This document shows, one piece after another, positions 1-64,000 of a DNA stretch of 64,000 nucleotides. Origin of the DNA: Bryoerythrophyllum caledonicum (lineage: Eukaryota; Streptophyta; Bryopsida; Pottiales; Pottiaceae); the NCBI GenBank assembly GCA_963971425.1, contig OZ020517.1, positions 13,890,501-13,954,500 of the forward strand, read 5' to 3'. Under the pieces are notes generated by a model. It searched no databases, had not been told where the DNA came from, and saw only the letters and a list, made by a program, of their open reading frames with translations. Both the position numbers and the translations under genes were made by a program. Numbering within the stretch: position 1 is the first letter of the stretch; each line of letters starts with the position of its first letter.

Positions 1-1050
1 CTAATCAAAAGTTGGCAATTCAATAAAAAATCTCAGAAAATAATGCCTAGAACTGAGAACGTGGTACCTTACCCAAACTCAAAATGTCCCTCGAGGGGAC
101 ATCGGTCCTTTAGGGGTTAATACATATGGGCGAAGTTGAAAAGGGAGTGCATAACTTACTTTGTTTTGACAAATTATACGGGACATTGACATGTTTAAAT
201 ATTTTGTGCCCAGATGCCACGGTAGGATCGCCGCTACCAGCACCCTCTGGGAGGTGATTTTAAAAAAACAATTACTAACTCATATTATTTTGGGCATTTC
301 TTTATTATCCCACGCTCTTATTTTCATTCACCAATACCCTTTACTGTTTGTTGATAAGAATGAAGTATATTTTATATGTGAGTCTATTTATATTACTTTC
401 TATTTTTTCTTTATCTTAATATTTCCTACAACTTATTTTACTTTTTGTGGTCAAAAATGAAATATAGAATGAAAAATTTATTTTAAGCTACTCAATGGTG
501 AACACCTTTTGATTGTTTTAGAGTTTCAAACTCCCCAACGGTAAAGGATTGTCACTTGTCACCTCTAGGTTGTTAAAATAATTGTGGTTCCTATTATGCT
601 CTGTCTATTCTTGCTCTACATACATGACTTAGTTATCATAGACCAATAATGCCATATATTGAACTATGTCAAGCACATCAAGATAAATATAGACTGCCAA
701 TACTGAAGGAAAATTTAGTTCATGTTTACAACCAATCACCAATAAAAACATATGTATGGGATATATATTTGACATATATAAAAATCTAGGCTAGAGAATG
801 TCAATACCGTATATGAAGCCAATGAACGAAGTACAAAATATATAAATAAGAGAGAGGAATAATACTTGCAAAACCAAAGCCACATAAATTACAACAATTC
901 ATACAAAAAATCTAAGTTGAATTTTCACTACCCTCTATTGCTACAGCCAAGGAAAATTGATCCCCTTGGTGGGACTTACCCGAGGTGGGCCCCGTCTTAA
1001 TTGCATGGAGTCATTTTTCTAGCCCTCTTATTTAGGGCGACGAGAGGCAT
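1..1050. other. AT-rich intergenic DNA
   Basis: No convincing gene is seen. An 89-codon open frame at 191-460 is rich in Phe, Ile and Tyr and lacks a recognisable domain. Its composition is that of AT-rich noncoding DNA. The only structured piece is a TTAA at 117-120 preceded by a GGGG run and a palindromic stretch (CCCTCGAGGGG near 88-98). It resembles other TTAA-abutting termini in the window. Confidence 0.4.
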
Positions 1051-1057
1051 TTATGGA

Positions 1058-2248
1058 TTATTTTTGACAAATTTGGAGTCTAAGGCCATTGTTTATCCTA
1101 GAGGACCCTCCCTTGCTATAAATAGGGCTCCATCCTAAAACAAATAGGGGCCAGGTTTGGCTCCACCAACGGGAGCACTCTTTAAAACGCCGTTGCGAAT
1201 AACCAACCCCAAGAGCGTAGCAAGCATTGCAAACAGGCCTGCCATCTAACTTCGTCTCAAATTTATCCTGACGAAATCCTTCCGTTCGTGTATAAAAAAA
1301 AACCAACATTTGTCTTATCCATGTACTTCGGACTGAATACTCTGGTGCCCAAGCATTATAATGCATGTCTAAAATATGCCTAGCTTGAATGTTCCTCAAA
1401 CAATTTTGCTTGCATCCTCCCTGTGCTATTGCCTTTTCCACGCTTGCCAAAGATACCTTACTTGCTGTAGTTCCTATCACATTTGACTCGCTTGAAACTA
1501 TCATTCTTCTATTCTGCAGAGAATAAGGTCAGCGCGCTATTCTAACGTGAGCAAATCCCTCTACATGGGGCAAATCTCGAATGTTAGAGGGGGTGCATCG
1601 AGAAAATGGTGAACTCTCATCAACGGGGTTTGAAGCTTGGCTACTCCACAGAGATCTTTCATTCAATTCTGGGGTGATAGATCGCCCTAGAACATCAAAT
1701 CCTAGGGCCATTGTCCGTGTAGGTGAAATATGAGATCTATCTTCACCATGGGCATTTGGAAAATTAGGTGTTGTGGCCAAGTCACAAAGCAATGACCGGT
1801 TCCAACGAATGATCAGGTCCATACATGAACCAAGATGTTCTCCCACAACTTCTCATGTCCAATGTAATGCATCGTCAACCCAAATTATACGCACTGCCGC
1901 CTCAGATGGAAACATTCTACATCCATGCAATACCATTCCACTTTCAAACGCATGCTCCTTTTTTGCCAAACCCACAACAATGCCTATTTTGGAGAGCAAT
2001 TCTACAGTCTTTCCCGCTTCAAAATCACCTATCCCAACCAATCTCTCTTAAATTTGGCGCGCCCGTGCTGCTCGTATCAACCGAGCCCCCACTGAACTAT
2101 TAGGAAGGATATTTGATGTGCGAATGTTTGGAGGTTCTAAAGGAATCTGGGATGTTCCGCTTTTCATCGATACTATTTGACAAATATAGACACAATAGTG
2201 AAAAAATTGACAAAATATATATATTTTTTCCCAATTCAAAAGCATCAT
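1058..2248 (-). pseudogene. decayed transposase-like ORF with three in-frame stops
   Basis: One minus-strand reading frame runs from 2248 down to 1058 (about 397 codons) with no frameshift. It is cut by three stops: TAA at 2050-2048, TGA at 1855-1853 and TGA at 1531-1529. The last third contains the pattern GGCKQNCL, then about 60 residues later LDGRPVCNACYALGV and SQRRFKE. This resembles the Cys-rich N-terminal domain found in many uncharacterised transposon-derived plant and animal proteins (C-x3-C-L followed by VC-x2-A-x3-LGV). The middle part has GEHLGSCMDLIIRWNRS, also protein-like. All three stops could be one C-to-T change away from CAA or CGA, as expected from methylcytosine decay. 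It is certainly not translated whole unless stops are bypassed. The family assignment is tentative. Confidence 0.5.
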
Positions 2249-2249
2249 T

Positions 2250-4100
2250 CATCCAATTGACTACTCACTGGTAGACATATAGTTATACTCTCACATATAA
2301 TGATTGATCATTTATAAGATTCACAAGTAGAGCTAATTTGACAGAATTGCAATTTCAAGTGATCCAATGTGAAGCACGATACATATGATACATCCAAAAA
2401 GCCATCATATTGGTATAAGAAGGTATTCCTGACCTGGATTTTAATTGTGAGTATCAGAGGGCGTGGTACCGGAGTTCAACGCCGCTCTATATGACGATAT
2501 CACCAATCAGTCTTCGTTGCCAAAACTTATGCTCTTCTTTTCGTTCCAAAATCTTTACAACTTGACTATAACAAACACATTAGTGTCATTATATAACACA
2601 TGATGAAAACAACCTAAAATCTTTATATATCAACTCCTAAAATTCATTTATAATTTTACATTAAATATAGGTACTAATTGTTGATCCTACTCCAAAGTGT
2701 AAATTAGAAGTCAACAACATTTATTTGATGTTCTAATTATTACATCTCAACAATGATCCATTGATCAATATAATTATCAAAAGGACATAAATGTACTGCC
2801 ATGGAATACGCTACGGGAGTAATATCGCCATAGGATGATGAAGACTCTGAGGTCATACCGTAGCTAAGCATACATGATGTTTAGGTGACTAGTACAGTGT
2901 GATTGGTATATTTGCTTTAGAGACGGTTTGTTTGATTGTAGTATATGATCTTTGTAGTATTCAATAGTTATATCATGTATGGTTTTATATATATGAAAAA
3001 TATAGAGTTCTAAACCTCACACTTCATCATTGTATTGCATGCTTTATCATTACATCTCCTACAAATTGTATTTGTAACACAACACTAAAATTTATTTAAA
3101 ATCATATAAAATTTATTTCATGCAACAAATTGTATATGAATAGTTTCTTGTAAGTACATGGTCAATGTTATATTGTCAATGGAATAAAAATGAAATACCG
3201 TAATCATATATTATGCATAATCTTACCAAAATGGTGAAAATGATTTACTTATGTACACATTGAGAAACCAATATTCAATGAAATTGTCACAAAAATATAG
3301 CAAAGAAAAAATAGGGATTGTCGGATTTTTTTTCCTTCCAAAAGACATTTTCGCTCAAAATCTTGTTGTTATTGAGCGCCAATTAGCGCACTTGGCCAAG
3401 TGCATAATTGCTTAATTGCATGTTTATGGTGTTTGTGTTGTGATTTATAGAAGGGTGGAATGGGGGTGGGTGTGTATATTTAGGAATGGGTTCAAAGCAT
3501 CTCATTTTTTCCCTAGTTAGTTCATGTGGGAGAAATGGGAAGTGTAGTTGGATTATGTTTTGTGTTGGGGTGAGTTTTGACTATGAATGAAGTCATATAT
3601 TTCTATGTGTATGGAGTCTTTATGTAGAATAATATTTTGGTTTTCTGCTAGGAATTTTGTGTACGGATGTTTTTTATTAATATGACGTTTGGGTTGATTG
3701 GGTAAGGTGGCTAGGTTGTTTAAGAGGGTGATAGTCCATTGTGTTGTATTGGTGTCTCGTGGAGCTAAGATTTGGTTGCACTCGTCTAGTGAAGGGTGGA
3801 TAGCAACGATTAAGGCATAGAAAATATGTGATGATGAATGTGCATTTTTTGGTTGAATGTAGTGTGCCATATGTGGAAATGTCATGTTATGTGTGTCGTC
3901 TAGTGTATGTGTGTTTTTTTAGTAAGAGGGCAAATATACCAGCAAGGTGTTGATATTTGGGGTGCAAATTTATAATATTTGGGACAAAATACATTTTTGT
4001 GCGTTAGTTATGGACTGCAAGGTGTGTTTTTATTGTGTTTGGAAAGGGACCGGGGTTTTTTTCAATGACTCGACTTAGAAGTATTAGAAGTTTGCAATGG
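2250..4100. other. AT-rich intergenic DNA
   Basis: No gene is recognised. From about 3400 to 4100 the plus strand is T/G-rich and the complementary frame at 3885-3553 is open, but its composition (Asn, His, Thr, Pro-rich) follows from base bias. No domain, splice structure or repeat boundary is visible. Confidence 0.35.
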
Positions 4101-4129
4101 AAAAGTTTGGTTGGCTATATTATATAATA

Positions 4130-4530
4130 TTGTTGGTGCCGTTGGTGTTGGTGTGGGTGTGGGTGTAGGTGGGGGTGTGGATGTGGGTGTGGGGAGGGGT
4201 GTTGGTGTGGATGTGGGTTGGGGTGTGGATGTGGGTGTGGGTGTGGGTGGGGGTGTTGGTGTGGGTGTGGGTTGGGGTGTGGATGTGGGTGTGGGTGAGG
4301 GTGTTGGTGTGGGTGTTGGTGTCGTTGTTGGTGTCGGTGTCGGTGTTGGTGTTCGTGTCAGTGTCGGTGTCGGTGTTGGTGTTGGTGTCGATGTTGGTGT
4401 TGGTGTTGTGTTGGTGTTGGTGTTGGTGTTGGTGTTGGTGTGGGTGTGGGTGTGGATGTGGGTGTGGGTGTTGGTGTCAGTGTCGTCGTCGTTCTTGTTG
4501 TTGTTGTTGTTGTTGTTGCTTCTTTGGATT
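4130..4530. repeat. GT-rich hexanucleotide array (GGTGTG/GGTGTT) and (TTG)n
   Basis: About 350 bp consist of interleaved GGTGTG, GGTGTT, GGTGTC and GGATGT units in near-perfect 6-bp register. A (TTG)n run follows at about 4493-4518. Two long open frames cross it (Val/Gly and Val/Trp repeats), but they are products of the 6-bp period and should not be called genes. The strand asymmetry (G on plus, C on minus) is strong, so the region could form G-rich secondary structures. Confidence 0.85.
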
Positions 4531-4599
4531 TTTTTGTTTTGTAATTATTTTTTATTTAGTATAGATATATACTATTGTGTATATTATTAATTTTTTGTT

Positions 4600-5280
4600 C
4601 TTGTTTTTGTATTTTCTACAATAGTATTTATATTTTGGGTTTTTAATAGTATTTAGTATAAAGATATATTATTATAGTATAGATATACTAGAGTGTTACT
4701 CGTGTCCTCCGGACACAACATTTTTTTGTGTTGAGTCCCCACCTCCCCATCCCCTAGCCCTTTCCCTCCAATCCATCGTCCCCCCCCCCATCCTTGTCCC
4801 CTTGTCCCCTTGTCCCCCGTCCCCCATCCCCGCCCCGTCCTATTACCCAAAATCCTAACTTTTAGCTTTTCATCGACGCGTCGTTTTTCATCTACACGTT
4901 CATCCATTCAACGCGTTTGTCATCCTGTATTCTTTTATAGATATAGATACTATGGACTCTGGAGTATTTTCTTCCCGCCACGTTGTTTGTCAGCACTAGT
5001 TTGACGTGTCCATTTCCTCGATGGCTTTTTGTTTGCAAAAGTGTCCGTACACCCAAATTCGGATTCTTGTCATGTAGTTTGATTATCCCACTCTAATTCT
5101 CTGTTTTGTGATGGCAAATAATGGCAATGGATTCCCCCAAAAGTGTACCTATAGGTATCTCTAACTCTTTGAGTTTTACCACAATCATTTCATATACAAT
5201 TTTTTGGCACATATTTGATCACCAAGTTCAAAATGAATTGATACTTTGTAATCCTTGGCAAAGCCATCATCATCTACCTT
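4600..5280. other. intergenic, C-rich stretch
   Basis: This stretch contains a C-rich run (about 4735-4845, repeated CCCCTTGTCCC-like units) followed by ordinary AT-rich DNA. No gene is recognised. The short open frames here are by-products of the C-rich bias. Confidence 0.35.
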
Positions 5281-5288
5281 AGCTTCAA

Positions 5289-5678
5289 TTAAAAATTCGG
5301 TGAGATTATAATGGTGTCCCTATATCCCATCTGGGCGTGGTAGAGGCCATACCCTTCTGCAACATATGGAAAAGATGGAAGAGACTCTATGTTAGCTTTG
5401 GCATATTCCTCGCATAGACCACGCAACTTCAAATCCTCCATACTCGAAGCATGGATTTTTGAAAATCCATTACTTTTTGCAATGTTGTTGAGAGAATGAA
5501 AACCAAGCCAGTATTCAAGCCAAGACAAGCTTGTTGCCTTGGCCTTTTTTTGCATGGGAGTTAGAGATGCTTTGAGATCACGTTTTTCAATACCATTCAT
5601 GTCACATCCACTTTCTACTATAATCTTTTTGAAAGATAGTTGCTTGACGGAAGATGTAGTGTTGCTGACACGAGACAT
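5289..5678 (-). CDS. hypothetical 129-residue ORF
   Basis: I do not recognise this protein. The frame begins with ATG at 5678 (MSRVSNTTSSVKQLSFKK) and runs 129 codons with varied amino-acid content, unlike neighbouring bias-driven frames. It has a basic central part (ESGCDMNGIEKRDLKASL, then MQKKAKATS) and an aromatic C-terminal part (EGYGLYHAQMGYRDT). No signal peptide or membrane segment is evident. It could be a small gene, a first exon, or a fragment of a transposon gene. No splice partner was found, and there is no recognisable promoter beyond generic AT-rich DNA upstream. Confidence 0.3.
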   Translation of the reverse strand: MSRVSNTTSSVKQLSFKKIIVESGCDMNGIEKRDLKASLTPMQKKAKATSLSWLEYWLGFHSLNNIAKSNGFSKIHASSMEDLKLRGLCEEYAKANIESLPSFPYVAEGYGLYHAQMGYRDTIIISPNF

Positions 5679-5689
5679 TTTGCAGCAAA

Positions 5690-8600
5690 AAATACAAAGT
5701 TGACTATGGTATTGTGGTGAGTTGGGTGGCGGATTACCTCTTTTAACCTTGCGGCTTTCTTCATTCTACAACTTGATTTGCGGGCCTAGAGAAGATGAGT
5801 CTAACAAGAAAAGGTGAATATAGGGTAACAACTTTGCAATCAAACATATCCAAGAAAAACAAAGGTTTAGCAAGTCATGATGATTAATTAATGTTCATTC
5901 AATCATATAATAACTACAAAGATATCTAGATTTTGGTAGAAAGTAGTGCTTTAATAATAATCTAACAATCATAATCACGCAAGAATATCTAGGTATTGAT
6001 CTATTCAATACATGCACACTCCATTGAGATATACCCTAGATCAATAAAGGGATATATCTCCATACACATAGGAATGGACATATTATAAAATAGAAATGTT
6101 TACATGGGTTACTGTTCACATAAAGAAGCTAGTCAACAAGAGAATAGAATGGAATTTTTTTACATATTTTGGGTTCAAGTTTACCTGGGTCGCTTGCAAC
6201 TTCAATTGGTGTTTGTACGATTTGTTGGGCTCTCGCGTTTCTCTGTCAATGACCTCTTTTTGAAGGCATCGTGGAAAAGGCACTACTTAAAACACTTGTC
6301 AACCGGGGCCAGGGTTCCTTAACGTCTCTGCAAAGGGGGGCTTCTGATTTTATTGGCTCAAGAGTAAGCATTGTTGTGCCACTAGTAGTTGCCGCGTCTT
6401 TCAACTTCCATGAACTGTGGCTTCTCTAGGGCTTAAACTCAAGCTGCTAATGGCTCTGACGCAGTCTTGTTGGGTAGGGTTGGCTATTTGTAGGCGGCTA
6501 GTAGTTGGAGGTTACTTGAGCAATTCTGTGACGAGGTGGGCTCTTCGTGCGGGCTCCTTCTGAAGTTGGAAGCCGGCTCTTAGGCGCTCGCTTCTGTAGT
6601 GAGACTAGCTCTTTGTGCGAACTTCAAGAAGGGCTTCCATCCTCCGGATCTTTGGATTGTCGGCGCTTTTGGAAGGGCTTCCGGATCTGTTGGCCTACTT
6701 TGTGCACTTGTATGTGTCCGAGCTTTTCGATTATCGCCATAAGCCGCATTCTTCCTCTATGTAGATGCATGTGTGTTGTTCCTTCTGGCTTGACCCAATA
6801 AGTGATCATGAGTACTCGGTGGAGACTTAGAGCTGGGTCTCGGGAGGTTGAAACTAAGTGCATGGTTACAGGAGGTTGGATTGCATCTCGAAAGTTGGAT
6901 CGCAAGTGTCTGAAATCACAGAGTGATGATATTAGTACGTGTGCATGCCAAGACTAATACAAGGTTTTGAGATATTGACGGATATACTAGACCTCAACAT
7001 CAGTAAGAGGTGAGTGAGAGATTTGCGTCACAGGTTGTGTGGAGGTGCCGTGAGTATGACGTGTCTTCTAGCTTGTTGTTATTGTGCTCGCGGTGTCTAT
7101 TTTGACCGAGGTGTTCACTATGGTGTGCGTCAATTTATTGTGTAGTTCCCTTTCAATGATCTACGCGATCACTCCTTGTGCGTTGAGTTGAATTTGGGCA
7201 GGTCTTGGTGAACAACCGCTTGAGGCAAGGATTTGCACAATCTCTTCCACGTGTGCGTCTCGTTGGATGTGGGCAGATCTTGATGGACAGTCCGCTATAG
7301 GTGGGACTAAATGTTCATCTGAGTGTTGATTGTTGTTGAGGTTGATCTATATGACGTGAACTCAACCACGATGGTTTGTGAGTAAATTGTCACGAAGTCA
7401 GATTGTAAGCAAGCAGCGACTATGAACATAGAAGTAAAATTGTGAAAAAATAACAATTTTGCAAGATCAAGGTAGCAATGACAAGTAAGGGAGAGGTTAG
7501 TTTCACAAGTTGTGTAAGATGTTGTTGTTGCATTACCACTATGTATTTGAGGTCTCCATTGTCTCAAGTGCTCACAGTGATCATGTCCTCTGACAGCTTG
7601 CACAGTGCCTCCTTGTAAATGAGCAGCAATGTTCTCCTAAATAATAGCACACGAGAGGAGACAACTACGCGGTGCGTCAAGATGAGAGGATTTGGGAGGG
7701 TTGGAGGTATATCTTATACCTTGTTACTTGGTGTCTTAGGTTAATGTATTCCACTCTTGTTGATGAGAGACTTCGTCGTGGATCTTGTTGGCGGCTAGGG
7801 TTGATTCCTCTGGGGGGTGCTCTTGATTGTTTGATTGTGTTTCAATGGTTGGGATGATTTGGGTGTGGATACAGATCCGCTATTTTTTGGCTTTGTGATT
7901 GTCATAGTTGTAGTGGCAAAGATACTGTCTATGTTGATGGCTTTGCTTTTCTTTAGCTTCATATGTCCTATGCATGTTCCTCTCTATCTTGCTTGTATTT
8001 ATGTTGGTGTTGTTGGAGGTTGTATTTGATTGGCCTTGTTTGTTGTTGGTGCTGCTCATATTCATGTTCAAAGACGTTATATAAGTCCAAGAGAAAAGTT
8101 TCCATGGCGGGATGAGGGTACTTACCTGATTGATCGTATGTCTCCTTGGCTCTTGTCTTGACTTGTTGTTTGCTTGTTGCTATCGTTGTGCTAAATGTGG
8201 ATGTTGGCTAAGTATTGGTCTCATTGGCGGCTGATCTCTTTAATAGTGGGATGTCTCATCTTCGGGACACTTGACAAGATTGTTGTGGTAGCATTGTTGT
8301 TGTCTTGATTGTTGTGGACCCTTCTTTTTATTTGCTCCATCTTTTATTAAATTGTGAGGCTTGCTTTCCTCATCCTTGGAGTACGCTTCTGCAGTAAAGT
8401 AGGAGCACAAATGTGGCACAAACGTTTCCTGAGATGAAGTTCACTAACTTACCTGGTTGTTTGTTGTTGGATGTTTGCAGCCGTTCCTCGACCTACGCTC
8501 CCACATTTGCTTGCATTTCTTGTGACGTTTTGCATTGTATATGGCTTGTGTTGTAGCTTTGCTTCTCCCTTGAAGTCTGCGGTCATCTTGTTAGACACCA

Positions 8601-9785
8601 GGCAATATAGGGTGTAATTGAGACTGCCCTAATCTTGATGTTGTAGAGTGTTGTTTCTATTGACGAAGTTGATGTGTTCGCCCCTCCCAAACTCTATAGT
8701 CTTGTCTAGTCTCCTTCTCTATAAACCCGGCTTGAGGAGATTGGATGGAGGTACTCGTAGTCATTTCCCATTTTGGATCTAGATCTATGCTATGTGACTA
8801 GCCAAGAGGTTGAATCAAACTTGGATCTGGACTAGCACATTCAACCCCACTACATATCTGCTCTTCCTACTCAAGAGTTTGAATCCAACACCATCTTTGC
8901 TAGTTTTAAGCATCAGATCTAAGTCTATATCTTTCCCTTCCAACACAATCATGAATCTAAGAGTACCATTCAACACAAAACAATGCAGGTTGGGGGATTT
9001 CAGTAAGGCCCAACACCTCTTACTACAACATGATCACTCTTGTGCCTTACATCCAAGTCCCTCCTCACCAGATAATACGAAGCTACTCCTTACACATTTC
9101 TTGTTCCAATGAAAAGACCTAATACACAATCTATATAGTTTAAATAACCATCTAAACATCTAAGGATTGAACCCAAATTTATAGATTCCAATTGTTTTTA
9201 TTATTATTTTTTCATTTGAACACAATAATTACAAAGAATTATTATCTAATATGGAAAGAATAAGAATCAATATTAAACAAAATATACAAAACATGTACTA
9301 GTATTTGCTCTCCATATGATAAAAAACGGTTGAAACCTTGTGAAGTTATCTAAAAGATACTTGGCGTATCCTGCGAGGAGAAAATGGATTGCAGAAGTGT
9401 TAACAAAGCGGAAAATCTTTCATGGATAAGGAGAAGGCGAAGGAGAGGGCGTGCATGCATCGGAGAAGAGAAGGAGATGAAGCACACTTGCAAAGGCCAA
9501 GACTTATTTGGCTTTTGCGATCGTACAAAATTCACCTAATGACCAAATACCACACTATTTTTTCATCCAAAACTAGACTATATATCGTTTCTTTGTAATC
9601 ATTTATATCAATATAACTCATGCAAGCATTGGGCTACAATTTTTCAAAGTTGTTGTCCTTACATAGCCAAGGCAGTAGACCCCTCCCCACTCAAGAATTC
9701 ACCTAATATTCATCAAAGCTTTATAAACTTCAGAGTCAAATTTCAAATTAACCAATCAAAGAAAAACAACGACTGCAATAAAAAC
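5690..9785. other. intergenic, no recognised gene
   Basis: About 4 kb without a supported gene. Between 6300 and 8750 base composition is more balanced and the text looks like long-decayed coding or transposon DNA. For example, two diverged ~60-bp units around 7170-7310 share GGGCAGGTCTTG/GGGCAGATCTTG. No frame is open for long and no domain could be read. The small frames at 6547-6801, 7672-8029 and 8810-9112 overlap others on both strands and are not supported. Confidence 0.35.
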
Positions 9786-9797
9786 TTTGGAAATAAA

Positions 9798-10149
9798 GAA
9801 GAAGAAGAACTCCAGTCCCTAAAGGAGACCGGCATGAATATAGTGTTTGTTCATTCTCTTCACTAAGCATATGGCCACGAGACGTAGGCAAGTGTAATAG
9901 AATTACTCCCCCCTCTTGAGGGGAAACACTTTTCTACACTAAGTGCTTCCCTACACTAATTGCCTAAGAGACAACCGACATGTCATCTCCCCCAAGGGCT
10001 TTGTGGGTCCCCATACAACGAGGCCTTGGGACCCCCACTAAATTGGGTGGACTATCATGGTAGGCACCACGCCGGCAATAGGACTTGAACTTACAACCAC
10101 CTCACCGGTGTGCTATGACTCAAACCACTACACCAAGGTCGTGGTGCCT
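9798..10149 (-). mobile_element. tRNA-derived SINE, full length, 12-bp TSD
   Basis: Read on the minus strand, the element starts with a tRNA-like head: GGCACCACGACCTTGG, then an A box TGGTGTAGTGG (plus 10125-10135) and a B box GTAAGTTCAAGTCC (plus 10081-10094). A ~260-bp body follows and ends in a stem-loop-like GCCGGTCTCC/GGGACTGGAG segment and (TTC)n. It is bounded by a perfect 12-bp direct repeat TTTGGAAATAAA at 9786-9797 and 10150-10161, the target-site duplication. This is the structure of an RNA polymerase III-transcribed SINE. The 3' tail matches the 3' end of the LINE near 48.6 kb and several truncated copies in the window, so the LINE is the probable source of its reverse transcriptase. 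Confidence 0.9.
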
Positions 10150-10161
10150 TTTGGAAATAAA

Positions 10162-11310
10162 AGATAAAAATCAACTAGAAGAAAAATCTTGAAGTTGGCG
10201 ATCCTTGGCGGCCAAGGCAGTGTACTCTTTTGCACGTAAACATTCCAATGATGTTCTCACAAGATCTAGTAAAATAATGGAGTAAATATTTCAAAAGTTG
10301 ACATTTTTTACACTGCCCTTGCACGGCCAAGGCAATTAACTATTTCTTACTTTAAAAAAAATTCATATAGATCACCCATTTAATCCTATACAGCCGATCA
10401 ACCACATATGGGTTGGTTTGGGAAAAGAACATCTATAAAAAGCGCTACATGCAACCTCAAAAGAAAAGAATAGACCATGACTTAGAGGTAGGAAGATAGG
10501 CATCTGTTGAAACCATTGCCGCCGCAGTCGGTGCAAGCATCAGCGAGCTACAGTGATTTCCGTGAAACAGGTTCATTGATTTTCGTGCTGAAATGTACCC
10601 ACTGTATTGGTGTTTATCTACATGATCGAGAATGATCGTAGATCTTCACACGCCGAAAAGGCTCATCGGCCTTAAAGGGTTAATAAGCAACATCTAACAA
10701 CTACTAATTAGCATGGATTTACTGTAAAAAGAAATCTAGTTAAGCCTATTGAGTACCCTCGAGGCATTTTCCCAATTTGTTTGACTATAGACACAACATA
10801 GATTGTATAATTTCCAACTACCTTGCCAACTACTAAAACTACAATAAGGATGGCTTTTAGTGTAGTGGACGCTAAACACGAGACATACACTAATTGTAAA
10901 GTTAACAATTAGTGTAGTGACAAAACTATACACCTAATGTCAACTACTACAATAAATGTCAATTCTATAAATAGTGAAACATAAGGTTATTTACTTGTGG
11001 ACATTTAGTGTATGAAACCTAGAAAATGATAATGTGTACATTTTGAGCATCAAAGTAAAGAAGATTTTGAGTGCATGTAGAAAAACCAGAATTTGCAAGA
11101 GAAATATTTAAAAAGAATAGAACGTAGATATGGAACAAATGGAAAATCCGAAATATTGGACAAAGAAGGATGTACATACGGAGGGAAAATGAAACTACAA
11201 GTACAAGGTTGGAAAAATAAGAACTTTTATTTAGAAGGCAAGTGAGGAAAGAAAGGAATATTGGAAAACAAAAAAATTATAAATATATAAGAAATACAGA
11301 AATATACATA
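10162..11310. other. AT-rich intergenic DNA
   Basis: No gene is recognised. A TTAA at 10680-10683 ends a short GC-richer stretch (GGCCTTAAAGGG|TTAA). GTGTAGTG-ending segments occur near 10855-10867 and 10905-10919 and resemble the motif near 12210, but no matching left end was found. Confidence 0.35.
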
Positions 11311-11313
11311 AAA

Positions 11314-11890
11314 GATTCATTAGATATCCGTTAAATATTCTTTAGATATTCATTAAATATGCATTAAATATTCATAAATATGCATTAAATATTCATAAAT
11401 ATGCATTAAATATTCATTAAATATGCATTAAATATTCATTAAATATGCATTAAATATGCATTAAATATTCATTTAAAATTCATTAAATATTTAAACACAC
11501 ATTAAATATACATTAGAAATTTATTAGCTATTCATTAAATATTCATTTAATATACAAATGTACATTAAAAATTTGAATCGTCATAAAATATACATCTAAA
11601 ACTCTAAGATTCATTAAATGTTCTTTAAGTATTCTTTAAATGTTCTATAAATGTACAAATAAACATTATATATTCTTTAAATTAAAAAATGTACACTAAA
11701 TATTCTTTAAACATACAAATATTCATTAAATATACAAATAATATTTAAATAATATTTAATATTATTTAAATAATTTTTAACTATTCAACCATGCATTAAA
11801 TATTCTTTAAACATTCATAGAAAAATCATTTTATAAAATTTAAATATAGAAATATACATATAATATTCATTAGATATTCATTAAAAATTT
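11314..11890. repeat. AT minisatellite (ATTAAATATGC / ATTAAATATTC)
   Basis: Irregular tandem units of 11-13 bp, mostly ATTAAATATTC and ATTAAATATGC, are densest at about 11340-11480. They decay into related TTAAATATTC units out to about 11890. No coding potential. Confidence 0.85.
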
Positions 11891-11899
11891 AAAGGAATG

Positions 11900-12863
11900 C
11901 AAGAGATGTGAATTGGAATAGTTGGGAATGGGAGGATAAGGAGATGACGTTGAGGATTAGGCGAGGAGAATAAGTGCATGGCGGCTGGTAGGCTGTTGAT
12001 TGTGGGCCAACACTATTTATCAACTTGTTAACAAATTTTTGTGCTAGGGTAGGTGGTTGCTTGGGGGCTACTACTAAGGGTACTAGGGTAGGTGGACGAT
12101 TGAGGGATAATATTCATTACAATGGCGGCTAACAGTAATTGCTAACTTCTTAACAAATAATGTACTAGGGTAACTACACTATTTGTACCATAATACTAAA
12201 AGCCATCTTTAGTGCAGTGAAATTGTGATTTCTAAAAGCTTGTAGCATGTAGGGTTGTAAATAGACTACCTCCGAAATAGTGACTAGAGTGATAAGTAAA
12301 TAGTTTGAAGAAACTAAACTGTTTCCAATTACTTATAAGAACCACTTCAATAACCTCAAACTCTGATGATCGAAATAGGTGTTTTTGATATAATTTACTC
12401 AAGCAAACATGTATTCCCCTTTGGACAAATGTTTCAAAGGATCACCAACGTTTTATGCATTGTTATCTCGTATTCATGTTTGACGTCTCTTTCCCAAGCA
12501 AATGAAATAATATGAAAAAAAAGTGCGTCAGTTTTTGATGATGTTCAGGAGGAATCAGTAGACACCTTTCCAGGGCTGTCCATAATATTACAATTGTGAA
12601 ATCTGGAAATCAACATCAAGTTATGTTGTTTCAGAATTGAACACACATGATAAAAAAACAAACTAACGCACGTCAACCGAGAGACATCAAAGATATGAAA
12701 TGCTGATTATGTTGTGAGTTTAGGACTCACAGTGGTCGTTTATGAACGAAAGAAAAGAAACACGATTTGCAATCACATTCAGTAGGCATCGGAAGACACC
12801 TTTCAGAGCACGTCCACGAGGAAGCTCAGATTATCACTGTAGGTTCTGAAAAAAACATCAGAC
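11900..12863. other. intergenic DNA before the fragment-capture locus
   Basis: No gene is recognised. Two loosely similar segments (about 12550-12575 and 12770-12810, both with AGACACCTTTC) suggest an old local duplication. Confidence 0.3.
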
Positions 12864-13049
12864 TGTGCAATTCACAATGGGACATTAAGAAAATGAGACT
12901 AGCATATCAGAGCAATGACAAGAGTACATACTGTAGGTTAGAATTCACACCCTCGTTACACAGAGGGCATATCAATAATGGAATAGTAACTAGAAAGAGA
13001 AAATCAAACCCATGTATATTAACGTTCTACAATTATATGTTCAGTGGAC
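12864..13049 (+). repeat. 186-bp direct repeat, copy A
   Basis: This segment (from TGTGCAATTCACAATGGG to TTCAGTGGAC) is repeated in the same orientation at 13759-13944, about 96 percent identical by eye (around eight substitutions). The pair brackets the ARABIDILLO exon fragment. The left junction with the fragment shares the hexamer GTGGAC, which is present both in the repeat end and in the parent gene. Confidence 0.9.
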
Positions 13050-13754
13050 AGGGATGCCATTCAGGCCTTGTTCCAGCATTGTAAAGGCCTTACTGAGCTC
13101 GGCTTCCTCGACAGTCATGCCATTGACGAGGGAGCATTCGGGTCTGCCACCAGCCTTCGGTTTTTGTCTGTTGCAGGATGCAGGTGTATAGCGTGGAACA
13201 CAGCAGCTCATTCTTGGAGCAAATTGCCGAACCTGGCTGGTCTGGATGTTTCCCGCACAGATATATCTCCAAGTGCGCTTACGCAGTTGCTAACTGCTCC
13301 CGAGCTGAAGGTGGTGTGCGCATTGAACTGTCCTGCTCTTGAGGAAGGTGGCAATCCCAAGCCCTCGTCGTCGTCAAAGACGACAGTCTTGCTCGCGCGG
13401 TTTACAGATCTCATCGAAGGCTTGGAGGTTTTACTATGCCCAAGGAATTCAAACGGTGCCTCTTCGTCGGGAAGATCAGGCTTTGGCAATCGCACTCGTC
13501 TTGACCTGGAAATTGCGGAGTGGACCGAGTGGATGTTATCTCATGCGCTTTTGAAAATTGCAGAGTAATGCACCAAGTTTGGACAGATTCTGGCTCAGGC
13601 AGGGCACTGGTATGATGCTTCGACTAGTTCAAAGTGCTCAGGAGGATGTACAGGAAAGAGCCGCCACTGCTTTGGCTACCTTTGTGGTTGTCGATGATGA
13701 AAACGCCACTGTCGACTCTGCAAGGGCGGAAGCTGTGATGAACGGTGGTGGTAT
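13044..13754 (+). pseudogene. ARABIDILLO exon-1 fragment (711 bp)
   Basis: This is a near-identical copy of the parent gene segment 20404-21116. By eye there are three substitutions and one 2-bp deletion over 711 bp. The deletion turns the parent GCAGAGAGTAATG into GCAGAGTAATG and creates an immediate TAA stop, so the copy cannot continue the frame. It covers the leucine-rich part and the start of the armadillo part. It lacks the F-box, all introns (the source lies entirely in exon 1) and the downstream exons. It has no own promoter or start. It lies in the same orientation as the parent, about 7 kb upstream of it. The high identity means it is recent or kept uniform by gene conversion. Confidence 0.95.
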
Positions 13755-13758
13755 AGAG

Positions 13759-13944
13759 TGTACGATTCACAATGGGACATTAAGAAAATGAGACTAGCAT
13801 ATCAGAGCAGTGACAAGAGTACATACTGTAGGTTAGAATTCACACTCTCGTTACATAGAGGGCATATCAATAATACAATAGTAACTAGAAAGAGAAAATC
13901 AAACCCATGTATATTAACGTTATACAATTATATGTTCAGTGGAC
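13759..13944 (+). repeat. 186-bp direct repeat, copy A'
   Basis: Right-hand partner of the repeat at 12864-13049. It begins TGTACGATTCACAATGGG and ends TTCAGTGGAC, after which it continues into the presumed 3' region of UBL5 copy 1. It is more diverged from its partner than the enclosed ARABIDILLO fragment is from its parent. Confidence 0.9.
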
Positions 13945-14082
13945 TAAAATCCAGAAACTCTAAAAACTACCAGCCAAACTCCGTGCACATAAATCTCTAT
14001 GAAATACAGAGTCAGATGTTATCAAATAAAGCTCGCCAGGCAGAGTGAAAAAAAGACTTTTCACCTCTTCTATCGAACCCTC

Positions 14083-14304
14083 TTAGTTGTAGTAGAGCTC
14101 CAGGCCCATGCCGTCGTGGATCTCGTAGTCTCCGAGCGTGATGTGGTCCTTGTAAATGGTGTACCACTTCTGAATCCGGATCTTCTCGGGCCGCGTCCCG
14201 GTCTGTGCGGCCACCAGCTTCTTCAGGTCGCCGATGGTGTCATCCTGGTTGCACTTGACGCGCACCTTCTTCCCGAGCCGGTCGTTCAGCACCACCTCAA
14301 TCAT
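14083..14304 (-). CDS. UBL5: ubiquitin-like protein 5 (UBL5/HUB1), copy 1
   Basis: The gene encodes 73 residues, the exact length of the family, from [13 protein letters not shown] to the C-terminal LELYYN. UBL5/Hub1 is a ubiquitin-fold protein that ends in a double tyrosine instead of diglycine. It binds spliceosomal partners non-covalently and affects pre-mRNA splicing. Family hallmarks seen are [21 protein letters not shown] and the terminal YY. The coding part is one exon. A likely 5' UTR intron is suggested by an acceptor (TTTCAG|GTTAGTGG) just upstream of the ATG and a donor (TTCAAG|GTCAGT) near 14515. A telo-box (AAACCCTA, 14436-14443) lies upstream. A second copy at 39475-39696 differs at three residues. 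Both look functional. Confidence 0.95.
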
Positions 14305-14435
14305 GGTTCCTGCCGCTTGCTCCCACTAACCTGAAATCAATACACGCCTCAACAACAGTAGCACAATTCCTAGAGAAAACGCACTACAATCTCATCAAAC
14401 CCTGGCTTATAAAGTCCCGAGAAACTGGAACCCTG

Positions 14436-14443
14436 AAACCCTA
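14436..14443 (+). promoter_or_regulatory. telo-box AAACCCTA upstream of UBL5 copy 1
   Basis: AAACCCTA lies about 130 bp upstream of the UBL5 start codon. Telo-boxes are known plant promoter elements of translation and growth genes. Similar motifs precede UBL5 copy 2, SerRS, RPS15 and RPS9 in this window. Function here is inferred. Confidence 0.4.
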
Positions 14444-14641
14444 GCGTGACCAAAAAGCCATGAAAAAGAACAAATTTGTGCCGAATTTCGGGAGGAAGGA
14501 AGTTGATACTGACCTTGAAGGATGGTCGGACAGTTGCCGGAGCGCAGATGTCGCCGCGATGGAAGTCGAGAGGAGAGAGAACCCTAATTGAGGGAAAACA
14601 GAGCAATGAAGAAACTGTCTGAGACGGGGAGGTTTCTAGCG

Positions 14642-14765
14642 GATCCCTGTATTTGTGAGGTACGAGCGTTCTGCGCAGGAGCTGCCCAGAGTCTCTGACC
14701 TGCCCGTCGGAGCCCAAGCCAAGTTTCTGAAGTCCCCCGGCCGCCCTCCGAAGTCCCCTCGTTTC
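14642..14765 (+). repeat. 124-bp inverted repeat, arm 1
   Basis: GATCCCTGTATTTGTGAGG to CCCCTCGTTTC is repeated in inverse orientation at 16521-16644, with only a few mismatches by eye. The interval holds the pseudouridine-synthase relic. This arm lies upstream of UBL5 copy 1. Confidence 0.9.
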
Positions 14766-14769
14766 CCCT

Positions 14770-15580
14770 CCGAAGTTCGCCGTTCCCCACAATGATCGTT
14801 CTCCTGCAGCTTAGGGTTTGGAGCCGGCTCTTATCTGTCGTCGCCATGGACCTCCATCGCCGAGTGCACTTGAGCTCTGTGCATCCTCGCCGACGCGCCA
14901 TCTCATCGCTCCCCGCCTGCTTGTTCGCCGCCGCCTCCTCACTCGCCGCTGCCTCGAGGTCGAAGTGCTTGAAGTCGAGGTGCTTGAAGTCAAGCTCTTT
15001 CTTGTCAAACAAGTGCTGCGGGTGTCCCAGCTCCCGGCGATGAGTCTATAGTTTCAGCCACTGGGCATGCCTTACACAACGAAACTGAAATTATCTAGGC
15101 TGTGACCACTGCTACTGAATTCTCTGAAAACCATAAGTGGAGTTGTTTTTGCAAGCTTTGAAGTTCTCTTGTGTGGCATCCACCTGTTATCACACGAGAA
15201 CCAATTTCTCGATAGAAATATTCCCGTATTCCCGTTTTCAGTGTATCGCTCATGAGTATTTTTGTTGTTTCTCGGTCTTCAAGGAGCTCATGGTGTTTAC
15301 GTGAGCTTCGCCGAGATTTTACTACAAGGAATTTATGTTAAGGAAAGAGGAATTTGAAAGTTTTGAAACTATGTTGGTTTTCAGGTGTCATAGGCCTAGT
15401 ACTGAGCTTGCTCTGCATTGAAGAAAGACATGGTTTTAATAAACGATGAGAACAATCTGTACAAGTCACGTATCTGAGAATACTATACAAAGTTAAAATC
15501 ATGTACACCAAATTGTCAAGCACCATCATAAATAATACATGTGATAAAACCAGCTGTCATCTCGGCCAGAGGAGCTCCCT
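14770..15580. other. unassigned GC-rich then AT-rich DNA
   Basis: Several overlapping open frames occur on both strands between 14770 and 15050. They come from trinucleotide-like GC repeats (for example AAGTGCTTGAAGTCGAGG repeated at about 14965-15000) and none has a recognisable domain. The rest appears noncoding. Confidence 0.3.
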
Positions 15581-15586
15581 CCCGTT

Positions 15587-16335
15587 TCACTTCTTCCACC
15601 TTGGCTCCCTCGGGATCATCTTCGGAAACAGGCTGCGAGCCTTGGCAACAAGAACACAAGCACCTTGAATTACTTCGAATGAATCAAGAACGTCACTGAA
15701 ATGACCAAATCCATACAATTGCTGATGTATACTTGACTCCCAATACCGTCAAATATTGTAACCTGAGTTGGTCCCAACAAACAGGTCACAGCTTTTGAAC
15801 CAAGTCCAGCACCTCACAAATACGGTTCAAGTAGCTGCAACCACAAGTAGAACAAAAAGAGTGATACCTCAGCAGCGCTCATTCGCTCTTCATGCTTAGC
15901 GTTAACAAAATCTCGGGTGCTACTCTGCTTTGAAAAGGGACTTGGCTTTCTGAGCCTTGTTTCTCATCTCCTTCAATTCCTGGTGAAACACCGTGTTCGG
16001 TAGCCTTTCATGGATAGGTGGTTCACCAGTTCTCCAGTTAGGCGTGGAACTCTCTTCAAGCTGAGGTGCAAACTGGGTACTAAAGCAGCTGGCCCGGAGC
16101 GCACCTGGTATCTGTTCTAATACCTTCTCATCGTACGTCACAGACATCCAATAGAGGCCTCGTTAAGGTGCAACCGAAGAAACTTTGGCCAGCTCTTGGC
16201 GGTCGTTGGTCAAGAGAATGGTCTCCACAATGTTGGGAGGCAACCGCCCGTTGCCAATCTCGACCAACAATCCAACCTGCACAACCAAACTCTGCGCTTC
16301 GACTACAGTTCCATCGGAAAAGAACAAGCTTCAAC
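15587..16335 (-). pseudogene. tRNA pseudouridine synthase (TruA/Pus1-type) C-terminal relic
   Basis: On the minus strand the sequence reads VGLLVEIGNGRLPP, then ETILLTNDRQELAKV, then VAP-stop-RGLYWMSVTYDEKVL. This is the layout of the C-terminal catalytic half of TruA-type tRNA pseudouridine synthases (conserved VG-x-L, a helix ending in DR, APA-x-GLYL-x-V-x-Y). A plant-type tail follows, including KEMRNKAQKAKSLFKAE, HEERMSAAE, a likely intron (donor after 15868), and a last exon ending FPKMIPREPRWKK at 15587. Two lesions are seen. An in-frame TAA at 16165-16163 interrupts the motif before GLYW. A 1-bp insertion near 15922 turns KAE-STRDF into a TAG stop. Only the C-terminal part is present. 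Assignment rests on motif recall, not on an alignment. Confidence 0.55.
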
Positions 16336-16520
16336 CACATCCCTGTAGCACTAAATTAGAAACTCGAACGAGGTTCCCGGGTCATACCATGATGAGCGGC
16401 GTGCAGGCGGGCCAACGTCGATGAAGAGCGGCAAAGAGGACGCGACGGGAAGAGACGGAGCACAAAACCCTACCCTGCCCTACCGAGGCTGCGCTCGTAC
16501 CTGAAGAATACAGGGATCCA

Positions 16521-16644
16521 GAAACGAGGGGACTTCGGAGGGCGGCCAGGGGACTTCAGAAACTTGGCTTGAGCTCCGACGGGCAGGTAAGAGACTCTGG
16601 GCAGCTCCTGCGCAGAACGCTCGTACCTCACAAATACAGGGATC
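16521..16644 (-). repeat. 124-bp inverted repeat, arm 2
   Basis: Reverse complement of 14642-14765. Next to it (about 16480-16515) is a shorter related unit with CCTGTATTCTTCAGGTACG on the minus strand, so the arm itself seems to contain an internal partial duplication. Confidence 0.9.
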
Positions 16645-16789
16645 TGTTTCTAGCTGCTTCACGCTTTGGGGATCTCGAATGGGATCTCGGGGGGCCAAGG
16701 AGGGCGTTGGATATCCTTTTGGGGACCTCGAGGGCAGGTCAGGGACCTCGAGTGGTTTGTAGTTGCTTGCGGAGGAAGGTACAAAATGT

Positions 16790-17300
16790 ACAAAAAAAAT
16801 ACAATACGGTTACTTTCAGAATACAACAAATGTATTACAGTTTAGCACGACATACACCTTTGGATTGAAGATTCTTTCATCCAGCATCTTTCATGTGGAG
16901 GTCGTCACATGTAGAATACATTACCATTTTGCAACTTCTGAAACTTGTAGTCGGTGCTATAATAATCTAAATTTGAGATATCATGCGTTATTGGATTGAG
17001 CTCAACACAAAAATATATTTTTGTAAATATTGCATGCATGAATTTTTACACCTTATATGTCACTTATATTGAAAACATGATGAGATTGCAACTCAAATCT
17101 AGGTTCTAGGACCTTTAATGGTTAAAGACAGAAAGAAAACTTTTTGCACCAATGAAATGCATGCATCGCAAGCTTAATCCTCTCCATATTAACCTACTTG
17201 CTAGTCACTTTTGTACATAATAATTTCACAATGGTGAATGTCCAAATATTTTGGAAAAATTCAAGAGATTTGTCCAATTTATACCCATGTAATGTTGAGG
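16790..17300 (+). repeat. dispersed repeat family R, copy 1
   Basis: The region shares many blocks with 40236-40870: GAATACAA, TTAGCACGACATACACCT, TGGAGGTC, TTTTGCAACTTCT, TTGGATTGAGCTCAACAC, and farther on AATTTGTC-type blocks. In the other copy two parts are inversely repeated, which suggests an old foldback transposon. Both copies lie upstream of a UBL5 gene. No coding potential is seen. Confidence 0.55.
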
Positions 17301-17699
17301 TGATACCAATCGTCATTGATTCATTTGTTGGATATAGTTATTACAAATTTTCCATATGAGTTGAGGTCTCTGTAAGAATTGATGATTTTAATAACTGATT
17401 GCAACATGATTCACGTATCATAATATGATGATTTTTAACTTATAGAGCTTTACTGAAAATTTGCAAGAATGTACCGTACATATGATTGAATTACGGAAAA
17501 AATAAATCAGTCTTTTTCAAACTATAAGGGTTTGTAAATATGCATTTTAGAACTTTGTTATAAAACAATTTTAAAATTAAAAAGAAAATGATTTGAGCTT
17601 TTGATGTGAAGATAATCATCTAATATGAAAATCATTCTCACAAGTACGGTTGCATTGGGAAATCGGGTTGTTGACCATAGAATTTGTGTAGAATATCCC

Positions 17700-17836
17700 A
17701 AGAAGGAGACAAAGAACTCCGGTCACCTGTAGTGGCCGGCCTGAATAGAGTGTCAGTTCATTCCACCACTAAGTTGATGCCCATCGGTCAAAAGATTATA
17801 ATATGTAATACCTCCCCCTCTCAAGAGTAGACACTC
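17700..17836 (-). mobile_element. 5'-truncated SINE/LINE 3' tail
   Basis: Minus-strand reading gives CTTAGTGGTGGAATGAACTG, ACTCTATTCAGGCCGGCC and GACCGGAGTTCTTTGTC. These match the 3' part of the SINE at 9.8 kb and of the LINE end at 48.6 kb. The tRNA head is absent, so this is a truncated copy. Confidence 0.75.
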
Positions 17837-17839
17837 TAA

Positions 17840-18700
17840 GTTTTTCTAAAAATAATATTTACTTATCTATGGTGAATATTCCAAGACCTTAAGGATGTTC
17901 CACCAAGTTGTCTCCCAAACCGGAACATCATGCGCAAAAGCTTGAAGATAACCGTCTGGCATCTTCTCCGATGATTTGCCCGCACCCGTAGAAATCAGAC
18001 GTGGCACCTCCGTAGAAAAATCAACGCCCCCAAAACCACCTTCAGTCACCCACGACGTACATCCTCGGAAAAATCACCACCCGCGAAAGATATTCCAGCT
18101 ATCACGGTTTTAGCAGCCAACTCCTCCTTCAAAGATCATCACAATCTTCCTTTCCACTGTCTGTTAATCTGCTAGAATGATATGATTTCCTAGATTATCC
18201 CGGCTTTTGAGTACTCTCAAACATTGAATTTACGGAAAGCATAACTAAGGGTAGATTTAACGCTGTGTAGCGGTTTTGAGTCATCGTCGTGAGATAGGAC
18301 ACAGTCCACTGATGGTCTTGAGCCACTCTGACTTGGAGAAATCAGCATATTTCCTAGATTACTTTCCAAAGATGTCACGGTTTGAAGTACTATTTCGGGG
18401 GACGTACATTTGGAATTGAGAGATCTTGTAATTTCCTAGACATGGCTCTGTGTGGCGGTTTTGAGCCATCGTCTGGAGGCAAGGACACTGGTCTTGACTT
18501 GAAGAGGAGGTAGCTTCTTTACTGGACTTGTTTTTTTGTTCGATTTTTGGTTTGTTGTTGCGGTCCAGTTCGTCGTCCGCCATCGCCATCGGCGTTTGCT
18601 CCGTGCCGTCTCCAATTCCGCGCCAGTCCTCTTTTGGCGCGTTGTTTCTTCGGCAACTTGCATTCATGCGGCGCTCCTGCTGATGATGGCGTGGTTATGG
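17840..18700. other. intergenic DNA, no recognised gene
   Basis: Open frames on both strands around 18360-18820 overlap one another and show no known domain. GAGCCATCGTC/GAGTCATCGTC-type segments recur near 18278-18500, which suggests a small local duplication. No gene is called. Confidence 0.3.
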
Positions 18701-18712
18701 TTGTCACTGAGG

Positions 18713-19293
18713 TGGCTGAGGAGGACCGGCGCCGGGACGGAATTCAGGGTTTGTTAATTGGCTTTGTTGCTCGAGCTCGGCGTCTCATTCGGCTTTCGCG
18801 TTTAGTGATGATGCGGTGATGGCGTGGTGATGGTGTGGTTACGGTTGTTGAGGAGGAAGTGGCTGAGGATCGGCGTCGGGACGGAATTCAGGGTTTGATA
18901 ATTCGGTTTGTTGCTCGAGCTATCGGCCTCAGGTTTCGGTGATGTGTCTCTCGTGGTGATGGTGTGGTTATGGCTGCGAGGAAGTGGCTGAGGATCGGCG
19001 CCGGGACGGAATTCAGGGTTTGAGTTCCTGCTTGGAATTGGCTTTGTTGTGCTCGAGGCCTTCTTCTCTTGTGGCTTCAGGTTTCGATGCTGCGTCTCTC
19101 TTGGTGATGGTGCGGTTATGGTTGCGAGGAAGGGGCTGAGGATCGGCGCCGGTACAGAATTCAGGGTTTGATAAATCGCTTTGTTGCTCGAGGTTCTCCT
19201 ATCATTTGGCTTGAGGTTTCGAGTTTAGTGTTGATGCTGCTCTTGTAGTGGAGGTGGCTGAGGATCAGCGCCGGGCCGGAATTCAGTTTTTGA
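18713..19293 (+). repeat. five tandem ~120-150-bp repeats upstream of ARABIDILLO
   Basis: A core GGCTGAGGATCGGCGCCGGG followed by ACGGAATTCAGGGTTTG recurs five times, starting at about 18713, 18861, 18986, 19134 and 19256. Spacing alternates near 148, 125, 148 and 122 bp. Between cores the units share TTTGTTGCTCGAG, GGTTTCG and GGTGATGGTGTGGTTATGG blocks. The array ends about 440 bp before the start codon, so it lies in the promoter or 5' leader. The cores contain AGGGTTT, half of a telo-box. Confidence 0.9.
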
Positions 19294-19734
19294 GGTAATC
19301 GGTTTTGTTGCGCGAGCACTTCTTTTCACTTGGATTTTTAGGTTTGGAGTTTTGTGTTGGTGTTGGTGTTATTTTGGAGGGGTTGGTGATGAGGAGGTGG
19401 AGGTGGAAGAGAAGTGTAGGAGAAATTGAAGTTTGAGTTGGTTGTTGGAATTGGTCTCTTATTCGTGTGTTGTTCTTGTTTGGGTTCAAATTTGAGTGTA
19501 GTAGTTGCTGTTTCTGTGGAGGTTGGAGGAGTGACGAGGAGGCGGAGGAGTGCAGGAGCTTGAATTCGTGGTTGGAGTTTGCGGTTGGAATCCGAGGAGG
19601 GACCGGAGTTTCGGCTGCTGGAGGGAATTGATTGGATATGAGGGGGCTCAGGGGGCGGGTTGTGTGACGATGGTGAGAATTAGGGTGAAGGAGTGGATCT
19701 GAGGAGAAAGGGAGAGTGTGATGGTGTGTTGGCG

Positions 19735-22700
19735 ATGAAGCGGGGGATTGTAGGAGCTGGGGAGGATATGTCCACCAAGCGGCGGCGGCATGCGGGTGCG
19801 GAGGATGGGGAGCAACAGCCGGTGGTGGTGTACAAGAAGGCGAGAATTACTTCATCGTCGACATCTTCGGCGGCGTCGACTTGCGGTGGTGCGCCGGCGG
19901 TTTGTGCTGCGGAGCCGGCAGCTGTGATTCTGGAAGGGCGGGATGCGCACTGGACGGGGTTGCCGGATGACACTATGCTCGGATTGTTCAATCTCTTGAA
20001 TCACCGGGATAGGGCGAGTTTGGCATCTGTGTGCAAGACATGGCGGGCGCTGGGGAGCTCGGCATCGTTATGGAGTTCGTTGGATCTGCGGGCTCATACG
20101 CTGGATTTGGAGATGGTATCGGCGCTCTCTGGCCGGTGCTCACACTTGCAGAGTCTGAAATTTCGCGGAGGGGCGTTTGCTAGTTCGATTGTGGGGTTGC
20201 AAGCGAGGGAGCTGAGGGAGCTGAGTGGTGACTGTTGCAGCCATCTTTCGGATGCGACACTGTCGATGGTTGTAGCTCGGCATTGCAACCTGGAGAGCTT
20301 GCAGCTAGGTTCGGATTGCGAGAGAGTCACGAGTGAGGCATTGAAGGTAGTGGCAGTTTGTTGCCCTAAGTTGCAACGCCTGTGCATCTCAGGGATTAGG
20401 GACGTGGACAGGGATGCCATTCAGGCCTTGTTCCAGCATTGTAAAGGCCTTACTGAGCTCGGCTTCCTCGACAGTCATGCCATTGACGAGGGAGCATTCG
20501 GGTCTGCCACCAGCCTTCGGTTTTTGTCTGTTGCAGGATGCAGGTGTATAGCGTGGAACACAGCAGCTCATTCTTGGAGCAAATTGCCGAACCTGGCTGG
20601 TCTGGATGTTTCCCGCACAGATATATCTCCAAGTGCGCTTACGCAGTTGCTAACTGCTCCCGAGCTGAAGGTGGTGTGCGCATTGAACTGTCCTGCTCTT
20701 GAGGAAGGTGGCAATCCCAAGCCCTCGTCGTCGTCAAAGACGACAGTCTTGCTCGCGCGGTTTACAGATCTCATCGAAGGCTTGGAGGTTTTACTATGCC
20801 CAAGGAATTCAAAGGGTGCCTCTTCGTCGGGAAGATTAGGCTTTGGCAATCGCACTCGTCTTGACCTGGAAATTGCGGAGTGGACCGAGTGGATGTTATC
20901 TCATGCGCTTTTGAAAATTGCAGAGAGTAATGCACCAAGTTTGGACAGTTTCTGGCTCAGGCAGGGCACTGGTATGATGCTTCGACTAGTTCAAAGTGCT
21001 CAGGAGGATGTACAGGAAAGAGCCGCCACTGCTTTGGCTACCTTTGTGGTTGTCGATGATGAAAACGCCACTGTCGACTCTGCAAGGGCGGAAGCTGTGA
21101 TGAACGGTGGTGGTATTGCTTTGCTTTTAGGACTCGCTAAGTCCTGTCGTGAGGGGGTGCAATCCGAAGCTGCCAAGGTAATATTTGTTCTTTGTGAATA
21201 TTCTGGATTGGGAGTCTGTGATTGTGGTGATTTGCAGAATATTTAGCAGCTTAGAGGTTGCTGTCATAAATATTCCATATGTAATAGGGCATGGGCATGG
21301 GCAATTGATTTAGGAGACAGGCTAATGCTCTTCGATATTTATTTCTGATGCACTCGCCGTGTATGTGTTTCGACATTATTCCAATTATTAACTCTTGTAA
21401 TTAAAATTAAGATTTTACCATGTTCACAATGACTGTTGTGTTGCTAAAGTGGTTGATGTGCTTCTCAGTCTTCAGCATCGTATGTGTAGAATATACTATC
21501 TTCTAATCTCATGTTCTTTTTTAGTTATTTTACTTGCTTAATGATCTTGTAGGCCATCGCAAATTTATCGGTCAACACAGAAGTTGCCAAAAGAGTTGCT
21601 TTGGAAGGGGGAATCTGTATTTTGGCTGCCCTGGCTAGGTCTCCTAATCGGTGGGTTGCTGAGGAAGCAGCGGGGGGCTTATGGAACCTCTCAGTTGGGG
21701 AAGAACACAAGGTAACTTGCCATATCTTCCAATTCTCCTCTGGTTTTTGTTGGGGTGTACATAATATTTGATATAATTATTGTGCAATGAAAGTATTTTG
21801 TAAGCTCGGAATTGCTGAATGAGGCGTCAATAAGCATGCGTTTGAATTCTCTGATCGATGCTACTTGCGGCTATATTTTGCGCACTCATGTGTAAGACTG
21901 TTATGTAAACAGGGCGCCATAGCTGGAGCTGGGGCGATTGAAGCCTTGGTAGATCTGGCATTTAAGTGGTCTGCTGGAGGAGAAGGTGTCTTGGTGAGCA
22001 CCTGCATTACTTATCGGTTGATGTGTATTTTTCATTTGATAAGAACCAAGCGTTGCCCCATTGTGATCCGTATTTTAAGATTCAAAGTTATTGCAAGTGT
22101 GATTTGTTGAGAGTGTGTAAAAAAATTGAATGGAACTTTCTCAGTATATAATAAAAAAAAGATATTAACAAGAGGAAAACTTTATCGTTATGGTAATGGC
22201 GTAGTTTGCTGCAATGATACAGCGATTTTTATGCTTAGCATTTCGTGTAATGTTTTTTTGCGCGGGTGTGGTTGGACGCCATTTTGTTTTTCTTATAAAT
22301 AGATTTTCAAAGAGTTATTTTATCCTTACTAGTCAAATGAACGTAGGATAATTGTGAAAACAGTTGACCTTGATATCGAGCATTTATGTCTGGGTAGCAG
22401 GAGAGAGCAGCAGGTGCGCTGGCCAATCTAGCAGCTGATGATAAGTGTAGCATGGAAGTTGCGACGGCTGGTGGTGTACGGGCTCTTGTTATGCTTGCAC
22501 GCTTTTGCCAACATGAAGGGGTGCAAGAGCAGGTATCAACCCACTTGAACAATCTGGGAACCTCAAGTTGGTCCTGCAAATTCAATTATTTTTCTTATTA
22601 AGTCTAAACCTTGAGTTTTTTGGGGGAAGGGGGGCGCCTAGAATCTGATATGTCTTCTCCATCGTTGTTTTTGTTATATTGCAGGCGGCACGGGCATTGG

Positions 22701-25350
22701 CCAATCTTGCTGCTCATGGGGACAGCAATGGTAATAATGCTGCTGTAGGGCGAGAGGCAGGGGCTCTTGACGCTCTTGTGCGTCTCACCTGCTCAAACCA
22801 TGAAGGCGTTAGGTACGTGGAGTTTTTTGTGCCTATCTGCAGCATTATAGTTGGTGGGCTAATCTTACATCGGAGAATTCTTCTCTTAATTGGTTTCTCT
22901 TATTTTTTGGCCTTCAATGACAACTTCAGACAAGAAGCAGCTGGAGCATTGTGGAATCTTTCCTTCGATGATAGGAACCGGGAGGCTATTGCAGAAGCTG
23001 GAGGTGTTGAGGCACTGGTAAGTTGGGGTTCTTATGAATCTTGTCTGAATCAAGGGATGGCAAAAGCACAACTGTAAATTAGCGCTGTACATGATTTCGT
23101 GGGTTGCAGCGAATTCATGACAAGACTGGCATGGTTGTGTAGGTTACGTTGGCTCAAGGCTGTAGCAGCGGGTCTCAAGGTTTGCAAGAGAGAGCTGCTG
23201 GTGCGTTGTGGGGTTTGTCTGTTTCCGAAGCTAACAGGTGAGCACGTTTTTCTTGCTTTTCCCATATACGGAAGCACGGTGTTTATTTCTGAATGTTATC
23301 GATGTTAATTTTGAAGTATATCACATCTGGTACAAGGAAGATAACCATTTATTGCTAGCGATGTGAAGAGATCACCACAGCATCAATTATACTAATCTTA
23401 AATATCACAGCCTTTGAATAGATATATATGACCTTCGGTTCGTCACATTAAAAAATTTAATAAAAATTAAATGAGTGGCATTAAGTTTTGTTGAGTTGCG
23501 AACTTTGAATGTATCTCTGAAGTGCCTGTTTGTGAATTCTGATTCAGCATTGCTATCGGTCGTGAGGGTGGGGTTGCTCCACTCATCATCCTGGCGCAGT
23601 CCGAGTTTGAGGTGAGCTTTGCATATTTTGCAGCACCAAATCGTTGCTCGCTTAGTGCAATGTGCACGAAACCTTTAGTCACAACACTAAATAGACGGAA
23701 CTGTGAGTATTTGCAGTCATCTGCAGGAAATGTTTGTTGAAATATTTAAATCGCTCTGGCTATCACTTCTGGGGTTTTCCTTATGATTCTACTCCGTTTT
23801 CAGAATCACAATTGGTGTATTTACAGGACGTGCATGAAACCGCTGTGGGAGCTTTGTGGAATTTGGCTTTCAATCCTGGTAATGCATTGCGCATGGTGGA
23901 GGAGGAAGGAGTGCCTGCTCTTGTACATTTGTGTTCATCCTCGAGGTCAAAAATGGCACGGTTCATGGCAGCTCTGGCTCTTGCGTACATGTTTGATGGC
24001 AGGTATATAACTCGCTCCTATTTATGTTAAATTCTGTAGAGTTCATTGCATCATTAACGAGATTGGATCACTAATATTTTCAATTGCTGTTTTAATTGGC
24101 AGAATGGATGAGGCTTCGTTTGGACCAACCAACGTGGAAGGCAGTGGTAGGACAACAGTGAGCTTGGATGCGGCAAGAAAATTAGCTCTACGCCATATTG
24201 AGATGTTCGTCCAAACATTCTCTGCAGCTTGCACAGATGCTCTCACAGCTGCTGCATCATCCTGGGCCCCTGCTACCCTCAACCAGGTTGCTGAGGCAGC
24301 AAGAATCCAAGAAGCGGGCCATCTCAGATGCAGGTAACCCTTCAATTATCTGATAAGTGTGACTTATCTCAAAGTCAGATTCTATCAGAGCTGTGAGCTT
24401 GGCTAGGGGTACAATTAGGTACTTTTGTGAGAGTGGTTACCCTTCACGAGTGTCTGTAGGCAGTGGAACTAGCGGAAGGTTCGTTGATAACTTCGGAAGT
24501 CCTCAATTTCATTGTCATGAATGAGTTATTCTGGCGCTTGCAGTGGAGCTGAGCTTGGACGCTTTGTGGCGATGTTGAGGAATGGGGCTCCAGTGTTGCG
24601 AGCATGTGCAGCCTTTGCTCTTTTACAGGTAATCATCCCATGATGTAAGATAGTCCCATCGTATACGAGCTATTCGATAAGTCGCCCAAAGTGTCAATAA
24701 GATAGCCCCTGTTACAGATTTTAATAATGTTTTTTCCTCGGTCTTGATAGCTAATAGATCAGTGGAAGAGCTTGGTGGTGTCTCAACTGAATCCTTAATA
24801 AGTATGAAAGAGCTTGGTGGTCTTGAAACTCAAGGTAGTTTTAGCTGACTTAGCGAAAAAAGAAAGAGAGATCACGTTGTATCATGAATCTTCGCCTTCG
24901 TTTTTTTTCCTCCACAGCTATTTAGGGCTGATTTGAAAAATTATAAATGAGAGATGGAGTCAAAATCCTTGGCAGCTTTGCCTGACGTTACAAACAACCT
25001 TATTATTCTAGATTCTCCTTTGTAGGATTCAATGGTTAAGTATAAGGTCAGTCTGTAATAACGAAGAGGTCACACCATCCTCCACTCTATTCTAGGGAGG
25101 CGTCGCATCTATGATGCACTTTAAACTCTCATCACTTTCTCACATGTTTTCGGTTCAGTTCACAATGCCAGGAGGAAGGCATGCACTGCACCACGCAGTC
25201 CTTCTGCAAAAGGCGGGTGCAAGTCGAGTGCTGCGGACTGTGGCTGCAGCAGCGACTGCAGCAATGCAGGCCAAAGTGTTTGCCCGAATCGTTCTTCGAA
25301 ACCTGGAGCATCATCAGGCCGAGAGCAACACGGTGGTGGCGCTGTCATAG
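19735..25350 (+). CDS. ARABIDILLO: ARABIDILLO-type F-box/LRR/armadillo protein, 12 exons
   Basis: The spliced product is 957 residues (Arabidopsis ARABIDILLO proteins are about 930). Exons by GT-AG junctions: 19735-21177, 21553-21711, 21913-21993, 22401-22532, 22685-22812, 22930-23017, 23143-23237, 23548-23611, 23827-24002, 24103-24333, 24544-24628, 25159-25350. All join in frame. Order: basic KRRRH motif near residue 15 (possible nuclear signal), F-box about 73-118 (WTGLPDDTMLGLFNLL), leucine-rich segment about 120-330, then armadillo repeats (AAGALANLAA, AAGALWNLSF, AVGALWNLAF) and the conserved end FTMPGGRHALHHAVLLQ. The family promotes lateral root or rhizoid-type development and likely acts as an SCF ubiquitin-ligase substrate receptor. 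The start is the first in-frame ATG before KRGIVG. Five tandem repeats lie upstream. Confidence 0.96.
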
Positions 25351-25359
25351 CAAGAGGTT

Positions 25360-26300
25360 TGATCTAGTGGTGCCCGGGGCTCTTCCTTGGCACCACCAAT
25401 ACTACAGCACTGTTAGTTTGTCTTAATGGGGTCTTATGCTACTTGAGATTCTTTTAGTTCGGTTTCCACATCTGAAGCTTAAATGCAAATGTATGCTAAG
25501 TGTTTGTCCTAAATGTAGAATTGATCTTTGTAAGAGGTGAGCGTGTTCTATAGGGAGTAATATACCCTCCTGCAATATTTCAATTAAGGATTTGTATCGC
25601 ATTCATGACGAATACTGGTGTGTGGCTCTTCTATGTCGTCATGTGCACGCGAGCTGTATGTTTTGTTTTTGTAGTAGATTTATCACATAAAGTCCAAAGC
25701 AATCGGTAGATATTCATTCCGCAGTGACTGAAATTGAAACGTTATGTACTGGATTACATGATAAGCAACGTTTGATTACATAATAAACAACGTTTGATTA
25801 CATGGTAAACACGTTGGCTTACATACTGGCACAGCTTCCTGTATTCATGCAATTCTGCAGTTTGTAATGGAAGATGTTATCAAGCATCAATTCCATTTCA
25901 CTGTGCTGTTATTGTTGAATCAAGTAGCTTTTTTTTAAATATCATTTTTTAAGGATGAGATCACATGTTCTTTACGTAACAAAACCCACAGAATTTTCGT
26001 GAATTATTGTGATTCTCTAAAGAAAAAGTTAAGAAAATTTATATCAAACTATGCTTAAATCTGGCTGCGCAATCCATGGATGCTCGCCAAGACCTCCTTG
26101 TGATATTCAAGAACAAACGACAAGCAGATCACGAAATACACAAGGATACAACAGAATGGGAAATCTTAACCGCCTTATCCTGGGAAGTTTAGCAGTTTTA
26201 ACAGATGGCCTCAACTGAACAGATTCCACCCCAGGAATTGACAATACTCAAGAAGAAGGGTGGTGTTTTGAAACACCATTTGGTTGAGGTTGAAAAGAAT
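25360..26300. other. 3' region of ARABIDILLO and intergenic DNA
   Basis: Contains the likely 3' UTR and polyadenylation region of ARABIDILLO, with no other gene seen. A short tandem motif ACGTTTGATTACAT(A/G)(A/G)TAAAC(A) occurs twice around 25770-25810. Confidence 0.4.
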
Positions 26301-26306
26301 TCACAT

Positions 26307-26616
26307 CTACTCGGGAGACCCAGCCTTTCCAGGCTTGCCGCCAGCTGTGGTTCCAGTTTTCTTGGGCAGCAAGACAGTGTGAATATTGGGCAGCACGCCT
26401 CCATTAGCAATGGTCACCTGACCAAGCAACCTGCTCAGCTCTTCGTCGTTCCTGACGGCAAGCTGGATGTGACGTGGGACAATCCTGGTCTTCTTGTTGT
26501 CACGGGACGCGTTTCCAGCCAACTCAAGAACCTACAGAGAAGGCAGAAAAACATTTTAGCGGTGTCGATATTCCCGAGGCTACAGTCCCTAATTTCATGA
26601 ATTAATAATAACAATG

Positions 26617-26660
<44 letters not shown>

Positions 26661-27104
26661 CACTCTTCAAATAAACAATAACCGAATATGTGTCCGGAGA
26701 TATCCACTGTAACCGCAGACGAAACCGTCGAGCGTACAAAAAACCAAAGCAAACACGAAGTCGTTTTATCACCAAAAAATCTACAAACCCTAAAATAATT
26801 TTCGAATACTTTACAATGAAAAACAAAGAATCACATAATCAAAAAGGAGAAAAAATAACAATACAAGAAAACAAAAAAACGGTAAGACCTCTACAAACGC
26901 AACCAAACAGTAGAGAAAAAAACGCACCTCAGCAGCGAGATACTCCAGCACGGCCGCAAGGTAGACTGGCGCGCCGGCGCCAACCCTGGTCGCGTACTTG
27001 CCCGCCTTCAAGAACCGAGCGATTCTCCCCACGGGAAACTGCAGCCCGGCCTTGCTGGACCGCGACACCGTCTTCTTCCCGGAGCTCTTCCCTCTTCCCG
27101 ACAT
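26307..27104 (-). CDS. H2A: histone H2A, two exons
   Basis: Exon 1 is 27104-26928 ([11 protein letters not shown] to LEYLAAE, 59 residues). Exon 2 is 26531-26307 ([12 protein letters not shown] to GKAGSPE, 74 residues), for 133 residues in total. The core is canonical: [35 protein letters not shown], acidic patch residues, [18 protein letters not shown] and GGVLPNIH. It packages DNA as part of the nucleosome. The C-terminus ends SPE, without the SQEF/Y of H2A.X or the H2A.Z signature, so a replication-type H2A is most likely. The intron position, just after AAE, is common in plant H2A genes. The intron carries an (AAT)n microsatellite. The promoter has TATATAAG, an inverted CCAAT and a near-match to the plant histone octamer. 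Confidence 0.97.
26603..26660. repeat. (AAT)n microsatellite in the H2A intron
   Basis: About 15-18 AAT units, with slight interruptions at the left end, lie in the single intron of the histone H2A gene. Confidence 0.9.
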
Positions 27105-27287
27105 GATCACAAAACTCCCACAACGGCTCCAACCTCAAAACTAACACTCTCACAAACCGCACATGCACTTCCCTCGCAATTAGAGAAACCCTGACGCAAA
27201 AAATACGAACAAATGCAGCGCCAAATCCTACCGAGAAACGATACGCGCGCTGGAAGAGTGCAATGACGCTCGCGTCGCGAGCCCTTG

Positions 27288-27340
27288 CTTATATACTTGC
27301 ATACGGAGACGGCCAATCACAGGCGACGGAGCGGATCGCG
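27288..27340 (-). promoter_or_regulatory. H2A promoter: TATA box, CCAAT, octamer-like motif
   Basis: On the minus strand TATATAAG corresponds to plus 27288-27295, about 185 bp before the ATG. Farther upstream an ATTGG (plus CCAAT 27313-27317) and AGCGGATC at 27330-27337 occur. The latter matches seven of eight bases of the plant histone octamer CGCGGATC. This combination is typical of S-phase histone promoters. Activity is inferred. Confidence 0.6.
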
Positions 27341-27419
27341 TGAGGAGTGATCTGGAGCGTCGGCTGTGATTCTGGAGGAAACAATCGGACGGTCAAGCGC
27401 TACGTGTCTCGGATTTACC

Positions 27420-28430
27420 ATCGAGGATGAATATAAGGGTTTCAAATAAAGTATTACTCGTACAAGTAATATTGTTCAATAACTTTACTTACTACGTCGT
27501 AAAAAGAAATTTTTCACACCATTGAATATGATCGGTTGCACTAGACTAGAGTACTCTCTTTTAAATATATATGGTAGCACTCGGTTTAGAACTAGAATAC
27601 TCACTTTTAGACCCGTCAATATATCAGTTTCTACACTTTCTACAATAAAACAACATGATAATTTTTCATAATTTAAGTTAATACTTATAATAGATTCATG
27701 CATGATATCATACAAAATTTCATAGTTACAATAGAAGTGAGAATACATGTTGTGTGTTACAAAATCAAAATCAAATGAGATCGTAAATGTGGACGGCTTC
27801 AAAATATTACATTTGGTGCTCAAGTAGAATGTATAAGGATTACTAACTAGAAAGGTATGTTCCGTATACACAATTATCTTAAATTATTAACGAGTATAAT
27901 CTTGCAAAATGGACTTGCCTCCATTTATTACTGGTCAAGTTATTTAAATTATTTTCACCATAATAGGATATTCCAATTTTGCAAATGTTCAATTTTAAAT
28001 TAATGTATCATATCATCTTTAACCAAATAAATTGGTTTCACTTGAAAAGTGTATTTAACATATAATATCAACAGATTTAGGTTATATTATGTTCTTTTCT
28101 ATAACAAATTTTAATGGTAAAGTAAACAGACCACATAGTAAAAAAAAAAAGTTCAAATTAAATGTATGATATTATACCACATATGGTGAATCACAAAGTC
28201 CTTGAAATTTTTGATTAGTTATACTAGAATATAATCATTTTTTAAAACTCATAGATATGTCATTTTGTTTTTGTTTTAGATGCATATTCTATATAATTCG
28301 AATTAAAAAATAATGCAATTGGAATAGCTATTAATCTATAAAATGATTATAAAATACTTGTATATATCACATCTTAAAGATCTTAGTCAACTAATGTCAA
28401 ATGAACTAAAATGTAATTTAGATGTGCGTG
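27420..28430. other. AT-rich intergenic DNA
   Basis: Highly AT-rich with no recognisable gene or element boundary. A 128-codon open frame at 27871-27485 (minus) is rich in Ile, Ser, Tyr and Phe and lacks a domain, so it is not called. Confidence 0.35.
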
Positions 28431-28540
28431 GGGTACCACAGCCTTGGTGTAGTGGTTTGGGTCATGGCACAGCAGTGAGGTGGTCGTGAGTTCAAGTCCT
28501 ATTGGTGGTCATTGGTATTATGGGACCAACATTGACTATA
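28431..28540 (+). mobile_element. tRNA-derived SINE head, second copy
   Basis: A box TGGTGTAGTGG at 28445-28455 and B box GTGAGTTCAAGTCC at 28486-28499 sit in a segment colinear with the head of the SINE at 9.8-10.15 kb (GTGGTTTGGGTCATGGCACA versus GTGGTTTGAGTCATAGCACA). The body diverges after about 28515 and the (TTC)n tail is not found, so the copy is old or truncated. Confidence 0.8.
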
Positions 28541-29750
28541 ATTAATTTTATGGAATGACTTTCACCAAGTGTCAATTTGTTTACAAATACTGTTAAGTCA
28601 AGTGTCATAATTTTAGTAAAATACTAAATTAAGTGCCATGTGGCAAGAAGCGCTTGCCTTTTCAGACTAAGTTTGCATTGAGTTGATTGAGCTCCTTGTC
28701 AACGTTCATTTGCACTTATTATATGAAATAGAATGTTGAATATACAATATATTTTATATTTACTATATTGTATGCACAACATATAATTACATATTATAAT
28801 TTATGGTTTATATAATTTGTATAAAGATATACATGCCATATATTATATGTACACTGATATTGTTAATATGAAGTTCAATATACCCAAGTCCGTAATTAGT
28901 GTGTAAGTCTACATTAAATGTCACGGATTTTAGCACATGATTAAAGAAACCTTAGAATAAACTCTAAATAATCATGTACTATACGCTACAATTGGTTTTG
29001 GACACTCTTTGTAGAATGAATTTTTTTATCTGGTCACAATGGTTCAGACAAAATGGTTATCGCCTATGTATTGTGTGAGTATCATATAGATCTTGTATGA
29101 GTATCACCTTGTTATTACATGAGTAACGCCTAGCCAAATTTCTTGAAATTTTCAAAATTTTGGACAAGTCCCTATTTTGAATTAATTGTTGTTGTTGTTG
29201 TTGTTGTTGTTCTTATTATAATTATTTATGGCACCGGTCAATTTAAAGTCGTTCTACCTTAAATATAGAATATATTTGTTTAAATTTTATATTTATTAGA
29301 ATTTGAAATATTCATACGCTATAAATTAAAAATAAGTTAGCTTGCTTAAATCTACCAAATGCCATACATTTATGATGTTTAGTTTATTGAAATTTTAGAA
29401 AAATGGGAATTCTAAATTAAGAAGAGCCTACTAGGGAAAAGAAAGTAAAAGAAACTTGAGATGAAAGTATAGAAAGAAAAAGGCAAGAAACACATAGCTT
29501 CACCACCAGAGAACAAAGTAAGTAAACTACTTCAAACTGTTTGTAACAAGTACATCGACACTCCAGTGGAGACCTAAAATCATACATCCATATCACGACA
29601 AACCACCTCCAATTGGGCCAAATACGATGAATATTAGACCCATTCATCCACTCCTTACGACAATTCTCAACGACTCTTTCCTCGTCATAAACAAGAGTGC
29701 ATATGCTATTCCAAAAGACAATACTCTGTTTCCCTTTCTACACACACCGC
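28541..29750. other. AT-rich intergenic DNA with a family-R segment and (TTG)n
   Basis: At about 28990-29165 the sequence resembles, in inverse orientation, the right part of the dispersed repeat at 40770-40960 (TTTTGGACAC, CAGACAAA, repeated GAGTATCACC units). A (TTG)n microsatellite lies at about 29187-29212. No gene is seen. Confidence 0.4.
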
Positions 29751-30231
29751 TATGGCGCACCCCGATCGTGACGATGCGTGTCGCCGATACCAGGTTCGCC
29801 ATCACCTCCAGTACTCCAATCTCTCCACTATACACCTTTTTTTCCCCTTTCTTTTTATGTAATTTGGTAAGAATTTGGAAGAGAGCGGCGTTGGTTGAGG
29901 AGGAGGAGAGGAGAGGGGACGAGAGTTTTGTTTCTGAGAGAGTTGAGGTGTGAACTGCCTTTCTTTATACGTGGTTGTTTGTTTGTATGAGATAGCGGGA
30001 GGGAGGATTGTGAAGTGGAGGTGATTGGATCATGCGGACTTAAAAAAAATAGAGTAATATGTAGAGTTTGTGGAGTTTAGGTTGTTTGCGTGATGATGGC
30101 TTGGTTTTCTTTTTTCTTTTTCAATGCAGAGATTTGAACAGCCCTTCCGGAGTTTCTGCTGTGCGTCGGACATCATGAGCGAGATTAAGGATTGTAAAGC
30201 TATTGCTGGGACGAACTCGCTAACCAAAATC

Positions 30232-32104
<1,873 letters not shown>

Positions 32105-32804
32105 ACCCCGCCAAAAGGAGGTCCAAGGGAGATGTCAATTCGGACGTGGAGCATTGTTGGGCGTTCTCGAGCATTCGCTGTACATTCAGTGGTACCATCC
32201 GGCCATATCTTGTACAGCCCATATGCTACTCATGGGGTGTATTCCTTGTATCATGGGACACGTGTGTCAAATGTACGTAAGTTTTCAGCTGTTGGCATTC
32301 AGCCTTTTAAGATTGATCCCAAATTTTCAACGACTCCAGCATTTTATTTTACGAATGATGTTTCGACGGCATTCTCGTTTCCGCTTCACAACCGTCTTTC
32401 AATGAATCCGGCTGATACAGTTGCAGTTTTCCGCTTCAACTTTGACGTGGGAATTCTACATGGAAATGCTCCTACACCATCTGGAGAGATTTTTCGGGTG
32501 CGTTGGTTTGAGCTAAGCCACGAGGACAGGACATGGGCAAAATTCTGTGAATACAACCTTTACGAGGAGCGTCCCAAACTTTAGCATGAGTACAACATAG
32601 TTATCGGAGCAATGTGTTTTCCAGACAATGCAGCCAAAAAAGTTACCCTTCGCATGACAGCTGGGTTGATGCAAATTGCACTCTACTCAAAAGCAACCTG
32701 GAGTGGGCTGGATCATGTTAAGAGAAGATGTTTATTGAAACACGGGCTGCAGAAGAGTTGGCTGCCAACTGAGTGTGGGCCACTTTTGTTATTGAGGTAA
32801 GTCT

Positions 32805-33060
32805 AGCCCTCCATACAACCTTGGCTATCCATTTAATTTGTTCCTACAAATCACTATATGCCAAGATTTGTGTTTTGATGCATGTTTGTGTTGTTTTTTA
32901 TCCGTTCTTATGCTGTTGTCAGCCCCCTTGTTGTCAGCAACGAAAAAAAAATTCATTATATATTATGACATACACTATATCCAAAGACATACACTATATA
33001 CTAATTGTATACTATGTATATGACATGCATCATCAACATGACATACACTATATACTATTT
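32805..33060. repeat. short ACATACACTATAT repeats
   Basis: GACATACACTATAT occurs three times (about 32967, 32985 and 33039) with related TATACTA spacers. No gene is recognised in this AT-rich stretch. Confidence 0.6.
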
Positions 33061-33065
33061 CAATT

Positions 33066-33120
33066 CAAACACTATATTCACGTTGATCTCCTGAGGAGAC
33101 TAGAGTTCTTCTTCTTCTTG
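33066..33120 (+). mobile_element. severely truncated SINE/LINE 3' tail
   Basis: AACACTATATTCACGTTGAT, then GAGGAGACTAGAGTTC and (TTC)n at about 33104-33117, align with the terminal stem-loop and tail of the SINE and LINE copies elsewhere. Only the last ~55 bp are present. Confidence 0.65.
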
Positions 33121-33240
33121 CGTAGGGTACTCTAGCCATTTGAATGCTTGAAATTTAGACGCCTTGGGTTTAAATAATGCATTTTGATTTTAAATGTAGA
33201 ATACCTTAGACATCAATGGATTTTTAGTCATATCTATGCA

Positions 33241-33390
33241 CAAGGTTTTTTTTAGATCTTTTATTCCATGAGTGGTGTTGTTGGAAGTAAAGTGCCTAAT
33301 TTAAGTGTGTAGAAATATAAGATAGGACAAATTAGGCACTTTACTTCCAACAACAATACTCATGGAATAAAAGATCTCAAAAAAACCTTG
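33241..33390. repeat. near-perfect hairpin (foldback MITE or miRNA-like)
   Basis: Arm 1 (33241-33300, CAAGGTTTTTTTTAGATC to AAAGTGCCTAAT) and arm 2 (33331-33390) are reverse complements with about three mismatches in 60 bp, separated by about 30 bp. Such a transcript would fold into a long hairpin. No coding potential is present. Confidence 0.92.
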
Positions 33391-33399
33391 TATTACTAC

Positions 33400-35430
33400 C
33401 AAATGTTGATTAAAAAAAGGTGTGTCAAACACATATATGTCTCATTGCGATTTTGAAGTCTATTTTTTGATGTTTTCACTCAAAATTAACTTAGATTAAA
33501 GAGTCTATATTAAACCATTCAAAGTTTTTATAAGATACCAAGTGTTTGGGTTATGATACTACTGGTACTAGTTATTCATTCTAAATAGCTACTAGATGTG
33601 GAACAACTTGGTACACTAAACACTGCATATATTGTGGACTAGACTATTTCAAAATATCTGCACTAATTTAAGTATAAGCAACTAATTTTAGAATACGCAA
33701 ATTACAATGGTCCACCTCAATTCTCAATCCACATCAATTCATACACCTCATAAAACAGTGTAGAATGTTTCAAAAATGTTAATACAAATAATGTGGGTTG
33801 ATGGAGACGTGGTGGTGAGCAACGGGTAGTAGAAGATATTTGTTAGTGAGTGGCGGTGAGGTGGTAATCAACGGCATGACACATGCTGAAATGTGTCCAC
33901 ATTAATTTTTTTCCAAAACCAAAATTGATGTGGTGCACTTCTTTTTTCAGCCACATTACCATTGCATTTCAACTATATTCAATTCTTAGAGTAGCTTCTA
34001 AGCTTGAATTTTAAGAATGCTTGGCATTGTTTGGAAGGGAGGAAGTCAAGGTCATGTTGTACCATGTGCCTTAGCCACTTTTTTTTTCTTTATATTTGAG
34101 TTCCAATTAGGGTATTTTTATTAATCAAGCGTTTTGAAATCTTTGCCTTACTCTATAGATAATTCTTCTGTTATTTGGATTTGTGACCTTGTAGATTTAT
34201 TTACAGCATATAAGGTAGAGGCACCCAATTCCGACCACTTAAGCCAGTTGGGGACTCAAATGACATTGTATGTCAAAAACATTTATGTAAAAAGATACAG
34301 AATTAGGAATGAAACTCAACAAATATTTTTCAAATTTAATCTCAAAGATTTGCAATTGATATAGAATTTAGAAGCTCAAAAACCATCGGAGCCCATAATC
34401 AAACTATAGAGTAGGTGAGATTTGGTGCCCTCCTTTGCCTAATGCCATTAAGTGAGAGTAGGTAAAAAGAGAGAAGACATGCCATGGATAACCAACTCAT
34501 GGAGGTATCCAATGTCGATTGGCCTTGTTTGACTTTCGAGGCAAGGTCACCAATGAGAGCTCAATTGAGGTGAGGCAACTCAAAATTGCTCACTTTGTGA
34601 CCCAATGCCGCTCATGACTGGAATTTTCAGATTTTGAGTTATCGGTTTTCGGTGGCTTCGTGCACCATTTCATGCATTTACCATTTTTATGCACCATTCC
34701 ATTCATACTCTACTGATCGGAATTGGGTGGCCGATCGGAATTGGGTGCCTCTGCCTTATAGTCACCCCCCTAGTAACCAAATAATACCGATTACCAACAC
34801 TTATAAAATTGAGGTATATCCAACCGACTTCCATCCCACTACCACACATTCCTCCATCCAAATCAAGGTTTGCTATTGGTGAAGACCCCTCGCTTTTGGT
34901 CCGTATGCTATGGGAGATACCCTTTTATGGTCACCACTTAAACATGGGAGCGCAATTTAAAACTTCACATCCATTCACATTTCATTGGTAGAATATAAAA
35001 TCACTTGGATTGAAAGTGATAGAGTCTATAAAGTCAAAGTGAATAAAATTTGTACCCCGCAGGTGATAAAGTGATAAAATTGATCACTTAGACTTCTATT
35101 GGATCAAGAGTGATACAGTTTATCACTACTGCATTGATAAAAGAGTACCATGATGAATCTCTAACCATAGGATCTTCTTCTAAACTTCTATGAGTTGATG
35201 TGATAAAAAATTGTGAATTTTGATGGCACAGATTGAAAGATAGTTGCAGTAAAAGTGATAAAGTACACTAAGTCCTTCACTAGTTAAACTATGTGATATA
35301 TGGAGAGAACAAATAATGATAATACAATGTTTATTTGAAAGTGATAGTGAATAGGGTTACAATTTCAATCCAAGTCAATTCATAGTTTCGCTCGGTCCTT
35401 GAGGGGACGTCAAAACCCCTAGCGCAGAAG
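33400..35430. other. intergenic DNA upstream of SerRS
   Basis: No gene is recognised. GTGATAAA-type words recur at about 35015-35260. The unit GATCGGAATTGGGTG is duplicated in tandem at about 34715-34748. The short open frames here show no domain. Confidence 0.35.
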
Positions 35431-35438
35431 AAGCTGTA

Positions 35439-35452
35439 AAACCCTAAACCCT
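35439..35452 (+). promoter_or_regulatory. double telo-box upstream of SerRS
   Basis: AAACCCTAAACCCT lies about 75 bp before the start codon, two overlapping telo-box-type units. Such motifs are frequent near transcription starts of plant translation genes. The functional role here is inferred. Confidence 0.5.
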
Positions 35453-35520
35453 GATTTGCGAGAGAGCGCGAGCGCACCTCGCCATTGCCATCGCCTCCAG
35501 CGAACGGAGCGCTCGTCGCG

Positions 35521-38130
35521 ATGTTGGACATCAACCTGTTCCGCGCGGAGAAGGGCGGCGACCCGGAGCGCATCCGCGAGTCGCAGCGTCGTCGCCACAG
35601 CAGCGTGGAGCTGGTGGACGAGGTGGTGGCGCTGGACCAGGAATGGCGTCGGAAGCAGTACGACGTGGAGGTCAAGCGCAAGGAGGTGAACCAGGTGCAG
35701 GACGGGATCAAGGCGAAGAAGATGGCCATGTCGAAGGCGGCCAAGGGCGGCAAGGAGGACGAGAAGGCGGCGTTGGAGCGCGAGGCCGCGGAGCTTCTCG
35801 CGGAGAAGACGCGCCTCGAGGACCAGAAGGCGTCCTTGGAGGTCGAGGCCGCGAAGTGCAAGACCATCATGGAGTCCAAGCTGCGCCTTGTCGGGAACTT
35901 GGTGCACGACTCCGTGCCTGTGGATAACAACGAGGTAGGGTGATGCTCGTGACGTTGAATTTCAGTTTCACGTTTCGTTCACAACGTGGTTATTCTATTG
36001 AACAGGACAACAACGTCGTTGTTCGGACCTGGGGAACTCCGAGAGAAGAAGCTGGTCTCGTGAACCATGTTGACCTTGTGAGCAAATTGGGAATCGTTGA
36101 GCTTGAGGCAGGTAATGTAATCCGATCATTAATCATTTGAAGTAGCTTTTTGTCAATGCCTCCGTTTTGAGAGCACTTTATACCAATGGAAAATGGCTTG
36201 TGGTTTGATTCTGGTTTCGTTTTTCGTAGGCACTGATGTTGCTGGAGGACGGGGCTACTTCTTGAAGCAGTATGGAGTGATGTTGAACCAAGCTCTTATC
36301 AATTTCGGCCTATCATTTTTGATTAAGCGAGGGTACACGCTGCTCCAGACTCCGTTTTTCATGCGACAGGAGGTCATGGCGCAGTGCGCTCAATTGGCGC
36401 AGTTTGATGAGGAGCTCTACAAGGTGAGGAGTAGTATTTGGTAGCAACTTCAACTCATGTTGGCAGACTTGTGAGCAGCGTTGGAATCGAGTACTCATTG
36501 ACCCTCTCGGTGCTGTTTTTTCGCAGGTGACAGGGGAAGGCGATGACAAGTATTTGATTGCAACTGCAGAACAACCTTTGTGCGCTTTGCATCGGAACCA
36601 ATGGATGGACACTAAGGCAGTGCCTATGAAGTAAATGATCTACCCACGTAGTGATTTGTTGTTAGTTGTATCCGACGTAGAGATTAATTCTATGACATGA
36701 TGTACGTGAATTGCTTTTATTGGTCCCTTGAGTTTTTGATGCCGGAGCAGTTTTCCTCAGCTGCAAACTAGGGTACGACTCATTTCGCTTGTATTTCTGC
36801 ATCGTTTAAGTGTGTCGGTTGGTTGTGTGTAGATATGCTGGTTATTCGACCTGCTTTAGAAAGGAGGCAGGTTCTCATGGAAGAGACACCCTTGGAATAT
36901 TCCGCGTTCATCAGTTTGAGAAGGTGGAGCAATTCTGCATCACAAGCCCTAACGATGACGATTCCTGGAAAATGTTCGAGGAAATGATCAAGAATTCGGA
37001 AGAATTCTATCAGCAGGTATTGCAACTTACATTATTGTGGTTATGTGTTTGTTAGAATCCGAAGATGCCAATGTTCTTAAGGCTCTACATACTTTGTCAT
37101 GCTCCATCATGCTATACTTTGTCATGTTCTATCATGCCACCGTTAAATCTGCAAATTTCTACGAAATTATATTCCAGCCAGTACGTTGGCTCGTAGAGCT
37201 TCATAGTGATGGTGTGCAGTAGTGTAAGCGGCTCAGTATGGATCGTTCTCCCACGTTCTTCTCATGTGCACACGCTGGGATGTTAAGTTTCTATGTTAAC
37301 CAGGCTCTCTGCTGGTATGTAGTTGGGTCTTCCATATCGGGTGGTGTCCATTGTTTCTGGAGCGCTGAACGACGCTGCCGCCAAGAAGTACGATTTGGAG
37401 GCATGGTTCCCAGCTTCCAAGACGTTCCGTGAGCTTGTGTCATGCTCCAACTGCACAGATTACCAAGCCAGGAATCTCGAGATCCGCTATGGTCAGAAAA
37501 AGGTAAGCTTCTTTTCAGCTCAAATCATCTTTTAATTGTAATAAGTACGATCTTTTTGGAAGCAGAATAGGGTTACTGCAGTCGACTAGTATGATTGGTC
37601 TCTCTTGTGGATTTTAATGACCCCTTGATTGCGTTATGCAGATGAATGACCAAGTCAAGAACTACTGTCATCTTTTGAACTCTACTCTCACCGCAACTGA
37701 GAGAACCCTATGCTGCATTCTTGAGAATTACCAGACACCAGAAGGTGTGAGGGTTCCAAAGGTGTTGCAACCTTTCATGTTGGACACCGAGTTCCTTCCC
37801 TTCACAGAAACCTCTAAGAAGGACACCAAGAAGGATACCAAGAGAGACGCAAAGCCGAAGAATCCTCCGACCAAGGTACAACGATATTTCACATGGTTCT
37901 AGTACTACTTGGTTACATGAAAGAATTGTCACGTGTGGGTGTATGTTCGTATTTGAATTTACAATTTGAATCATGTGTTGCAAACTGCTGAAATGGTAGT
38001 GCAAGGGTTTGACCATGTCGTTATTTGTCTCTTCACTTGTGGTTAGGTTCCAGTCGCGGGAGCTCAAGAAAAGAAAGTCGGTACAGATAATGCCTCTGGT
38101 ACACCTGACATTCACCAACTGAAACTTTAG
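35521..38130 (+). CDS. SerRS: cytosolic seryl-tRNA synthetase, 8 exons
   Basis: Class II aminoacyl-tRNA synthetase that charges tRNA-Ser with serine in the cytosol. Exons: 35521-35934, 36006-36111, 36230-36423, 36527-36630, 36833-37016, 37323-37502, 37642-37875, 38047-38130, joining to 499 residues. The N-terminal coiled-coil arm (residues about 30-120, [20 protein letters not shown] onward, Lys/Glu-rich) binds the long variable arm of tRNA-Ser. The catalytic core shows motif 1 around [20 protein letters not shown], motif 2 as [22 protein letters not shown], and motif 3 as [18 protein letters not shown]. After FLPF there is a Lys-rich tail with the repeat [11 protein letters not shown], longer than in many plant enzymes. 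A double telo-box lies just upstream. It appears intact. Confidence 0.97.
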
Positions 38131-39470
38131 ATTGAGTACCAATGGGTCTAAATTCTTTTCCTCTAGCAGATGTAGAATGACATAGCCAGGCCTTCTCAAG
38201 CTTTAGGACAATTGTCACTTCCACCATTTTAATCGGATTCTTTGCGCTCTTTCCATGAATTTGAGTTGTACGCTGGATTTTGTCTGCCTATTGTGCATTG
38301 AATACGCCGGTTCTCCTATTTCTTTCTTTTCTAGAGTCGCTTACAAATAGTCTTCGTTCATGATTTTCTTTCAATCTTGAGGGACAGCCTTAATACATGT
38401 TCTTCACGCAATATGTAGTGATTGTTGGTCGCACTTACAAATCGAGTGTAGAGTATTTCTTTTCAGGTGGACTTGAGCTGAGTAGTCGGCTTAGGTTGGA
38501 CACGAGGTGGCTTTCAGTGGGCGCCAGACGGCATTTCTCTCACACTAGACATCTCGCATCTTTTCGCACTGCTTCTCTGTCAAGTGTGGCCGCGAGATTT
38601 ATTGCTCTTCTTTTGTAGCTGGGTCCATCGCTCCAGAATATTGCCGTGATTCATTGAATTTCACTCAATTTTGTGTTGATGGTTTTTCGGACAAGCTATT
38701 TGAAGGAAATTCTCGTACACACTTTCAAAGTGTGGAAATTGTTTACTCTGTATGGAAAATTGTATGGAAAATTGTTTTCAAGTGAGAGTGTTTTGATGCA
38801 TCATTCAGCCAAGGCGACAACTAAAAGCTAGTCACGTGTACATTTAGCGCATTGTTTTCCCAACCCCTTCACTCAGCTTGACATTAACTGACATTTTCCT
38901 CAATAAACAGTGAGGTAATTAGCAGTGAATATCAAGCTACACCTAATTCCATAGTTAGTGTAGTGAACATCCATCGCAAGTCATCCTTCTTTCGTCAATC
39001 TTAGTCTACATCGTGAATATTGAGGGAAAAAAATTCCACAACCTTTGAGGAAATCAAGAAAATCCTCATCGGCTCACAGTCTCTCAATCTAAGATCATTT
39101 TTCTTGTTCAAAGCCACTTCTCATTCTAATAAATCTCTCGATCTGAGCCACTTCAAAGTTCTTAATCTCATCATTGACAAGATCTTCCAGTTTGTTTGTC
39201 AACGGATTTCACGGCTCATTGTTTTCTTAAGACATTTAACCAATTTCGAGTTATTAATTTTCCAATGATTTTTTCATCCAAAAAAAAAAAACTTCTAGCA
39301 TCAATTCGAAAGTTGAAACCTAGAGAATTCTCAGTCACCTTATAATCTCTCAAACTACGATCATTTTTCAACAGTTCTTAATCTCATTATTGCCAACATC
39401 TTTCGGTTGGTGATCTCATTGTTTTTAGAGTGAGGACGCTAAGCTAGGGTTACACTGCTTCACACCTTAA
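38131..39470. other. SerRS 3' region and intergenic DNA
   Basis: Likely contains the SerRS 3' UTR. A 73-codon open frame at 38397-38618 lacks any recognisable domain. Between about 39040 and 39400 AATCTCTC/CTTAATCTCAT-type words are repeated loosely. No gene is called. Confidence 0.35.
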
Positions 39471-39474
39471 GTTA

Positions 39475-39696
39475 TTAGTTGTAGTAGAGCTCCAGGCCCA
39501 TGCCGTCGTGGATCTCGTAGTCGGCGAGCGTGATGTGGTCCTTGTAAATGGTGTACCACTTCTGGATCCGGATCTTCTCGGGCCGCGTCCCGGTCTGCCC
39601 GGCCACCAGCTTCTTCAAGTCGCCGATGGTGTCGTCCTCGTTACACTTGACGCGCACCTTCTTCCCGAGCCGGTCGTTCAGCACCACCTCAATCAT
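39475..39696 (-). CDS. UBL5: ubiquitin-like protein 5 (UBL5/HUB1), copy 2
   Basis: A second 73-residue UBL5. It differs from copy 1 at three positions (KCNEDD instead of KCNQDD, LVAGQTG instead of LVAAQTG, ITLADYE instead of ITLGDYE). The terminal YY and KWYTIYKDH core are intact. The G-to-A change before DYEIHDGM departs from the usual family sequence, so copy 1 may be the more conserved version. The frame is open upstream of the ATG, but the start is fixed by the family length. The segment just upstream contains GGTTAGTG as in copy 1, without the CAG acceptor, so the 5' UTR intron may be absent here. Role: non-covalent spliceosome modifier. Confidence 0.95.
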
Positions 39697-40235
39697 GGCT
39701 CCTGCCTCCTTCTCACTAACCAAGAATTTGTACACGATTAAAAAAAAACACGCACACTCACACACACCCCTCAACGTGCAATCCCTGCCGAAAAACACCA
39801 CAACAACTAGATACGCAACCCTAAAATGCTACAAACCTCACCTCATATAACCCATCCCGATGAAAACGTAAAAGCAAAAAGCGGAAAAGGAAAAGCGTCG
39901 AGAGAACTCTGGAGACTTCGAGGATCTCGAAAGGGGATCTCGAACGGGATCTGGAATGGGCCTATGAGTGGCGTCGGGACCCAGTTGCGTACCTCGACTT
40001 TAAATGAGCACCTCGAACATTCTAGAACCATAACGTTAATTTCTACATGCGCCTAGGTTTGGAACACTTTTATAATTGAGGAGTATATTAGAAGAAATTG
40101 AATCTAGAAAACATTTGAATTGTGCCTGCAATTTGTCACCATCACTAAGGGGAAGGTTTATGCAACTAATGAATGTTCTGAGAGAGTTTGAGTTATCTCA
40201 GAACAACCCTTTGGTGGTTGTGAGACATGCATATG

Positions 40236-40987
40236 GTAACATATTTTCCTCTTAGAATACAAAAAATGTATTCAAACTTAGCAAGACATACACCTCTCGT
40301 TTGCTTCAACTATCATCTCTCATTTGGAGGTCATTTCAATCAATCATGTTCAAATAGGACAATGTACAGTACATGTATTCTTTTGCAACTTCTCAAACAT
40401 GTAGTACGTGCAACAATGATCCATATGTCATTGGATCGGACTCAACACAAATCCAAACTTATGTAACTACTGTATACAATAGATCAATTCTTACACCTTA
40501 AACCTCACCTACACAATATATGTGGCTTGTCAAACCTTTAACCCTTAAACGTCAAAAGGTGCCACTGTTGGTCACATTATTCTTCATGAAGAGTGTCGTG
40601 TTTGAACATGATAAGGTTCACATGTTGAAATGATCTCCAAACCTAAGACGCCAGATGAAAAATCTTCAATCTAAATATGTAAGTCTTGCTAAAACTTTAG
40701 TACATTTTCTATATTCTACAAAGTAAAACACATGCATAAATACCCTACTAATTGGTCAGGTTTGTACATAAAAAATTCAGAATTGAGACCGTCCAAAATT
40801 TCTAGAAAATATAAGGAATTTGTCTGAGGTGATACCTAAGTAATGCCAAGGTCATACCTAGGCAATACCTTAACACCTAGGTGATGCCCTTTGTGGCCAA
40901 ACCACTGTGGTTTGGAAAAAACAGTCAATTCGACAGGAAGTGTCCGAAACCCGACCGATGCATACGGTTCTGATGTTCAAGGGTTAA
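40236..40987 (+). repeat. dispersed repeat family R, copy 2, with inverted halves
   Basis: Blocks shared with 16790-17300 occur in order. Within this copy TAGAATACAAAAAATGTATT-TTAGCAAGACATACAC (about 40253-40292) is inversely repeated as GTAAGTCTTGCTAAAAC and TACATTTTCTATATTCTA (about 40680-40718), giving a foldback shape. A TTAA|CCCTTAAACGTC terminus at 40538 and an opposite GATGTTCAAGGG|TTAA end at 40984-40987 suggest a TTAA-targeting element within or overlapping it. Confidence 0.5.
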
Positions 40988-40993
40988 CGGTTA

Positions 40994-41242
40994 GAGCATC
41001 TCCACCCCTTGCGGGGAAACGCCCACCACAAAGGGTGGAGATGGCGTTGGTGAGAGCAAACGGGAGGGGGGTTGCGGTCTCCCCCCTGCACCCGTCAGCA
41101 CCGCGCCCACAGCAAAAGGCACCCCGCCCACAGCAAAAGGCCCACAGGCAGGCCCGACGCCGCTAACCCGGGCGGCAGCTAGCCTGGCGCCGGGGCTTGT
41201 TTTTTTTTTAATTATTTGTTTTTTTAATTATTATTATTATTA

Positions 41243-41275
<33 letters not shown>

Positions 41276-43658
41276 TAATAAATTTTTTGTTTTTTGGGTT
41301 TTTTAAATTATTATAAAAAATACTAATATTCATAATGCATATTTGCTCGTTTTTTTCCCTTTTTTTATCTTTTTATTTTTGGTTTATAGTTTTCATATCT
41401 TTTTAAGTATTTAACCCCTAAAAGACCACGACCACTTTCGCTCTAAAACCAGTCCAAAACTATCACTACCAAAAAAAGACATGAAAATCACATTTTAAAG
41501 TGAATTTCAGATTTTCATGTAGAAATAAACAAAAAAAATAGGGTGGATCCATTAACACAGAAATGTGCACCCTAGAACCAAACATGAACATGTTCGCAAG
41601 GAACATGTTTTAGAAACACATGCCTAAACAAGACCATAGAAGAAAATGTCTGTGAAAGTAAAAATTTGAGAACCAGCCGCTTCGTATCAAGTGTGGTAAG
41701 AATCATGATTCGCCTCTGCACCAAAAACATAAAGTGCGATCAAATTGAAGCAACCGAGGGGTATAAATTCTTCTCCTACATAACTATAGAATGACATAAA
41801 CAAGTACAATAAGTAGAACTATGCTCTCACAATCAGGAACAAAAGAGGTTGCGAGAATAAATTGTGTGTAAATTCAAGATACCTTTCGCTGGGACCAGTA
41901 CCGTCCTCATCTGCTGGTGGAGGAACGACCCCTGTGACCTCTGGAGAGTCATCATCTCGATCGCTTGCAAGAGTCTGAACATCAAAAAAAAAGTACGCTA
42001 AGAAGACATATCTTTGGTAGATATGTTAATGTAATTAGCATTGAAGTTATAATAAAATAGAATGTAGAATTTGTACATTGGGATTTGCAAGTTCAATTGC
42101 GGGAACAACTGCTTCTGCAGTTGTAGAAGCGGCCATAGATGCCTTCAGTTCTGTGAGCGCTTTCTGGCGGAGTAAGGTGAAGTATTCAGCGGCATCGGGA
42201 TCTAGTTTTGACAAGTCTTTTTTGAAGATCTTCCTCATGTTTGCAATCTTCATCTCCGCCGTTCTATCTTTGTGTGATGTTGCTAAGTTTTTTGTGGCAA
42301 TCTTAAAGTCTTCATCAAGGTTCTTTGCAATCACGTCGAGCTTCAAAAGTGCCTTCGCTTTCTTATTACCCATAGGGCGCTCCACTCCGCTCGCCTGTGC
42401 TACAATGGCTGATCCCTCCTTCTCTGGCTCCTACGACGTAGACGACGTGCCAATCTTCCTCTTTCCTTCTACGGTTCGAGCCTTAAACTTCTCCTTGTCA
42501 CGAAGATATTGCCAGCACTCGATGTATCCAAATGTTTTTTTCTTCTCGCCACCTCCACCATAAAAGTCCAAGTACAATTTCTTTGCCTCTCGAATTTCGT
42601 CTTCTTGATTCCACCGGACTTCCTCATCTGCAGCACCTGCTCGTAGAAACCGGTGAACTTAGAAACGTCCTTGGAGATCTCTTGCCACTTTGTATCAAGA
42701 GATCGCGCACCCCGAGACGCAAGGTCAGGATTGCGGGGCTGCAAGTTCTCGTACGCCTTTTTAATCTTCTCCCAAAAAGATTCCCGAGGTTGATTCGTAC
42801 CTCTTGCGGAATCCTGGGAGGTGGTAACCCAGGCACGACATAGTCGCACGCACTCATCTGGCGTGAAGTTGGTGCCCCGGGGAGCTTTGGGAGCATTTGT
42901 AGAAGTCATAGTGGCGGATCTACGTCAACAATGTGGACACTCAAAAGAACCGTGCAAAAGTAACCCTAAACCTTAATTTGAACCAATAGTAGTTACCCTA
43001 AACCAATATTGAACCACATGAATATGCTTCTTGCTAAAACTTAATAATTCTCTAGGAAGAAAATTTTAAGAAAGTGTGAGGGGAAAGTGGTTTACGTGAA
43101 GCAAATAACGTACATATATTATGGTTTCCATAATAATGAAGAAGGAGAAGCAAAATGATGGGAAGGAGTTCTTTGATAGTGAAGGCGAGCAAAAATAAAA
43201 GAAAGGAAAAAAAAAAAAAGAATAAGATGAGGCAATAAAGTGCACTTAAGTGCATTTCCAACTATCAATAAAAAATTTCAAAAAAAATAAAAGTTTCAAA
43301 AAAATTAAAAAATAAAATAACAATAAAAACTTCGAACTGTCAATATTATAAAAAAAATTTAAATTTAAAAAAAAAATTAAAAAAATCTACTACGCTGGCC
43401 CTGGCTGCACGGCCTACTGGCCGTGAGGCACCGTACAGCCGCTAGCCGGCTGTAAAGCCAGGCAGCCACAGGCCGTTGGCCACTGGCCGGCCAAGACGGG
43501 GCCCCGGGGAACTTCGGCAGTTCCCCGTCGAGGGGGCCCTGTCACGGGGAAACCCCGCCCCTGTTTGCCGTAGTGCTGCATGCGGTGGGGCGGCCGTGCC
43601 ACCCGCCACAGTTTTTTTTCCCTATTTGCCGGGTTACTATGGCGGGGTGGAGATGCTC
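40994..43658. mobile_element. PIF/Harbinger-type DNA transposon (2.67 kb), no transposase
   Basis: Terminal inverted repeats GAGCATCTCCACCCC (40994-41008) and the reverse GGGGTGGAGATGCTC (43644-43658) are flanked on both sides by TTA (40991-40993 and 43659-43661), the trinucleotide target of PIF/Harbinger elements. The GAGCATCTCCA terminus is typical of this superfamily in plants. The interior encodes a Myb/NAM-type ORF1 on the minus strand, but no DDE transposase frame is present. AT-homopolymer tracts fill 41200-41420 and 43200-43390. Confidence 0.9.
41881..42909 (-). pseudogene. Harbinger ORF1, Myb/trihelix-like DNA-binding protein, frameshifted
   Basis: The start at 42909 (MTSTNAPKAPRGTNFTPDE) leads into a Myb/SANT-like domain: ECVRLCRAWVTTSQDS, FWEKIKKAYENLQP, RSLDTKWQEISKDVSKF. 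This is the ORF1 protein that pairs with the transposase in PIF/Harbinger elements. Near 42625 the frame shifts. The correct continuation (NQEDEIREAKKLYLDFYGGGGEKK) is in another frame. A TAG stop follows around 42433, then the NAM-associated C-terminal helix region runs 42385-42080 (MGNKKAKALLKLDVIAKNLDE, LRQKALTELKAS). A last exon-like piece is at 41977-41881. The shift plus stop suggest a broken gene, although an unrecognised intron is possible. Confidence 0.7.
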
Positions 43659-43905
43659 TTAGTATACCGAAGATACATGGGTAATATCGTGGTTCATAAC
43701 CCGGTGACACCATGGTATTCAAAACCTACCCAGACAAAATCGTCGTATACCCGTAAGATACCATAGCTCTCTACGGACACTACCCTATTGATGCTGGGGT
43801 TCAGACCCGCTAGCTGGTTTGTGCTTGGGTGATACAGCTCTCCTACCCTTTCGACTGCAAGTTGCTGCACCGAAATGCCCAGAACGGGTATTGTGCAGGT
43901 ATTGG

Positions 43906-43967
43906 AAACCCTAAATGGAGGCAGTTGAGAGGAGCGAGAGATGGTAGTAAAGCAGTAGCTAGGGTTT
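43906..43967 (+). promoter_or_regulatory. telo-boxes upstream of RPS15
   Basis: AAACCCTA at 43906-43913 and its reverse TAGGGTTT at 43960-43967 lie about 100-160 bp before the start codon. Paired telo-boxes are known in plant ribosomal protein promoters. Confidence 0.5.
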
Positions 43968-44067
43968 GGAGCTCTTTCTCTTTCACCCTCTACTCTGGGT
44001 TGTCGTGCTCTCTCGCTTGGCCGCCGCGTCTCTCCGAGCTTTTGCGCCCCTCTTCCATCTCTCCACC

Positions 44068-45146
44068 ATGGTACGTCGGTTTTGCTTCTTGCCGTGTTGA
44101 TTTTTTTGAGGGTACTGGGCTTTAGGTTTTGATGGACGGGTTTGGGTTTTTCTGGTTGTGTCAGGCGGACCCTGCTGTGGACGTTGAGATTCAGGCGCCC
44201 AAGAAGAGAACGTTCAAGAAGTTTACCTTTCGGGGAGTGGATCTCGATGCGCTCCTTGACATGAGCTCTGATGAGCTTGTGGAGCTCTTCCACGCCCGTG
44301 CACGCCGCAGGTTTGTTTACTAGTCTTCGCGGAAATCCCTAGGGCATGTGTGACCTTCGAGTGCACGCTGGGTGAATACACATGTCGCGAAATCGTCTGC
44401 CATTATTGGGATATCGCATTCGGCTTACATGCATCCTTCCTTTCCTCGGTACTGTTAAGTTCCAGCTTGCAGAGGATGTGGTTTCAAGTCTCGACTCCCT
44501 CCTTACGCTTTTGTTTGGTTGCCACGGAGTCTTTAAGGATGTGGGTATTAGGTCGCGCTCCCTTAAGGTTTACAACGATGTGGATATTGGTTGACAAGAT
44601 TTTTCGATAGGGTAATTCCTTTAAGTCGTGAACGGCGTAGACTATTAGCTTTTCTTACGTTCGAGCTGCGTTAGTGGAACTGAAGGAAACCGTACGTTCT
44701 CGCAGGTTCCAGCGTGGTTTGAAGCGCAAGCCTATGGCTTTGATCAAGAAGCTCCGCAAGGCTAAGCGTGAGGCACCAGCTGGTGAGAAGCCTGACCCCG
44801 TGAGGACTCACCTTCGCAACATGATTATCGTCCCCGAGATGATCGGTAGCGTTATTGGTGTGTACAACGGAAAGACCTTCAACCAGGTTGAGATCAAGGT
44901 ACCGTAAATTCAGTACCTTCTTCCATGTACTGTGTGAGAGCAACACGAATTTCTTGTCATCACATACACCTACCCTTCTGGAGAATGATAGCGTCTTTTC
45001 TACTTTTTGATTTGTATTTTGTCGTTGTGCAGCCCGAGATGATTGGACACTACTTGGCTGAGTTCTCCATCTCGTACAAGCCTGTGAAGCATGGTAGACC
45101 CGGTATCGGTGCTACCCACTCTTCCCGGTTCATCCCTCTCAAGTAG
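44068..45146 (+). CDS. RPS15: 40S ribosomal protein S15 (uS19), 4 exons
   Basis: Component of the small ribosomal subunit head near the decoding site. Exon 1 holds only the ATG (44068-44070), followed at once by GTACGT. Such an intron right after the start codon is common in ribosomal protein genes. Further exons are 44165-44310, 44706-44898 and 45033-45146, giving 151 residues, the family length. Features seen: [90 protein letters not shown] and the basic end [18 protein letters not shown]. All junctions are GT-AG and in frame. The promoter has telo-boxes, and the Harbinger element ends about 410 bp upstream of the start. Confidence 0.97.
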
Positions 45147-45508
45147 ATACAACAGGGAATAGTGGAGCGGCTGGTCCCATTGTACACTCTTTTCCTGTTC
45201 GTTTCAGTTGGCATGGATAAGATCGTTGATGAATGAAAGTTGCTGCCGAGGTGGTTATCCCGATCATCAAGTTGGCCTGTCTTTGTTTTGTCACTGACAA
45301 TTTTCCCTTGAATGATTGTTTTCCTAAAAGCGTCACATATGTAACGTCAGAGTTTCATTGAATTCCGGTCGGCCTTTCGGTTCTGTCGTTGTAGAACAAG
45401 AGTTAGTAAGAAGTGAGCTTTCACTGAAACATGCTGATAGAAGACGAGATTAACGAGATAAGTTCTTAACTTAGATAGTTTTCTCGACCTATATTGAAAG
45501 TTTCACTT

Positions 45509-46301
45509 CTACTCCCATTGCACAGGAATTGCTCTAGAGACACGTGGAGGGGCTTCGTAAGTCTTGTCTTTAGGGACGTAAACTGTGAGCACACCGTTCT
45601 CGATCTTGATCTTCATGGTATTCACGCGAGCGTCGCTCGGAAGCTGGAAACGTCTCATGAACGTCTTGTTCTGGTTGCGCTCCACGCTGTGCCATGTCCC
45701 ACCGTCGTCGTCCGTGTCCTCCCGTCTCCGACCCACAATCTGCAGCATGTTTCCATCTTCCACCGTGACCTTCACGTCCTCTTTTGTCAGGCCTGATGTC
45801 AACAAGAATTGAAACAGTCACAACGTCAAATTCTAGGTTGTGACTAGAGAAGATTTGAATGAGGATATTGGTCCCATCAATCCAAGATTACATTTCACAT
45901 GTTCCTCTGAATCAGACGCGAGATACACCCTATGTTGACTTTTTTTCCATGTAAGAGATATTCGTGAAATCACCCAAAGATTGCAAAAAAAGAGAGAATA
46001 TTTTAATAAAAATTCGCAAATAACTCCGACTTTCCCTAAATCCTCTAAGTTTGTGTCACTACCAGGAAGATCTGCCTTGAAGATGCGGTTGTCTCCAGTC
46101 TCATTCCAGTCCACGCGAGTGCCAGGCGAGCAGAAATCCGAGAAGCGCGACATGGGACCTTGCCACAGAGCCCCAAACGCATCGAAGGGGTCAGTCGCAA
46201 GAGCATCACATGGTCACTTGACTTACTTCTCCAGGCCCCTTGTACTTGGTCAGGGCCTTGTCATCCTGGCGGCGGTGATGCTGCTGCTTCTCCAGCGCCA
46301 T
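45509..46301 (-). CDS. small heat-shock protein (Hsp20/alpha-crystallin family)
   Basis: ATP-independent chaperone that binds unfolding proteins. The alpha-crystallin domain is clear: exon 46153-46063 (MSRFSDF, RVDWNETGDNRIFKADLPG) joins exon 45792-45509 (LTKEDVKVTVEDGNMLQIVG, RNQNKTFMRRFQLP, ENGVLTVYVPKDK, end PVQWE). The GVLTV motif and plant class I-like VDWNET are seen. Upstream coding text continues (ATDPFDAFGALWQGPMSRF). A possible first segment, MALEKQQHHRRQDDKALTK, starts at 46301, but it is in another frame and only about 50 bp separates the two, too short for a normal intron. So the N-terminus is either frameshifted or begins elsewhere, and the MSRF start (124 residues) is the minimum. 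The family is usually about 150-160 residues. Confidence 0.85.
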
Positions 46302-47200
46302 TCCTTCGTGCTCCAATGCGATTTTACAATGATATCAGCATAAAGTGAACACTCCACGCTTTTGACTGAACTGTGATAATCGTACGAGTTCGGTATACAT
46401 AGGCATTCCGACAGCAGGCAATTTTGATTCTGTGCGCACCTCGTTGACATACCCTAGCGGCCGAAGTTCGGTTCTCAAGAGAGTACCGGTAAGGTACGAA
46501 GCTTTCGGTGAAACGGTATCAGACTAGAATTAGTGTATGGGTCTCCATTCACGTTGACACTCCTACTGTGACAGCTCAAGTCACGAAGATTCCTCGTAGT
46601 AAAGTTCAGTAACTACACACGCTGCTGTCTCATGAGTCGGGCAATCTTACGACACTAAGTTACACGAGAGCAACAGCGAGAAGAATGAGAAGGGGCGTCG
46701 ATGGATTTTGAAGGTGAAGAGATGCATGTCAACAGATTTGTCTGAACGCCAGAACCCAAATTGCAATCATCAAGAAACCGTTAAAAGGTAAATCCCCATC
46801 TCACCATACGAACATTACGACAGGTCAACGAGATGCCACAACCAGCGTTTCCATGTCGCCAAAATAGTAAACAGGTCATGTTCCAATCTGCCACGACCGA
46901 TTCCAAATACATGAAGAATGCCCCTAACGAAACACAGTGGCAAGGAAAGAACTAGAAAATGCGGGAGATACATAAGAACGCGAAAATAGCCACGAATCTA
47001 CAGAAATACACCGTACAGATACTCACGCGAAAAACAGATACGCTTGCAAGTGTATATCATAGTAGACTCAAGCACACCGAAGACAAGAGGTGAAATGCAG
47101 TACTGTCCACAGGGAGGAGTATTTAACTGCTTTTCTTGTATTGTTCATGAATGACATAATACCCCAAAATGCCCTCTGGTAAGGGTAATCAGAAGTGAGA
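46302..47200. other. intergenic region between small HSP and RPS9
   Basis: Promoter of the small HSP gene and 3' region of RPS9 (both minus strand). GAA and TTC words occur near 46462-46505, but no perfect heat-shock element (nGAAnnTTCn) was found by eye. No further gene is seen. Confidence 0.35.
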
Positions 47201-47202
47201 AT

Positions 47203-48248
47203 CTACTCGTCATCCTCTTCTTCATCATCATCACCACCGGAAGCCTTCTTGGACGCAGCCTTCGCGTTCTTGCGCTTCACTCTTCCAGGTCTGCCACCAC
47301 CAAGTGGACTCGACAGAGCGAAGTCGATATGCTTCTGGCTGTCGACGCGGACCATGAATGATGGAACATCAACGATCTGCTTGCCGACCCTGCAAGTCAA
47401 AGAATACGAAATGAGAACTTCGGAATAAACCCTAAAAGTACGAGAATCGACAAAAATGCTCGTATTAAAGACGCTGCAAAATTCTCGACAAGTACGATTT
47501 GTTCTCTAAAAAACCCGCTCGCATTGTTATTGCTAACTAAAGAATCATGTCCAACCGAATGCACCCGCGTTGCACCTAAAGGCAACATCACGACCACTGA
47601 AAGCACTGACCTGATGTGACGCTGCTTGATGAGGACACGGGCATGATGGATGGACTTGGCCATGCCAGACTTGAAGACAAGAGTCTGCAGCCTCCGCTCT
47701 AAGAAGCTCTCCACAGTGAGCGCCAGCACGTAATCGAGCTTGTTCTGGCTCTCATCGAGCAGCCCATACCTGTTCATGCGCCGCAAAAGCGCCTCTCCCT
47801 CAAAGATACGACGAGTGCTCTTCTCGTCCAAGGTCAACAACATACGCGCATTATTGCGGACACGACTCAGAGCGTACTGCACCCTCCACAGCTCGCGCTT
47901 GTTGCGCAGACCATACTCACCGACCAGCTTCAGCTCCGCATCCAACCGCTCCTTCTCGAACGGCCTGCGCGGCTTCTTGAAAGTCTTCCCATCTACACAC
48001 AAAAAAAAACCGAATCAGCAAAACCCCAAACCCTAACACACCATCACATGAGTCCACCACCACATCTATCTGCTCACAAAACAAAACTTAAACCCTGGCT
48101 CCACGTCAAAATCTTCCCAAACCCTAGAATGATCGAAAGATGCCAGTTCCGGGGAAATATGCGGTAAATACAGGCTCGTTGGCACGGCGAGAGGAGGACG
48201 AAGCGGGAGAGGAGACTTACAATTGCGGAAGGAGGCGACGTGCACCAT
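47203..48248 (-). CDS. RPS9: 40S ribosomal protein S9 (uS4), 3 exons
   Basis: Early-assembling small-subunit rRNA-binding protein. Exons are 48248-48221 (MVHVASFRN and one base), 47992-47611 and 47389-47203, giving 198 residues, the family length. Features: [20 protein letters not shown], the S4 RNA-binding fold with [20 protein letters not shown] and [37 protein letters not shown], a basic stretch [14 protein letters not shown] and an acidic tail [11 protein letters not shown]. All junctions are in frame with GT-AG borders. CCCTAACCCTAG at about 48363-48374, upstream of the start, is a telomere/telo-box-like motif. It appears intact. Confidence 0.97.
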
Positions 48249-48844
48249 GCTGATGTGTGAAAGTTGCGGGGCTTCCGCCTTGAGCAGAGGAAGGCGAGCT
48301 GAAAAAGAGAGGGATCAGCGCGGGCTTTGCCTGGCCTTCTACCCACCGGATCGCTCCTTCAACCCTAACCCTAGACCACTGGATCTGAGCCGTTCGATCG
48401 GAGATGGTTGATCTACGGCTCTGCGTGGCCGGCTCATAAATTACATCAGGGAAAATACCGAATCAATGAGTCAATGTAAGAACAGGTAAATGTATGAAAC
48501 TTACCGTCTACTGGTTTTAACCCTTGAACGTCAGAAGGTGCTTATTGGTGGCCACAGTATTCTACACGTATGGTGTCGTATTTGAACATGATAAGGTTTC
48601 AAGAAGAACTTAGAAGAACGCCGGTCTCTGAAAGAGGTCGGCGTGAATAAAGTGTCTGTTTGTTCCACCACTAAGACCATGCCCACCAGACAAGGAATTA
48701 GTAGTATGGAATTACTTCCCCTTCTTGAGGATAGACACTATATAACTAGTGACCGAAACACACCAAAACCGATTGTAGCAAAGAAAAAACAAAGGCAATG
48801 GAGGGGGGAGGAAAGAAGAGAAGGGTAGGGAGGTGGGAGAATTT

Positions 48845-50035
48845 TTAAGCGAGTAGGGAGTATAGAGGTATTTGGTAGGCTAGAGTGAGAAGGTATGTAG
48901 AGTGGGGTAGGTGTGATTTTATGGAGGTGTCTTCAATGTTTGGGAGGTCTTGTAGTAGTATGGACATAGCGAGAGGGGGAAGTAGTTCCATACTATTAAT
49001 TCCTTGTCTGGTGGGCACGGTCTTAGTGGTGGTGCGAACAGACACTTTATTCACGCTGGTCCCCTTGGGAGACTGGCGTTCTTCTTCTTCTTCCTTGTCT
49101 GGTGGGCATGGTCTAAGTGGTGGAACAAACAAACACTTTATTCACGCCGACCCCTTAGGAGACCGGCGTTCTTCTTCTTCTATGAACATAGCATGTTGAA
49201 TTATAGTATTGTTAATATTTTTGAAGGTATTTTTAATTGAATCAATGGGGATTTTAAAAGCTTCTACAAGGATTTTCATAGATGGGATGAAGGTAGTGGC
49301 ACAAGCGCTAGGTGTGATGACAATAAAAGGGTCCGCTTTCCATCTAAGTGCTATGATGTCATCAATAAGGGGTTGGTATTTTTCTGTTTTGTTTTTTAAT
49401 GTTTCCGGGGAAAATTTGTCATTACAATATGTAAATTTGATGAATTGAATGAAGAGGTCTTGGTTTATGTGGTCGGGTGTGGGATCATTGTATTGTAGGC
49501 CTCTAATGCAGAGTATGTCCGGTTTGAGTCGGGCAATACAATGACAACGTTGAGTTTCACATGTGCAAGAGTAGCCATGGGGGGGGCATGTTTTCTTATG
49601 GATTGTTGTTAAAGGTTCTGGCATTCATGAGTATAAACATCGAGATTCGTTATATGAGGTGATTAATTTCCGAATTTCCCATGTCGCTTTGTTATGTTGT
49701 TTGACGATTAGGGAATGTATGTGGTGGTTTTGGCATTTGAGTAGAACGTGGAGCGATGTATCCGAGTCTGTGGAGGAGCAAATAGGACATGTTATGGATG
49801 CAAATCTTTCTACTCCAAAGAAGAGTTGTTTTCTAGCATTTGCCATGTAGTGGTCGGTACGGAATTTGATAAGGCATGTTATTTGTGGGTTGGAAATGGT
49901 AGGATTTTCTTGGAAATTTGTAGAGAGTTTGTTGTTTGTATTATTATTGCATGTCCATTTCTCTCTGTTGGGAAGATTTTCTGAAATTAGGTCAAGGTCG
50001 TTGTTGAGGTCTTGTTTTTTGAGATATTTGCCCAA
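48845..50035 (-). pseudogene. LINE ORF2 C-terminal region with zinc-knuckle-like segment
   Basis: Readable parts are HYMANARKQLFFGVERF, ITCPICSSTDSDTSLHVLLK followed by CQNHH (a Cys2-His-Cys-like knuckle), KATWEIRKL, CHCIARLKPDILCIRG, FIKFTYCNDKFSPETLKNK and KYQPLIDDIIALRW. The frame ends in HAM, where a retroposon is inserted. After the insertion (48960 downwards) the LINE frame continues as SILLQDLPNIEDTSIKS to 48845. The knuckle and endonuclease-like C-terminal features match LINE-type elements, though the exact clade is not assigned. Confidence 0.7.
48971..49181 (+). mobile_element. 5'-truncated retroposon with 11-bp TSD inside the LINE
   Basis: The inserted segment carries the SINE/LINE 3' tail in plus orientation, with an internal tandem duplication of about 100 bp (the TCTGGTGGGCACGGTCT unit twice), and ends in (TTC)n at 49181. 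It is flanked by ATGGACATAGC (48960-48970) and ATGAACATAGC (49182-49192), a target duplication with one mismatch. It interrupts the LINE's last coding part in the opposite orientation. Confidence 0.85.
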
Positions 50036-50742
50036 GAATCGAACAAGGCATTTGTTGGGGGTGGCTTCCTTGGAGGGCCAATCTTCTTTTCGGAAAAATA
50101 TGGGGTAGCATGGGCGTGTTTATATGGGTATTTGGCATTTTTATGTGATTTTTCTCTACCTTCTTTTGCTTATTTATAGGCTTATTTATTTCCTCCAATA
50201 TTAGTATGAACTCTAACTTTACGAAGGGTTGTAAATTGCATTTAGTTATGTAGCATTTGGGCCATGGACATTAATATGGTTTGGTCGGGATGACTATTAT
50301 GGATGGTAGGGTGAATTATTTGGATGTTAAGTTAATAGAGTACATTTATATAATCACTGAATATGAGTGCGGGTTTGTTGGGGTTTTTTGTTGTGATGAT
50401 TTGTAGTGTTTTGAAGATGGCATCATTTATGCTCTGATGATATTTTGGAGTCCATAGAATCTTTATGCTAATTCAATTTCTTTAATAGGGTTGTATATAC
50501 CATATCCAACTTTTTCTCTTCGCCAATTTCCAAGACTAATTTCTTTTGGTTCTTTGAAGGATCCATAGGTGTAGTAGCTATATGTTGGATCAAATTTAGG
50601 GGGAGGTGTGTTTGGTAGTTAGGGAGGAGGGAGGGGTTTCAAGGTAGTTTATTATATTGTTGGTGTGTTTTAGTTCTGACCATTTTTTGTTACAATTTAG
50701 TGGGGTTTGGGTGGGTCTTGGTGGGGCTTTTTCTGTGTATAG

Positions 50743-51860
50743 TCAAGGTATGTTTTCAATATTTGATATGGAAGTGAGTGCGACAAGTTGTTCTAGAGTG
50801 CCAATGGTTTGATTTTGGTGATGGACACATATTATTTGTAATGTAGATGGTTTGAGCCGAGGCTTTTTGAGTTTGGGTGGAATAGTCGCTTCTTTGTTTT
50901 GTACTGAATTTTCTTTAAATTGTGCTATGATATAGGAGTCTGGAAATGGCCATGAGTATTGATCAAAGTTATGGTACCAGTTTCTATCCGGTGTAATAAT
51001 GAGAACAAGGGTGTGGTTTGGATCGTGTTTGGCAGCAAGATGGGCCCAATGTAGTGCTTGATGTGTTTTATTTTCATTTTGGAGGTGTGCTATTCCATTA
51101 CCGATCCATTTGTGGTCGAAAGCTTTTCCCAAGGAACCAAATATTTTGTCCCTCCTAAGAGATGAGTAGAATTTTGTGAGTTTGGTGGAGCAGTTGACAG
51201 AGGATAAAAAGTATGAATGTTGGATGTTGAAAGATGCAATTAATGAGTCTAGGATGGGTGTGGGTAGTGTGTATTGTGCAAATTTGAGGGGGTTAATTTT
51301 TGGGATTTTATATTTATATCTTTGGTATAGCCAATTAATTTCAGTTTCAAATGATTGAGTGGTTTGTTCAATGTTTGTAGGAGTTTGTAGTTTCATGTTT
51401 ATTGATTCCATAGCCATTGGAGTCTAGTGATACAAAAGGTGAATAAATGTCTGCAATTATCTTTGTAAAAGATGTGCTTGGTCGTTATTTATTCTAATTG
51501 TGTTAGATGATGTGAGAATGTCATTTTTGGGGTTACATTTTGTTGTATAGATGTTTAGCAGGGGGATAATTATAGGTGGGGTAACGGATCTTGAGTCTTG
51601 AAGTTGTTCTTGAAGGTAGTAGGCTTGAATGATTTCAGGGTAAAATTTGTTTTGGGTTCTTTGATAATAGTGTGTTCTCTTTTGGTATTGTATGTGGGGA
51701 TGTTACAGTCGTGCCATGGGAGGAGGCTTCTTTGGAGGAGCCATTTGATGTAGATATTATTGTTGTGTTGCCATTGGCACAAATATTTGGTATTGTTCTT
51801 TTTTATGTTGTTAGAGTCGGTGTGTTGCTCATGTCTATGGTCTATAATGTTATTGATGGA
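50743..51860 (-). pseudogene. LINE ORF2 linker region, unknown domain
   Basis: A 224-codon open stretch (51417-50743) reads LYQRYKYKIPKINPLKFA, GKAFDHKWIGNGIAHLQ, LHWAHLAAKHDPNHTLVLI, TPDRNWYHNFDQYSWPFPD and LQIICVHHQNQTIGTLEQL. Upstream, 51782-51570 reads WLLQRSLLPWHDCN. The NHTLVLIITPDRNWY part resembles a domain that accompanies LINE-type reverse transcriptases in some plants and algae. I have no name for it. It carries the longest intact frame left in this LINE. Confidence 0.6.
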
Positions 51861-51879
51861 GTATGAGGTAGGGTTTTTA

Positions 51880-52800
51880 ACCTGTAAGGTACCGTGACAG
51901 GTTCATATCAAAAACACTTAAAAATAGTTGGATTCTAGTGCAATGAATAAAAAAGGAAACAAAAACTTTTGTTTCTAATTTTGACTGTAGGATCTCAAAT
52001 AAGACTAATTCAGTAATATACTCAAAAAAATTCATAAACTTTGACCGCACGGATTGAAAGATTATAATGTTTAAAGTCAAATAGGTGGTTCATTTTCTTC
52101 CCTGCGTCAGTGGATCAACAGACTTTGACTTCACTTGGTGTCAAAGCTTTGCACTACACAAGCTCTAATTTCATCACTATTGTGTTACGCATGATGTTAG
52201 TTCCTTACACACCAAATTTTAGAGGTAGAGGAGGGGTGTAGCATATTCAGAACAAACGTACAAGGAGTGGAGGTTCAAGAATTGCCAATTCGCGTTTTAG
52301 TTTTTTTGAAATCAATATGTTTTAGATTCATAATCCAAATGGTCAATAAGAAGAATTACACTACATATTGTAGTGAGAAAAAAAAGTATAAGAAATAAAA
52401 ATCTCTAAGTTTTAAGTGGAAAAGAAGAAGTTTTTCTGGTACCTTGTCTAACAATGTGTGAAAATGTTTGACTTGAGTGTATATGCAATTTTTCACTAAG
52501 GACAAGAACTTTTGTTTGACACTATGGATAGAAAAAATATTACTTGCTAGTATTGAAAATCTCACATTCAATAGAGTGTCCTAGCAAAAGTTTTTTGAGG
52601 TGTCCGAAGTGCCCACTCTCCTCATTTGAAGTTCAAACCCTATAACTTTTTCATTATATGTCGGATTTAGGAAAAATTTGTTCTCCCACTGAGGACTTAG
52701 TAGTTTCCTTCTACAGTAAAAATTTCAAAGTGGAATGTTGGAAATTGACACCGTAGGAACTTGACCAAACTTTCAAAAAGCTCATTTTTAATACGTGGTC
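51880..52800. other. possible insertion within the LINE
   Basis: This about 0.9-kb AT-rich stretch shows no LINE-like protein text on the minus strand, whereas both flanks do. It contains GGTGTCCGAAGTGCCCACTC near 52599, but no clear inverted ends or target duplication could be fixed. Confidence 0.3.
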
Positions 52801-53049
52801 TGTTAGGGATTAAGGACGTGTGTATGTGGGGGGGGGGAGGTTAGTGTGGATGAAAAGGTTTGAGGTGAATGTGAGGAGTTGGGAAAATGGTTGGTGTGAG
52901 GATATTTCTAGGGGGGTTGTTGTTGTTGATGGTGATGAATGGGTCTTGAAGTGTGTAAGAATTTGGATGTGTGGTAGAATGGATGTTGCATGTGTGGGGG
53001 CAATTTGTGTGACAAAAGAGTTGTTTGGCAACATTTAGGGCACTTTTTA

Positions 53050-54290
53050 TTAGTTTAGATGGGATATAGTGGATGGCTTGTAGATTTTTAAAGCATGCCT
53101 TTATCGTTTAGAGCCTTTTCGAGTTGTTCGCTTATGCACCAAAATAGGCATTTTTGGAAAGAGAAAGATTGAAGTCCAAATAAATTGTGTGGGAGTTGGT
53201 TATTGCATTTGACATACAATTTGGCATACCTCATATGGTCTTTTGTACAACCATAATTTTTTTATCAAGTTTTTTAATAGCTGGCATAGAGTATGGCACA
53301 ACGTAGAAGTTGTATGATATGCCTGGTCTTATTACCGTGTCAATCATTTTTATTTTTTGTTTCATAGTGGCCGGGACATGTTGTCAGTTCTTTGCATTGT
53401 TTTAATAGTTTTGTGGTTGTGGTATGGATTTGTATTTTGTATTTCAATGAAGGAACAAGGTTTGTGCCTTGGTATAAATATGGTTCGTTTTGGTGTAGTA
53501 CATGGATTGGGTGGTTACGAGAGATGATGTTAGTAGCTTGCAATAGGGCTTTGAAGGAGGTTGGTTCATTTTGAATTTATTTAGATATCCTGTGGCAGCA
53601 CATTTTGGGATGCCAATGTCCATACCAATCCATTTGCAGAATTTATCGATTTTATTGAGTTGTATTTGTAGTGCTTTAAGTATACTAGTTCTGGCGGCAA
53701 GGTTGTCAGAATAAACGGTTGAGTTTATAGTGACTTGTGATGTACCAAAATGATAGCCATTGTTTCTTCTTTGTAATTATTGTAACAATGGTTCCAAAAA
53801 TATAATAAATAGATATGGACTACAAGTATCTTTTTGAATGGTTCTTTGTTGAATGGGGATAGATTGAGTTTTTCCAAAATGTTTGCCAGTGTAGTAGGTT
53901 GAAGATTGGGAGTATATTTTTTCAACAAAGAGTGGTTGCATCAGTTGGGTATCCAAGGTCGGTCATTATTGCTAGGAATCGGGCATGATCAATAGAACCA
54001 AATGCATTTTTGAACTCTATGAATGGAATATATATGTTTTGATGTGTAAAGCGTGCATCTTCTAGCGCTCCTACTATAGTTTGGATTTGTTTAGAAGTAC
54101 TTCTCTCTACTCTAAATCCTTCTTGCCTATTGTGTAGGATTTTGTATTTTTCTCCATATGAGGATAGTATGGAAGTTAGTGTATTTGTGTAGAGTTTGTA
54201 TAATATATTGGCTAATGCAATTGGTATGTGGTTTGGCAATATTGAAGGATCATCTTTTTTATATTATAGAATTGTTGCACTAGTTCTCGA
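53050..54290 (-). pseudogene. LINE reverse transcriptase, catalytically dead
   Basis: The RT palm is readable: IPIALANILYKLYTNTLTSI, RQEGFRVERSTSKQIQTIV, IEFKNAFGSIDHARFLAIM (first catalytic region, FDFK-type now EFKNAF). After a frameshift comes TPNLQPTTLANILEKLNLSP. The usual YADD box reads VYSDNLAAR (about 53715-53695), so the second catalytic aspartate is asparagine. The thumb/C-terminal part follows with QATNIISRNHPIHVL, YSMPAIKKLDKKI and stops. In LINEs this enzyme performs target-primed reverse transcription. This copy cannot. Confidence 0.8.
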
Positions 54291-55063
54291 GGAGGCAGGT
54301 ATTTATTTCTCGAGGAGGCAGGTAATAGTGAGAGAAGAAGAGGAATAAGAGTTTGTGGAATCTCGGGGGCATGTGTTTGAGAGTGGACTTTGGTATTTGG
54401 TCTGGCCCTAGGACTTTGTTATTTCGAAGATTTCAAAGACATGTGTCATAGGTGGCTTGGTTGAAGTAGGTCACCGTAGATGTGTAGTGGAATTTTGGGT
54501 TTGCCACGTTTTTCTAAAATAAATCCGCCAAGGTCGTACCATGATTATTGATGTATTGCACATATTATGCATTCTAATGGATGTTGCGGTTGGTTGTTAC
54601 ATGTGGGTACCGTAGGCTGTTGTTTTTTGTTTGTTAATTAAATATTTCATTTGCAATTTCTTTAGGGCTAGTTAGGATATTGTTATATTGGTCAGTATTA
54701 TAGACTAGAGATAGATATTTGGTGCTATTGAAGAATTTTCTATACATTTTTTTAGGGCTAGTTTCATTAATTTGTTTGTATTTTTAAATGGTCTTTATGA
54801 TGTTTTCTTTGGTGCATGTCGTAGATATTTTTGGGTTTGTGTCATGGCTTTTTGGCAATGAGTGCAATGTTATTTATCCAAGTATGATGGGGTATATGAA
54901 TGGGAAGTTGTGGTGGAAATTGGGTTTGTTGAAGGTTGAGTTTTTTGTTGTTGGTAGGGTGGTTACGCCATTGGAGGTTGTTTTTATAATTCAAATAGTT
55001 TTTTGTATTATATGGTATACAAATAGGTGTTGTTTCCATGTTTTGAAGAGTTTACGGGGTACG

Positions 55064-55556
55064 CAATAACTAGTAAATCGCAAGAGTAGTCAAGCGTCTT
55101 GCACTCTACAAAGAGAGAATCAACAAGTGCAAGTAGTATACAAGAATGCGGAGCCTTTACTAATGATAATCAATCACTTACAAGCAAAGGTAATTTGTCA
55201 TGGGACGTGGCGTCAAGGGCCTCTCCGCATTGTAGTGCTCTAGCGTAGATTAGTTTGTTACTAATATACGATTCTAGAGACGTACGACAACACACCACAT
55301 TCATCCATGGACGATTTTCACCTAATATTTAGGATTGTGTGTGAGCCTATAGCGTCGCACACGTCCTTGACTTGACGTCTTTGTCAAAGTCAAGCTTTGT
55401 GAGTGAACTAAAGAGTGTTTAGTGATTACCTTTGCTTGTTAGTGATGGTTTATCATTAGTACAGGCTTTGCATTCTCTTATACTACTTGCACTTGTTGAT
55501 TCTTCCTTTGTGGAGTGAGACACTTGACTACTCTTGTGATTTATTAGTTATTCACT
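55064..55556. mobile_element. foldback DNA element with ~130-bp terminal inverted repeats
   Basis: The left arm 55064-55192 (AATAACTAGTAAATCGCAAG to AAGCAAAGGTAAT) matches the reverse complement of 55425-55556 with few mismatches. The shared core is AGTAGTCAAG, AATCAACAAGTGCAAGTAGT and CTAATGAT. The ~230-bp centre is unique and no protein is encoded. Long TIRs suggest a Mutator-like or foldback element. No target duplication was clear. A second copy, in inverse orientation, begins near 62590. Confidence 0.8.
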
Positions 55557-55559
55557 TGA

Positions 55560-55915
55560 CAAAGACCTCCACTTATCTCTTTTGTTTCTTCACTAGTTTT
55601 GCATTTGAGAAGTTTTATAAAAATGGAAAGAGTAGGGAAGAGTGGGTTATAGGAATCAATTGTTAGTCACTAGTGTTGGTTGTAATTGAAGAACATTTGA
55701 ATTGGAGTTTTTGAAGAGTTCTTTGAAAAGTATGTTCTGGAATCTAGAGTAAAGTTGTTGTTCGTGCGGAAAAGTTGTTGGACCTAGCTCGAGGAGATTG
55801 GGAAGATTAGATAGGCACTAGGAACTTGGGCAATTCTAGGAATGGAATTGAAGCAGGTCCGAGAATATTTGGGAACGTGCTAGTTTAGGGTTTAGGGTTG
55901 GCAGCCTAGAGCCTC
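55560..55915. other. intergenic or element-flanking DNA
   Basis: No gene is seen. GTTTAGGGTTTAGGG-like text at about 55884-55898 contains telo-box units. Confidence 0.3.
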
Positions 55916-55918
55916 CCT

Positions 55919-58900
55919 TCAACACACGTAGATAGTCACGCAAGTGGCACCAAACGACAAAACATAGGCTACAAACCGAAATAAGAATGTTGAGGTCATT
56001 GGCATGACCCAACAAATATCAACGCTGGCCCTCAGAGAGATTCGGTGCGGCGGTGATACTTGTCGAAAGTCCATCGCCCGCTTGCTCTCATTGGCAGAAG
56101 GCTCCTCGTAAATTTGAGAAGTATAATCCCAAACCATACCCGGACCGCGTGTTCTTAAGGTATAGGACCCTGGGTAGCACATCAACGTGGAAAATGCCCC
56201 TCGAGTGAAGCCAACGCGGTTCACCACCACCAATGGTGGCTCATCAATCTTCGTAACCTCCGTGGAAACACGATGGTTGTCATAGATGTCATCGACCTCA
56301 CGGTGCACGGGTTGTTGCACTTGAGCAAGCGCAAAGGTGAGCTTTGCCAGTGATGCCATGTTGGTCCAAATCTAACGTGGTCGATGGACGTAGAAGCCCA
56401 ACGCCACAACATCTACAAACGTGGAGGGACCAAGAAAGTGGTGGATGTAGGCCCCATCTTCACGCACCTTTGTCCGAGTATCCCTCAATGGGGGTACATT
56501 CACAAAAATGTACCTAGTGTCGTCAATTGGTGGATAGTCCACCACTGAATGAGGATGAGCAAATCCGCAAAGAGATTTGACCGTGGATCATTAAGCTACG
56601 TCCACTCCCCGCCTGTAAATGGCCTTGGCAAGGCCATTCGGCAATAACCAAGTCCACGTGACCTAACCGGCGCAGATCATCCTCACTAATCATCGTCACA
56701 TCACGTGGCAACTTGCCAAAACACCCGCAAGTGGCAGAAAGTGGTTACTGCTCCGGATACAACACTTGATGACGTCGAATGTCATGGTGAGCGGCACAGT
56801 TGGCTGCTGAGCAACTATCCACATCGATGTATTGGCGTACCTTGAGCCCGACCTACAACACATCCGCGAGCCCCGTACCAATACTGGAAAATAACTTCAC
56901 GAGGGTAATTCCCTCATCCAGTGGTCGCAAATGAATAGTACGAGCTATCAACGGAGTGGAAGAGTCCACTGAGAACTGCGAAACATCAAGAGCGTCTACA
57001 ATGTCCCGACTACGACATGTAAGCTCCAATTGGGTTCCTCAAAGAGAAAGTGGATCTTTGCAATGACGTGCAGGGATCTCCACTGATCTATGCTCACGTA
57101 AATCTCCTATCCCCGACATAAAAGCATATGTCTCCTCCAAAAGCGTAGAACCACATGGCAAATTGGATGCCAAAGCATCGCACCTAAATATAGTGTCTAC
57201 TGTGGATGTCACCATGCTAGCTACGAAGACAAGTGGAATCAGCTCCTTTATGCTATCACCGGCAGACCACTTAGGCCTAATCCAAGCCTCCTCCGTCTAG
57301 TTATTCACTCTAAAACCGAGTGGATAAAGCGTTTGCTAATCCATCAAGATGTCGTACTTAGTGGCACCATCCACAACGCACTTGATAGATACGTGGGAGA
57401 CAATGGACCAGATCTTACACGAAACATCAACTGCAATGGATATCGCGTGTAGTCCATGGCCTTCTCCATGCCTCGAATTGATGTCACAATTGTAAATGAA
57501 CAAGGCTCAAGGCCGGAAGCACCTGCATCCAAATCCTGGGCTAGCTGCTCGTCAATCATCACTAGCTAAGCCCCAAAGTCCAACATAATACGCACAAGGT
57601 AGCTCGAGTGGGGTTGTCATCCGTACGGCCAACCACCATGACTCTATCGTCATTCACCAAACGTACCACCGTAGAACTCACACTATAATGCTCTCGTGCT
57701 TGCCAAGCTGCAATGTCAGACAAATAAGCCATTTCAAAGATCAAGGACTGATCCCTAGAGGATTGTTCTCTGGGTGTGGAAGTGGCATTGGCCTCTAACG
57801 CGGAAATAGCCTACGCCGCCAACTTGGCCTGAATTGCCACCAAATCTTCTTCAGTGGATGAAGCCGTCACTGCCTAAGACACCTCCAACAATGGCATGGG
57901 CACCTTGCCCTCCAACATACTACCCGCAAAGAGGAATAAACCTGATAGTTGAAACCCGGTGTCCGAAAGTCGACACTGGCAGATACCAGCAACTGCAACA
58001 ACTTATACGTCAACGTGTGTGCAACATCTCGATGAGAGGAAGCAACTGGTGAAATTGGGATCAGAGTGAAAGCGGCTGTTGAAGTAGCCGATCGATGATG
58101 CTGAACGAAAAAAGTAATCGGTATTGATCAATGTGGTCTAGCAAACCCGTGTAGTGTGGACATCCACTATCAATCGGCACAAAGGGTAAAGGTGCCACTA
58201 CGTGTGTAGTAGTCTGAGCACAACTTGCAACTGCTGCCACCACCTCCCTTGAAGGGCCATACAAGTAACAATCTAGAGCTGAAGATGAGCCCTGACCTCT
58301 CAACGGAGGCCGTGTGTCTAGCACTTGCTCCAAAGAGGCCATCGTGCTCATCTGCTTCTTCAGCTCTGCCAGTTTTGCTTGAAGTATCTTTACCACATCG
58401 GAATGAGCAGCTGCACCCTAGGCGCTTGTTTCGGTGAAAAACAAAATAGTTTTCATCACTGTGGCCATTTTTGCTACGGCGGAAGGTCACAGTCTTCTTC
58501 CCTTTGCCCCAAGCCTTCTCCCTAGGCTTGGCCCTTTCGGCCTTGGGCTTCACCTTGCTTGCTCCTGCTTCCTTCCTCATGGAACTATTCGGGTCCCTCT
58601 TTGTGTGACCATCTTCCCTACAAGCCCAACAATGCACAACCTTTTTTGGTTGTGCCTCCGCGAAGCTACCAGTCGCAGTGGCAAGCTTCTTGGGCTTAGG
58701 AGCGTCTATCAGCGCCGGGACCAAATCTGTGGCCTCGCTCACGCCCAATGCTCTATCAAGCGCTTCTACCTTGGCCAATGCTTGCGCCAAAGTGGCGTTG
58801 CCGTGATACCAAAAAAGAAGACGTGGACCAATCAACTCTACCATCCTCTTATCCAGCTTGGAGATGAAGATCTTAATTAGCTGGCGCTGCGTAATTACAT

Positions 58901-59021
58901 AATCGGCCTCCACTTACAATCATGCCAACCGGGTATACATATTAGTGCAAGGGATATCTTCCTTCTATGGCGGAAATCCTGGATGCGATGCATATGATCA
59001 CACATGAATCCCCATATTCCA
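55919..59021 (-). pseudogene. gag-protease retroelement relic, C-terminal part
   Basis: Minus-strand frames carry gag text: VEADYVITQRQLIKIFISKLDKR, RPLLFWYHGNATLAQALAKVE, then a zinc knuckle CWACREDGHTKRD in which the final Cys is lost (Pro), and a Lys-rich linker. Farther on, retropepsin-like text reads VVRLVNDDRVMVVGRTDDNP and IDEQLAQDLDAGASGLEPCS, without an intact DTG/DSG triad found. A 146-codon open frame at 56359-55919 (MASLAKLTFALAQVQQPVHR) has no recognised domain. Stops and shifts are many. No reverse transcriptase or clear LTRs were found, so this is an LTR-type or related element reduced to gag-pro. Confidence 0.65.
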
Positions 59022-60795
59022 CACTATAAGAAACCCGTGTTTTTTGTAACACGGTGAAAAACATGTCTGAACGTCAAAAGTAACATGCTGTTGCGTCAAT
59101 GTTGATGTCACCTAAAATCCGTCAAAAAGAACAGGCCAAAAACGTCAAAAAATTTGTCGTAACATGGTTGTCAACCTCTTGACATCCAACTGAACGTTGC
59201 TTGAAATGTGTGGGAAAGGGCTCCATGTGGAGGGGGGCCCATGTCCACATCAGCTATGTTTTCCTTTGGGCAGCGCCACGCGGGATTTTTTTCATCCAAC
59301 TCCATTTTGAGCAGGCAGTGACGTGGAATTTTAAAAATTGTTGACTTGGACCCGAAGAATTATGATGTGGACAACCCACGTCAGCTGACGTCATGCTTTT
59401 AGAGCATTTTTTGTCCACATGAGGCTGTTAGTTTTGACGTTCGTTTTGACATGCTCGTGTTGCTCATGACATCAATCCCGACGTTGGCGCGTTCTGCCTA
59501 AATGTTGTCAATGACCTTTTTCATGCTGGACATCATGTTCAATTGAACATCTAGTATGTTCTTTTGGACGTTTTTCTAAACATGTTTCTAAAAATGATCA
59601 AAACCCTAATGTGTGATTTGGCGCTTGTTGGGGCAATTGATGAACGAGCATGGGCATTCAGGAAGGATTTGAGGTGCCTAAAAATTGATCTTCAGACTAC
59701 GTCATGGGTGTGCGACAACCTAGGTCACAGCTTTGGCGCTCAAGAGGATCTACAGAGCTGAAGTTCGGCGCTGTGTGGATGGGAGAGCTGTGGTTTGCAG
59801 CTTGGCGCGACTTGCGCCACGAGGAGGAATTCGGTGCGAAGATGATTGCGAGGTGGAGCTCCGCGCAAGTTCGTGTTAGAACCACGTACTAGTAGTTCAA
59901 TGCGAAGACCTCACGACGTGTTTCACGAGTTCTAAGTAAGTGGAGGACGTACCGGCCTTGCTGTTGGAGCGCCTCTCCGCGGTGGTGAATATCGAACTTG
60001 GCTATGGCTAGGGTTTCCTGGCCATGGCTGAGGTCAGCTATGGCTGGGGTTAGCCGGCTATGGCCAAAGCTCCCCCTGCCATCATTCTTCTTTCCTTTGA
60101 GCTCTCCCCTTGCCGTCTTGATCTGCCGTAGATCACCTTCCTTGCTCCCAGCTAGCTCCGTCGTCACCGCTCTATGGCTCCCTCCATAGTTTCCGCCATG
60201 GCCGTCGCCATAGCCACCGCCATAGCCGCCGTTGCTTTGCTCCATCACTTTCAAGTTGCCTCTTTCTACTCCTTGTTGTTCTCCTAATCTCCCTCCTCTT
60301 AGCGTTGAAGTGAGCTTCGCCGCAACCCACCTCCCACTTCTATCACCTAAGTTCAATTTGCTCTCATCCACACTTCCAAAAGTTAAGTGTAGATGCTGTG
60401 GAGGTTGCTTGTGTGTAAGTCGCCCTTCGGCTCTTCCTTCCTTGCGACATATTTCATCCACTACGGATGAAAGCTGCCCATTTATTCAATTTTTGGCTTT
60501 TGGGCAGCGGGTTGCAATCATTCCACAGTAAAATTAAATGCAACTGTGGCTGACGTGGACATCCTGTGTTTTCTATGACGTCACAGTCTGACGTGGTCAC
60601 GTTTCTTTTGACGTCACCAAAAACGTGCATGTCTACGGTGACATCAACGCGTTTTGTCTTTAACAGGAACACGTTTGATGCAACGTCAAACTAAATTCGA
60701 GATATTGTAGCAATTTTTCGACTAACGTGTGACATCACAGAAAACACAACACGTCACAACCTTGACGAAACCAAAAACATGGTTTTCTTATAGTG
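59022..60795. mobile_element. non-autonomous CACTA transposon, 1,774 bp, perfect TSD
   Basis: The left end CACTATAAGAAACCCGTG and the right end (reverse CACTATAAGAAAACCATG) are flanked by CCA on both sides (59019-59021 and 60796-60798), a perfect 3-bp duplication. Subterminal zones are rich in ACGTC/GACGT words. It separates two halves of a gag relic. The interior (about 59600-60460) is GC-richer than the ends. It holds a 190-codon minus-strand frame (60461-59889) with a GGYGGGYGDGHGGNYGG stretch, possibly captured host DNA. It has the same type of ends as the element at 30.2 kb. Confidence 0.93.
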
Positions 60796-61380
60796 CCACC
60801 TCCAAGTGTGCCATAAACTGCGCTAGAGGGTCAAAGGTTGGCGGATTGCAAACCGCCACCTATATCGCATGTATGGCTACGGGCGAACCGGACATGGTCC
60901 CCACGCCAGTCTACTTGCCCACAATGGCAACACCCTTGTCTTAGAGCCTTAACTGAGGAACCTCTCTTCTATCTTAGGCTTTTTGGTGGAAGTCGAGAGT
61001 TGGGCAATGGCACTCTTCTTGAGCACAGTTATCAACTCTACACATTGACGCCAGTATTCATCAACAGCGCCCAAGTGTGCGTTCTGTTGTGTAGTCTATT
61101 CTTCGTATGATTGAAGGGCCTCCTGCTCCAAATGTAAGGATAAGAGCTCAAACGCATACCAGTTGTTAAACGATGACGTTTGGTGGCGCTTCTCAGTCAT
61201 CCAGATATGGAATTGGAGCGGCCAATTGGGTAGAGAGATGCCCTCAGCCCGTCCCGAGAACTTGTCTTGCACAACATGACGGAGATCGTTGTCCATGTCG
61301 TCAAGTGTGCCCACGTTCCAGATCCAAAGCCTAGGGTCGGTATTCAAAGCCAAAACAAACTCAAAAGCCTCGCTGGTATC
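60796..61380 (-). pseudogene. gag relic, N-terminal part
   Basis: On the minus strand, 61353-61099 reads ISLPNWPLQFHIWMTEKRHQ, SSFNNWYAFELLSLHLEQEA, LQSYEE, then TAG (61098-61096), then TTQQNAHLGAVDEYW in the same frame. The stop is one change from TGG, Trp being plausible there. This is the upstream half of the gag text at 58170-59021, separated by the CACTA element. Confidence 0.6.
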
Positions 61381-62592
61381 TGATCATGGCCCAAAGTCCG
61401 TGGTGGAAGCACTCTTCGGGTGGTCTGGTGAGGAGGAGCAGTAATACCGACTTCGCGTAGTCACCCTAAAAAAAAACCACCTCTAGATCTATGTACGGGT
61501 ATTATCGTAAGGGTAAGGGTACGAACGGGCAACCTGCATATGCAAAACCACCAAAATTTTTGGTTCGTTAGTCTTCACCTTGAGCTAGCACAGGTCGCAC
61601 CACAAACCCCACATAAAAAGGTCTTGTCGGCCATGAACCCAACTTCACCCTTATGATATCCAATCACAATCTAGAGACGACAAGATAATGGGGTCACCGG
61701 AAATCACCGGCCACAAGCCCGCAACACCAAGGAGGTATTCCACAAGAAACCATGAATAAAAATCAGATCCCCTCCCCCAATAATATAAAAGCAGAAGAGA
61801 CAGGGTCAGAGCCACTGGCACACGCCTGCAGTGGATGGCCCTAAGTCGCAATACGTGCAATGCAAAGAGAAAACACTTGAAAGTGTTATCCCTTATGACT
61901 AAAACTAAAGAAGTAGTAGGACGTTGACCGCGATGTTTAGAAACACAAATCCCTCCAATGCAATTACCACAGTGGATGATTTAACGAGTCAACAAGCCAA
62001 TCCAATAGTAATATTGGATTAAATAGCAAAATCCCGAGTAGAGGCCTGTGTAGATTTCACTCACATCCAAGTCAAATTGCCCACGCAAACTACCTCCAAA
62101 ATTTAGACACTAATTTTTTAATTTTTTTTTCAAAGCGACATAAAAATATGGATTTTTCAAGTCCTAAAAACTATAATTTGTCTCGATTCTTAGACCAGTA
62201 CTATTACTAAGAGTCTACTACCGGACTCGGAATTGAAAAATATTGAGTTTTGTAAAAGTTAGCATTTGCAAAATTCAATTTTAGCAACTTTGGCACCAAA
62301 ACTAGCGGTTTAAGGTTCCTGGCACGGTTTAGGGACCCATCAAAACTTTATAAGTAATTTGCAATTGGATCATTTTGTGTGTGCAGAACTCAATTCGAGT
62401 AACTTCTTGCCATCGTCCAATTCTTTCGTTGGACACAACTTTCTCAAAATTTGTCAGACATGCAAGTTTTTTGTTGCATTCTCTTCCTTTGTACGCGCTC
62501 TACGACATTGTTTTAAGTACCTAATTTTTTTTAAACTCACTCAAACTGAAGTTCAAGAACTAAAGAGAGGAACGTAGGAGGATGTTTGTTAA
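61381..62592. other. retroelement 5' flank, no gene
   Basis: Probably the 5' untranslated or LTR region of the gag relic followed by AT-rich DNA. No LTR pair, primer-binding site or gene could be established. A small plus-strand frame at 62359-62577 shows no domain. Confidence 0.3.
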
Positions 62593-62801
62593 GTGAATAT
62601 CTATTAAATCACAGGAGTAGTCAAGCGTCTTGCACTCCACAAAGGGAGAATCAACGAGTGCAAGTAGTATAAGAGAATGCAGAGCCTTTACTAATGATAA
62701 ACCATCACTTACAAACAAAGGTAATCACTAAACACTCTTTAGTTCACTCACAAAGCTTGTCTTGACAAAGACGTCAAGTCAAGGACCTGTGCAACGCTAT
62801 A
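62593..62801. mobile_element. second foldback element copy, split by a Tc1 element
   Basis: The segment matches the reverse complement of 55340-55556 (AGTAGTCAAGCGTCTTGCAC, AAGTAGTATAAGAGAATGCA, CACTCTTTAGTTCACTCAC, GACGTCAAGTCAAGGAC). It stops at TA (62800-62801), where the Tc1-type element begins. Its other half would lie beyond the window's end if the insertion is simple. Confidence 0.8.
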
Positions 62802-64000
62802 CAGTGGTCAGCAGAAGTGTTCGGACAGTAATTACAATCTCAATTTAATAGTAACACTTGTCGAGTTTGGTAGGTAGGTGCTGATTTTTTCAGCTAATTA
62901 TAACTAAAGAGCCACTTGTAAACTAGAAAGAGTACCATCATTCACATTGAGCCACTTGCATGGGCTGCAGTTCATGATGTGTCAATCATGGGTGTCCAAT
63001 TTATTATGCACACAAGTTGTGCATCTGAAAAATCTTGAGAATCGACATGTATTTATGGAGACCTCTTGCATTTCAAGACACATTGTGATTGAATAAGATT
63101 GCTCTTGATTAGCTATGGCTCCTAGAAGGACTCTTGCTGAACGTAAGTTAGTTCTTCAGATGCATGAGAGAGGGAATTCGTACTCCGAAATTTCAGCGGT
63201 TCTAGGCATCTCTCGAAGCACTTGCCATGCTATTGTGCGGAGGTTTACAATGAGAGGTCATTTGAGAGATGCTCCTTCACAAGGGAGACCTCGAATTCTT
63301 GATGAACGTGGTGATCGTGAGGTTGTAAGGTTGTTGAATGCACCATCTAATGGTACAGCTGCAGCAGTGGGTAGAGAAATGCGATCTCAAGGATTGGATT
63401 TGAGTGATGATACAATTAGAAGATGTCTTCAGAGGCAAGGATTGAGAGCACGAGTGAAAACTAAGAAGCCATTCTTGTCAAAGAAACACAAAGCACATCG
63501 ATATGCATGGGCAAAGAAGTGTAGGCATGCAAGTTGGATGGACTGGAGTTATGTGGTTTTTTCAGATGAGTCAAAATTCAATTTGTTTGGCTCAGATGGG
63601 AGGCAGTATTGTTGGAGGAAGAGAGGAGAGCATCTTTTAGATCAGCATGTGCAACCTACTATCAAATTTGGAGGTGGAAACATTATGGTTTGGGGATGTA
63701 TGACTTGGGAGGGAATTGGCAACCTTCGTCTTATAGAAGGAAACATGGATAAGTTTGTGTATCGTGAAATTTTGGAGATGGAGCTCATGAATACTATACA
63801 CATGTATGATTTAGGAGAGGAGAATGTTATTTTTCAGCACGACAACGATCCCAAACATACTTCTAAGTATGTTACAGATTGGTTGTTAGCACAGAAGTTT
63901 CAACTAATTTGGCATCCGGCTCAATCTCCTGACTTGAATCCTATAGAACACCTTTGGAATGAAGTAGATTGTCGTATGAGAATGTCAAAGAAGAAACCCA
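62802..64000 (+). mobile_element. Tc1/mariner-superfamily transposon, left part (continues past window)
   Basis: The left end reads CAGTGGTCAGCAGAAGTGTT directly after TA (62800-62801), the dinucleotide target of the superfamily. A ~310-bp 5' region precedes the transposase start. The right end is outside the window, so the inverted repeat and second TA could not be checked. Confidence 0.85.
63115..64000 (+). CDS. Tc1-type DD34E transposase, intact to window edge
   Basis: Cut-and-paste transposase with 295 codons visible and no stop or frameshift. The frame is open at the right edge, and the family is about 330-350 residues long. Start ATG at 63115 (MAPRRTLAERKL). An N-terminal helix-turn-helix spans about residues 8-45 (YSEISAVLGISRSTCHAIVR), followed by the GRPR motif (57-60) and a second HTH (about 65-115). 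The DDE domain has D151 in FSDESKFNLFGSDG, the Tc1 signature GGGNIMVWGCMTW (186-198), D243 in FQHDNDPKHTS and E278 in SPDLNPIEHLWN. There are exactly 34 residues between D243 and E278, so it is DD34E. Plant mariner-like transposases are normally DD39D. This sequence style is commoner in fungi and animals. Recently active or recently acquired is plausible. Confidence 0.95.
   Translation, partial: MAPRRTLAERKLVLQMHERGNSYSEISAVLGISRSTCHAIVRRFTMRGHLRDAPSQGRPRILDERGDREVVRLLNAPSNGTAAAVGREMRSQGLDLSDDTIRRCLQRQGLRARVKTKKPFLSKKHKAHRYAWAKKCRHASWMDWSYVVFSDESKFNLFGSDGRQYCWRKRGEHLLDQHVQPTIKFGGGNIMVWGCMTWEGIGNLRLIEGNMDKFVYREILEMELMNTIHMYDLGEENVIFQHDNDPKHTSKYVTDWLLAQKFQLIWHPAQSPDLNPIEHLWNEVDCRMRMSKKKP

Follow-up and report, generated by a model that had tools for sequence, protein, structure and literature searches.

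A Tc1-like DD34E transposon that very probably stems from a very recent burst in a land-plant nuclear genome

At the right-hand edge of the DNA analysed here (a 64-kb stretch, referred to hereafter as the window) lies the larger part of a transposon that is very probably an autonomous Tc1-like (DD34E) cut-and-paste element, the product of a very recent burst of a single sequence in a land-plant nuclear genome. The family would have amplified very recently from one sequence (at least 111 copies at 97% identity or more, several identical), and would insert by cut-and-paste at TA dinucleotides, duplicating the TA, a mode suggested by the structure of the element, the target duplications and the paralogous empty sites that we observe. 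The element is of a familiar type, but its burst is unusually recent. Judged from the likeness of the copies, transposition appears to be recent or still going on; the transposase biochemistry of the family we infer by analogy.

Structure of the element and its transposase

The window corresponds to C4:13890501-13954500, contig C4 comprising 32,354,469 bases of an assembly of 437,360,962 bases in 894 contigs. From 62802 onward, directly after a TA, the sequence has a Tc1-type end (CAGTGGTCAGC; CAGTGGTCAGCAGAAGTGTTCGGACAG), and an ATG at 63115 starts a forward-strand frame that stays open for 295 codons up to the window edge (63115-63999). This edge is an arbitrary cut inside C4 rather than a contig end, and the right part of the element, beyond it, supplies a perfect 27-bp inverted repeat and the second TA, and ends the frame with a stop following codon 341 (features collected in Table 1). 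An earlier note on this DNA had described a DD34E transposase of Tc1 type with an intact frame in a plant genome, with a GRPR motif and a TA-flanked terminus, and had proposed looking to the right of 64000 for the matching repeat, second TA and stop: the 295-codon frame, its HTH_Tnp_Tc3_2 and DDE_3 domains in Pfam, the triad D151/D243/E278, the GRPR (starting at residue 57) and the TA at 62800-62801 bear out that description, and all three features beyond the window are present.

Table 1. Features of the window copy and of its paralogous empty site (window positions unless a contig is given)
Feature	Position	Strand	Remarks
Tc1-like element	C4:13953302-13954968	+	1667 bp in all; first 1199 bp = window 62802..64000
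TA, left half of target-site duplication	62800..62801		right TA beyond window
Left terminal inverted repeat	62802..62828	+	27 bp, perfect match to right end
Transposase frame	63115..64000	+	341 codons in all; stop beyond window
N-terminal helix-turn-helix	63142..63306	+	residues 10-64; Pfam HTH_29
GRPR motif	63283-63294	+	residues 57-60, in N-terminal helix-turn-helix
HTH_Tnp_Tc3_2, second DNA-binding helix-turn-helix	63313..63519	+	residues 67-135; Pfam
DDE_3 catalytic domain	63553..63981	+	residues 147-289; Pfam
Catalytic triad	D151 at 63565, D243 at 63841, E278 at 63946	+
Older repeat, paralogous empty site of window copy	55194..55546	-	one TA

Both HTH_Tnp_Tc3_2 (E 7.7e-15) and DDE_3 (E 3e-14) exceed the Pfam curated cut-offs, and 34 residues separate D243 from E278, which is the DD34E arrangement. 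With this spacing, repeats that start with CAGT, a TA duplication and paired helix-turn-helix and DDE domains, the element has the characters of a Tc1-like DD34E transposon. As a structural yardstick only, we compared the transposase with Sleeping Beauty SB100X, a fish-derived engineered enzyme. This is its best solved relative (PDB 5cr4): the catalytic domain matches over residues 116-290 (E 7e-45), and the predicted fold of the transposase is fixed by this sequence match.

The 64-kb window holds no other copy of the element. Its 26-base end has no second match within the window at up to three mismatches, and none in 100 shuffles of the window, while the 14-base core occurs five times at the same tolerance (4.85 expected by chance); an Rfam search of the window gave no matches. 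Elsewhere in the window we note a piece of an F-box protein (Pfam F-box-like) with a near-identical, partial second copy about 7 kb away (13023-13568 and 19684-21246), a disrupted frame that matches PCIF1_WW weakly (50743-51423, E 5.2e-8) and lies near other pieces of an apparently old retroelement, and a long simple repeat (4062-4590) whose two strands read as Thr-Pro and Gly-Val.

Copies and insertion sites across the genome

The copy count that the earlier note had called for was approached by DNA and by protein. All 40 of the places scored among 604 candidates from the DNA search match the element almost in full at about 100%. The protein search returned 4011 candidates, and the 133 scored places include at least 111 copies at 97% identity or more (the matched part being without a stop in 100 of the 111), the remaining 22 lying at 68–71%; given this gap between 97% and 71%, the 133 scored places contain no older, decayed members of this family. 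Genome-wide, the inverted-repeat pattern, at up to two mismatches, was found at 114 forward and 113 reverse places, whereas the reversed control gave 0 in either orientation; although such a search would miss copies with diverged ends, these counts allow for few, if any, short non-autonomous copies whose ends are well preserved. At least four of the 114 forward places fall in a tandem array at C1:49219-59009 (L129, L130), where the inverted-repeat ends are 2031 bp apart and a full copy adjoins at the end. We read the first unit of this array and part of the second; in the first, the final 700 bp of the element (99.7%) are fused to a SET-domain piece (Pfam E 2.8e-9).

Seventy loci were read, 40 from the top of the DNA search and the others from the top of the protein search; one of the first 40, L080, has no left end and was dropped, and the other 69 represent 46 distinct insertions. 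The great majority are of one length (43 of 1667 bp, two of 1679 bp and one of 1666 bp), and 42 of the 46 keep all 341 codons. Compared with their commonest sequence, the 43 equal-length copies carry 0 to 4 changes (mean 1.44 bases, or 0.086%) and eight are identical, in keeping with the earlier note's claim that the element is young. Fifty of the changes are singletons and 6 occur in two copies each, a singleton-rich spectrum that is the shape of a star-like burst. Since these copies were chosen among the best matches, the mean divergence of the family is higher than 0.086%; of the copies read, the least similar one stood at the bottom of the protein list, with 9 substitutions over the first 1341 bp and an interrupted frame. 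The burst is young, yet 0.086% understates the spread of the family. If 5e-9 to 1e-8 substitutions per site per year are assumed, 0.086% would correspond to 86,000 to 173,000 years for this best-match sample. The balance of synonymous and nonsynonymous change within the family (26 and 12 changes over 813 and 210 sites) was set aside, as the changes are few and the sample was partly picked by protein similarity.

The window copy itself departs from the commonest sequence by four base changes, three of which alter the protein (R128H, R286C and I308F). The base change behind R286C recurs in another copy (L071); in the sister family described below, one copy has C at residue 286 too and another has H at 128. 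Because of the three protein changes the open frame is no proof of an active enzyme, and the window copy may or may not encode one.

The sites of insertion follow a common pattern. The target duplication is TA/TA in 45 of the 46 insertions and TA/TG in the other, and the flanks favour A(C/T)A on the left and T(G/A)T on the right, with A at −5 (34/46) and C/T at −4 (38/46) preceding the TA, and T at +2 (30/46), G/A at +3 (36/46) and T at +4 (38/46) following it. When the flanks of each insertion were joined and compared with the sequence available, a repeat spanning the junction was found for four of the 46, three of which (the window copy, L104 and L062) we examined base by base. The joined flanks of the window copy align with the older repeat (55546-55194) at 86% over 357 bp, with a single TA and an adjacent 2-bp gap; those of L104 align with their spanning repeat without gaps and with a single TA, making this the clean case; the repeat for L062 has a 6-bp gap at the junction and is hence not a clean empty site. 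The site into which L104 is inserted is a relative of window 53274-53670.

Some copies lie close together. Two identical copies about 3.4 kb apart have two changes in common but dissimilar flanks, the pattern that a local jump would leave, and another pair, 54 bp apart, has three changes in common. The two copies that are 12 bp longer (L108 and L111, 1679 bp) have 42 bp of one flank in common and may thus have arisen by duplication instead of two separate insertions.

Origin of the family

The same genome contains relatives of the family. A query with a sister protein yielded 4190 candidates; among the 118 scored, 50 are sister copies whose identity to one of them falls in a gradient from 100 down to 73% (36 of the 50 carry one or more stops), and the remaining 68 belong to the window copy's family, at 69–70% identity to the sister protein. 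The four sister elements read (L115 and L116 among them) are 1643–1644 bp long and resemble the window family in their 341 codons, start, CAGTGG ends, TA and DD34E motif region; the two families differ in protein (68–71% identity), and the sister copies are graded and mostly stop-bearing. Between the families dN is 0.195–0.215 against a dS of 0.89–1.05, which shows that the protein was under constraint. A search with HTH_Tnp_Tc3_2 (150 scored of 2727 candidates) added more Tc1-type families, whose open frames span 337, 339 and 353 codons, and in the control genomes gave matches in 0 of 14. These further families lie on many large contigs, and many of their copies are without stops.

We lean towards descent of both the window family and its sister from long-resident Tc1 elements of the host, with bursts from single surviving copies. 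The grading of the 50 sister copies, the length, ends and frame length that sister elements share, the constraint between the families and the presence of other Tc1-type frames in the same genome would all follow from such a history, even though the copies read include no intermediate between the two clades, repeated arrivals would give several families too, and constraint between families fits a transfer as well.

A recent entry into the plant lineage from a fungus or another eukaryote, followed by amplification, appears to us possible but doubtful; in its fuller form, in which a DD34E family crossed recently into a bryophyte-like plant, is still jumping and has given more than 100 nearly identical autonomous copies, several of them identical, with no decayed members among those scored, we consider it unlikely. 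Such an entry would leave a gap like that in the 133 scored places, where identity drops from 97% or more straight to 68–71%, and also the near-zero divergence among copies, and a published phylogeny, as far as the accessible part of the paper goes, puts the Physcomitrella elements PpTc1 and PpTc2 nearest to fungal ones and proposes transfer from fungi (Vendrell-Mir and others 2020, PMC7466625). The same gap, measured on 133 of 4011 candidates, could also come from one surviving copy that re-amplified: as read from these sequences, it favours either a recent arrival or a single re-amplified survivor, whereas the graded sister clade, with the same 341-codon frame, favours residence. Given that clade, re-amplification within a resident lineage accounts for the data no less well than a transfer, and the clade and the further Tc1-type families together would speak against a single isolated arrival. 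The collections searched for relatives comprise viral contigs, prokaryote genomes, phages and plasmids, with no eukaryotes among them. The phages, viral contigs and prokaryote genomes contained no relative of the transposase, and the plasmids contained one distant IS630 (25.3% identity); the pattern DNDPKHT occurred in 5 stretches of viral and 39 of prokaryote sequence, and none of them proved to be related (best E 0.25).

Contamination or an assembly artefact at a contig end, the former of which the earlier note had named as a result that would count against it, is very improbable. The assembly does hold foreign DNA, as judged from a second, different plastid contig (C821) beside C894, but the element is internal to the 32.35-Mb contig, and the scored copies sit on many large contigs with different flanks. 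The gene for uS4 14 kb away (window 47397-48014) has as its best matches six PDB chains which we take to be from plant ribosomes. Plastid fragments on large contigs are closer to C894 than to C821 in six of six cases (95.3–98.1% against 84.5–89.4% for four of them, and 82.9–83.9% against 75.2–75.9% for the other two).

Regarding the two plastid contigs themselves, C821 codes S at several sites where C894 codes L or F; these sites look like C-to-U RNA editing, and a second plant thus seems to be present, represented by C821. PsaA of C894 is identical to its best PDB chain, 8htu, at 736 of 750 positions, with 6l35 next, and PsaB of C821 also matches 8htu and 6l35 best. The chain 8htu is from the moss Physcomitrella, and 6L35 is listed as coming from this moss too (PMC7884438). 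The host is accordingly a land plant and most probably a bryophyte.

For the family, domestication of a transposase into a single-copy host gene can be dismissed: the frame is intact, but about 111 copies have inverted repeats and TA duplications.

Known plant relatives and significance

The earlier note regarded such an element as unusual for a plant, a view that published elements speak against: the accessible part of Liu and Yang (2014, PMC4054914) describes two DD34E elements with intact frames from Physcomitrella patens, PpTc1 and PpTc2, amplified one to two million years ago, together with DD34E pieces in nine angiosperms. In the portion available of a later study, no such sequences are recorded from Marchantia, Arabidopsis or rice (PMC7466625). 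The window element resembles PpTc1 and PpTc2 in its DD34E triad, CAGT ends, TA duplication, intact frames, recent amplification and plant host. On the published descriptions, however, PpTc1 and PpTc2 have lengths of 1584 and 1709 bp, and each has 338 codons and repeats of 33 bp (PMC4054914), compared with 1667 bp, 27-bp repeats and 341 codons here, so that, description against description, the window element is neither of the two. Mean divergence from the consensus likewise differs, about 2.2% for PpTc1 and PpTc2 (PMC4054914, as far as available) against 0.086% in our best-matching sample. A separate family of plant mariner-like elements, DD39D, belongs to the same Tc1/mariner superfamily and also targets TA; from the part of its description accessible to us, its third catalytic residue is a D at 39 (PMC7325037), where the window element has an E at 34. 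In the literature on other bryophytes we found nothing closer to the window family, though a closer relative may stand in print. As far as tested, then, the family is new, set apart from PpTc1 and PpTc2 by their descriptions.

In plants, Tc1-like DD34E elements are rare and little is known about them; with more than 100 near-identical, mostly open-framed copies, this family would be a promising candidate for a plant Tc1 element with natural activity. It would be useful for studying how plants silence newcomers and, given close relatives for comparison, for testing the published idea of transfer from fungus to moss.
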